From Halichondria panicea (Eukaryota; Porifera; Demospongiae; Suberitida; Halichondriidae), in NCBI RefSeq assembly GCF_963675165.1, contig NC_087379.1:4093442-4157441 (forward strand): a DNA stretch of 64,000 bases, written 5' to 3'. The translations under genes were made by a program, and so were the position numbers. Below are positions 1 to 64,000 of this stretch, in pieces; position 1 is the stretch's first letter, and every line of letters begins with the position of its first letter. The notes below the pieces were generated by a model. That model was not told where the DNA came from. It was given only the letters and a program-made list of their open reading frames with translations, and searched no databases.

Positions 1-420
1 CTTAGCTAGATGATCTACTAGTCTAGATTGTGTGTTTAGATTCTATCACTATTGTGTCTTTCTACATGCTATAGTAGAATAGCTTAGTCATCATTATCAT
101 ATAGCAGGTAGCTACTGCCACCAGAGCTGGCCACGCTGGTTCTCTGATCTGACTTGCAGCACAGCTTGGTGGTTGTCTCAGTGCAGTGCAGTACAGTACA
201 GTCTTACTCTGAATGCGTGGGAGAATACCTTACGTCACGATTGTGGGCTACATATCGCCCACGTTCATAAAAATCCTTGTGGATCACGCGATTTCCCAAA
301 CCAGGCCTTACTTTTTCTTAACTGTACGCCCATTTCTTTCCTTGCTGCCTCACTATGTCTTGTTTATGGATGAACAGTGACAACAGCAAGAAAAAGTAAG
401 GCCTGGGAACGAGGCTATAT
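1..420 (-). repeat. Inverted copy of a repeat also at 35.5-35.87 kb and 53.1-53.4 kb
   Basis: This stretch reads in reverse complement like about 35510-35870 and 53080-53440. It shares the segment with the GTGGGAGAATACC and GGATCACGCGATTTCCCAAA motifs, the paired AGGCCT...AAGAAAAAG segments, and the TGTGTTTAGATTC end. Small indels separate the copies. It lies just upstream of the first visible exon of the sorting nexin gene, so the true first exon could lie inside or beyond it. I see no coding signal in it. Confidence 0.7.
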
Positions 421-488
421 ACATTCTAGAACTTTATATAAAGTGTCACTGTCACATTCTTTTTAATAGGTAACTGTTCACTTACGAT

Positions 489-489
<1 letters not shown>

Positions 490-548
<59 letters not shown>
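490..548. repeat. (CA)n microsatellite abutting a splice acceptor
   Basis: About 29 CA units run directly into the ACACAG acceptor of the SH3 exon that starts at 551. A shorter CA run does the same before the next exon at 981. Confidence 0.95.
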
Positions 549-550
<2 letters not shown>

Positions 551-551
<1 letters not shown>

Positions 552-3500
552 CAAGGGTTTTGTATGACTTTGATGGTGATGAGGAGAACGGAGAGCTGAC
601 CATCAAGGAAGGTGATGATCTCACTATCCTGAATCAGGTGATTACATGCAGTAATATAACAGTCTATACATCCCCCGTATTAAAGTAACTGATCAGTGTG
701 GGTCCACTCTACTTGCCTGACAATCTGCACGCATGTACATGTTTTATTATACTTGTGATCAATTGTGTCCACTCCCAACAGACGACTTAGTGTAAGGTGT
801 GTAGTGTAAAACTTTGTGCTTGTTTAACAATTTATGTAGTGGATAGGCAGCGCTATAGCAACTACTGGATATGCGTAACACTGTAACAATAAATATAGGG
901 CCTTTTTGCTTTAATATAGCCACATGTACCTCAAATGTATGATGCCCCCTCCCCCCCCCCCCCCACACACACACACACAGGACATTGGTGATGGATGGTG
1001 GGAGGGGGAACTGGCGAATGGAGTAACAGGTCTCTTCCCAGAGTCTTACGTAGAGGCAAGCCTTGATATTTGTGTACCCATGCCTGCATGTGGTCTGTTG
1101 TTGTTGTACTTCGCTATTTATAGACACTACTATATTTACCAATACTTTCTAAGTGTATGCTTATTACATGTATATATCCCTGTACGCTACAAATGTTAGG
1201 TATGGCTTCAAGCCAAGTGTCTATGTCCCGGTTCTTGTGTGCTATGTTTGGTAACTGTTTGTCTGCATTCTGATAGCTATAGCTACATTGTGCATGCATG
1301 TACATGTATATCCGCTATTATAGTGCTGTACCTCAACCTTTGGAATGATGAATCTGTACAACTAGCATTACATGTACAGTCAATGAACTCTTGTACAGTA
1401 TACTGTGCTTGGTCCTGAGGTTTGAAGACCTACATGTATAGTGTTTGATGCAGAACAGTCAACACACTATCTCTATAGAATTGAATGTGTGTTTTGCAGT
1501 AGCTATACATGTATGTTTATTGTAAGCACTCGTTTTGTCCTGTACAATGTATCGCAAACTTGTGTCGCATAAACCTATTACCATGGAAGTGGCAACTGTT
1601 GATCATTTGTATCTTTTTATTATTATGACTGTCGTGTGACCATTGCAGCTGGTAAGTGGTGGTGGTGGTGCCACAATGGGGGGTGTGGAAGACGAACAGT
1701 TCCAGGGCGCAGGGGATATTGAGGAACGTCATGACAGTTTTGACCAGCCACCATCGTACAACAACCAAAAGTGGGACGAGGAAGAGGAATGGGAGACAGA
1801 ACAAAGGGAGGATGATGGTGAGAAGTTGTGGTGGCTGTGGGGGGGGGGGGGGTGGAGTGATTTGGTGATGCTCTTAATTGATTGTTGTAGGAGTAAAGAT
1901 ACAACTACTTGTTACAGTAGCGCAATGACATTCTTTACAATGTACATGTGTACACACTCAAGAGGAAGGTTGGAGTATTTGTTCCAAAATTCTTGCTGTA
2001 AAGCGGTGTTGGTACAGATACACACGAGAACGTTTAGTGCTAGCTCTGTACTCCTCGTGTAGGTGGGTATGGTATTGCTGCAGACCGTCAAAGTGCATCA
2101 CCTGCCACTAGTCAGACTGGATCTGCCATGACTAGGGCAGGCACTGTCAGGAAGAACATCAACAGGTGAGTCAAGTATGATCATGTGTGCATCCAGTTGG
2201 TCTCTGGTTGTGGTATATACCGTCTCCTAATGTTATTAATTACAATCGTTCTCATATGCATACAAAGTAGTGTTACATCTGCGTGTTTGTTTAGAACATC
2301 AAAGGTTGAATGTATCATAATTTTATCATTTATAATAATTTTCTCACTATAGCGTATTGTTACATTACTGTGTGCCTCTACAATGTAACTGTAATCCTGT
2401 AGTGGTGCTATTGCTACACGTACGTGTATATACATTCAGGTTCTCATCGTTTGTGAAGACAGGCACGGAGACGTATGTGCTCGGCAGGATCACCATCAAG
2501 GCCCCCATCTCAGAAACAGAGAAGGTCAAGGTCGTCCTAACTGCTGAAGGTGAGGTATCATATAATAATTATGAGCACGTGGTATTCAGACTACAATACT
2601 GTTTAGCAGGAATGTACATAAATGTACATGTATATGGGTTCACCTCCTTAAAGTTGGCTGTTGTTACTTCTACGTTTTGTTTATGGATTTCTGTAACATG
2701 TAGTTTAATGAATACATGGCTGTTCCCCAGGCTCTCCAATATGGGAACCCAGCTCCGACCCATTCACTATTGAGATACGAGACCCTGAAAGGAAAAAGAA
2801 ATATCGTGGTATCAAAAAGTTCACCGCTTACAGCATCATCCCCTCGAGTACAGGGAGGGCAGTGAGTAGGAGGTTCAAACACTATGACTGGCTTCATGAC
2901 AGACTGTCTGAAAAGTTTACTGTCAACTGTGTACCTCCACTGCCTGACAAGCAGTTCTACGGTGTGTTGTGTGTGTGAAGCAACTGCAAATGGCTACATT
3001 AATTAGTTTGTGTACATGTACACACATGTACGAATTCATTCACTTGACATGTAAGTACACTAGCTACATGTAGCTGTTACTGACATGTTTTGAACCTTGC
3101 TGCTAGCAATGTTATATACCTCGTCACAGGTCGCTATGGTGAGGACTTCATAGAGAAAAGGCGAGAGAAGCTGCAGCGATGGACCAACAGGATAGCCAGA
3201 CATCCAGTTCTTTCCCGATCAGAGGTTGTCACTCACTTCATTCTCTGCGATGATGAAGGGGTGGGTTAGGGGTGGGTTAATTGTCACAAATTCTTTTATA
3301 GATTAGCGCTAGATGAGCGCTATATACATTTACAGGGTATTATAGTATCTAAAATGACGTTAGAATTTAGGTCATGTGCGTTCTGTATTTATGGTTATAG
3401 GGGACACTACAATCAGGGTGTCATACAGGATTTTGAAGTAGAGGGAGGAAATAAGAAAAGTAACTGTTATTTCAATACCCAGTTAGTACATGTATGTAAA

Positions 3501-6500
3501 ATTGCCAGCAATGGACCCCAACTAGTATCTGAATGCAAGCATAAATTTTAGGGGGGGATATCCCCCTTTCCCCTTGTATGACACCCTGGCAATACATGTA
3601 GATACCTCATTACGCGGTTTCTGTTAACTAAAATAAGTTGTCCATTCCTAAAAGTTAGTTACACTGTATGGTTTTATAGCACTAATTTCAATAAAAGCAC
3701 TTTTCCCCTGGTGCAGGCCCAGTGGAAGGCTGGCAAGCGTCGGGCTGAGAAGGATGAACTGATAGCCGGGGCCTTCCTCACCACAATAGAACTGCCCAAC
3801 GTCACTGTTGATGTCGGAGCAAAGTGAGTATGCTCAGTTGCATTGGTCTCTGTAAACCCTGCCAGTGTAGATTAAAAAGAGAGGGATTGGCAACGGAAGC
3901 GACCACGAGTGCCAACTAAGTTCCCTCGCGGTTTTAATCAAGGCATGTACTTCTAACGTAGAAATCTAAACATGAATAATTCATGAAACTGTAAAAATTC
4001 CAGCAGTTCTGCTGCTTAACATACAACAACTTTACCTCGCCATTTGGGACACAGCACACTACTTAGTTACACAGCCTTATAGCTATAAAAGCGCTTTGCG
4101 TACATGTACCTCTAGCTACTTACACGACAATATTCAAATAATACTCACCATTCCCCATGCACTGGACACAATACGTTTCCCGGGATTTTGCAAGAGTTTT
4201 AGAAGCGAAACACTGATGGCTTTAGAGCCACTGCATAGACTTCAATGTAGAAGCATCACTTCCGTTGCCAATCCCTCTTTCTTCGTTCTATGCTGCCAGT
4301 CTCTGTTGATTGCCCCGCCCTACTGCCCACCCACCACCACCCTTTATGGCCAGATATTTGCTTTTCAAAACTATTGTTGCTATAATTATGCACATGTACT
4401 GTACCGCATGGACATACATATACATGTACTACATGCGATTACTGGTGAGACCATTTACATTGTACCGCCTATGCACATAATTATATGGCTGTACATTTGT
4501 ACTGTATGTGTCATTAAAATTGTGTGGTCTTTAAAAACTTTACTCCTTCAGTGAGGCGAAGGTGGAGGCATTTGGAGCCTTCATGAGAAAGTTCAAGGTC
4601 AGTCTGACCAGTATGAGAGTCAAGTTCATAGACCACTGCAACCAGATGTCAGGACGTGAGTATAATTATTATAATAATAATTATGACGATTTGCACAATA
4701 TTATGTATTAGATCCCATTTGAGTGTATTTAGCAGGGAACTATGAGCTATAGTACCGGTACTATAGATTGCTCTGGGCTACAAACTACAACATTGCACAT
4801 AAAATTGTATTGTGATTTACAAGAAGATACATGTAATAACATAAAAATTATTGTAGCTAGATGCTTTGTCTAGTAATATAATAACAGAACTAGAATGAAA
4901 GAGAGAAGCTCTAGTTTCTTTTTTTGACTTTGTTCGAGAGTAGTAGGAGACGCTTGTTTTTTGGGCAGTGTGCTGTGCTTTTTTGCTGCAAGGCTGCATG
5001 GGGGAGGAGCTGGATGTATGGAAGTGCTGGGATTCAGCTTTGGCTTCTTCCTAAAGTTCCTTTCGCTTTGTTCAAGAGTAGTATAGGAGCCGCTCGTTTG
5101 CTGGGTTTGTTTGCTGCAAATTATAGCTTAGGTGTCTTCCTTTCGAGTAGTACGAGCCGCTCATTTCTTGGGAAGTGTGCTGGGCTTGTTTGCTGCAAAA
5201 CTGGGGGAGGAGCTGGATGTTTCCGTTTTGTGGGTGGAGCTAGGACTATAATTTTGTCCATCAAACTGAGGTGGAGGAACAGGGTTGACTTGAATAGAGA
5301 CCACAGATTGAGTAGAGACACAGAGATGCCAACTTCAGATATTAGTTTTCAAAAGAATAATGATGCAGTTGCTAGGTTGGCTGTTTATATAGGTTGACTG
5401 TTGCTAAGCTAGTGCATTTCTAGTAGCCAATAGGTTTTGGGATCTAAATCAGTTAGAACATGTGCATTCGGTATCTATGGTTATAGTGTCCCTCATCCCT
5501 CGGGCTAAAGCCCTCGAGCTTTGGGACACTATAACACATAGATACCTCATGCCCATGTTCTAACCATAACTAAACTGTACACGTATCATGTATAATTATG
5601 TTGTACTCACGTACCACTTGAATTGTAGCCGTTAAATGCCAAATACTTGCCCAAAGCTATCAACTAGAGCAATTAGAATCCTGTTAACCCTTTGCCTGAG
5701 GGCCTGCCGTCTACTATTTGTATAATAATGGAAACGGAAGTTTAAAATACTCAGCTTACACATTCTCACTACAGCATTTATGGGAGAGTTCCACAAGATG
5801 GCTGGTGTGATCAACGGGCTAGCCACCACCTTCGCAATGGAGGATGAAGAATGTGAGTCTATTACATTACGTTACGTATCGTATTGTGATTCATGTACAT
5901 GTAACTACACACTGCACATTAATTTTGATGTTGGATATTGCTTAACTTTTACCACCCTCTTCCATCCTAGATGCGCGTAGTCTAACCGAGGCCATTGGAT
6001 TCAGTGCAGACACTTATCGTGACTTGGGCACCATGCATGCTGAGCAGGTATAGATCATTGTGTATAATTATAGCTTCAACAAACAACCATCACCGCATAT
6101 GCCCCATCGTATACATACAGTGTATATGTACATGTACACTGTATATGAAGGTTATTGTAGTGTTAAATTCCTGTATCAGCAAGTTCGTAAATGTGCATGT
6201 ACATGTACGTGTGTGTACAGGCCTTGTCCGATGTTTTCACTATTACATAATGTTGTTTATGATAGTGTCTTTTGCAATCTGGTTATTGAGGTTGAGGTGT
6301 ATTCCCGTAACTAGAGTGGTGTCTCTTTTGATAAATCATAGCATACTGTACACTCATAGCCTCGCAACGACATGCTGCCTGTTCTGGATGTGCTGAAGGA
6401 GTATCTGGGACTCATCTTTACCTACCCCGATGTGGTGCAGATCTACAAGGGGGCCTCATCCAAGGTCAGAGACTGTGACAAGATGAAGGAGGAGGGAAGA

Positions 6501-7319
6501 ATCGACGTGAGTGGATTTGGTGTATGTGTAATGGGAACTACATGTATGCGATTGATGTGAGAGTGTGTATGTGAAGGGAATGGAGGAAAGGCGGAGGAAA
6601 GGCTGTGATAGCGAGTATTTGATGAGTGAATGAGTGAGTGAATGAGTGAGTTGAGTGATCATGGGTTTGTGTATTTCTATTCACTGTTCACATGTGTGAA
6701 GTTGTACGTGTGTCCTTTAACTATACGTATGTGTTTAATAATTGTACCAAAACTGTGTTGTTCACCATCAGATAACTGATGCCAGTGACATAAGCGGTCG
6801 TGCTGAAACCATTGCAGCATCAATCTTAGGTAAATTTCATCACACAATTATGCTGTCATGTTTGTGTTTGTATAATAATTATATTCTGCAGTCCGATTTG
6901 TTCAATATACAATTGTTTTTTCCACTCATCAGCTGAAGTCCACCACTTTCAACATGAGAGAATAGTGGACTTTAGAGATATGATGAAAGCGTTTCTCAAC
7001 GAACAGATAACATTCTACAGCGAGGTGACTACAGCCACATGCTCTGTCTGGTTGTATACTTACATTGTACATGTAGCAGTGGGGTGTTGGTGTTCCAAAT
7101 AATAATGATATGTACATGTATGCCACCTTATCTTCGTATTTAGTTACTTATTATGATCGTCTATGTGTAACCATATCATATTATACATACTATACTACGT
7201 ACAAGACATTGTATACATGTACACGTAATGAGTCTAATAACATTGGCACACATGCACACTAGGTTGTCCGAAAGCTAGAAGTAGCAGTTCGTCGCTACGA
7301 TGAAGGAACAGATTTATAA
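551..7319 (+). CDS. SNX9/18/33-like: Sorting nexin 9/18/33-type protein (SH3-PX-BAR), first exon not seen
   Basis: A membrane-remodelling adaptor of endocytosis: the SH3 domain binds dynamin/WASP-type partners, PX binds phosphoinositides, and BAR bends membrane (family knowledge). Exons read by phase: 551-637, 981-1055, 1649-1817, 2063-2165, 2440-2549, 2731-2961, 3130-3260, 3717-3823, 4552-4655, 5775-5852, 5971-6047, 6360-6506, 6772-6829, 6933-7024 and 7263-7319 (stop TAA). They total 541 codons plus stop and all phases agree. The SH3 (residues 1-54 of this part) has ALYDF-like ARVLYDF, then GDGWWEGE and GLFPESYVE. Next comes an acidic W-containing linker (KWDEEEEWETE), like the adaptor/clathrin-binding linker of SNX9. 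PX follows (about 146-275) with RRFKHYDWL and PPLPDKQF, and the BAR part ends RYDEGTDL. The human relatives are about 570-630 residues, so little is missing. The first two exons join through a GC-AG intron. The initiator Met is not located. Confidence 0.95.
3261..3716. other. Intron with a small inverted repeat
   Basis: This sorting nexin intron contains AGGGTGTCATA near 3416 and its complement TATGACACCCT near 3577. It also has flanking segments (GGTTATAGGGGACACTA, TAGATACCTCAT) resembling the hairpin at 5458-5575 in a later intron, which suggests copies of one small repeat. Confidence 0.5.
3866..4292. mobile_element. MITE-like element, family M7, with 7-bp target duplication
   Basis: A 427-bp insertion in a sorting nexin intron. 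The left end TGTAGATTAAAAAGAGAGGG and the right end (complement CATAGAACGAAGAAAGAGGG) form imperfect terminal inverted repeats that continue into ATTGGCAACGGAAG. CTGCCAG occurs on both sides (3859-3865 and 4293-4299) as a perfect 7-bp duplication. It has no coding capacity. Related copies lie at 22997, 24541, 25581 and possibly 57025. The autonomous partner is not visible. Confidence 0.8.
4924..5235 (+). repeat. Three imperfect direct repeats in an intron
   Basis: Three related segments with CGAGAGTAGTAGGAG-like starts and TTTGCTGCAA ends lie near 4930-5010, 5070-5120 and 5135-5205. Two of them continue into GGGGGAGGAGCTGGATGT. They sit in the 4656-5774 intron of the sorting nexin gene. The reading frame across them is not protein-like. 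Confidence 0.6.
5458..5575. repeat. Hairpin repeat in intron
   Basis: Imperfect inverted repeat: ACATGTGCATTCGGTATCTATGG...TATAGTGTCC pairs with GGGACACTATA...CATAGATACC...ATGTTCT. The centre is also palindromic (CCTCGGGCTAAAGCCCTCGAG). It is non-coding. Confidence 0.65.
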
Positions 7320-8852
7320 TACCCCAGATTAGTTGTGTTTATGCAAGCTAGCTCTGTGTTTGTTTGAACAGATGTAACCACATGCCAGACCATTTATTTC
7401 TGTACAGACCAACCCTTGTGCTGTCAATAATGTGATGTAGTGTTACCAATACGATTATTTTGCTGTAATTATTATGAGATTGTATACATATACTTCTATT
7501 TTTACTATAAATATACATAAATGAATGTGTACAAACGTATTGCATACGTTTAGGCTGCTCTTTGATCTGGATCGAGTAAACTATAGAGCACTAAGTGTTG
7601 ACCCCTAAGCCTAGTACATACCATTTAATATGTTTTACAAATATACTGTAGTACGGAACGCCAGTCTAGCTATAATATTATAGATCTACTAACTAAAAAC
7701 TGTACGATGGAAATGAAGAACTACGTACGTATAGTGGTTTGCCTAATATTGTCGATCGAGAGGAAGGACGAAAACAAATGATTTTCAGCCTATACTGGGA
7801 CATGAATCTAGCCTAGCCTCTTTCACTAGTCCAGCTCGAAGAGAGGCCTGGAATCGAGGCTAATATAATATGAATAGTGGTGACAGTAAGTGGTAAAGAT
7901 CCTCACATGACCAGCTAACCATCAAGCTGGGATAATTAAAATTAATTTTGCCATTGATTTCCGTAAACTTTCCCGTGAGAAATATGCTCATCCTGGCTAG
8001 ACGTGGTTGTATGCTGTGGGAATGAATACACACTTTCCCACAATATAGATCTCTAGCTAATAGTACTAGATTCATAGCTCTATAGCTTTGCTCTACAGTA
8101 GATCTACCATAAAAAGGGGCGTACAAGGCGGGCTCAGATCGACCGTGGTAAGTTAGATTATTGGCTAGGCAGTGTCTAAATTTTATTCTAAGCTTAGGCA
8201 CCAGTCAGTATCATTTCTGGATAGATCTGCCTCTTCTATCAAGGGTAAATAGATACTCTTCACCTAGTGTCAGAAATTGGTGATCAAAGAATATATCTAC
8301 TTCTTTCAATTTGTTTCCTCTGTGAGTTTTATCTTCATGTATTAAACCTGTACATGTTTGTATGTTTACAGTACAAGTTTCTGTGCTTTACATCTGACGT
8401 CTTGATTTGTTCATACCGTACCGTCAGCAAAGAATCCACTAGTAAGTAGACAATTACACTGCACCGTACCCGGACCCCCAGCTGCCTAATTATTATATAG
8501 GGGTACAGTTTAAATATACTAGCTAGTACCTGCGCTTAAGTTTGTAGCCATTAATGCTGCAGTACAGTGTCATCGTCGTTATTGTGATGATAGCCTCGAT
8601 TCCAAGCCGCTGAGAAAGACCAATTCAAGGGGCTGGAGTCGAGGCTATTGTGATGATAACATGTACGAATTATGAATTACAATGCAGTATACACACTTTT
8701 CACTCAATTAGGAGTAGGGAAGAACAGTTAGCGGGAATTTTTCAGGGAAACATTTGTTTCCGAATTCTGACCTAAGGCCTTCCCTTCCTACCTTCCTACT
8801 ATAGCTGTAGGAGACCGTGTTTAGTTACACACACTTACTCTTTCCCCTGCAG
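7320..8852. other. Intergenic region between sorting nexin and RBPJ genes
   Basis: About 1.5 kb separates the stop codon of the sorting nexin gene from the first RBPJ exon I can read; both genes lie on the + strand. The RBPJ promoter and any 5' non-coding exon should lie here. A splice-donor-like CACTA|GTAAGT occurs near 8441, but I cannot tie it to a transcript. It contains one 57-bp palindromic element (8591-8647). I see no clear promoter motif. Confidence 0.5.
8591..8647. mobile_element. 57-bp palindromic mini-element with 9-bp target duplication
   Basis: It begins TAGCCTCGATTCCAAGCC and ends GGCTGGAGTCGAGGCTA, which are inverted repeats, and almost nothing lies between. TTGTGATGA precedes it (8582-8590) and follows it (8648-8656), a perfect 9-bp duplication. 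Same family as 33591-33638, 38218-38269 and 50352-50805. Confidence 0.8.
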
Positions 8853-18269
<9,417 letters not shown>

Positions 18270-18980
18270 TGATAATACTACATTGTAGATAAACAATTGT
18301 TTTTAATGTGCAGTGCTTCATCCTCTAAATGTGAACGCTAACAACAGTAATGATCTAGGAGCCAGTGATCTTGATTTACAATTTTCACACACACTGAATT
18401 CTTAGTTTTTCTATGTTGCATTTGCATATCAGGTTAAATATTATTCCGCCAGTTATCCAGTGAATTTGTACTCAATATCTTTCAGTTTTTATACCAGCAA
18501 GGCTTTCTCATCCAGTACTATTTTTTGCCAGACTGCCAATTCTAGTGTGTGTGCATGTTCACTGTTTCTTGGTGTTCACTGTTTCTTGTCTTGTTAAATA
18601 TTGGCACAGGTGTACCGATCACTTAATGTTACATGTACCTTTGTGAATGTAATTATAATGATTTCGAAGTCCTACAATCGTGATAATTATAGTTTCGTAG
18701 AAGTAGTACTGAGAATTAAATGTTTGGTCAATCAATAATTATAGGTGGTCGGCTGCATGCATACTATAATTATTGTGTAAAGCATCCGTAACAGTATTCC
18801 TCTGACTACCGTGAACGCAATGTACAAACTGTAGGGTTCATTTCCATGAACTGACAATACACGCATGTATAGGTCTGGAGTTTAAGACACGGTGAATCCT
18901 TTCTTTCATCATAATACAGATGCAAGAAAACATGAACGTAGAGATAAACAAGAAGTGTTTATGTCTGAATGATAAGGTTC
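18270..18980. other. Non-coding stretch after RBPJ
   Basis: An A/T-rich stretch that probably holds the RBPJ 3' UTR and then intergenic sequence. TAATTAT-type runs are frequent. I see no gene and could not place a poly(A) signal with confidence. Confidence 0.4.
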
Positions 18981-19808
18981 CTAGTTTGAGTCAACGATGT
19001 CCAGTGTAGTGGTTAAAAATAAATGATTTGTCAATAAATACACACTTACACACTCACAAAAGCTAGTACAGAACCTTTGACAGTAACACACACAATAACA
19101 GAAACAATTAACGGTGGTTAGACATGTGCAGCATCCCATCTGACTGGCACCATTCAATCCATCTGTTGATCCACCAGTGACACAGACAATGTCTCCAGTA
19201 CCTCCAGTAGTAGTAGTGTCTGTGTCTGATATTTCTAGCTGCGAGAAGGAAAAGAAAATTGAACACGTGCACGACTGAAGGCCAGCACAGTTGAAGGATC
19301 TGGTAAAAAACGGTGATAAGCGCATTCCATTGATCAAATATTTATTGCGACCTTTGACCTTTATTAAATTAATGAGCGTAGGTCTCTAACTAGTTGCCAT
19401 ATAATTTTTGCAGCTGGAGAATCGTTATAATTATGTCTATTATAATAGACATAATTATGAAATTAAACCATGCACCATGCTTATGAAATGCACCATGCAC
19501 CATGCTTATGAAACGTGTGTTAACTGGAACCCCTTAGATACATGTATAGGAGCGCTTATACGTATAATTATTTATGACAAACTGACAAACTGCATGTAGA
19601 ACAAAATTGTAAACTGTATACATAATGTGTACTCAAACAGATGACCACTCAATGTATAGTCAATGTACAGCACTCAAGCAAACATGCAGTATATACCCAC
19701 CATCGAGAATCAGCAGCTCCAGTTGGAGACCAGCAGAGCACTGACCTCCAGATAATCCACCAAACACACCACCACCTAATTCTGCTGTTGCGTTTACATC
19801 AGAATAAC
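18981..19808 (-). pseudogene. Decayed 3' part of the cupredoxin-like gene
   Basis: A diverged copy of the last exons of the gene at 51.5-56.9 kb. Exon 19701-19808 (108 nt, same length and phase as in the other copies) encodes a VNATAELGGG...GGQCSAGLQLELLI region. A second exon starting near 19234 encodes TTTTGGTGDIV and GLNGASQMGCC. The short Asp/Thr-rich middle exon of the other copies is not found between them. Past MGCC, a 1-2 nt shift relative to the other copies turns the hydrophobic tail into a Cys-rich one ending at 18981. No exons 1-3 were found upstream. I call it a pseudogene, though a transcribed paralogue with unseen exons is possible. Confidence 0.65.
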
Positions 19809-20268
19809 CTGAGAACAAGAGAAAATTGATTTCTACAATTGTCTGTGTTCACGACAAGCGTTAGTTTGAGGAAATCCTACTATCCTTCAAGTTTGTACAA
19901 TGAATACTAACCTGCATGGGATGGCCCGCAGCGCTACGGGTTATAGCAGTCAGTCTGTCCGTAGTTCTGTGTATTCTGAGTCTGCTCATGCACCTGGCTG
20001 CCATAGCGCTGTGTTTGTATACCATGGGTAGCCTCAACACAACAAGTTAAATTTGGCACATTTTCTCGACAAAGCTTCGTTGTCGAATAAAACTAAAAAT
20101 TTTTTGCGGATTATATTTTTGAGGATAAAGATTCAAATGATCACACCCCTGCAGTAGAGAGGTCTTTCAACCGGCAGTAAGCCAATTTTCGAGGTTCAAG
20201 GCCAATCCTTGAAAATCTCGAAAATAACCAGCTATATGGTATTTAGTTCTACGCATGCGCACTGTGTA

Positions 20269-20486
20269 TACCGTATTACTAGAATGTTTGGCGAGTATCA
20301 AACATTTGCGCTTTGCGATGGTCGATCAATTCGCAACAATAAAATCCGCAAAACCTAAATTATTACTAGTAAATACACACGATCCTTGCCAGAACGCAAT
20401 AGTTAGATCGCAAAGGGTCAAATTTTCTGCTGATTTGGCTCATTCGCAAAGGTTTTTCACCCACAAAATATTCTAGTAATACGGTA
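20269..20486. mobile_element. 218-bp MITE-like element
   Basis: It begins TACCGTATTACTAGAATGTT and ends AATATTCTAGTAATACGGTA, terminal inverted repeats of about 18 bp. The interior is rich in TTGCG/CGCAA. No clear target duplication beyond a possible TA. Confidence 0.75.
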
Positions 20487-20691
20487 CCTCTGCCAGCTAG
20501 CCGTCTCTCCCTTCCATGTGGACTGCAAAGTGAGCTTTGAGCTGTTATGTGGAGGCTGATCGGGTGCTATCGTCTCCGCAAAATGGTTAACCAGAAACCA
20601 CACCCACTAATTAACGCGTAGGAGGGCATGTTAATGTGAGGGACTGGCAACAAATATGAAATCTCAAATGAAATCAGACACTTATATATAG

Positions 20692-20910
20692 TGGAATCGA
20701 ACAAGTTGGTGCAGGAGGTTTTGTCCGCTATTCGAAGGTGTCCTTTATTAGGAGGTTACCATAAGGTTACGTTGTTTAATGAGACAATAATGACTTCAAA
20801 TACACAAATAATTTATGACGAACTGAATACATGTAGCCAAACAGATTATCTACCACAAATTGACATTATTGTAACAGTTGAAAATGCAAGTGGACTGTCG
20901 TCACATGACA
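20692..20910 (+). CDS. Weak exon candidate, unknown protein
   Basis: An open stretch of about 73 codons between an AG at 20690-20691 and a good donor (ATGACA|GTGAGTG). The translation includes VQEVLSAIRRCPLLGGYHKV and an acidic end. I recognise no domain and find no neighbouring exon, so it may be chance. Confidence 0.2.
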
Positions 20911-22609
20911 GTGAGTGAGACTGAAATGGTGAACTATACAGCAGACTGAATCTGAACTGTGAATAATGCACACATGACAAGTAGCTAATAATTTTAACAC
21001 CTAGCTATTAAATAGTTACCAGGGGCGGATTCAGGAGGGGAGGGGGCTTTGGAGCTGTATAGCCCCCCCCTTTAACGAGACGGACTGCAGCTTGTTTATG
21101 GACTTTACTGAAGTGGGTTTGGCTTAGAGCAGCAATCGTGTCATGTGCTATGCCGCAGCAGACTGTTGAAGCTGAAGCTCGAAGAGTAAGCTGACTGCAA
21201 CTCTGAATCACAAGTAAAGGCATTGACGTCTTTCCTGTCCTTTAGCCATCCATATTATTACAACCAATATTATTGAAATCTGGAAATCTCGTACACCAGA
21301 AACACCTGTTGCCAACCCCTCGTGTAAATGGCAGTAACTGCTATTTAACTGCTCTTCTTCTCTTCTATTCATCAACAAGACAGTGATAGAGCTTGCTAGC
21401 CAGAGGTAAGCTATAGCCAGAGCTATTAAAAGCTAGTGATGTGGAAACTTAAATTTCAATAGTACAGGAGGCAAGGGCCAGCTCTGCCTCACTTGTGCGG
21501 CTATGCACATTATTTTAGGCTAGGTATAGAGGCTATAGGTAGAGGCATGAAAAAGTGCAGCCAGTATTGCGTGAGGGTAGAAAGGTGGCTTGTCTGTCCA
21601 ATTATGAAGTCTCATAATAGTGGAGCATTGAGCATAATGCCAGCCTAATAGGCAATTTTATAATGAAGCACTAAGCCTGAATAGCATGAGCAATGTTAAC
21701 AGAAAAATGTCTTGTGTTTGAAGAATTTTTTAATGAACACCAATCATTGCCTCGGTTCACGCATAGTGTGTTTGTGTGTCTGTCTTCCTGTGTAGAGTGT
21801 TACAGCTGCTCACGGATCAATGAAGTGCAAGTAAGAGTTTCTATAGTCACTTTTTCTTGTGGATTTGCAAATAATGTTTTGTTCTCAAGTTATAGCTAGG
21901 TTTGCTTACTTGAAATGCCATTGTAGCCTTTTTAGAACAGTGTGTAGCATAATTTGTCCATGGAGTGTTGCTGCTCTATACTTATAGTAGTTAGCTCTGC
22001 ACTATAATGCTAGCTATTGGTAGCTGCAAAGCTTGATCATATACCTGCCAACTATCCCAGTTTTACCGGGAATATCCCTCAAAATGGTCTTTCTTCCCGG
22101 TATCCCGGTTAAGGGCTCTAATTTCGCACTAAAGACAATCATTTGATTTCTAAATACTGCACATGTTAGTGGCAGATCCAGGGGTGATCCCCCTTTCAGT
22201 CTAGCTTTATTTGTACAGCTACCAGCTATAGCTAATAGCCTATTTATCAGTTTTTGCAGTTATTGTACGTAATTCAATGATTGTTTTTTGGTGTACGTAT
22301 ACGTATCAACTGTCAAGAGTCAATGGTTATAGCCTTTAACTAGTTGAGTTGACTGCATGTTCGTAGCAGCTACATGTAAGCTCTATGCAAGTCTATTATT
22401 GGCTGGGAATGGGATTTTCCCTATTGTGTTACTGCACAACGTGTGACTGGAATGGGCGTAACCCCCAAAAATGTGCACGCTCGTTGGTTTGGAACCCCTT
22501 TTTCTTGGATTTGTTACTCCATGTAAATTAACATTCCAATTATAGCTGAAATAATATAGGAAAGTCCAATGAGCCAGAAGCAGAGGGAACGCTAGGGTTA
22601 AAAAGTCAT

Positions 22610-22826
22610 TAAAACGTTATTTTTCAGGGGGGGGTCAAATTTTATTTTCGCCAATTTTGCTCAAAAGCAGAGATACAATCAAAAGTCTTGCTCTTGTACT
22701 AGCCTCGATATCATGAGCGGCTTGTTCTCGAGGTCACCACACAGCTGGCTTTGATACTTGTATCTCTGCTTCTGAGCAAAATTGGAGAAAAAAAATTGAC
22801 CCCCCCCTGAAAAAGAACGTTTTAAA
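22610..22826. mobile_element. Inverted-repeat element of about 215 bp
   Basis: AAAACGTTATTTTTCAGGGG with GGGGTCAA on the left pairs with TTGACCCC and CCTGAAAAAGAACGTTTT on the right. Pairing continues into AATTTTGCTCAAAAGCAGAG / CTCTGCTTCTGAGCAAAATT. Arms are about 75 bp with a small loop. It is non-coding. Confidence 0.75.
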
Positions 22827-22996
22827 CTGACAGACACTAAAAACTAGGCTTGAAGTAGTCTGCAAGAGAAGTTTTGGATAAATCCAATTAGTGACCTTAA
22901 TTAGCTAAGGTCAAGTGGTTCCAGCCTCCTCTGCATCTGATGTACAGTATGCCTACATTCGATACTCTCTTCTCTATCATATACTCTTGCCTATAC

Positions 22997-23563
22997 CATA
23001 GATAGAGCAAAGAGGGATTGGCAACAAAATCGACTTCGAATAACCATCCGTGTTGCCCCGGCGTTACTCGAGGCTGCCTACTTCAACATAGGAAGACAGC
23101 CTTGAGTAAAGCACAGGCTGGGAATGGTTGAAGAGACAACTGATTGTCTTACTGTCAGTATAACAATCCTGCTGCTGATTTTAGACTTCATTTCCATGCT
23201 TGAGGCTATATGTGATCCAGGACACTACTTAGTTAGGCAATCTTAGCTATATTATAGGTGCTATTGGTACATAACTATAAAAAAACGGTGAAAAGAGGTG
23301 AAAAAAGCGCTATGTACCGCTAGCTCTTTCTCAACAATCTAGAAAATTTTTTGGGAATTTCCACATAATACACATCATCAAGAAGCATGGAAATGAAGTT
23401 TCCGGGGGTCTTAGAAAGCTCTGTGTAAAGCCTCAAACATAAAAAAGTGTTTCGCGGCGTTACGGTGGGGGACAACACGCATCGTTTCAGAATTAAGCCA
23501 CACCCCTTGCACAAAAGTCTACGTTTTAACTTCCGTTGCCAATCCCTCTCTTCTTTATCTATG
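22997..23563. mobile_element. MITE-like element, family M7
   Basis: It begins CATAGATAGAGCAAAGAGGG and ends with the complement of CATAGATAAAGAAGAGAGGG, followed inward by ATTGGCAAC on both sides. Flanks CCTATAC and CCTATAT are a 6-of-7 match to a 7-bp duplication. A 122-codon open frame on the minus strand spans the right end but looks accidental. Confidence 0.75.
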
Positions 23564-23886
23564 CCTATATACTTATAAGGCGACACTTTTATTAAGAAGG
23601 TTGCTTCTTTTGGAAGTTTAAAAATTTTGTTGAAGTCCTGGTGTCGCATATTTAGAGGGTTGCATCTAATTTGAGGTACAGTGTACATGTAGGTCTATAC
23701 TTACTATACATATATATATAGCCTAGATTTCAGGCCGCTTAAAATACGTATTTTACAGTGGCTTAGAATTGAGGCGACATTGAGTTGTATTGTACTGCAG
23801 TTTCTTACATAATTTCTTATTGTCCAGAATTTATAGTAGTAAACCCCGAGGCCAAGAATTGTTTTTACGTTGCCATAAAGTGGGTC

Positions 23887-24492
23887 GCGCTGAGTCATCG
23901 AAATACCTCCCTCAGTCCATGCTACAAGAAGAACGGACTGGAGAGGAAGAGAGCATACGATGAACGCATAAGAGAAGTGGAGCATGGATCTTTCTCCCCC
24001 CTTGTCTTTTAAACATCAGGAGGAATGGGCCCAATAGCAAATGAATAGCCTCAATGACAGCGCAGAAACAGAACAAGACGTACAGTAAGATCATCCATTG
24101 GATCAGATGTAAACTGAGTTATTCATTACTACGCTCAGCAACAATGTGCCTAAGAGGATTAAGTTACAGCATTCACCATCCAATAGACACAATGGACCTG
24201 GCATGCCAAGAGGGCCGAGTGCCACTGAACTGAAGCTGAACTAGCACACTTCTCAATAATATGTTTCTTATTTACATGTATACATGCATTGATAGCTAGT
24301 TGCTTTACATAATCAAAAAGTTTCTGGAGATTATGTGGCACATGCGCAAACAGTCGATACCAGGCCCTCTCTTCGAGGAAGAGCAGCCTGGGATCGAGGC
24401 TAGGCTACAGGGCTGTAGCCACCAGTCAGGTTAGTCAGGTTTCAACCTGACCACTTTTTCGAGGTGAATAGGCAATGGTCGTCACTACAGTA
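23887..24492 (+). pseudogene. 3' fragment of an endonuclease-type non-LTR retrotransposon
   Basis: It encodes part of the C-terminal domain: NGLERKRAYDERIREVEHGS then FSPLVF, matching KKRAYESRIQEIEHSSFTPL in the intact copy at 41125-42165 (minus). It then breaks and continues as a 3' region. The stretch is about 600 bp and nearly the same as 32628-33205, with shared ends near CGCTGAGTCATCG and GTCGTCACTACAGTAAA. No poly(A) is visible. Confidence 0.75.
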
Positions 24493-24540
24493 AACACATA
24501 ATGGACAAATAATGCAGTGAACTTCTTCCTGCGCTAGAAC

Positions 24541-25037
24541 CATAGATTGAGGAGTTAGAGGGATAGGAAACGGAGTGGTGCATGTGATGATTTTACATTG
24601 AATCTGCAGTGGAGCCTCGAAAAATATCCGCATTACGAGGCTATTAAGCACATTTTTGCCGGGTAACTCCCAAAGCTGTGTTTCCTCGAGACATCATCTC
24701 TTTCAGCAATTTATAACACGCCTAGTCCATGAGTCACGTGTAGTACTTGCTAATGTCTGACCACACCCAGTAAAAAGAGACTTTCCAATAAAGTTATATG
24801 TTCCCAAGGCTGTTTTAGAGCTATTGGAACATATAACGTGTAAGCGTGCTGGTTATGACTACTACAATAGGTATAGACCTTGAATTATAAGTGAGTTGCA
24901 CGGACTAAGCACAGTTACTTGTATGCACTGAGTGTAGAAATAGATATTGTTGTGATGGCCTCGATTAAATCGCAGCGTAGCGCGGATGTTACTCGAGATA
25001 CCAACCGTTTCCTATCCCTCTAACTCTTCAATCTATG
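24541..25037. mobile_element. MITE-like element, family M7
   Basis: A 497-bp element with long terminal inverted repeats: left CATAGATTGAGGAGTTAGAG then GGATAGGAAACGG, right the exact complement (CCGTTTCCTATCC then CTCTAACTCTTCAATCTATG). The flanks no longer show a convincing duplication. Confidence 0.8.
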
Positions 25038-25580
25038 GTTTAACTAATTTCTTATGAGATTGACTTGTCGCCTGAGTGTGTATCCGATCCGAGCCTCAAG
25101 TTAATGGATAAATCTACAGAGCTGATGTTTTACTTAGCTGTCAGTCTCTGTCTACAGTATTGTAAGTATTGTAAGGAAGTTTGGACTAATGAACTTACCT
25201 TAAGCCACACCATATGTTTCACGGATTTTCCGGGTCATATTTTTGCAGAATTCCCCAAAAAATAAACCGATTAGTGGTCAGGTCAGAGGTCAGAATAGCC
25301 ATGTGATCTAGCAAAATGTTGTAATGTTTTGCTAAAGTGACTTTTTGTGGCGTATTGTGACTCTGTTTGTGGTTTTATAATGATATTCATCAATTTTTTT
25401 TATTTTTTTTGCCTGCCACCCTGGTCTGTTTTTGGAGATTATAAATGTGAAACATAAGATCAATTTGTGGCCTTATATTAGTATGATTGACTATGATGTA
25501 ATGTATATGTTGTTAGTAATACTGTTTACTGACTTATGTCATGTGATTTGCCATGTGTGGATATAAGTTGTTACTGTCAC
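25038..25580. other. Non-coding stretch
   Basis: A/T-rich sequence between two M7 elements. I see no gene or repeat structure in it. Confidence 0.4.
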
Positions 25581-26116
25581 CAGAGATTGAAGAGAAGGGG
25601 ATATGAAACTAGATCACGTGAGCTTATGTGCTCAATGTAAATCAGAGTAAAAAGTTTAGGCACTCCGCGTTGCTATAAAAATGGCGGTTTAATTTGTAAA
25701 TAAAACAAAACAGGCCCATGGGAAGCTGGATGACTCACTTGAAGAATTATGATCATATAATTGACTAGCCACAGATTGTTTTAAAATATTTTTTGTGGCA
25801 ATAAAATCCAGAACGCCAGATTCCCTGGTTTATTGGCTATACTAGCCTTTGTGGGACTGTAGCAGAAAGCAAGTTGGTTTTCATAAGATGGTTCAGTGAT
25901 GAGTTTTAATGTTAGCTATGTATTCTATGTACTTGTGCCTGTCTCAAAGGCTAGATCGCTGTAGCAGCAAGTCCAGAGATACAGTCCCATGCAAAAAGTA
26001 TTTTACATGATTTTACATAGAACTTGCAGTAAAGACAATGTGCCACGCCCATTTTGGGCAGCACGGATTGTATGTACACGTCATCAAGTTTCATATCCCT
26101 CTCTCTTCAATCTCTG
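25581..26116. mobile_element. MITE-like element, family M7, with 7-bp target duplication
   Basis: The left end CAGAGATTGAAGAGAAGGGG then ATATGAAACT pairs with AGTTTCATAT and the right end CCCTCTCTCTTCAATCTCTG. CTGTCAC lies on both sides (25574-25580 and 26117-26123), a perfect 7-bp duplication. It sits just upstream of the Gypsy gag region, where its inverted repeats could be mistaken for an LTR. Confidence 0.85.
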
Positions 26117-26304
26117 CTGTCACACTGAAGTGCTTTACAGTGGAGGTCCTGCCGAGACATCCATTCTCATCGGGACCTACAGAAGTGAAAAGCAATCGAT
26201 TTTGCTTCTAAACAGAAGAATTAAGACTATCTCCTTTTAGAGGACTAGCACTGAACTGAAGAAACCTCCACGCGAAAACGTGTGCAGTACACTTGGAACG
26301 CATC

Positions 26305-27740
26305 ATGGATTCTCCGACGATGGAAGAAATAGAAGAAATAGTGGTGGACACTGAGCTACCTTCAGGATTCTCTCTGACCAGACCTGTGCCCCTGAGCTCT
26401 CGGAAGCTGACTGTTCCTGTGATCAAGGCCATTGCCGTTGCAATGGGACTGCCTGACACTGGATCAAAGGAGGAGACACTCCTAATGATAGAGGGGAAGC
26501 TGGTAGAAGAGGAACGTGGTATACTCCTGACGTTCAGTTGGCAATGGAGGCCCCTGAAGAGATTGTGCTGCAGCTGCTGGATGCCGAAGGTGCCTTCCTC
26601 CGGATCGGACTGCAGAGAGCTGAGGACAGACTAGGAGAGGACAGACTGGGAGAGGACAGACTAGGAGACACAGATGAAGGTGAAACTGACCGAGAAGAAG
26701 GTCACGAGGAAGGAGCTGATCCCACACTGGAGCAGATGCAAGACGAGAACCGGCTCCTCACAGAGGAGGTAAGCTCCATGAGAATAAAGTTACAGAGCGT
26801 TAATGTACGAATGAAAGATTTGTGGAAAGCTAATTGTTCGCTAGCTAGAGAATTTGAAGAGGTGGTACAATGTAAAGATGATGAAATAGCCGAGCTAAAA
26901 CGTCAGTTAGCAAGTACGAGCATTGTAGTACCTACGTTGAGGGCAATGGCCCCTGAATTTATGCATGGTACAATTACTGTGTCTGATGATGTTACTATCG
27001 GGGGCATTACCCCAGTAGAACGGACAGTGGGTGGTGCTAGACGTGGTAGAGCACCGCCAGTAGACCCCTATTCCGGGGAAGATGAGTGTATCCGGCTAGA
27101 CGACTGGCTGTCTGCCCTGACCCGAACGTCAACCTGGAATCGATGGACCGAGGAGGACCAGTTAATCCAACTAGCTGGACACCTGAGGGGGCGTGCCCTT
27201 CAGGAGTGGGACTTGATCCCTAGTGAGGACAAGCAGACCTACACACTGCTATAGGCTCCCTCAGAGAACTTTTAGATTCTGGGGGGCGAATGCTAGCTGT
27301 CCAGGACTTCCGTCATGCCTCACAAAAAGACGAAGAAACGGTAGCCGATTTCATACGTAGGCTAGAAAGGCACTTTAGAGTGGCCTATGGTAGAGATGGT
27401 TTATGGCAGAGATGGTTTGGGTAGCGAAACCAGGATAGTCAGCTTCAGGAGGGACTAAGACTCGAGCTGATGAGAGCCCCGTCTGTATCCGGTGCGGAAA
27501 CCTACCCAACCTTATGTCTAGCTGCTAAAAACGAGGAACGTCGTATTGCAGAGAATAAAAAACGACAGCTATACCGAAAGTCTAGTGGCAATCAGCCACG
27601 GAATCCCAATAGCCTCCCTAACCAGCCTCGGAATCCCGATGGCCCAAGCCAGATGAATAGGAGAAGCAGACCAAATCCCCAGAACTAAACTAACATGCTA
27701 TAATTGTAGTGAGACTGGTCACTTTGCAAACGAATGCAAG
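26305..27740 (+). pseudogene. gag: Ty3/Gypsy gag region, broken
   Basis: Gag of an LTR retrotransposon, from ATG 26305. The frame shifts near 26540-26630 into a longer frame that runs to a stop at 27252-27254. It holds an acidic repeat (RLGED repeated, 26620-26670), a coiled-coil-like stretch (about 26740-26930) and a capsid-like segment with LDDWLSALTR and GHLRGRALQEWDL. The frame is broken again between 27254 and 27470. A CX2CX4HX4C zinc knuckle (C-Y-N-C...GHFANEC) is intact at 27696-27737. These breaks mean it makes no full-length Gag. I could not identify LTRs on either side. Confidence 0.85.
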
Positions 27741-30131
27741 AAACCTAGAACAGAGAGTAAAGGCAGAACTATACCTAAGTCGTCTTACAAGAGTGCCAAG
27801 CAAGTTACATCTGATGACCTGCCCAGTAAAGACCCGCTAGATTACCTCCTGTCTAGTAGTGAGGACGACGACATAAGTGACGTCAAGAAAGTAGAACTCA
27901 AAGATGGAGGAAGTGATCCCAAGTGTGTCACAGTGTTGTTGCAAGGAGTACCTGCCACAGGCCTCATAGATAGCGGGGCAGACATTACCATAATGGGTGG
28001 TGAACTGTTTAAAACAGTAGCTGTAGCAGCTAAACTCAAGAAGAAGGATCTGCAGAAGGCGGACAAGACACCGAAGACGTACGACCAGAAAGTATTCTCC
28101 CTGGATGCATGGACGCCTGGTGTTGTTGATCGAGTTTGATGGCAAGAGCCTCACTACCCCAGTATACCTAAAAATGGACTCTCCCGACGGCTTACTACTA
28201 TCAGAAGGCGTGTGCCGGCAGTTAGGCATTATTATGTATCACAATGAAGTTCGCCCAGTCAAGACCAACAGTGGAAAGACGACGCTCCGAGACGAGAGCC
28301 TGAGCACAGTACCGCTGGTGCAAGTGAACCTATTACCTCACCAGAGCATAGTAGCTCAGATCCATTGTGATGCAAAAGAAGTGGCCTGTCTTATTGATCA
28401 ACCAGAACGTTTTTTACTCGAGACTGGAGTACAGGTCGAAGCCACCTTGATTGAGCCGGACAGTAGAGGCATTGCTAACGTGATTCTATCTAACCCCAAT
28501 GGATACTCTTGTCACTTGAGCACCGGAGATGTTGTAGGACTCTCACACCAAGTAACTGAAATAGTACCTGCAGAACCTGCTAATATCCTAGCTGTGATGT
28601 CTGACACAGAACGTTGTGAATTACTAAGAGAAGCTGTCGGTAAACCTCAAAAACTAAGTTGGGAGCAAACTGAGACGTTACATGATTGTCTGGAAGAGTT
28701 CCATACTGCATTTAGCCTCGACGACAACGAGCGAGGAGAAACCGATCTCGTCAAAATGGATTTGGACTGGAGACAGAAGGATGCCACTAGCTGTCAGACA
28801 AGAAGTATCTAGGCAGATGCAAGAAGAGGGCATTATCCAGCCATCCCACAGCCCGTGGGCTAGCCCGATGGACGGTTCCCATCGTTTCTGTGTAGACTAC
28901 CGGCAACTAAACGCAGTGACGAAACTGGACACTTATCCTTTACCAAGAGTTGACGATCTATTGGATCAACTTGGAGCACTCTAGATTTGGCCAGCGGTTA
29001 TTGGCAGATCCGGGTAGCACCAGGAGCAAGGGAGAAGACGGCATTTGTAGTACCATGGTCTGTTTGAATTTCGAGTCATGCCGTTTGATGCACCAGCGGT
29101 CTTTCAACGTTTGATGCAAAGAGTTTTAATGGGTCTGAATCCAGAAGAATGACAAGCATTTGTGTCGGTCTATATTGATGATATTCTCATCTATTCTTGA
29201 ATCTTGGAGGAACACCTTAGCCACCTGCGCCTTGTGCTTGAGAGGATCAGAACGCTGGACTGAAGTTGAAGATATCCAAATGTGCTTTTGTCAGACAAGA
29301 AGTTGAGTATCTAGGCCACATTCTCACTCCTGATGGGTTGAAGACAAACCCCAAACTGGCCCAGTCCGTGGAAGACTTCCCCATTCCCAAGAACGTCAAG
29401 GAAGTTCGACAATTTCTTGGCCTGTGCTCGTACTACAGACGGTTCATCCACCAGTTTGCTTCGATCTCTCAACCTGCTGACTAGAAAGAATGTGACCTTT
29501 GCTTGGACTGAAGATACTCTTAAACAGTGCCTGATCAGTACTCTGGTTTTGGCTTACCCGTCGTTAGACCAAGCATTTGTACATTCTGGGACTTAGAGCT
29601 GTTTTGTCACAACTTCAACATGACGGACTCTATCATCCAGTCGCCTATGCTAGCCGATCACTGACTGCTGCAGAACGGAACTACGGTGTTACTGAGTTGG
29701 AGACTCTTGCTGTGGTCTGGGCTATGAGCCACTACCGCAGTTATTTGTATGGTTAAGATGTAACTGTGTATACAGATCACTCTGCCGTTAAAGCGATTCT
29801 CAATGCACCCAGCCCTTTTGGAAAGCACGCTCGCTGGTGGACCAAGGCTGGAGTTCGGAATCTCAAGATATTGCACAAGCCAGGAAAGAATAATGGTAAT
29901 GCAGATGCTCTCTCACGTAGCCCTTGCAATCCTGCCCCGAAAGAAGGAATGGGAGAAGCTGAACTGCAAGTAGCAGCAATCTCGATTACGATCTCTCTTC
30001 TCTCTTGTCACAAGATCACTTGTCTACAGAAGAATGTATATCTTTCAGAGAAGAGCAACTCAAGGATACTTTTGAACTCGATCCACTATCTAGAAGATGG
30101 AACACTGCCAGATGACGACAAGATAGCATGA
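27741..30131 (+). pseudogene. pol: Ty3/Gypsy protease, reverse transcriptase and RNase H, broken
   Basis: In order: the aspartic protease motif GLIDSGADITIMGG (about 27960-28000), then a linker, RT palm motifs ([32 protein letters not shown]; the YIDDILIYS catalytic box near 29170-29195; FLGLCSYYRRFI) and RNase H/tether (YTDHSAVKAILN; KPGKNNGNADALSRSP near 29885-29925). The order protease-RT-RNase H-integrase is that of Ty3/Gypsy. Several frameshifts and in-frame stops occur (around 28100-28140, 28800, 28984, 29150, 29200, 29480 and 29755), so it is not functional. Confidence 0.9.
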
Positions 30132-30189
30132 AAGCTCATTCTACAAAGTTCCCTACTCCGATCTCGGGAGGCATGTTACATTTCATAGA

Positions 30190-31285
30190 CTCTAAGAAGA
30201 AGCACCGAGTGAGGGTTGCCGTACCCAACCACCTGACTGGACATTGGATTTGTGTCATAGAGGATTAAATGGAGGACATTTCTCTGCCAATCGTACTTAC
30301 AAAACTCTGGCCGTACAATGGTGGTGGGAAGGAATGTATAGTGCTACCGAAAGATTTGTGAAGAGCTGTCCGGAATATGCAATCGTTTCGGGCACTGGTT
30401 GCCGCCAACCTCCTCCACTTCACCCGATCCCAGTTCATCGCCCATTTCAAATCGTAGGGGTTGACGTAATGGACCTACCGGTGACCACCAATGGAAACAA
30501 ACACGTTGTGGTGTTTCAAGATTATCGGCCCATGGTATATGCTATACCTGACCAGAAGGCCCACAGAATCGCCCGCATTTTGGTTGATGAAGTCATACCA
30601 TTCTATAGAATTCCCGAGTGCCTACTATCTGACCGTGGTACAAATCTCTTATCTCACTTAATGCGAGATCTCTGCCAAATGCTGGGAATCAAGAAATTGA
30701 ATACTACAGCGTATCACCCCGAATGCGATGGCATGGTGGAAAGATTCAATCAAACCTTGAAATCCATGTTACGCAAACATGCAGCTCGATTTGGCAAGCA
30801 ATGGGATCGTTTCCTGTCGGGTGTACTCTACGCTTACAGGAATACACCCCACGAAAGTACTGGAGAGAAGCCTTCCTACTTACTATTTGGAACCGATCTG
30901 CGTTCGCCCACAGAAGCTGCTTATCTCCCACCGTCAGAATTGGACTGGACAGTTCCGGAAGATTATCGTGTGGAAGTCACTACAATGTTATCCTCAGCTC
31001 GTTCGTTGGCGGTAGAGAATATTCAGAAGGCCCAAAAGGTGTACAAGCACTATTACGACCGGAAAGCCCGACAAAAACCATTCAAAGAAGTACTCATTCG
31101 CTTTCCCAGTGAAGAACAGGGGAAACTAAAGAAACTCTCTAGACCTTGGCACGGGAATTATTGCGAGAGAAGACCCAGACATCTCTGCAGTTAAAGTCTA
31201 CTTCCCGGAAGAGAACGCGATCCAAGTTCACCAGATGAGAGTTTGTTTCTGCCCTCCTAGATTCCCACTAGGGTATTATTGGTAT
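30190..31285 (+). pseudogene. int: Ty3/Gypsy integrase, mostly open but damaged
   Basis: A 316-codon open frame from 30244. The H2C2 zinc-binding region has the two His (LCHRGLNGGHFSANRTY) but the last Cys is replaced (SCPEYA). The catalytic core keeps D (GVDVMD), D (LLSDRGTN) and E (DGMVERFNQTL). A short deletion removes residues after FQDY. The frame shifts near 31160, and the C-terminal segment continues to about 31285 (VYFPEENAIQVHQMRV). A 15-bp tandem repeat (ATGGAGCTAATCGCC) marks the junction with the next element. Confidence 0.88.
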
Positions 31286-33205
31286 GGAGCTAATCGCCAT
31301 GGAGCTAATCGCCATAACCCCACTCATTAATCGACTCGAAGATGCAGGAATCAAGCAAGCCTGGTATGCCGATGATGCTACGGCTGGCGGGTCACTTCAA
31401 GATCTCAGAGAATGATGGGACCGCTGGGCCCATGCAAACTACGGATACTACCCTAATGCGAAAAAGACCTGGCTTATCGTGAAAGAAGATCACCTAGAAG
31501 AGGCCAAAGCAAAATTTAATCGTTCAAGAGTGTCAATCACAGCAGACGGTAAAAGACATCTTGGAGCAGCTGTTAGCACCCCTCATTTTATATCCGGATA
31601 TGTCCAACGCAAAGTGACCGAATGAGTCAACGAAGTCGATCGCTTATCATCTATTGCTGTCACTCAGCCACATGCAGCATATGCTGCATTCACACACGGG
31701 CTGAAACACAAATGGACTTACCTAATTCGAACCATCGATCCGAATATCGCTGATCTACTGCAACCTCTTGAGGATGCGATAAGGCACAAATTAATACCAT
31801 CCTTGATGGGTCAGAGTGCACTAAATTGCAAAACCAGAGAATTGATGGCACTACCAATACGACATGGAGGCCTTGGAATTATCAACCCCACAAGAAATAA
31901 CTCCTATCACCACAAGTCGTCACAAAGTATCACAGCTCCTCTCGTCTCTCTAATCCTGGTCCAATCTCACACATACCATCAGGAGGCCAATTTAAAGCAG
32001 AACAACTCAATGCCAAGAAAAAAGCAGTAAAAATGCGCAAACAATCAGACTCACAAGCAGCGGCAGAGCTGGAAAGCAAGCTATCAAACAACATGAAGAG
32101 GGCAATGCGAACATCAAGTTGGCTCACCACACTACCCATTGATGAACATGGATTGTGACCAATTCACAGTTGAGCACTCGCTATAATATGCAGTTGTGGA
32201 AGATTCCCTTCAATCCGCCACAACGAACTGAGGGACATTACAGCGGGTTTCCTCACTGAGGTTTGCCACAACATTGGAACTGAACCACCACTCCAACTAC
32301 TCTCAGGAGAACAACTCAGACTTAGAACGGCAAACAGAGAGGAAGGAGCCCGCCTAGATATTGCAGCAGATAACTTCTGCAGTCGTAACTATTAAAGATA
32401 TCTACTACACTGGGTCTCCACGTCTGGAAAAGGATGAGACTATTTTTAAAGAGCTTTTTTGTGCATTGACTGAGACTCTTTGTTCCAAAGTTTGGAATGG
32501 GAAAATCCAGTAAGTTATAATAATTATAAGTGCTGCATGCATGTAGAAACTTGCAAGCATGGATTGATAATTAATGGGGAAGAGATCGGAACAGCGCATT
32601 TTTGACATAAGGGTGTTCAACCCTTTCGCGCTGAGTCATCGAAATACCTCACTCAGTCAATGCTACAAGAAGAGAACGGACTGTAGAAGAAGAGAGCATA
32701 TAAGTGGTCTTTCTCCCCCCTTGTCTTTTCAACATCAGGAGGAATGGGCCTAATAGCAAATGAATAGCCTCAATGACAGCGCAGAAACAGAACAAGACGT
32801 ACAGTAAGATCATCCATTGGATCAGATGTAAACTGAGTTATTCATTACTACGCTCAGCAACAATGTGCCTAAGAGGATCAAGATACAGCATTCACCATCC
32901 AATAGCATCTATCGACACAATGGACCTGGCATACCAAGAGCCACTGCATGAACTGAAGCTGAACTAGCACACTTCTCTTTCTTATTTACATGTATACATG
33001 CATTGATAGCTAGTTGCTTTACGTAATTAAAAAGTTTCTGGGGATTATGTGGCGCATGCGCAAAAAGTCGATACCAGGCCCTCTCTTCGAGGAAGAGCGG
33101 CCTGAGATCGAGGCTAGGCTGACACAGTGCCGTAGCCACTAGTCAGTCAGGTTTCAACCTGACCACTTTTTCGAGGTGAATAGGCAATGGTCGTCACTAC
33201 AGTAA
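31286..33205 (+). pseudogene. 5'-truncated non-LTR retrotransposon with RT and nuclease-like domain, broken
   Basis: It starts inside the RT palm: QAWYADDATAGGSL (catalytic YADD), then YPNAKKTWL, QPHAAYAAFTHGL, KWTYLIRTI and LALP/ALPIRHGGLGI. A RHNELRD-type segment, an EGARLDIAA motif and FDIRVFNP follow in shifting frames. These match the C-terminal restriction-endonuclease-like part of the intact copy at 41125-42165. A roughly 215-bp insertion (about 32385-32600) splits the nuclease domain. The last 580 bp duplicate 23887-24492. The element abuts the Gypsy integrase directly. Assignment to the endonuclease-type (R2/CRE-like) non-LTR group is inference. Confidence 0.8.
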
Positions 33206-33590
33206 ATTCCTGCAGTGCAAAACAAGCACGCTAGAACTGAAGAATACAGCAGTACTATAAGTGATCAATACTATAAGTGCATGCTATCATTGCTATGGCT
33301 GTCAATGTTGAGCTCTTCCAAGTCTTCCAGACCAAGCTCACCATCCAGCTAATAATTTGTTGTTCCCCAAGCGGTCATTCAAACCATGCAGTTCTGTGCT
33401 CTTGCCAATAAATTGTTTTAAGACTTGGTTGTTGCTCCAATATATGACCTGCGCATACCTGAATGGACCTGCTGCATCTTGGATGTCTTCTTTGAGGGTA
33501 AATGCAATAGCTTTTTAATTCTCCTAGCTGTCTCTCCAATGCTTATGGGGCGGACTCCTGGGCATTTGTCCAGAGCTATTAGTCTGCAGG

Positions 33591-33638
33591 TAGCCTCGAT
33601 TCCAGGCCGATTAAAATATCGGCCTTGAATCGAGGCTA
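33591..33638. mobile_element. 48-bp palindromic mini-element with 9-bp target duplication
   Basis: The whole element is a hairpin: TAGCCTCGATTCCAGGCCGA, TTAAAATA, then the near-complement TCGGCCTTGAATCGAGGCTA. GTCTGCAGG precedes (33582-33590) and follows it (33639-33647), a perfect 9-bp duplication. It has no room for anything but its ends. A second short hairpin (ATCCACGCC...GGCGTGGAT) follows at 33652-33688. Confidence 0.85.
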
Positions 33639-33778
33639 GTCTGCAGGCAAAATCCACGCCAATTAATTTTTAATCGGCGTGGATTTACCAGGCCGAGTTT
33701 TCTCTTTTATAACGGTAGGTGCCCATGGGTTGCAAGTACTACATGTAAATGTTCGCTGTCACACATAAATACATATAA

Positions 33779-36717
33779 TTATGCAGGAAAACAACAAGTA
33801 TATACATTATATACAGTTAAACAACATACAGAACATAAGTTTTTACGTCGGAAGGATAAGGTTCCCAGTTTCTCTTAGAGTCAATGATGAATTGTCCAGG
33901 TTAAGTAAGTATTGAGGATGCATAAAAGATGTGCTTAAAAATGAATCAATAAATACACACAACACTATTACACACTCGTGAACATCAGTACAGAAACTTT
34001 GACAGTAGGACACACAATATAACAGAAATAACAGTGGTCAAATATGTGCAGCATCCCATCCGACTGGCACCATCCAATCCACCAATGCTGTCAAGGATAT
34101 TAATGTTAACGTCTCCAGGACCTCCATTAGTAGTAGGGTCAGTATTTCCGTTGTCTACATTGTCTACATTGTCTGGGCCGGTGCTGGTATCTGCGAGAAG
34201 GAAACGGAAAAGAAAATGTTGAGTACACTGAGATCACATAAAAGTCACACTAACACACCAACCGAGTAAAATAGCAGCACACTGGAACCAAGCAACTACC
34301 AAAACTCGTCAAAGCCAACAATATACTATAGATTCAATACGAAATTAACTATCCTCCGAGTGTCAAGTTGGAACCCCTTGGATATAGAAGCGCTCAAAGA
34401 GAAAAGCGATGCACTAGCTGCCATGCATGCAGCACACACTAGCAACTAGGTAAGCAAACCACACCCATACCATCAGGAACCTCCATGGTTGAGGCTTCAT
34501 TGTCTACATTAGGTGGATCTGTTGTGGGGTCTGTGTGTATACAAGTCACTGTGAATTAGCTCAGTAATTTATTTTTAGTTGCGTGGTTTTAATTTTGTAT
34601 TGAATGAGCACTGTGAACCACACAACTAATTAAAGATTGCACTCTTCATTCCACACTTTATCCAAAGCACATATAATTATATATAGCTCTCTACCGGTTA
34701 TAAGGTTGCACACACTGCCACTATACCGGTGAAAGAAACACCAAGAAACCTTGGTATCATGCAAACAAACATGGTTGCTGTACAACAACATTGTAAACGT
34801 ACATAATTACCCAAACATACAGTCAAGCATGGCTGTCTAATAGTTACTAGTTACATGTACATAAATATTACTTCGACAAACTAACATAAAATTTACACAA
34901 AATTGTAGACGTACGTAATGTGTACCCAAACAGGTGACCACTCAACACACTCAATGTACAGTCAAACGTACAGCACTCAAGCAAAAGCAGTACTCACCAT
35001 CGAGAATCTGCAGCTCCAGTATAAGACCAGCGGAGCACTGACCTCCAGATGTTTCATCAAATAAACCACCACCTACTTCTTGTGTTGCGTTTAAAACAGA
35101 ATAACCTGAGGAAAGATTACACGAATAGTTGACAAGAGAATTGATAGCTACAATCTGAATATTGTCTGTGTACAAGACACGCGTTAGCTTGAGGAAAACA
35201 TACATCTTGCAAGTTAGCACACAGTGACTATTGCAAGTTACACAATACCAACACAGCTGTGGACGGTGCAACAAGCATTGTAAAGCACCAAGGTCACATG
35301 ACAAGGACAAAGACACACTGCCTGGCTACATTCAACTCGCAAAAGTGGTGTTCCCGATAGACATGCCACAACAAGTACCTACAAAACCATACTAGTAACC
35401 ACATTCTTCCTTTGAAATTCCTGATTCAAAGGATGGAGACAGCTTTGTCTTCATAGAAAGGTCAAAGCACTATAGTGAATAGCTGCAGGTGTAGGTTCCA
35501 GTAGCCTCGTTCCCAGGCCTTATTTTTTCTTACTGTTGTCATTGTTCAATCATAATACCATAATAGAAGGCAGCAAAGATAGAAATGGGCGTACAGTTAA
35601 GAAAAAGTAAGGCCTGGTTTGGGAAATCGCGTGATCCACAAGGATTTTCATAAACGTGGGCGATTTGTATCCCACAATCGTGACGTAAGGTATTCTCCCA
35701 CGCATTCAGAGTTAATAAGACTATACTGAGACATGTACGTACACTGCCAAGGTGGTTCCACTAAGCTACTGCAAGTCAGGGAACCAGCGTGGCCAGCTAA
35801 GCTATTAGTTTAGATCTAGCATTTAGAAAGACGGAATCTAAACACACGATCTAGATAGTAGATCTAGCTAGCTTGTATAAACAGCTTGCAAACTTCCAGT
35901 TCCAAGTCCACGTCCAGCTTGCTGCAGCCAAAGTTTTATTATAGGCAGTCCAACACCTCTAGCGCTACATGCCCACGCTCATTTTCACCCTTCTACCACC
36001 CTTCTACCCTCACGCGACTTCCCGATACAGGGTCTCCTTTTTCGTAACTCTACCTCTATTTTTTTCTTTATTCCTCCAATTAATACCATATTTTATCTTA
36101 TTGAATGACTAATGCAGTATTTTATTTTATTGAACGATTGTGATAAAGAACAGAAAAAGGAAAGCCTGTGTAGAGTCTAGGGTTCCAGTATTTACTAGAA
36201 GAACATAGTAGAGAGTCTACATTGTACATCCGAGTCCATGAATTGGCACAAATCATTATTGAAAACCTGTGCATGCATGTACTTAGCAAATATGTACACA
36301 TTTGTTGGGTGCCAGAACACAAGCAATGTACCCACTCCAAAGTTATAATTTCACCATATTAGGAGTTTATGTGAATGTGTACACACAGGTGGGTTTATTC
36401 GATGATAAAATGAACAAACGACCTAATCAAATACGCCTTCTGAATTTGGTTGGGGTTTCATAACGCGCTGTACATTAGTGCTACAAACCCTTGTAGTAGA
36501 TAGCAGGAGTGCACTCCTGTAGGTAGTGATCACGGTTAGGCCCTTCAATCTCACTGCCTTAATACCCTATTCATGCAATCCTGCTAATATATACATCGTA
36601 GCATGTATCAAACATTAGCTCCTATGGGAGAATAAATAAGATGCATGTGGAAACTCTTGGTACAGGTCTTAAAGTTAATATGTACGGTACGAATGGATCA
36701 AAAACTGATAGGGTGCT
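33779..36717 (-). repeat. Segmental duplication, copy A (partner 51318-54271)
   Basis: About 2.94 kb that matches 51318-54271 in direct orientation with only scattered substitutions and small indels. The first shared bases are TTATGCAGGAAAACAACAAG and the last GATAGGGTGCT. It carries the last three exons of the cupredoxin-like gene and the repeat also seen, inverted, at 1-420. Confidence 0.93.
33985..35105 (-). pseudogene. Orphan 3' half of cupredoxin-like gene (copy A)
   Basis: Three exons on the minus strand, 35105-34998, 34530-34471 and 34190-33985, match exons 4-6 of the gene at 51.5-56.9 kb in length (108, 60 and 206 nt) and in phase. All frames are open to TGA at 33985-33987. The C-terminal cupredoxin strand region with GGQCSAGLILEL, the Asp/Asn/Thr/Pro-rich stalk and the hydrophobic tail are preserved. 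Exons 1-3 (signal peptide and most of the domain) lie beyond the duplication break and have no counterpart upstream to about 41 kb. It is either a partial-duplication pseudogene or an artefact of an uncollapsed haplotype. Confidence 0.75.
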
Positions 36718-37196
36718 GAATGATCAGCTCCCTCCCGATTGAATAGTCTGTACAAACCTTTGAACTACCTACTACACTAAAAATTTAGAGCTGAAAGGAA
36801 GGTTTAGACCTCCGGAATTAGAACGAAGTAGCTAAATTAATTTTTTACACACAAAACAAATTAAAAATTGTGGGCGTGGCTGCGTTTTAGCTGATTCAGC
36901 AATAATTGCTGGTCCCAGTTGGTCCCAGTCCTTAACCTACGAGTACTACAATTAGCTCTATTCGTGCAGGAGTGCATGAATAGAGGTATTCACAGTATAA
37001 CTATTCACCTTTGTATGTTTGTTGTGATAACAATAATTAACCTGTCTATACATGGATCATGACTAAGTGGATCATGGATCATAATAAGTTACGATGTACG
37101 GGTGTTGAGAAGGAGTAAGCTGCAATCAACACTTGCAACAAGCTATATTATAATTATAGTCTCAAGTATTTCTCCTGCAACCAAGACCAAGCATCA
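36718..37196. other. Non-coding stretch
   Basis: Unique A/T-rich sequence after the duplication. I see no gene or repeat. Confidence 0.4.
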
Positions 37197-37535
37197 ATGG
37201 AGCTTAATTTACAAAGCAGTAGTCTCTCTATAGAATGCAGTGAGAGTACCAACAGCTGTTCTGCAGAGCTTATAGTTGGACTACAGAACACTACCAAAGT
37301 CTACACTAGCACTGTTGCTGCAAGATTACAAGCTACTGTTGTTAGCTCACCCATGCAAATGCAAGCTACCCAGCTGATCACACAGAGAGCTGTTGATTAT
37401 CGATCTGAGCTTGTCATCGGATTGCAAAACTGTATCAAGTTGGTTCGATGCACTAAAGTCATTCAACAAGAAACTGACTACACTGCAAGTGGAGCCATGC
37501 CGCTGGCTAGAAGAGACATTCTGATTTGTCGATAA
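37197..37535 (+). CDS. Hypothetical 112-residue protein with internal repeat
   Basis: An ATG-initiated open frame without introns. The product is Ser/Thr/Gln-rich and contains two related segments, SAELIVGLQNTTKV (about residues 22-35) and RSELVIGLQNCIKL (about 68-81), separated by 46 residues, each followed by a Val/Thr-rich stretch. It has no signal peptide, membrane segment or domain that I recognise. An internal protein repeat is some evidence against chance. It may also be a leftover exon or part of an unknown repeat. Confidence 0.35.
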   Translation: MELNLQSSSLSIECSESTNSCSAELIVGLQNTTKVYTSTVAARLQATVVSSPMQMQATQLITQRAVDYRSELVIGLQNCIKLVRCTKVIQQETDYTASGAMPLARRDILICR

Positions 37536-38786
37536 CTACATGTACATGTAACTGTGCAAACAAAATTTTTCTGCTTCGTAGTTTGTTATATCTTTTTTGG
37601 TGGTGTATTTTTTCGGTTTGTTTGTTGTGTAAAATTATGTGGCTTCTTCTTGTGGTCACTCTTCTTCTGGATATGCCTGAATAATTTGTTAGCCTCGAAT
37701 CCAATTGTGTACTCTTACTATTACGTTATGGAGTGCCGTTTGTATCAAAATCCTTTTTTTAAGGACAATGTCCACGAGAAGGCGTTATTCCTCGAGCCAC
37801 GGATATTTACTAAACATCAGTGTTATAAAAAGCAGTGCAAAACAGTGATATTTAGTAATAAGTACAATACAATACACGTATAAAATTACATTGAAAACCT
37901 TGTTTGGGACAGCCAGCACTGGCCGGTTAACGGAATAGCGAGTAGCCGTGCTTCAGGGTGAGTTTTGTGCAGTAAACATGTAGCTAGCTATAGCATTCCG
38001 TGCCAAGCCGTTTGGCTGGTATATCGAGGTGGCCGTACTTCAGGGAGCCGGAATAGCGAGAGTCTACTGTAGTGCATTCTGTGTACCAATGCATGGGTGT
38101 GCTTGTGTTAGAGTCATCCCGCCACACTTAGAAGGGCGTGACGTTATCATTTTTCTGCCAAGAAGCTAGCTGAGCAGTTATGGAGTATTTATGATTCTCT
38201 AGTACCTAGAGGTATTGTAGCCTCGATACCAGGCTGCATGCACTTTTCTCAAGGCCTATGAGGAGGCTAGGAGTATTGTAGCCATGCTTACGTAGGTATA
38301 TCCACTCAATATTGTTGACAGGATTGTCTTCTTTCAAATCAGAGGCACGTACATAGCACGTACATACCCTTGGCTCTATTGAGGTGAGGGCTTATTCACC
38401 TATTTTAATGTTGTTAACGCACTCTTGATTTGTTTTAGTTATAAATAGTTGATGAGATATGGTGGTAGAACTTGTGCGTATCTTTGTTAATATCTTTGTT
38501 ATGTCAGAACAATTTAATGTTATAAGTTGTAACTTTTTATTACAGAAACTGATGGTGGAGTCAGTGGATCCCGTCGGACATTAATTAAACCCCCTCATCG
38601 ACAGTTCACTGTTTCTATCACCACACCCTGCATGTTTATCATTAATGTTATAAATTATCTCTGTTATAATTACAAATTTGCCTTCATGAGAACAATTCTG
38701 TATGGTGTTGCGTTGCAGCTACTTGTATGTCAAGAAATGATTCAGCACTGATATATATACATGCACACATAGCATAGCAGTTATTT
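37536..38786. other. Non-coding stretch with one degenerate mini-element
   Basis: T-rich sequence at 37560-37690 gives an accidental hydrophobic frame. A 52-bp relative of the palindromic family lies at 38218-38269 (TAGCCTCGATACCAGGC...GGAGGCTA), with flanks GAGGTATTG and GGAGTATTG (7 of 9 matching). I see nothing else. Confidence 0.5.
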
Positions 38787-38829
38787 GCAGAGTCCTGAAG
38801 GGACAATAATTGTCCCTTCAGGACTCTGC
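38787..38829. repeat. Perfect 43-bp hairpin
   Basis: GCAGAGTCCTGAAGGGACAAT, a single A, then the exact complement. It is followed at once by a second inverted repeat, TAAGTGGCT...AGCCACTTA (38830-38854). No oligo-T follows, and a terminator role is not expected in a eukaryote. Confidence 0.85.
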
Positions 38830-39264
38830 TAAGTGGCTCATCATTAGCCACTTAGCCTCAGTACAACCATATAGTCTATATGGTATACTATAGGTACAAC
38901 TGCACTAAAATTAATACCGCCTTGAATCGAGGCTACCACTGCACTATCCTGGAAGGGCAGCTAATTCATGAGAGTATTGACTCAATTCGCGAACTTTGAC
39001 CTCGGCTAACCTTCTGGATTTAATTAACGCCACTATTTTAGTGAATTACTATGGGGTGCCGTTTGTCTAAAATTGACATAAAATTATGTTTTAACTTTTA
39101 CTTGACACTTACAAACATAAGTATAATTTATGCCACCTATGTATAAGTACGCCACTTATAATACATAAGGGGGTGACTTATATGTATAAGTACATCACCT
39201 ATATATAAGAGGGGGACTTATGTATAAGTACATCACCTATATAAGAGGGTGACTTATGTATATA

Positions 39265-39801
39265 TCCGACTAGAAAAATATTTGCAATGTGAAAAATTGC
39301 TAGGATTGGCCAGGGGAACCACAAAAAAGCGTGGAAACAAGAAATCTGACGAGAGCATAACTCCAATCCGTTACAACGTCAATCACATGTATACTGGTAG
39401 TTTTCCCATGTTTTCCCTGCCAATATGCCACGCAATTTTTACTGGTGGAGTGATGACCAATCCCTATATATTTATTATACATCCATTTTGGAATGTGCGG
39501 GCACATAATCATGATGATTTGTGATGAATTGATGTTCCTAATACATGCAGTGTTGAGCACAGGTATACACACAGTCCATCCATGCGTAGTAACATGCACG
39601 GACCGTCTGGTGACCTGCATGGAAGGATGTGGTGGATCTGGAACACAGTCTATTATTTAATATACTATGTATTGTACATGTTCATGATGTTGTAACGGAT
39701 TGGAGTTATGCTCTCGTCAGATTTCTTGTTTCCACGCTTTTTTGTGGTTCCCCTGGCCAATCCTAGCAATTTTTCACATTGCAAATGTTTTTCTAGTCGG
39801 A
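39265..39801. mobile_element. Foldback element 1 (arms of about 120 bp)
   Basis: The left arm 39265-39385 (TCCGACTAGAAAAATATTTG..., TTGGCCAGGGGAACCAC..., CATAACTCCAATCCGTTACA) is repeated inverted at 39683-39801. About 295 bp of unrelated sequence lies between. The arm sequence and the right flank (GATTCCCTTT...TCAGTACAG) are shared with the element at 40147-40655. No coding capacity seen. Confidence 0.85.
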
Positions 39802-40146
39802 TTCCCTTTTTTTTCAGTACAGTTTACGTATCATGACATGCATAAGTGGAACGTCAAGAGGCAGTACAGAAGTTCAAGAGAAGACAGGACTAATCAGATA
39901 TCTTCTCGAATATCTCTGGACTAATAATTATAGTAATGAGTAATAATTATTGCTTGATATGTTGAATTTGTGAATCAGTATTAGCCATTTTAAGAGCATG
40001 ATATCTAGCCAGTACATATAGCATGCCTGTCAGAGAAAGGGAGCTAGAGCTAAACAGTGTGAAGAAAAGCCGCAACACCTCAGGCTCTGGAAAGCACTGC
40101 TGCACTGATTTTAGGCGCACGGTTTATTAGCCACGCCTATCTATTA

Positions 40147-40655
40147 TCAAACTAAAAAAACATTTGCAATGTGAACGTTGCTAGGATTGCCAGGAAAAGA
40201 AAAGCGCGAAAAAGCGAAGAAACAAGAAATTCGGCGAGTGCATAACTCCAATCCGTTACAACTTCATTCACATGTACTGTTTAAATTTTTTGTTCGTTTT
40301 GTGCTTTTCCTGGCCAATCCTTCAGTAATTTTTATCATATAATTATAGTGAATTTTTTGCAAGCTATATAATGTTTGTGATGTTTTCCCTTACAGTGTTG
40401 AGCAAACATGCAAGTGTTGGATGTGTGGGTGGATGATTGCTAATTCAGTTATTCGCGGTTCACATTTTTACCCAACTTGTATTTTGATTCTAAAATCATT
40501 ATCACAACAGTAGGCCACTCGGCTGTACATGTTCATGGCGTTGTAACGGATTGGAGTTATGCACTCGCCGAATTTCTTGTTTCTTCGCTTTTTCGCGCTT
40601 TTCTTTTCCTGGCAATCCTAGCAACGTTCACATTGCAAATGTTTTTTTAGTTTGA
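40147..40655. mobile_element. Foldback element 2, same family
   Basis: The left arm from TCAAACTAAAAAAACATTTG through CATAACTCCAATCCGTTACA is repeated inverted at about 40532-40655. Arms match each other almost perfectly and match element 1 at about 80 percent by eye. The inserted middle differs from that of element 1. Confidence 0.85.
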
Positions 40656-41025
40656 TTCCCTTTCTTTTTCAGTACAGCAGTATTTTTATACTCTTCAATA
40701 ATGAAATGTGAAATGCCTAAGAGGAATGTCAAGAAGCAAGAGAAGAGAAGAGAAGAGAAGAGAAGACAGGCCATGCAGACTGGAATATATGAACACATAA
40801 TTCTTATTACAGTGTTCATTTATCTATGCATGTTAAATACTAGAGTGTATACTTCAAAGTGCAAAAGCATGGAGGCCTATGGTAGATCTAGCCAGTAGCA
40901 TACCTGAGTTGAGAATGGAGAGAAGTTGGAGAAAAGGACTAGGACTGTTTGTGTACCATCATGTCACAGCCGGTTAACCAGCCACGCCCATCTCATAAGT
41001 TGCCATGTGCGTTGCTGTGGCAGTC

Positions 41026-42209
41026 TTTTTTTTTTTTTTTTTTTTTTCAATAATACACACACTCAGTATAGTTCAATGTACAGTACAGTGTAATAATTAT
41101 GCTAGTTAGTTCAATGTTCAGGGATCAGTGGTCTGTTATCAGTGACTCACTGATCACTAAATCGATTGGGAGGGAAGTTGCTTTTGAGGCCTTGCCTGCA
41201 GTTGAACGAGCTCCTCTGATGGCTTGGATTGAAGATCTTAGGAGTGAAAACGAGAGGGGGCATCTCAGCCAATTCATTGTGGAGGTATAGGGTTGGTCCC
41301 ATTTTGCGGCCAGGAGGGTGGCTAGACGCTTGTAAGTGGATGTTGAAGCGGGGCCAAGGCCTCCTGTTGATGACATCACGAGTGGTGTGAAGGAAGAGTG
41401 CTCTATTTCTTGGATTCGACTTTCATAAGCACGTTTCTTTACCAATTCGTGTTTTCTGTAGGGGTTGGTCTGTCTGTTTGAGGCTGCATGGGGGTTAAAG
41501 ACGCGCACATCAAAGTAGGTGCGTTTGAAGCGTCCTCCCCATAGCCCATTTGCGGCAATGTCTAGGCGAGCTCCTTCTGTGATGTTTGCTGTTGTTCCTG
41601 GGAGGTGCTCTCCTGAGATTGGCTGCAAGTGTGGTTCGATGCATACATTGTTGCAGACTTCTGATAGGAGGTTGGCCGTTATGTCTCTGATTTCGTTGTG
41701 ACGTAGTGATGGAAACCCTCCCTTGGGGCATGATAATACGTGTTCTACAGAGAACGTTTTTCCGCATTCACAGTTAGTAGGGGTGCTTGACGGTACCCAG
41801 CCATATCTCAGGCATAGGGCGTCCCGGAAAGCACATTTGTGTAGGTTAAAACCAAACTCTGACACTGGAAGGGCGGTCAGCCAGCTTGAGGCTCCTTTCT
41901 CCTGGGCTAGTGCCATTGAATGTTGAAGGGTGCTAGAGAGTGTTGGCTTGAGGAGGCTGGCAGCTTCTAGTTGTTGTGAGCGCCTTTGTTTGTGTGTTTC
42001 CCCTTTGGCCTTAAGCTGGTTTTCACATACTTCTGGTGAGTAAGTGGTGGACTGTTCTAAAATCATGGTCTTCAAGGCGCTGGTGATTTTTTGCGAAGCT
42101 GAGTATTCCGCAGAGGAGCGTTTTGATGGGTTGTGTAGTCCTATTCCCCCCAGTCTCGCGGGCATGGCTAATAGTTCTCTTTCGGTATCATTAGGGGGGG
42201 GCCTTCCTG
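41026..42209 (-). mobile_element. 5'-truncated non-LTR retrotransposon insertion with poly(A) and 10-bp target duplication
   Basis: Read on the minus strand, this insertion ends in 22 A (T run at 41026-41047). TGTGGCAGTC stands on both sides (41016-41025 and 42210-42219). Truncation at the 5' end, a poly(A) tail and a target duplication are the marks of target-primed reverse transcription. It contains the open frame described separately. Confidence 0.88.
41125..42165 (-). CDS. C-terminal part of non-LTR retrotransposon polyprotein: zinc knuckle and nuclease-like domain
   Basis: 346 open codons; the frame is open further upstream into the truncated 5' edge (TERELLAMPARLGG...), so the listed ATG is not the real start. 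The order is an RT tail (ARLGGIGLHNP), then a helical linker. A CXCX7HX3C knuckle (C-E-C...H-V-L-S-C) is followed by GGFPSLRHNEIRD. A PD-(D/E)XK-like pattern follows: EGARLDIAANG, TYFDVRVFNPHA, then KHELVKKRAYESRI. The layout RT, CCHC knuckle, nuclease is that of endonuclease-type non-LTR elements such as R2/CRE; this assignment is from pattern. No internal stop, so it is a young insertion, but it lacks the RT core. Confidence 0.8.
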   Translation of the reverse strand: MPARLGGIGLHNPSKRSSAEYSASQKITSALKTMILEQSTTYSPEVCENQLKAKGETHKQRRSQQLEAASLLKPTLSSTLQHSMALAQEKGASSWLTALPVSEFGFNLHKCAFRDALCLRYGWVPSSTPTNCECGKTFSVEHVLSCPKGGFPSLRHNEIRDITANLLSEVCNNVCIEPHLQPISGEHLPGTTANITEGARLDIAANGLWGGRFKRTYFDVRVFNPHAASNRQTNPYRKHELVKKRAYESRIQEIEHSSFTPLVMSSTGGLGPASTSTYKRLATLLAAKWDQPYTSTMNWLRCPLSFSLLRSSIQAIRGARSTAGKASKATSLPIDLVISESLITDH

Positions 42210-42214
42210 TGTGG

Positions 42215-42305
42215 CAGTCATTTAAAGATGGCGGAATTGCGTAGGTAAGAAAAGTGGAGCCTGAGAGGTCATCTGCCTCTTGGAAGCGGACGCAATTCTG
42301 AGAAA
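42215..42305 (+). repeat. Short repeat flanking the Ginger-like element (partner 46471-46560)
   Basis: It shares TTAAAGATGG, GGAATTG, TAGGTAAGA, CTGAGAGGTCATCTGCCTC and TGGAAGC in order with 46471-46560, in the same orientation. The non-LTR element inserted at its left edge. Its identity is unknown. Confidence 0.7.
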
Positions 42306-42853
42306 AACGCCCATGGTCCGGGTTCTAGTCGACTAGAGGCTGTATCTAGAATCTTCTAAACATGTCTGTACAAGGAGGAAATGCTTTCCAAGAAAGTTAC
42401 TTACTAACTTACTTACTTACTTACTTACTTAGTCAGTCAGACAAAACCCGGTGAAATATGAAAATAGTGCAATTTTTCAAATATCAATAGTAATGCATGA
42501 GAATATTCATAGACTATAATTTCACACATTTAGACAGATAAAAGGCTAACTAAGCTATCTGTCAACTCAGTTTCTTGCTGTGGCCTTTCCCTGCAGAAAT
42601 AGAGCAGTCTAAACACGAGTCAAAATTTGTGCAATAATTGAAAACACACACAACTGCACTGTCAATCCTATGTACAACCTACTGGTTGTACTAACCTACT
42701 GGTTGTACTGTAACGCCGTATATGGTCCCCGCCATAGAATGTCCCCCCGGACCATCTACGGCAGCGATATTTGGTCCCCCCTAGAAACTAGCCAATGAGA
42801 GCATGCACTAGCCTGCTGCTTGCATGCACATCATTCAAATGATATTGATCAAG

Positions 42854-44377
42854 ATGGAAGAAGAGACTGAGATTAAACTAATAGAGAAGGCTTACAATCA
42901 AGCTAACTCAAGGAACTTATCCTGAGGGTTCTACAAAGAATGAGAAGAGAGTGATCAGAAGGAAAGCAACTACACTGGATGTTGTTGATGGGGTTTTGCA
43001 CTATAGAAGAATGGATGGAGGAAGAGTAAGGATAAATTACTGAATAACAAGCTAGCTGTTGTAATTGTGCAAAGAGGTGCATGGAAAATCGAGTTCCTCT
43101 TTCTTGGTCAACTCCTGTCAAGAGATTCTTACCACCTCTTCCATGCAGGTGCGGGTTGTCATGGATAAGAAGGAAAGGGAGCAGATTTTGCTCTCATGTC
43201 ATGCAACACCAACATCTGGTCACTTGGGAACAAAAAAGACACTTGCCCGAGTCACTGAGAGGTTCATGTGGCCTGGTGTGACTAAAGAGGTTTATACTAT
43301 GGTAGGTGCATAATTTATTATCTTGTAGATACTTATACGTACACGTACACGTAGGTGACAGAGTTAAGTGGCAATCGTGTACTGGAACCTTTATCTGCCT
43401 GAACTTTGTTGATTAAAAGTATTATCTGTGTATATACATATACATGTAGATCGAGACCTGCGATGCCTGTCAGAGGACGGGTAGGAAGATCAGCACTGCA
43501 GCGCCAGAGCTCCACCCAGTTCCTGTGGTTTCACCTTGGCACCACCTCGGGATTGATTTTATTGGCCCTCTTATTTGCTCAACTCAAGGCAGTCGCTACA
43601 TACTTACGATTTGTGACTACTTCACAAAGTTTGTACTTGCTATTCCGATGGAAAACAAGCTTGCTTCTGGTGTTGCTGCTTCTCTCTACAAGGTATTGAA
43701 TTTCTTATTAAAGTTTATTAAATTATAAGTGCGTGCACGCATGCAGGTTTTCATGATGTTTGGAATACCAAGAGTCATCACTTCCGATCAGGGTGGAGAA
43801 TTCCACAATGATCTAGATGATCGACTAATGGAAATGTTGGGTATTCAACATCGGCTTTCTACTCCTTACCACCCGCAGGTATAATTATGATATAATTTTA
43901 TACATAGACATTGTTTACTAATCGCTGCAGGCAAATGGACTTGTTGAGCGGTTCAACCAAACAATCCAAACCATGCTCGTTAAGTTTGTCGATACGAAGA
44001 AGGACAGTTGGCAGGACTATCTTGAGTCGTGTGTATATGCCTACAACACATCAAAGCATGAATCCACCAAGCATTCTCCTTTTGAGGTTATGTTCTCCCG
44101 TAAGGGTGTGTTACCGGTGGACATGATTAATGTTCCAAACTGCTCTGACGAATTGCAGCTTTCTTACAGTGAAGATATATCTTTTTTTCAGTCTGAGCAT
44201 GCTGAACATCGAAGGCTACAACTGGAAGCAGTAAAAAAGAACATTCTCAAAGCTCAAGCCAAGCAAAAGGAACAATATGACAGAAAGCATCACAAGCCCG
44301 AAGTTTTCCAAGTAGGCTCTATTGTCTTGAAGAAAGATTTTCTAAAAAAAAAAGCGAGTCCATGGCAAGTTGGATCC
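42854..44377 (+). pseudogene. Integrase-type transposase of element 1, with introns; frameshifted
   Basis: A cut-and-paste transposase related to Gypsy integrases. An N-terminal piece from ATG 42854 breaks near 42920 and resumes with KRVIRRKATTLDVVDG. Exons: to 43025, 43149-43301, 43450-43692, 43747-43878 and 43931 onward, with GT-AG introns between. The H2C2 knuckle is complete (CHATPTSGHLG plus ETCDACQRTG). The catalytic triad is present: GIDFIGPL, ITSDQGGEF and NGLVERFNQTI. The frame is lost at a run of ten A (44344-44353) and again at a run of four G (44383-44386), just before the GPY/F motif; both are sites where sequencing error is as likely as mutation. Confidence 0.88.
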
Positions 44378-45219
44378 TAAATGGGGTTGGTCCTTACAAA
44401 ATAATCAGATCGATTGGCAGAGGACTGTATGGATTAGAACTTGTCGAAGACCCAACGAAGGTTGTGAGTCGAGTGAATGGTGTCCACCTCAAGCCATACC
44501 ACATTCCTGAGAATCAAGCTCTAGATTCAAGCTCCCCTAAGACCATCTCAAACAACGAGACACCACTAGACCTCACCGCACCCTTGTCAAGTCAGTCTCT
44601 TGCTAGCGCTGTGAGCAAGGAATTAAACACAACAAGTGTCCATGTTTCTGGAGTTACTTCAAGTACCCCAGTTAGAGAAGGAGGTTTTTTTGTTGACTTT
44701 AGCCTTGACGTGTCAGCAATTACAAACTCACCTCCTCCTGCTATTGCCAACTCCCCCACTTCTGCTACTGAAAACTCAACCATCACCTCGGCTGCAAACT
44801 CTACGGCAAATTACATACCCACTCCTGCAATTGGCAACTCACCCCCTCCTGCTATTGCCAACTCCCCCACTTCTGCTACTGAAAACTCAACAATCTTCCC
44901 TCATGATACTGCAACCTCACCCCCTCCTGCTATTGCCAACTCACCCACTTCTGCTACTGAAAAGTCAACAATCCTCCCTCATGATACTGCAACCTCACCC
45001 CCTCCTGCTATTGCCAACTCACTCACTTCTGCTAACTCACCTACCCCTGCCATTTATTGTTTGTGCCGACAGAGATGTGCTACAAAACGTTGTCCATGCA
45101 AGGGAAACAGAATTCCATGTGGGTTGAATTGCCACCCAGGAAGAAGTTGCGCGAACAATGTCCGGATAAACACTGGAAACACCTCTATTTATCGATCTTA
45201 CTTGCAACAATGTAGATGA
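44362..45219 (+). CDS. GPY/F module, repeat-rich linker and Cys-rich domain of element 1
   Basis: Continuation of the transposase in another frame. NGVGPYKIIRSIGRGLYGLE is the GPY/F motif found at the C-terminus of Gypsy/Ginger integrases. From about residue 125 an Ala/Pro/Ser/Thr-rich linker follows, with four near-identical units around PPPAIANSPTSATENSTI. At the end is a Cys-rich segment (YCLCRQRCATKRCPCKGNRI, then CGLNCHPGRSC) with a CXCX3CX4CXC pattern, probably zinc-binding. The frame is lost shortly before the Ulp1 part (about 45190-45235). Confidence 0.75.
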   Translation: MASWILNGVGPYKIIRSIGRGLYGLELVEDPTKVVSRVNGVHLKPYHIPENQALDSSSPKTISNNETPLDLTAPLSSQSLASAVSKELNTTSVHVSGVTSSTPVREGGFFVDFSLDVSAITNSPPPAIANSPTSATENSTITSAANSTANYIPTPAIGNSPPPAIANSPTSATENSTIFPHDTATSPPPAIANSPTSATEKSTILPHDTATSPPPAIANSLTSANSPTPAIYCLCRQRCATKRCPCKGNRIPCGLNCHPGRSCANNVRINTGNTSIYRSYLQQCR

Positions 45220-45988
45220 TGGCGCTCAACTTTTGGAGTATTGGGCGACAATTGGTGATGTAAGAATGACCAGTGGGGACAAGGCAGATCTCGGCCCTCA
45301 ATCTCACAGCTGGCTTAATGACAGACACATGACAGCTGCTCAGATTCTCCTTAAATGTGCTCATTCTGATGTCGCTGGTCTACAGGCACCAACACTACAG
45401 TGTACACGCACCTTTGAGGTCCATCAAGAGAAACAGTTCGTCCAAATCCTTAACTTATCAAAGAGTCACTGGATAACTATTTCTACTTTGAATTGCCAAC
45501 CTGGCACCGTCCATGTCTACGACAGTATGCAGCTTGGATTGAACTCTTCGTTGAAACGCATAGTTGCTGACCTTATGTTCTACAAAGGAAAGAAAATTAC
45601 TATTAAATATATGCATATTCAACAACAAAAGGGGGCCAGCGATTGTGGGCTGTTTGCTATTGCCACAGCAACAGCACTCTGTAACGGAATTGAGCCAAAC
45701 AAACTGCAATTCAATCAAAAGCTCATGAGACAACATCTAAAGAGAGCTATTGAGCAACAAAACCTTGGAGTTTTCCCAGCTATCCACGTGGCAAGAAAAC
45801 CAGCTGTAATAATGGTCGAGTATATGCGCATATACTGTACGTGTCGACATAAACGAAACAATCGTGCTATGATCGAGTGCACGAGCTGCGAGGAATGATT
45901 TCATACCGACTGTGTTAGAGCACCACCAAAAGCCATCAAGAATAACGAGCTCCCGTGGTTTTGTCAGGCATGCAAATCTACAAAATGA
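45203..45988 (+). pseudogene. Ulp1-like cysteine protease plus PHD finger of element 1
   Basis: A C48 (Ulp1/SENP-like) peptidase domain: WLNDRHM near the start, catalytic His in KSHWITIS, Asp in VYDSMQ, Gln and Cys in QQKGASDCGLFA. The family cleaves SUMO/ubiquitin-like modifiers or their own polyprotein; which applies here is unknown. A PHD finger follows (YCTCRHKRNNRAMIECTSCE...FHTDC...WFCQAC). Its conserved Trp codon is TGA (45896-45898), truncating the finger. Coding resumes in frame to TGA 45986-45988. Confidence 0.85.
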
Positions 45989-46470
45989 CGTATATCTGCA
46001 GTTTATCATGCATGAGACTTAACTTGTGTAGTACATTGTTCTATATAATATTATTGTATTCATGCTACAGTCTGTAGTATATATACAGGCTTGATCTAAT
46101 ATCACTATCTTGCATCCATTCTTCTAAACTGCTCTTGATGGGGCAGCACTGTCCGCTGTAGATGGTATATATGGGGGGGACAGTCCATGGCAATCTGATT
46201 GCCCTTGACAGTCCGGGGGGACCTTCCACGGCAATTGTAAGTTGCCGTAGACAGTCCGTGGGGACTACTTACAGCAAGGGGGGACCGTCTGCACCAGCAC
46301 TAATGGTCCCCCCGGACTGTCCATGGCAACTGACAATTGCCGTGGAAGGTCCCCCCGGACCGTCCACGGCAGAAAATGTTGCCGTAGACAATCCGGGGGG
46401 ACTCATTTACGGGGGGACCAGTTATCGTATGACAGTACTAATTAATTGGCCACAACACAATAATTGCTGA

Positions 46471-46560
46471 GTCATTAAAGATGGAGGAATTGTCTAGGTA
46501 AGAGAAATAGAGACTGAGAGGTCATCTGCCTCGTGGAAGCAATCGCAAATCTGAAGAAGC
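46471..46560 (+). repeat. Short repeat on the right side of the Ginger-like element
   Basis: Partner of 42215-42305 in direct orientation. It begins about 35 bp after the 4-bp target duplication. Confidence 0.7.
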
Positions 46561-47190
46561 GCTTTGTAATCCAGGTCAGGGGCGTACACAGGGTGGTGCT
46601 TAGGGTGCTCCAGCACCCCCATCCAGACTCTGGTGCTCCAGCACCCTATCCAGACTCAGAGAAGCTCAAGTAGATAGTTCAACCATCACTGGCTGGCTAG
46701 AAGGAAACTACACTTACTGCAGCTATCTACAGCTTAATAGTGATAGTTACAATAACTTTATACCAGTTAGATCTAGCTAGCTAGCTAAGCTGGCCTAAAA
46801 AACTTACTTTTTTTCGATGTTACTGGGATCCATGGGAACTAGTAAAGAGTGGGGAGGGGCTCAATAATAAGGCTAGGCAGCAGGAAGTGGTTTGCTGTAT
46901 CAGAACACTTGAGCTTGCTTCACAACATGCAGCACAACAAGGTTCTTGGATCCAGGTACATGAGGTACATGAATGTATCTAGTATAATTATATAATTAAG
47001 CCTACATGTGTCTATGTACAATAAATTAATAATAATCAATGTTTGCAATGTAAACTACAAAGTCTCTTTTCCTCAACATCAAGGTACTGGTGGTCATACT
47101 TTGTACGCTGCCTGTCACCTCCTGGTAAGCTGATCAATCTTTTAGTGGCCTAAAAAGAAAAGAATCAAGACTGTTGTCAGATCAAGCAAA
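46561..47190. other. Spacer between the two Ginger-like elements
   Basis: Contains a local duplication (GGTGCTCCAGCACCC and TATCCAGACTC twice, 46600-46665) that resembles the GTGCTTGAGCACCCC segment of the element at 60334. No gene. Confidence 0.45.
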
Positions 47191-47692
47191 GGAACTGTCA
47201 CTGGAAAAATGGTCCTGAAAAAACTGGTCCGGGGACCAATTTTTTCAATGAAAATTTCGGTCCGGGGACTGAAATTTTTAGAAAAAATTGGTCCCCCCCT
47301 GAAATAATCAGTCCGGCTAGACAAAAAGACGTCTCTGGACCAGGAGCGTATGTAGGGCAACCTAGGGTCCTCTCCACATCATATTATGACATACAGATAC
47401 GCACATACCCATGTACAGGGATGCAGTCACATAATATTCAGGAACTATATAGCAGCCTAGCTTGTCAGCCAGGTGTACTAGATAGAGCTGCAGCATGTGA
47501 ACCTTGAGGCCTCCACATTCTTAAGACTCAGTGTTTCAAAAGAAAGATCTATTAACGATTGACAGTTTTACAGCTTGATAAAATAATGTTACTACTACTA
47601 CGTATAATTATAATGCCGAAGTTCTGTCCGGGAATAGATACAGACGGTACGGGTGCATGGTTCATAGTTTATGGACGGTTAACAGTTACGTC

Positions 47693-48313
47693 TTAGACTG
47701 GTTTAGCACTGCACTGCATACAGTGCCAAACAGCTGATTTTTTGAATAAAGCGGCAGGAACATTCACACAGGTGTCGTAATGATACCACTCCTTGCATGT
47801 GCTGCATTCCACCCAGTTTTCCATAGTCGCCATCTCTGGCATTCTGCATAGGCAGTACACGGGGTATGTATCGATTGACACAATTGAGTCAGGAGCATGA
47901 CGATACTTCTTAATTGGAAAATGTAGTATTTGTTGCTTTTGAAAGCAAGAAAACAAGTGCTGCCTCATTTTATGTTGATTGTACTGGAAGCTTCCAGGTG
48001 AGTGGCCAAAAGCAAGAGCTGTTGCATTGGCTATAATAGCAAACAAGCCACAGTCACATCCTCCTGCCTGAATGTGTACGTTCATGAAGTTTAGAGTGAT
48101 TTCTTTGGCCTCCGTATGCAACAAAGTTGCAATCTGAGCTTTGACTCCCATGCTAACTGACCGATACATACTGTCATACACGTTAACCACTGGGTGAAGA
48201 GTGCCTATAGTAGAGACTGTGAGCCAATGGCCATGGTGATTGTTTACGACCTGTACGAACTCCCCACTTTCAACCTCGTATGAGAAGACAATACCTTTGA
48301 TAACATCCTGCAA
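47693..48313 (-). CDS. Ulp1-like protease plus PHD finger of element 2
   Basis: A 206-codon open frame. Protease motifs: His in HGHWLTVS, Asp in VYDSMY, Gln and Cys in IQAGGCDCGLFA. The PHD finger YCLCRMPEMATMENWVECST, CKEWYHYDTC, WHCMQC keeps all eight zinc ligands. Unlike in element 1, both domains are undamaged. The frame overlaps the end of the transposase frame by about 40 bp, across the deletion that removed the GPY/F and Cys-rich parts, so it is uncertain whether it is still expressed as a fusion. Confidence 0.85.
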   Translation of the reverse strand: MQDVIKGIVFSYEVESGEFVQVVNNHHGHWLTVSTIGTLHPVVNVYDSMYRSVSMGVKAQIATLLHTEAKEITLNFMNVHIQAGGCDCGLFAIIANATALAFGHSPGSFQYNQHKMRQHLFSCFQKQQILHFPIKKYRHAPDSIVSIDTYPVYCLCRMPEMATMENWVECSTCKEWYHYDTCVNVPAALFKKSAVWHCMQCSAKPV

Positions 48314-49857
48314 GCCAGGAACTGCTGGAAATGCTTGAGACTTCTACATCAATGGGAACAGTAGCTTGACGATTGAACATGAGTTCAAAAGGAGTAAACT
48401 TCGTTGAATTATGACGAGAGGTATTGTATGCGAAAACACATGTGTCCAGGTAGCTACTCCAGTCTTCACGCTTGTTGGACACAAACTTCACTAGCATGTT
48501 TTGCAACGTCTGATTGAAACGCTTGTCCAAGCCGTTAGTCTATAAAATAATATTATAGTTGAAAATACATTTTAAATATAGGATATATCAGGAGGATATG
48601 CACCTATATATCCTCTGCTATACCGTGATTACTTTGAGGCATAGCCAAGGGGTATATAACCACGGTATAGCAGAGAATATAATTATGGGTGCATATCCTC
48701 TGAGTACAAGTGTGATATATAGTTATAGTTTTAAAACTGTAGTGCATATACCTGAGGGTGGTAAGAAGTTGTAAGGCGACGCTGGATCCCAGGAGAGAAC
48801 AGAGACTAGTGTCTAAATCATTGTTGAATTCACGTCCTTGATCTGAGAGAATTACCCGAGGCAGACCCATTCTCATAAATACCTAAGAAGGAAAAGTGTG
48901 TGATCATTATTTATTGGCCGTGCGTGCATTGTGTATGTGTGTGGTATTCATACATAATTTATACCTTGAACAATGATGTTGCTACTGATGATGCACTCTT
49001 GCCAGGTGTAGGAATAGCTTCTACCCACTTGGTAAAGTAATCGCTCATGGTTAAGATGTAGCGGGAACCATTGTCAGTTGGAGAGAGAGGACCAACAAAA
49101 TCAATTCCTAGCATGTACCAAGGAAACTGCACACGGATGGGGTGAAGTTCGGGCCTGCCAGTAGTTAGCTTTTGATTAACTCGCTGGCAAACGTCACAAG
49201 TAGACACCTATAAAGTAGACACATAAATATTGAGGGAAGGTGTTCCTGTTTGAGACTAACTATAACTTTGTATACACGTAGGTGTAACAATAATACAGAA
49301 CCAAGTTGACATCCCAATAATTATAGATATTGACTATTATGTGCACTAAAATACAAGGACAGATGAGCAAATCTACTAACCATTTCTTTCACGTCCTTTA
49401 CCATGCCATGCCACATGTAACGCTCCTTAATTCGGGCAAGTGTGCGAGTCACCCCCATATGTCCAGATGTTTCATCAACATGGCAAGCGAACAGTATTTT
49501 CTTTCTCTCTCTTCGGTTGATAATGTATCGGATCAACACATCATCCTAAAATATCGAGAAGGCAATATATAGGAGCTATAATACCAGAAGAATCGAACAT
49601 AGGTGACGCGTTATATATACCTAGAGATGGCCACTCCTGTAATGATTGTAAATTACATTACAGATACACTAACTCACTCTGTCCTTTCTCTTGTGTTTGT
49701 ACATGAAGTCACCATTGTTCACTACAAACTGCTTGGCCTTTCTTCTGATGACCCTTTTTCTTCCCTCTTTACAGTCATTAGGGTATTTCTTGGTGGTGAC
49801 ATAGTGGAATACCTCTTCTATTAGCTCTTCCTCCCCTGTGTGTAGCTCAAGCTCCAT
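48280..49857 (-). pseudogene. Integrase-type transposase of element 2, catalytic Glu lost
   Basis: Exons on the minus strand: 49857-49678, 49545-49381, 49207-48965, 48882-48752, and 48539 to about 48280. H2C2 knuckle: CHVDETSGHMG and STCDVCQR. First catalytic Asp in GIDFVGPL, second in ILSDQGREF. In the third motif the sequence reads NGLDKRFNQTL where the family has NGLVERFNQ, so the catalytic Glu is Lys. A one-base shift near 48800-48830 also breaks the frame before the HPQ junction. Introns fall at the same three positions as in element 1. Transposase is therefore dead. Confidence 0.85.
48590..48702. repeat. Hairpin inside an intron of element 2
   Basis: AGGAGGATATGCACC...TCTGCTATACCGTG pairs with CACGGTATAGCAGA...GGTGCATATCCTCT around a loop of about 30 bp. 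It looks like a small element nested in the transposase intron between the second Asp and third (Glu) motifs. Confidence 0.7.
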
Positions 49858-50351
49858 AAGAATAACTGGAACAAACTTTTCAGCTGCATCAAAAGCTGTG
49901 CAAGTTGCGCAGCAACCAGGACTACTTTTTTCGAGGGCGGACCAACATTATCAGCTAAAATTGGTCCGGGGGACCGAAAATTTCAGTCCGGGGACTGAAA
50001 TTATCGGCGGACCAAAATTTTCATGACAGAACAAACGTTTATCATCACTTACACTTCTACATTTACACAGAGACTAGTCTACTAGACATGATTGCATTGA
50101 CATTTGACATACCTTAAGAAGAGTTGGCTGGAGTTTGCCATCCCAGGCAAATTGAGCTTCTGGTCAACCGTCATAAACATTCTTGACTTGCTGATGGCCG
50201 GCACTGCACTGTACTGTACTGTACTGTACACTGTCAATACTGTGCACCATCTAGAAAACAGTGGGCGTTGCCGACAAAAGGGGCGTGACCCCGGAAGTGG
50301 GCGTGGTTTAAATTTTGCTGCGCTTCGCGCGCAATGAGCACCCTCCATTGA

Positions 50352-50805
50352 TAGCCTCGATTCAAGGCCGATTAAAATACCGTATATGCTTGATCAGGAG
50401 CCGCGGCTACTAAATGTTTCATTTTGCTGGAAGAGGAGGCAATTCAAGAGGGGCCACTGTTCAAGAGCGGCGTTTATTAGCTCCAGATAATTTAGTTTGT
50501 CATCAAAAGTTGTTTTCACCTGCATAAACTTGAACTCTGCCATGAGAAAGTCTTTGTGAAGCACTAACAAGCTGCTACTCATAGCTACGTACATGTAGCT
50601 AGCTGCTAGTAATAATTTTTTTGGCTGCCACGTGTAGAAATGCTAGAGTCAAAGTTCACTGAGGCTACTATTTGAGAGCGGCTACTAAAATAATGTTTCA
50701 TTTTGCTAGCAAGGGAGGCTACTATTTGAGTGCGGCCTTTATACAAGAGCGGCCTCTGATCGAGCATATACGGTACGTATTTTAATCGGCCTGGAATCGA
50801 GGCTA
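50352..50805. mobile_element. 454-bp member of the palindromic family, 9-bp target duplication
   Basis: Terminal inverted repeats of about 60 bp begin TAGCCTCGATTCAAGGCCGA (left) and TAGCCTCGATTCCAGGCCGA (right, complement), then TTAAAATAC and CCGTATATGCT. CTCCATTGA stands on both sides (50343-50351 and 50806-50814), a perfect 9-bp duplication. The interior is non-coding and holds subrepeats of GAGCGGC and AATGTTTCATTTTGCT. Confidence 0.88.
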
Positions 50806-51317
50806 CTCCATTGACTGAATCCTAGGATCGCCCCTGATGCTAACAGCTTTTATGTTAGAGTTTGGAATGCGTAGGCATGCTGAGGCTTTTGCTCTGTCAG
50901 GCTCCGCCCAGCTAGTGATTGCCCACGTTCATTTTCACTCGTCTACCACTCGTCTACCGTCACGACTTAGCAAGGCATGCGCCGGCAGGCTCTCCTTTTT
51001 CTTTGTCTCTTCCTTCTTTCTTTCTTTGTTCCTCCAATTAGTTCCGTATTTTATCTTATTGAACTATGACAAAGAACAGAAAAAGGAGAGGCTGCGAAGG
51101 AGGCTAACAAAACACTACGATACCAGTAGATGTGTGTACACAAGATATAGCCTTTTAGATTGCTTGTTATAGATACTACTTTCTTTATCAATTCGTTGTT
51201 GCAAATTAAATAAAAATTATGCAAAGAAACTTTTCCCTTTCCTGTAACACTCTAATACTTTTGAGTGAAAGCAAAACATGGCGATAGGCATTAGCAAGCG
51301 CACGCTTGCAACACTCG

Positions 51318-54271
51318 TTATGCAGGAAAACAACAAGTATAATACATTATAATTATATACACAGTTAAACAACATACAGAACATAAGTCTTTACGTCGGA
51401 AGGATAAGGTTCCCAGTTTCTTCTTAGAGTCAATGATGAATTGTCCAGGTTAAGTAAGTATTGAGGATGCATAAAAGATGTGCTTAAAAATGAATCAATA
51501 AATACACACAACACTATTACACACTCGTGAACATCAGTACAGAAACTTTGACAGTAGGACACACAATATAACAGAAATAACAGTGGTCAGATATGTGCAG
51601 CATCCCATCCGACTGGCACCATTCAATCCACCAACTCTGCCAGGGATATTGATGTTAATGTCTCCAGGACCTCCATTAGTAGTAGGGTCAGTATTTCCGT
51701 TGTCTACATTGTCTACATTGTCTGGGCCGGTGCTGGGGTCTGCGAGAAGGAAACGGAAAAGGAAATGTTGAGTACACTGAGATCACATAAAAGTCACACT
51801 ACACACACCAACCGAGTAAAATACCAGCACACTGGAACCAGGCAACTACCAAAACTCGTCAAAGCCAACAATATACCAGTGAACTTATAGATTCAATATG
51901 AAATTAACTATCCTCTGAGTGTCAAGTTAGAACCCCTTGGATATAGAAGCGCTCAAAGAGAAAAGCGATGCACTAGCTGCCATGCATGCAGCACACACTA
52001 GCAACTAGGTAAGCAAACCACACCCATACCATCAGGAACCTCCATGGTTGAGGCTTCATTGTCTACATTAGGTGGATCTGTTGTGGGGTCTGTGTGTATA
52101 CAAGTCACTGTGAATTAGCTCAGTAATTTATTTTTAGTTGCGTGGTTTTAATTTTGTATTGAATGAGCACTGTGAACCACACAACTAATTAAAGATTGCA
52201 CTCTTCATTCCACACTTTATCCACCCCATTAAAGCACATATAATTATATATAGCTCTCTACCGGTTATAAGGTTGCACATACTGCCACTATACCGGTGAA
52301 AGAAACACCAAGAAACCTTGGTATCATGCAAACAAACATGGTTGCTGTACAACAACATTGTAAACGTACATAATTACCCAAACATACAGTCAAGCATGGC
52401 TGTCTAATAGTTACTAGTTACATGTACATAAATATTACTTCGACAAACTAACATAAAATTTACACAAAATTGTAGATGTACGTAATGTGTACCCAAACAG
52501 GTGACCACTCAACACACTCAATGTACAGTCAAACGTACAGCACTCAAGCAAAAGCAGTACTCACCATCGAGAATCTGCAGCTCCAGTATAAGACCAGCGG
52601 AGCACTGACCTCCAGATGTTTCATCAAATAAACCACCACCTACTACTTGTGTTGCGTTTAAAACAGAATAACCTGAGGAAAGATTACACGAATAGTTGAC
52701 AAGAGAATTGATAGCTACAATCTGAATATTGTCTGTGTACAAGACACGCGTTAGCTTGAGGAAAACATACATCTTGCAAGTTAGCACACAGTGACTATTG
52801 CAAGTTACACAATACCAACACAGCTGTGGACGGTGCAACAAGCATTGTAAAGCACCAAGGTCACATGACAAGGACAAAGACACACTGCCTGGCTACATTC
52901 AACTCGCAAAAGTGGTGTTCCCGATAGACATGCCACAACAAGTACCTACAAAACCATACTAGTAACCACATTCTTCCTTTGAAATTCCTGATTCAAAGGA
53001 TGGAGACAGCTTTGTCTTCATAGAAAGGTCAAAGCACTATAGTGAATAGCTGCAGGTGTAGGTTCCAGTAGCCTCGTTCCCAGGCCTTATTTTTTCTTAC
53101 TGTTGTCATTGTTCAATCATAATACCATAATAGAAGGCAGCAAAGATAGAAATGGGCGTACAGTTAAGAAAAAGTAAGGCCTGGTTTGGGAAATCGCGTG
53201 ATCCACAAGGATTTTCATAAACGTGGGCGATTTGTATCCCACAATCGTGACGTAAGGTATTCTCCCACGCATTCAGAGTTAATAAGACTATACTGAGACA
53301 TGTACGTACACTGCCAAGGTGGTTCCACTAAGCTACTGCAAGTCAGGGAACCAGCGTGGCCAGCTAAGCTATTAGTTTAGATCTAGCATTTAGAAAGACG
53401 GAATCTAAACACACGATCTAGATAGTAGATCTAGCTAGCTTGTATAAACAGCTTGCAAACTTCCAGTTCCAAGTCCACGTCCAGCTTGCTGCAGCCAAAG
53501 TTTTATTATAGGCAGTCCAACACCTCTAGCGCTACATGCCCACGCTCATTTTCACCCTTCTACCACCCTTCTACCCTCACGCGACTTCCCGATACAGGGT
53601 CTCCTTTTTCGTAACTCTACCTCTATTTTTTCTTTATTCCTCCAATTAATACCATATTTTATCTTATTGAATGACTAATGCAGTATTTGAACGATTGTGA
53701 TAAAGAACAGAAAAAGGAGAGCCTGTGTAGAGTCTAGGGTTCCAGTATTTACTAGAAGAACATAGTAGAGAGTCTACATCTGAGTCCATGAATTGGCACA
53801 AATCATTGTTGAAAACCTGTGCATGCATGGACTTAGCAAATATGTACACATTTGTTGGGTGCCAGAACACAAGCAATGTACCCACTCTAAAGTTATAATT
53901 TCACCATATTAGGAGTTTATGTGAATGTGTACACACAGGTGGGTTTATAGCAACCTTGTTCGATGATAAAATGAACAAACGACCTAATCAAATACGCCTT
54001 CTGAATTTGTTTGGGGTTTCATAACGGGCTGTACATTAGTGCTACAAACCCTTGTAGTAGATAGCAGGAGTGCACTCCTGTAGATAGTGATTACGGTTAG
54101 GCCCTTCAATCTCACTGCCTTAATACCCTATTCATGCAATCCTGCTAATATATACATTGTAACATGTATCAAACATTAGCTCCTATGGGAGAATAAATAA
54201 GATGCATGTGGAAACTCTGGTCTTAAAGTTAATATGTACGGTACGAATGGATCAAAAACTGATAGGGTGCT
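51318..54271 (-). repeat. Segmental duplication, copy B (partner 33779-36717)
   Basis: Direct copy of 33779-36717, about 2.95 kb. It contains exons 4-6 of the cupredoxin-like gene; its right edge lies about 300 bp from exon 3. Differences from copy A are single bases and indels of a few bases. Confidence 0.93.
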
Positions 54272-56891
54272 ATCTATCTGACACTAGTTTGCTAAGTCAC
54301 AAACACAGAGGCTTATACACAACACAATGGATATAATGTCCAGAGCTACATAAGGCTGCAAGCACAGGTGTACACGGAATGCTATTGGCTCCAATCAATG
54401 CCAAATTACTTCACAGCTTACGTATTCATTGTGACACCAGTTGCTAAATATAGGCCAGGGCACATGAGAACAGTTCGTGACTACACCTTAAAGGTAGATA
54501 ACTGAAGCTCACGTAACATTCATGTACACACAGCCCCCAAGCAAGAATCATAATAATTAGAGGCTAAGACTTACTGGTGTAATAGTAATATTCCCCAGTT
54601 TGGAATACTATTGCATCTGGTAGCATCCCCGAAGATGTTTCCAGCGGTATACTCAAAGTATCCACCATTCCAAAACAAGTGTTCACGCTGACAGGAATTT
54701 TAGCATTTGGGTTATCTATACTGCTGTCGCAGGCATCCACTTGAGCACGGGTCTGATGGGCGTGTGTGTGTGTGGGTGGGGCATTTGCATACATGTACGA
54801 CATGTGTACGTTACTGCATAAGACGAATCAAATTGTTGCGGATGAGTATAAATTGAAGGAAATACTAATTAGTATTTCCTTCATTTTATTCAGCAGCTTC
54901 ACGTACCAACTGTTTTCCATGTAAGCAATGCCAACAAAACTAGAAATTGCCATCAATTGCCTCATTCGTCAAATCCAAATTTACCCACTCTACGATATAT
55001 ATAGTCGCTATGGGTCACCACCTTGCCAACTGTCATGGTACATTGTAGGGAAGAGAAAGTCAGTAATTCAGATATAAATTCCTTGCTATGGTTTCATATA
55101 ATATTATGCCGTCTAACCCTCTAACTGTACTGCTAACCAAACACAAACATCGAATGGGGGAGGCCATGGTCCTCCACTACTAATTGAACTTCAGGACTCT
55201 ATCAAGGAAACACCAGTAGGTGAGCAGTTGGAGGCAAATGTATACCACAGAGCAAAATAAGAACAGTAGCAGTGTTTTGTAAATGAGACATAGTTAGCAA
55301 TAACAGTCAGACGGACGGCTAGAGTTATCAAATGTAACGTATATACAGCAGTAACTACACATGTCATGTAACACAAAAGCATGCGTGAGTACACTAGTCG
55401 GCAGGCTCAAAGGAAGGATGTCATGTCATGCACTGAAACTCAGATAGGTATTGTGAAAATACGAGTAACCTTTGGTAAGATCCCTACATGTATATCAATG
55501 GGTAAGAATCACAAGACATAAGGGCTCTCCCAATTCATGACTCAGTGACAGGGAAAAGCCGAACACAATGGCTCATTATTATTCTTACACATATTTGGAG
55601 CACGGAAGACACACCTGTGATAATGTAGTTACATAGATCATTGAGCTAAGGACACAATTAAATAAGCTGTTATCTAAGGGAACCGGATAAATGAGGAATT
55701 TACGCAGAAATTGATGGAGCAATGGTATACGTAACGCATGTAAAGTAGAGTTGTATTTAAAATTTTAAGAGAAAGAAGGAGAGTAAACTTGCTAGAGAGT
55801 AGAATGTAGCAAGATAAGTGTAATTGTTGGCTTCGTCAATGTGAGACTCCTTACAGCTAGTAAACCCTCAGCTATTGGGCAGGGCACACTTACGTGCATG
55901 CATCTTCATCCTTTCTTTGGTAAAGCTAACAGCCTAGCTAGTACTTCTTCTAGCTAGTATCAGTACGTAGCTTCTATTATTTTAGCTAGGTGTGGCCCAG
56001 TAAGCTCATATACGATAATAGTAAACAGTTTGAAGGTAACCAAAATTAATTATAGCCACACCTAATTCCGCATTCCTGAAACATGACATTCCAGAGTGTT
56101 GCATACATACATAATGCAGATTAGTTAGTACCTTCCACTAAAGGCACTCGGTAATTGAAAGCACGAAATGGGCTGCTCATAACTTAAGTTAGGATTGTGC
56201 CATTTCTAATGATGATAACACATACCTGTCGCACAATGTCTGAGATGAAATTTTCAGTGCATCGCAAAATGAGTTCATCTCCAAGATGCAGCTGAAGTGT
56301 TTGCCTGTACAAATGTAGGTACATGTATGAAGCAGTGAGCTAATTGCATGTAGAATCTCTGTACATGTAATACCGTAATACCTCAATTTAAGGCAACAGT
56401 GATTATAAATACGAAGCCCTCTAGCTCTAGAGGTTGAACATTTTTTGTTGAAGCCCTGGCGTCGCATAGGCCTATTTAGATTGTCAACACATACGTGTAG
56501 CTATCAACACATACGTGTAGCTACTTTTAGAGGTTAGAAAATTACCTATTAAAGCTTGAGGTGTCGCATATTTGGATAATTACGAAACCAAAATAACGCA
56601 AAGTTGTGTAGGAAAAACCACTGTGTCATTTAAAACGAGTGAACAAAAATTTCCAGCTACATAGATATATATAGCTAGGTACGTAGGTACGTGTAAAAAG
56701 TACAGAAAGTGACTTTTTTCAGTGAAATTCACATGTCTAGCCAACAGGACATAATTATTAGCTTACAATACCCATTAAAGGTTCACTCACCTAGTAGTGA
56801 CACTTGGGGACCAGTCAAAAATCACAGATCGGCCGCCATGACTTGAGTGAACAGCTACATGAACCAATATCAGAGTTGTCAGCAAATGCAT
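51534..56891 (-). CDS. Secreted, probably GPI-anchored cupredoxin-like protein, six exons
   Basis: Exons (minus): 56891-56791, 56304-56226, 54752-54575, 52672-52565, 52089-52030 and 51739-51534, all GT-AG and in phase; 243 codons plus TGA. A signal peptide starts MHLLTTLILVHVAVHS. The domain follows: FDWSPS, LHLGDELILRC, VRQTRAQVDACDSS, TGEYYYYTS, GGQCSAGLILELQIL. This matches the cupredoxin (phytocyanin/plastocyanin) strand order, with a disulphide pair likely between VDAC and GGQC. Where copper-binding relatives have His, Cys, His and Met/Gln, this protein has Asp/Ile, Thr, Gln and Leu, so the copper site looks lost. A Asp/Asn/Thr/Pro-rich stalk (residues about 156-205) and a C-terminal hydrophobic tail after GASRMGCC suggest a cell-surface GPI anchor. 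Family assignment is by pattern only. Two partial copies lie at 33985-35105 and 18981-19808. Confidence 0.72.
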
Positions 56892-57024
56892 ACGTGGTCT
56901 TTGGTACAAGGAATGCATGCTAGGCCTCTTGGAAACAACTGTCTAGTCTATAACTGTCTAGTATACAGCAGCTGTGTGCATCCATGCATAGATAATTATC
57001 TATGGTGTAAGATGTCTTTTATAC

Positions 57025-57885
57025 CATAGAAGAGGGATGGGAAACGGAGCACGTGCGCACAATCACTTCTGTGTAATGCCAAAAGTTGATCCGCGTTTCG
57101 GCTCTAGACACCCCGCCAACCCAGCGGGAAATGTTATTACTATCATTCACAGCTCCCCACTGGGACTCTTAGTCCTGTGCTGAGCATCCACGCCTACTGT
57201 GCATCATATAGAAGCGTTGTGTATCTCACCAAGAGCTTGAAAACTTTCAAAGGCAGTTTTTTGAGTGTTGTATTATCGTTTCGGCTCTATCTAGTGGCTT
57301 TGTGTACCTTCTACAAGGAGAGGCTGTGACTACAGCCCAAAATATTAATGATTCCCTCTTTCTTAAGTAGCTGGGCATTGTATGCAAGTAAAATCAAAGC
57401 CACTTGGCTTTAGGTTGGTAAGTAATGTTCATTTTTGTCTTAGTAAGCTGGTTTTTAAAAGCAGACTTTTTGGGTACCCATTTAGAAAGTTACATCAATG
57501 ATTGAATGTAGGTACATGTCTCTTTGTATTCATTGATAGTTGGTTCATCGTATCGGCACAGTAATTTATGACAGAACTTTGCTACATTTCCATAATTCTC
57601 TATCATGTCTGTGACTGTACTGGAATACTCAACGGTACAGACAGAGCTCCTCTCAAGAATTTGCTGTCCAAGCTGCTTTTTACTGCTTGGAGGGTCTCAC
57701 TAACTGTTGCTGCTACCTTGTTGTGACTGTTCCACTAGCCATTGCTAATACATGGAGCTCAGTAGCTAGTTTATAGCCTAGTACTAGCTAAAAGCATGGG
57801 TTGGAGGAAATAAAGAAGAAAACATTGACCGAAACGCGGATCGTCAATGCTATTTACGTAGTGATTCCCATCCCCAGGAACCGAA
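57025..57885. mobile_element. Inverted-repeat element, possible M7 relative
   Basis: The left end CATAGAAGAGGGATGGGAAA resembles family M7. Inverted pairs occur at 57090-57110 (GATCCGCGTTTCGG) and 57827-57842 (CCGAAACGCGGATC), with looser pairing outward (ATGGGAA...TTCCCAT). About 860 bp with no coding capacity. No target duplication seen. Confidence 0.55.
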
Positions 57886-59009
57886 GTTAAATCACAAATT
57901 TAACCACAACACACCCCGCGAATTCAAGCGCAGCTGCATGCAGCACAGCTGTAGTTGTTCGCCTAATCGTTATAAAAGCGAAAACTCGGCCTGGGCTAGG
58001 CCTCGATCCCAGGCCGCGGCTAGGCTAGAGCATGCAGTACAGTGCAGTGAAGGCAAACGTAACAGGGCCTGACAGGCTGCCATGGTATGATTGGGCACAA
58101 CAATACGCCAACATTACTATGTGTATACATGGAGGAGTAGTGGATGATGCTGAATGCTTCCTAGAGCTGCGGCACAGCTCTACTGTAGAACTACTATATG
58201 AGTACATTACTACCATGTACCAGCCTGGCCGGACTCCAGTGCAGTGATAGCAAGGTGCAGATACATGGACGAGGAAACAGACTCTCATTGTTACCAAAGT
58301 AAGTAATGATAGTTGAATGAATGAATGAATTATGATGTTTATCCAGCAAGGGAAAGGGTAGCACAATAGGCTGCTAGGTTGAAATATCCTATCTGGCCTT
58401 AGAGCCTAGACACAACATACAATGACAGTGTGTAAACTGGTGTCCTCATTCAGAGAAAGAGATAGGGGGACAGATAGACTCACTGTTTCCTTTCCTGTAG
58501 TTCCTCTTCCTCGAGGTCAGCCGAGCTCTTGCCTCTCAAGGGTGCTCCCCATATAACAAAAATAAAAACACAAATAAAAATACTGCAAACACCGCACCCA
58601 CACCGCGAGTGCTGATGCCTCGGTGGAGATGTCAAAGCCACATAACATATTATATCATGATGAATATTTTGCTGCATGCAAAGCCAGAATCCAGGAATCA
58701 CAGGGAATATAATCATCCACCGGCCACCATGATTGTTATTAAAAACGATCAATGCCAAACATCCAAGTCTAAAATGAATGGCTGCATCAGCAGAGCCTTG
58801 CAGCTCTTCTCACTCTTGCAGCTACCAATAGCTAGCGTTCTAGTGCAGAGCCAACTACTAAGTTGAGTAGCAACACTCCTAGCCAAATTTCAGGGACAAA
58901 ACATGGGGGGGGGGGGCGTTAGCCTGTCACCAAAGGAGGCAACTTTTGGGGGAATTCACAATAATTTAGCACATAACTCCGTTTTTCAGTGCAAAGACAA
59001 CAATTCATA
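57886..59009. other. Intergenic region
   Basis: Apart from one short open frame (58032-58247) I see no gene. A C-rich/G-rich run occurs at 58905-58917. Confidence 0.4.
58032..58247 (+). CDS. Hypothetical 71-residue open frame
   Basis: ATG to TGA without interruption. The composition is protein-like (RLPWYDWAQQYANITM, CIHGGVVDDAECFLELRH, LLYEYITTMYQPGR), with mixed charged and aromatic residues rather than a repeat. I recognise no domain. No splice-linked exon could be found. It could be a small gene, a fragment, or chance. Confidence 0.3.
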   Translation: MQYSAVKANVTGPDRLPWYDWAQQYANITMCIHGGVVDDAECFLELRHSSTVELLYEYITTMYQPGRTPVQ

Positions 59010-59430
59010 TACCGTATTTACTTGATTAAACACCCTCCTTGATTAAACACCTATCTCGTTTAAACGCCCATGATAAAAGCTGTCTTTGTCAATAAACGCC
59101 CCTCTTAAATAATCGCCCATGTATGGGGCATGGCACTGTGGGTGGAGCTGAATTAGCACGTGGAACCAGCTAAAACAAGGGCAGCATAGAGTAAATAGAT
59201 ACTATTTATGATGGCAGAGCTGGACACAGAGGGAGAAACACCACTCCTACGTAAAGCTGAAAGCTGTGGCAGCAGCCAAAAAGAGCATAATAACTGCTGA
59301 TGAGCAAGAGTTTGAAGTAGACAAAACAATAAACGTCCGTTTTGAATAAGCGCCCATCTCGTTTAAACGCCCCCTCTACAGATGCTGCTAGGAAATAAAC
59401 GCCCGGGCGTTTAATCAAGTAAATACGGTA
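59010..59430. mobile_element. 421-bp MITE-like element with internal repeats
   Basis: Ends TACCGTATTTACTTGATTAA and its complement. Near both ends are further short repeats around TCTCGTTTAAACGCCC (59056 and 59355) and AATAAACGCCC, so the element is palindromic at several levels. It is non-coding; the minus-strand frame inside it is accidental. Confidence 0.8.
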
Positions 59431-60333
59431 CCTTCTTCCATGTTTTTTCAAGATGTATGTGGCTTCACTAGCTCACTACGCATGCTCATAACAATAATGA
59501 TGTCATCATTAAGTTAGCCCCGCCCACTTATAGTAACCCAACTCAGGAGCAGCATGCAACCTTGAAATCCGGGATATCTGAGCTGAATAGCAGTTTCCTT
59601 TTGGGACAAGGGACAGGGAGTGCTAATTCTGGGACTGTCCCTGCCAATTCGGGACAGTTGGTACCTATGCACTCCGTGGACACGTTATGCTATGCACTCT
59701 TCTGAAAAGGCTGCAATGGCATCCAAGTAAGCAAAACTAGGAACTCGAGAACCAAGCAAATCCACGAATTAAAACAAGAAAACATGACTAGAAACTTTAC
59801 TTGCACTTCATTGATCCTTTAGCAGCTGTATAGCAGTCTACACAGACAAATACACATGCACACAAACACACTACCGTACACCTCGCTTGCGCATGCGCAC
59901 CGGCCGAGGCATAATGATAGGAGGTCAATAAGGTGTAAGGTGATATTGTAGGGATACTTTAAAATTAGTGAGAGAACTATATACTACATACAACAGAGCT
60001 ATAGGTAGAGAGTTCCACAAAAAGCAACTATTTACAAAAAAAATATCTATATAACAGTTAATTCTAGCATGCTTACAAAGTAAGGCGTATTTGTGTGAGG
60101 ATGGATGTTTGGGGTGTAAACATGTTTAACGGACAGACAGTTCAGGTTGTTAATGATCTTATAAATTTGACAGCATGAAAGGTATTCTCTACGCTTTTCA
60201 AGTGATAGCAAGTTAAGTTCTTGCATATACTTTCGCTGTATAACTTATCCCAGGTATAAGTTGCTTTGTTCCATTTGGCAGTTATCCATCTGGCTGCTCT
60301 CTTTTGGATTTAATAATGTGTTGCTTCTGGTGG
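59431..60333. other. Intergenic, possibly 3' region of a LINE
   Basis: No gene seen. The right part (after about 60100) may belong to the 3' end of the minus-strand LINE that starts at 61.5 kb and is split by the insertion at 60334-60750. Confidence 0.35.
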
Positions 60334-60750
60334 CAGGGGCGTAGCCAGGAGGAGTGCTAGGGGTGCTTGAGCACCCCCAACCAGCCTGAGTCAAGTATAC
60401 AAATCACAGACAAATGTATCTGATTATCCAGCTGAGCACCCCTTCTCTTCCAGATCTTGCTGCAGTTAGGCTGTTACCTATAGCTAGTATATTATAGCAA
60501 GGAAAACGATTCAGTCTCTAAACTGTGTGGCTTAAATCTATAAACTAGTTCTCTTTTGTGATCGTGGCCAGCTTCTCTATGCAAATAAACATTCAGCCAT
60601 GCCCAACTTAAGTTAATTATGACGTCATTAATAAGAGGTGTGGCTTCCGGCCAACCAAATTTCGGCGCTGCGTGGCTAAAAATTGGGCGCTTCGCGCCCT
60701 CTTTAATCTATGATAGCACCTCTTTCTCCAAAATCCTGGCTACGCCCCTG
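60334..60750. mobile_element. 417-bp MITE-like element with 5-bp target duplication
   Basis: Begins CAGGGGCGTAGCCAGGA and ends with its exact complement. GGTGG precedes and follows it (60329-60333 and 60751-60755). The interior contains a GTGCTTGAGCACCCC palindrome. It is inserted next to the 3' part of a LINE. Confidence 0.8.
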
Positions 60751-61520
60751 GGTGGGGTGACCAGACTGGAGCCACATACTCCAGGTTTGTGCGGATGAGT
60801 GTTGTAAATGTTCTTATTTTGGCTGCCCTTGACGCGTGGTGGAGATTACGTCGCAGGAGGTTGAGAACCTTCATTGTTTTTGACGAGACTTGGTGTTGCT
60901 CAGTCCATTTCAGTTTGCTGTCGATAAGTACCCACAAGTACTTGAACGATGGTACCCAGTCCAAGGGGGTGTTTTCAATACAGTATATGTAAAATTGAGA
61001 GGGGATTTTTGGACATTTCCTTACACTGAAGTGCAATAGCCATTTGTGGAACCAGGTGGACAGGTGTGATAGGTCTTGCTGTAGACATAAAGTATCACTA
61101 TAGAGGTTCTTACTTCTCGGTATATAATTATAGCACAATCATCGGCGAAGAGCTTGATGGTGGATGTGATTCCTTCTCCAATGCATGTGATGTATATCAA
61201 GAAGAATAGCGGGCTAAGGATAGATCCTTGAGGGACTCCAGATGTGACATTGCATGGTCCAGGGAGAGAAACTGCCATCTATGACTCTTTGCTCTCTTCC
61301 TACAAGGAAGGCTTTAGTCCACTTCAGTAGGTTTCCGCGGATTCCTAGGAGTCTCTGGTGTGGTACTGAATCAAACGCCTTGGAGAAGTCTAGAAATATA
61401 GCATGGGTCGTAGAATTTGTGTTGATAGCAGATGACCAGTCGTTGATGATCTGTAATAGTTGGATTTGATAGCTGTGCTTGGAGCGAACCGAATGCCAAA
61501 TTGAACATGCATGTATAATA
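60751..61520 (-). pseudogene. LINE reverse transcriptase fragment (CR1/Jockey-like), frameshifted
   Basis: RT motifs in order on the minus strand, spread over three frames: SKHSYQIQLLQIINDW, FLDFSKAFDSVPHQRLL, TSGVPQGSILSPLFFLIYI, IKLFADDCAI (catalytic FADD), then KYLWVLIDSKLKW and TLIRTNLEYVAPVWSPH. At least two frameshifts and a small deletion after HQRLL. The 5' part (endonuclease) is missing. The CR1/Jockey assignment is from motif style. Confidence 0.85.
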
Positions 61521-61719
61521 GGTAACGGTGTTTTTGGGATCCCATTTATTGTTTTGAGCATTCGAAAGCAGCACTGCCTTAAAAAAATATTGTTGTCCCC
61601 AAGAATCACTTGCCTCGCCTCCCAGTGCTAGGCAGCAAGAGCAATTAAGACGACCCTCTCCTTTCAGGATTGTATGGGGGACAAAATTCTCATGCCCGAC
61701 TATATATAAAGAAGAGCAT

Positions 61720-62840
61720 AAAATGAATAGTGCAAGGAAAAGGAAATGGTGGCTCACCATATTAGCGCCACCCGAGTCTCTCTCCTTAATCGACGATAAA
61801 TGGGACTCCTTCTCCTGCCCACCACACTGGAGGCTTCTCTACTCTAGCGATACCCTCTTAGAGGGTTGGGCTAACTACTTTGGGACCCCTCCTTGTCTGA
61901 CAACTTTTAAAGTGTGAATAGCAGGTTCCAGACCCCTCCCCCAGGGTGGAGATATCATACAATGACTCAACAGTGCAGCTTGGAGACGCCATGCCTGTCA
62001 CATCCCTACCCTTGTCCTTGTTACGGCAATTCTCCAAAATGTGCAGATAAAGAACCCTCAAACCACAGAGGAATCTCTCTCTTGTCCAATGTTGGAATGA
62101 GGAACTATACTGCTTCTCAAGAAGATATTGTCCCAAGTCTCCAGGGAGGTTTCAGACCAGGTAATCCTACGGCCTTCATATTTCAAGAAACGGTTCAATC
62201 TCTCCGGCAGGAAGGCCGTCAAGAAGGCAGTTTGGCATGAAGTAAAACTTCACCAAAAGGGTATTCACCCTAGAATGGGTATATCCACCCTAGAATCTGG
62301 CACATCATGAGCCTGCTTTCTTCTCAATAGCTGATCTTCCCAGTCTCCCAAGGAGTACACCAGGGCGCGATTCGAGTGCTTGGCGCTATCAAATAAACTC
62401 TGCCGTCATGGTATTTGGAGAACCCACCAGATCCCGTTCCACTCGGTCGTCAATCCCGTTCCTTCTCTGCACGTTTGTTCAGAATATCCATGGAGTATCG
62501 ACACCATGCGCTTAGTGTCTACTTCTGGCTCCCTCAGAATCTCCAGGCGCTGCTCTGCTGGTAGGAGTGGTTTCTTTGCCCTGAACTCAATGGGTGCGAG
62601 GTTCGGCTGTCTCCATTCCCACAAGCTGTACTCTACACTTTCCCTACCAATTATGCTCTACGGTTTGGTCCCTCAAAGAGTGATTTTAACATATTGGAGA
62701 GAACCTGTAGTCCGCACAATACAGGGTCTCGCTATCTCATCACTTCCTGCACCGCCCTTCGCTGCTATGGTCTTGCTGCTTAATGGACTGTTCTCTTCAT
62801 GGCCCTCCAACTTTAGAATCCGGCTTCTAGTGGCCTAGAG
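61720..62840 (+). pseudogene. Second LINE fragment, strongly decayed
   Basis: Pieces in several frames: LLEGWANYFGTP, NHRGISLLSNVG, LQGGFRPGNPTAFIFQETVQ and, further on, ALNSMGARFGCLHSHKLYST LSLPIMLYG. These are typical of the region before and after the RT palm of LINEs. The catalytic FADD/YADD part is missing (deleted around 62250-62380). It differs from the neighbouring minus-strand LINE. Confidence 0.65.
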
Positions 62841-63490
62841 CTGGACGCGTTCCAGTTCAGGTACTGTAACCGCTCGAATGTCTCCCTGGCAATGCGACAT
62901 GCAGATGAATCGCCATCACATTTCTTAGTAAGCCCTCTCGCAGCGCATAAATGCCCTCCCTTATGACTCAGACGCATTGCACGTACGCAAGAGTGATAAC
63001 AACCAGAGGGTAGGAAGTAAGAGTATGAGCTCAGAATCTATATCTAGAGAGGCCTAAAAAGTACAATGTTAGATACGGGACATTCCATGTGAACTCAACA
63101 CACAAAAATGAGCACCTCCTCCGATTTCAAGTATATACATACCTTAATTACCATAAGTTATATAACCACACCCAATTTTAGCCCTATATGTCGTATAGCT
63201 TCTTAGTTACGAGCCCTTGAAAATTCACCAAAATTTAAAAAATTTCGGTGACCCACCTACACTTCTTAGAGCATAACTTCTGCCGTGATCAGATAAAAAC
63301 AGTACCACCATACTCTCTATGATATGACCTTTCCGGTTACGTGCTTAAAGGGGGTGGGCACTCGTTAAAGGGTCAAAAGGTCATTATCGTAACCTTTAAT
63401 TAAGCATTACTCAAAAATGGCATCTTTTTTTCCTTTTTTTACCAAACTAGTCTAGGTACTATTGCCCGGCTTGTATAAGTTTTGGGATGG
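62841..63490. other. Non-coding stretch
   Basis: No gene or clear repeat seen. Confidence 0.35.
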
Positions 63491-63990
63491 GATCTTTATG
63501 AGATCAGAAGATATGGACTTTGCAATACAAGTTGGTGCAATTATTAACATGCCTGTTGGCCATTCCATACCAATCCTAAATGGGTGACTTGTCAGAATTC
63601 TCCGAAATTTCATACATAGATGGAGTACGGTGAGGTAATAACACACATAAGAATTTAGGGTTATTTATTGTATGGCTTCTGTGGTATGGTCACCTGAATA
63701 TTGCCGTTTTCCCTTCCTCTTAGTTGTACGTCAAAAGAGAAATAACTTATATGATCAGAGTGTTTCCAAGATGTTTCACTAATATCAACTTGTAGCTTAT
63801 GTAACAGGGTTTCGTATGGTATGTTGTGCGGCTTCTATCAATTTACTGATTATGGGATACATGTTAAATTTTGACAAGTCACCCCATTTAGGAAATGTTG
63901 AATTGGTATGGAATGGCCCACATGCAGGCATGTTAATAATTGCACCAACTTGTATTGCAAAGTCCATATCTTCTGATCCCATGGTATGTA
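63491..63990. mobile_element. Foldback element at the window edge
   Basis: ATCAGAAGATATGGACTTTG, AATACAAGTTGGTGCAATTA and TTGGCCATTCCATACCAAT on the left (about 63505-63590) occur inverted at about 63870-63980. Arms are about 105 bp with a loop near 280 bp. The element may continue past both visible edges. Confidence 0.75.
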
Positions 63991-64000
63991 TATACCAAGT

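What the first reader, a model, noticed from the sequence alone, without database searches (positions are those of the whole stretch)
42709..46434. Complete Ginger1-like transposon with a protease and chromatin-reader cargo
Sequence shows TIR-like ends of about 56 bp, an exact GTAC duplication, an integrase-type transposase with H2C2, DDE and GPY/F parts, a Cys-rich segment, an Ulp1-type protease with His/Asp/Gln/Cys motifs, and a PHD finger, all inside the ends. Integrase-like DNA transposons carrying Ulp1 and PHD are known as a small group; their biology is hardly studied. Possible roles of the protease (SUMO-related or self-processing) and of the PHD finger (targeting to histone marks) are inference.
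Basis: partly seen in the sequence, partly recalled or inferred. Interest (0 to 1): 0.75.

Follow-up and report, generated by a model that had tools for sequence, protein, structure and literature searches.

The report
Ginger1-like DNA transposon, broken copy
This is a real cut-and-paste DNA transposon of the Ginger1 type whose transposase carries its own protease and histone-reader domains; the copy in the window is broken, but its relatives in the same genome point to a lineage that has switched to a different kind of insertion site.

Summary
The element spans 42709-46434 (3726 bp): TGTAACG...ATGACA ends, imperfect 56-bp TIRs, exact GTAC duplication. Sibling copies fix both ends, and seven uninterrupted copies of the repeat it landed in show the unduplicated site. 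Inside lie H2C2, DDE, GPY/F, a repeat-rich linker, a Cys-rich stretch, an Ulp1-type protease and a PHD finger.

Corrections. (1) It is structurally complete, not coding-complete: frame breaks and a stop in the PHD finger, most of them absent from a sibling copy. (2) Protease and PHD are not cargo: in a sister family (S) one 757-aa frame runs from the catalytic Glu to the PHD. (3) The published Ginger1 target, CCGG/CCGT, is not met. In two other Ginger1-like families of this genome 36 of 40 flanks read are CCGG (3 ACGG, 1 CTGG). Family S gives G-N-N-C at 14 of 16 insertions, CCGG at none; the focal family (GTAC, GAGC, TACC, TCTC, GGCT) fits G-N-N-C in 2 of 5, CCGG in none.

So this is a Ginger1-like lineage with an altered target preference. 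The Ulp1-PHD architecture itself is in print (Ginger1-9_HM, Bao 2010). The PHD resembles solved H3K4me3 readers; chromatin targeting and SUMO removal are inferences. Interest moderate.

The parts
42705..42708 (+). target site duplication GTAC, left
   Evidence: single GTAC in 7 of 7 fetched uninterrupted copies of the repeat it landed in
42709..42764 (+). 5' terminal inverted repeat (TGTAACG...), about 56 bp, 72% to the other end
   Evidence: same start in the C12 and C15 copies
42854..43025 (+). exon 1: N-terminal region with YPYY-like motif; reading frame broken in this copy near 42896
   Evidence: exon limits read by eye
43149..43301 (+). exon 2: H2C2 zinc-binding domain (first part)
   Evidence: Pfam PF17921 E 1.2e-13; exon limits by eye
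43450..43692 (+). exon 3: end of H2C2 and first catalytic Asp (GIDFIGPL)
43747..43878 (+). exon 4: second catalytic Asp (SDQGGEF)
   Evidence: PF00665 E 6.9e-5, below cut-off
43931..44535 (+). start of exon 5: catalytic Glu (NGLVERF) and GPY/F region; frame breaks near 44344 and 44383
44711..45051 (+). low-complexity Ser/Pro/Thr-rich linker built of repeats
   Evidence: repeat family D1
45055..45159 (+). Cys-rich segment (C-x-C-x3-C-x4-C-x-C-x6-C-x3-C-x5-C); in this genome found at good scores only here and in the C12 copy
   Evidence: no Pfam match
45224..45826 (+). Ulp1-type (C48) cysteine protease domain, His/Asp/Gln/Cys present
   Evidence: PF02902
45827..45988 (+). PHD finger, interrupted by TGA at 45896-45898
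   Evidence: PHD fingers of sibling families match solved PHD structures
46160..46434 (+). 3' subterminal array of G-rich modules in both orientations, ending in the 3' TIR (...TATGACA)
46435..46438 (+). target site duplication GTAC, right
47196..50028 (-). second, related Ginger1-like element (family S), internally deleted, TSD GTTC in its own orientation

Best explanation
The element is a cut-and-paste DNA transposon of the Ginger1 type. Its spliced transposase gene encodes a Gypsy-like integrase (H2C2, DDE, GPY/F) followed by an Ulp1-type protease and a PHD finger. Shown: ends, TIRs, 4-bp target duplication, sibling copies, domain order, and, in the sister family S, a target preference of G-N-N-C that differs from the CCGG of other Ginger1-like families in the same genome; the few focal-family sites are not CCGG either. 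Inferred: the transposase binds the G-rich end modules, joins the ends to staggered cuts 4 bp apart, reads H3K4-methylated chromatin through the PHD finger, and uses the Ulp1 domain to strip SUMO or ubiquitin-like modifiers from itself or from host proteins at the insertion site. The window copy cannot make a full transposase as read, but it is fairly young (30 substitutions and 12 indels over about 3 kb to its nearest copy), so the family moved not long ago.
For: Ends and TSD. Empty site: in 7 of 7 fetched uninterrupted copies (7 of 40 scored, chosen because their match ran furthest) the left-hand repeat reads GTTGTACTAAT, and the window has GTTGTAC[element]GTACTAAT. Family B element L010 has its unoccupied counterpart in this window: the two flank alignments overlap by exactly the CCGG at 42318-42321. 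Copies: C12 (97% and 94% pieces), C4 3' part, C15 diverged copy, C9 3' end. Domains. Fusion: L019 757-aa frame. Target preference, 5' flanks: A 20/20 CCGG (18 distinct flanks); B 16 CCGG, 3 ACGG, 1 CTGG of 20; S 14/16 GNNC, 0/16 CCGG. Integrase tree: focal+S one side at 94/95; nine rows of Ginger1-like elements against three Gypsy at 100/100. PHD: profile matches led by TAF3, SPP1 and PHF8, family A alone by YNG2, SPP1, ING1.
Against: Published Ginger1 target CCGG/CCGT is not met. Focal-family sites are few and fit GNNC in only 2 of 5 (GTAC, GAGC; not TACC, TCTC, GGCT); the C15 and C9 members are diverged (68-83%). Two of 8 S pairs disagree between the two sides (TAGC/GATC, GGAC/GTAC); taking the 5' side of the first would give 13 of 16. 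The GNNC pattern was named after seeing the first sites. Apart from the window copy no focal-family copy with both ends was found. Both the window and the C12 copy have a frame break between the Cys-rich segment and Ulp1, so the fusion is shown in the sister family only. The focal+S branch is not starred, and several rows of that tree are partial. Pfam's C48 model gave no match for the Ulp1 pieces of families A and C or of the window S element; their Ulp1 nature rests on similarity to the focal domain. No Hydra Ginger1 sequence could be compared.
Confidence: 0.87

Rival explanations
1. It is a decayed Gypsy-type LTR retrotransposon that lost its gag-RT part, and the TIRs are chance.
For: The integrase core is Gypsy-like and Gypsy elements exist in this genome and an integrase frame of that kind in the window (30244-31194). 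Direct matches between the flanks exist: 86 bp at 85% (42216-42301 / 46470-46554) and a 2.95-kb duplication (33779-36717 / 51318-54271).
Against: TIRs far above chance; shared termini in other copies; no frame of 100 aa or more on the minus strand of the element, and those on the plus strand are integrase, linker (one of them its alternative frame) and Ulp1 (no RT profile was run over the whole element); the integrase splits from three Gypsy integrases at 100/100. The 86-bp match does not touch the element ends, and its right-hand side lies in a dispersed repeat. The 2.95-kb duplication lacks TG..CA ends, lies 5-9 kb away outside other repeats, and a 201-bp piece of it had 6 matches, two of them at about 100%, both in this window.
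Confidence: 0.03
2. It is an ordinary CCGG-targeting Ginger1, and GTAC is one off-target insertion; the S family's GNNC pattern is a separate peculiarity unrelated to the focal family.
For: Only 2 of 5 focal-family flanks fit GNNC; focal and S differ in the residue after DQG in the second catalytic motif, and the branch joining them has 94/95 support only.
Against: None of 5 focal-family flanks is CCGG, ACGG or CCGT, against 39 of 40 flanks in A and B; 4 of 5 end in C and 3 of 5 begin with G.
Confidence: 0.2
3. The Ulp1 and PHD parts are passenger genes picked up by an integrase-only transposon.
For: In the window the Ulp1 part lies in a different frame from the Cys-rich part before it; Ulp1-PHD modules also occur behind Mutator-like and P-like transposases here.
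Against: In sister family S one open frame of 757 aa joins catalytic Glu, GPY/F, linker, Ulp1 and PHD; the same order is read in families A, B and C, and Bao 2010 describes Ulp1 and PHD as C-terminal domains of the transposase.
Confidence: 0.05

Closest known systems
Ginger1-9_HM of Hydra (Bao, Kapitonov and Jurka 2010, PMC2836005)
   Same: Integrase-type transposase with Ulp1 and PHD at the C-terminus; similar length (3,758 against 3,726 bp); introns; TIRs; 4-bp duplication; TGTNR ends for the group (table and text read).
   Different: Published Ginger1 target CCGG or CCGT/ACGG, here GTAC with a GNNC preference in the sister family; 2 introns listed there, 4 read here; TIR 120 bp there, about 56 here; a Cys-rich segment before Ulp1 is not mentioned in the parts read. 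No sequence comparison was possible.
Families A, B and C of the same genome (Ginger1-like, Ulp1-PHD)
   Same: Same domain order and G-rich end modules.
   Different: CCGG or ACGG targets; Ulp1 parts 26-31% identical to the focal one; no Cys-rich segment seen.
Ginger2/Tdd
   Same: Gypsy-like integrase DNA transposon with TGTNR ends and TIRs.
   Different: Ginger2 lacks GPY/F and YPYY and prefers AT-rich RTATAY targets; here GPY is present and the site is GTAC.
Mutator-like and P-like transposons with Ulp1-PHD
   Same: Ulp1-PHD-like tail at the C-terminus of a transposase: L077 (Mutator model above cut-off; its PHD and C48 matches below cut-off) and L078 (P-element HTH and C48 above cut-off, PHD below) in this genome. 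Bao 2010 notes Ulp1 in Mutator.
   Different: Different transposase superfamily.

Membership tests
Ginger1 | TIRs of about 40-270 bp | tested here: met
   about 56 bp, 42 of 58 columns identical
Ginger1 | 4-bp target site duplication | tested here: met
   GTAC on both sides, with the unduplicated site in 7 of 7 fetched uninterrupted copies of the host repeat
Ginger1 | target sequence CCGG or CCGT/ACGG | tested here: not met
   GTAC here; focal family 0 of 5, sister family S 0 of 16; families A and B 39 of 40 flanks CCGG or ACGG
Ginger1 | termini TGTNR | tested here: met
   TGTAA and, at the other end, TGTCA
Ginger1 | H2C2 and DDE integrase domains | tested here: met
   PF17921 E 1.2e-13; rve matches per exon below cut-off; catalytic D, D, E in the alignment
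Ginger1 | GPY/F motif | tested here: met
   GPYKI in a window frame and in the C12 copy
Ginger1 | YPYY motif upstream of the zinc finger | tested here: inconclusive
   C12 copy reads TYPEG...LDVVDGVLHY: Y, P and last Y present, third position L by eye; family S has F there
Ginger1 | C-terminal Ulp1 or OTU protease | tested here: met
   PF02902 above cut-off, catalytic residues present
Ginger1 | one fused transposase protein | tested here: inconclusive
   fused in family S (L019); frame break between Cys-rich part and Ulp1 in both focal copies that cover it
Ginger1 | integrase groups with published Ginger1 in a tree | not testable with these tools
   no Hydra or Branchiostoma sequences held; within this genome Ginger1-like elements split from three Gypsy at 100/100
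Gypsy LTR retrotransposon | LTRs and reverse transcriptase | tested here: not met
   no LTR pair at the element ends, no unexplained long frame inside; no RT profile search was run over the whole element
Ginger2/Tdd | RTATAY target, no GPY/F | tested here: not met
H3K4me3-reading PHD finger | sequence match to solved H3K4me3 readers with the Trp of the cage | tested here: inconclusive
   171 PDB sequences matched, 60 shown; the top three names are TAF3, SPP1 and PHF8, but PHD fingers of other kinds (MLL3, SHORT LIFE, BAZ2B, KAT6A) are in the list too (for family A). Which of them bind H3K4me3 is recalled; binding not testable here

The most novel reading that the evidence does not exclude
Within one genome the Ginger1-like transposases have split into a CCGG-targeting branch and a branch (focal and S) that targets G-N-N-C, so the target choice of a retroviral-type integrase changed while the rest of the machine, including the Ulp1-PHD tail, stayed the same. 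Comparing the two branches could show which integrase residues choose the target. In addition the Ulp1-PHD tail may have been exchanged between Ginger1, Mutator and P transposons (suggested by the Ulp1 tree, not significant: AU p 0.09).
Probability: 0.65. Interest if true: 0.55.

Novelty: new variant of a known kind. Interest (0 to 1): 0.42.

Why it matters
Ginger1 transposons carry integrases closely related to those of Gypsy elements. A natural pair of sister branches with the same architecture but different target preferences, side by side in one genome, is a ready-made experiment for finding what in such an integrase picks the insertion site. The PHD finger, of a type that often reads an active-chromatin mark, and the Ulp1 protease suggest a transposase that both steers to open chromatin and edits SUMO or ubiquitin marks there; this is testable with a single protein.

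Tried and rejected
LTR retrotransposon reading: rejected (no LTR pair, no sign of RT). The 2.95-kb direct duplication around the region was considered as LTRs and rejected. Cargo reading: rejected by the 757-aa frame in L019. Module exchange between transposon superfamilies: the Ulp1 tree puts focal and S with Mutator-like, P-like and unclassified modules and A-D apart (100/99), but one Ginger1 clade is not rejected (AU p 0.092, log-likelihood difference 4.06), nor is S with A-D (p 0.36), and the A-D rows lack the first part of Ulp1; so I do not claim it. Target residue: the position after DQG in the second catalytic motif is G in the focal and C12 copies and R in S, A, B, C, D and E; since S shares R with the CCGG families it cannot by itself explain the target change. 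Cys-rich segment as a CXC (Tesmin/MSL2-type) DNA-binding domain: the spacing reminds me of it (recalled), but Pfam gave nothing at E up to 10 and the PDB two weak matches at E 4.8. Structure prediction of the window Ulp1 part with one relative: mean pLDDT 39.7, not used, no fold search made. The organism was not identified; that it looks like a sponge is an untested impression.
Full report
What is there. The element runs from 42709 to 46434 (3726 bp) and is flanked by GTAC on both sides. Its ends are inverted repeats of about 56 bp, 42 of 58 aligned columns identical; over 72 bases the alignment score is 50, while 2000 mononucleotide shuffles reached at most 27 and 2000 random pieces of the window at most 19. 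The 3' subterminal region is an array of G-rich modules in both orientations.

Ends confirmed by other copies. The genome (131 Mb, 39 contigs) holds at least four other places of this family: a C12 copy that matches the window from the left end to about 45769 in pieces of 97% and 94% identity and has lost its 3' end; a C4 fragment with the 3' part (95% and 93%); a diverged C15 copy (68%, 74% and 83% in three pieces); and a C9 3' end (83% over 84 bases). Left junctions of window, C12 and C15 copies all begin TGTAACG; all three have a C just before it and differ further out. Right junctions of window, C4 and C9 copies all end ATGACA before differing flanks. These searches give lower bounds.

Empty site. 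The left flank is the end of a dispersed repeat (486 candidate places, 40 scored). I fetched seven of the 40, chosen because their match ran furthest towards the insertion point. All seven read ...GTTGTACTAAT and then diverge, while the window reads ...GTTGTAC, element, GTACTAAT. Only about four bases on the right belong to the repeat, so this is a short but consistent match. A second empty site supports the mechanism for the wider group: L010, a family B element, is flanked by CCGG, and the window at 42210-42602 is the same sequence (99% over 112 and 95% over 293 bases) without the insertion, the two alignments overlapping by exactly the CCGG at 42318-42321.

Coding content. Five exons can be read with GT-AG introns at 43026-43148, 43302-43449, 43693-43746 and 43879-43930 (by eye). 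Pfam finds the H2C2 zinc finger (E 1.2e-13) and the C48 protease above their cut-offs; the integrase core in pieces and an SH3-like Tf2-1 match over the GPY region are below theirs. In an alignment of six Ulp1 domains H82, D100, Q135 and C141 are invariant. Ahead of the protease lie a repetitive Ser/Pro-rich linker and a Cys-rich stretch; a 64-residue query with it found the window and C12 copies at 100% and one further place at E 0.08.

The copy is broken. The window copy has single-base frame breaks near 42896, 44344 and 44383 and an in-frame TGA inside the PHD finger; at these places the C12 copy (frame breaks) or the C4 copy (stop) reads on. The C12 copy has lost its 3' end and has breaks of its own. 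Between the Cys-rich part and Ulp1 both copies are out of frame, so from this family I cannot say that the two are fused. Window and C12 copy differ by 30 substitutions and 12 indels over about 3 kb, window and C4 copy by 15 substitutions over about 0.7 kb plus several deletions, so the family was active not long ago.

Not cargo. The protease and PHD are domains of the transposase. In family S, whose integrase is the nearest relative in the tree (most matches 58-60% identity over an 81-aa exon), L019 has one frame of 757 aa from the catalytic Glu through GPY, linker, Ulp1 and PHD (read; its Ulp1 part matches the focal one at E 2.7e-40; not scanned by Pfam). Families A, B and C have the same order; their PHD fingers match Pfam at E 3.9e-9, 9e-8 and 3.8e-8. 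Against this: Pfam's C48 model matched family B (E 3.5e-6) but not the Ulp1 pieces of A and C nor that of the window's S element, whose PHD is below cut-off (E 5e-4). Bao and colleagues describe Ulp1, OTU and PHD as C-terminal domains of Ginger1 transposases and list Ginger1-9_HM with Ulp1 and PHD (parts 1 and 2 of 5 of the text read, passages of the rest).

Target preference. I read the 4 bases before the 5' end for the first 20 of 40 listed family A places and the first 20 of 40 scored family B places (242 candidates). A: 20 of 20 CCGG, 18 of them with distinct flanks. B: 16 CCGG, 3 ACGG, 1 CTGG. Family C, two copies: ACGG and CCGG. Family S, 16 insertions with a readable junction: GATC, GGCT, GCAC, GAAC, GTTC, GTAC, GATC, GAAC, GTAC, GTAC, GACC, AATA, GTGC, GGCC, GAAC, GCTC, taking the 3' side where both exist. 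That is 14 of 16 G-N-N-C and 0 of 16 CCGG; the binomial p from base composition is about 1e-17, but the pattern was named after the first sites were seen, and counting the 5' side of one disagreeing pair would give 13 of 16. Of 8 S insertions with both sides, 6 agree exactly, one differs at one base (GGAC/GTAC) and one disagrees (TAGC/GATC). Three listed S matches gave no junction and were left out: C12:3013462 (fetched as L035; the other side of C12:3009772), C12:2445272 and C1:7073235 (not fetched). The focal family gives GTAC (both sides), GAGC and TCTC (5' sides), TACC and GGCT (3' sides): 2 of 5 G-N-N-C, 0 of 5 CCGG. Published Ginger1 targets are CCGG 75% and CCGT/ACGG 24%. I therefore call this a Ginger1-like variant and do not file it as a plain Ginger1 member. 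The integrase tree puts focal and S together at 94/95, below the starred level, with some rows partial.

PHD and Ulp1. A profile of six C-terminal parts matches 171 PDB sequences (60 shown), led by the PHD fingers of TAF3, SPP1 and PHF8; DIDO1, PHF13, PHF23, BPTF and ING are in the list, but so are fingers of other kinds such as MLL3, SHORT LIFE, BAZ2B and KAT6A. The family A finger alone matches YNG2, SPP1 and ING1 best. Which of these read H3K4me3 is recalled. The window's TGA falls on the conserved Trp of this finger. The Ulp1-PHD pair also ends a Mutator-like (L077) and a P-like (L078) transposase here, with some of the domain matches below cut-off. The Ulp1 tree places focal and S nearer to those than to families A-D (100/99 for A-D), but a common Ginger1 clade is not rejected (AU p 0.092). 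Bao 2010 already notes Ulp1 in Mutator and suggests a role of ubiquitin and SUMO pathways in transposition.

Literature. Searches: Ginger1/transposon/integrase/Ulp1 (5,846 papers with two or more terms, 20 listed), Ginger1 with sponge (3 papers, none relevant by listing), Ulp1/PHD finger/transposase/Ginger (8), Ginger1 with target site duplication (7), Ulp1/PHD/P element/Mutator/transposon (10). In these listings and in the passages seen I met no report of a non-CCGG Ginger1 target. I read only passages of PMC10045372, PMC12440569 and PMC9004415, and a term search in PMC12863088 gave no hit. Repbase entries could not be consulted, so the target variant may be recorded there.

Mechanism. Most likely the transposase brings both ends together, cuts them, and joins them to target strands 4 bp apart, like other retroviral-type integrases; gap repair makes the duplication. 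The PHD finger probably ties the complex to H3K4-methylated chromatin, and the Ulp1 domain probably removes SUMO-like modifiers; both are inference.

Noticed in passing
window 47196-50028 (-): Second Ginger1-like element (family S, Ulp1-PHD), internally deleted, TSD GTTC, about 0.76 kb from the focal element.
   Followed up: yes
window 42210-42602: Unoccupied counterpart of the family B insertion in L010: single CCGG at 42318-42321.
   Followed up: yes
window 33779-36717 and 51318-54271: 2.95-kb direct duplication, 97% identical, with weaker matches near 19.0-19.9 kb; looks like a local gene or segment duplication.
   Followed up: partly
L077 and L078 (G000 C2:4762000-4766800, C6:609400-613600): Mutator-like and P-like transposase frames of more than 1100 aa that end in the same Ulp1-PHD pair.
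   Followed up: partly
L076 and four further places (C3:4075147, C8:3740872, C2:3327804, C2:8595576): Five places with a 422-425 aa frame carrying an Ulp1-like part 40-41% identical to the focal one; L076 also has a PHD; transposase type not recognised by Pfam.
   Followed up: no
window 30244-31194: Gypsy-like integrase frame (H2C2 above cut-off, rve below).
   Followed up: no
window 41125-42165 (-): 346-aa open frame without a Pfam match.
   Followed up: no
genome-wide, family B ends: 242 candidate places for the family B 5' end against far fewer integrase matches, suggesting many short non-autonomous copies.
   Followed up: no
L054/L055, L040/L045 and L039/L059: Pairs of insertions with the same 5' flank; L054/L055 (family A) sit in what looks like a family B end, and L039 (A) and L059 (B) share the same flank, so insertions were copied along with their site or fell into the same repeat.
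   Followed up: no
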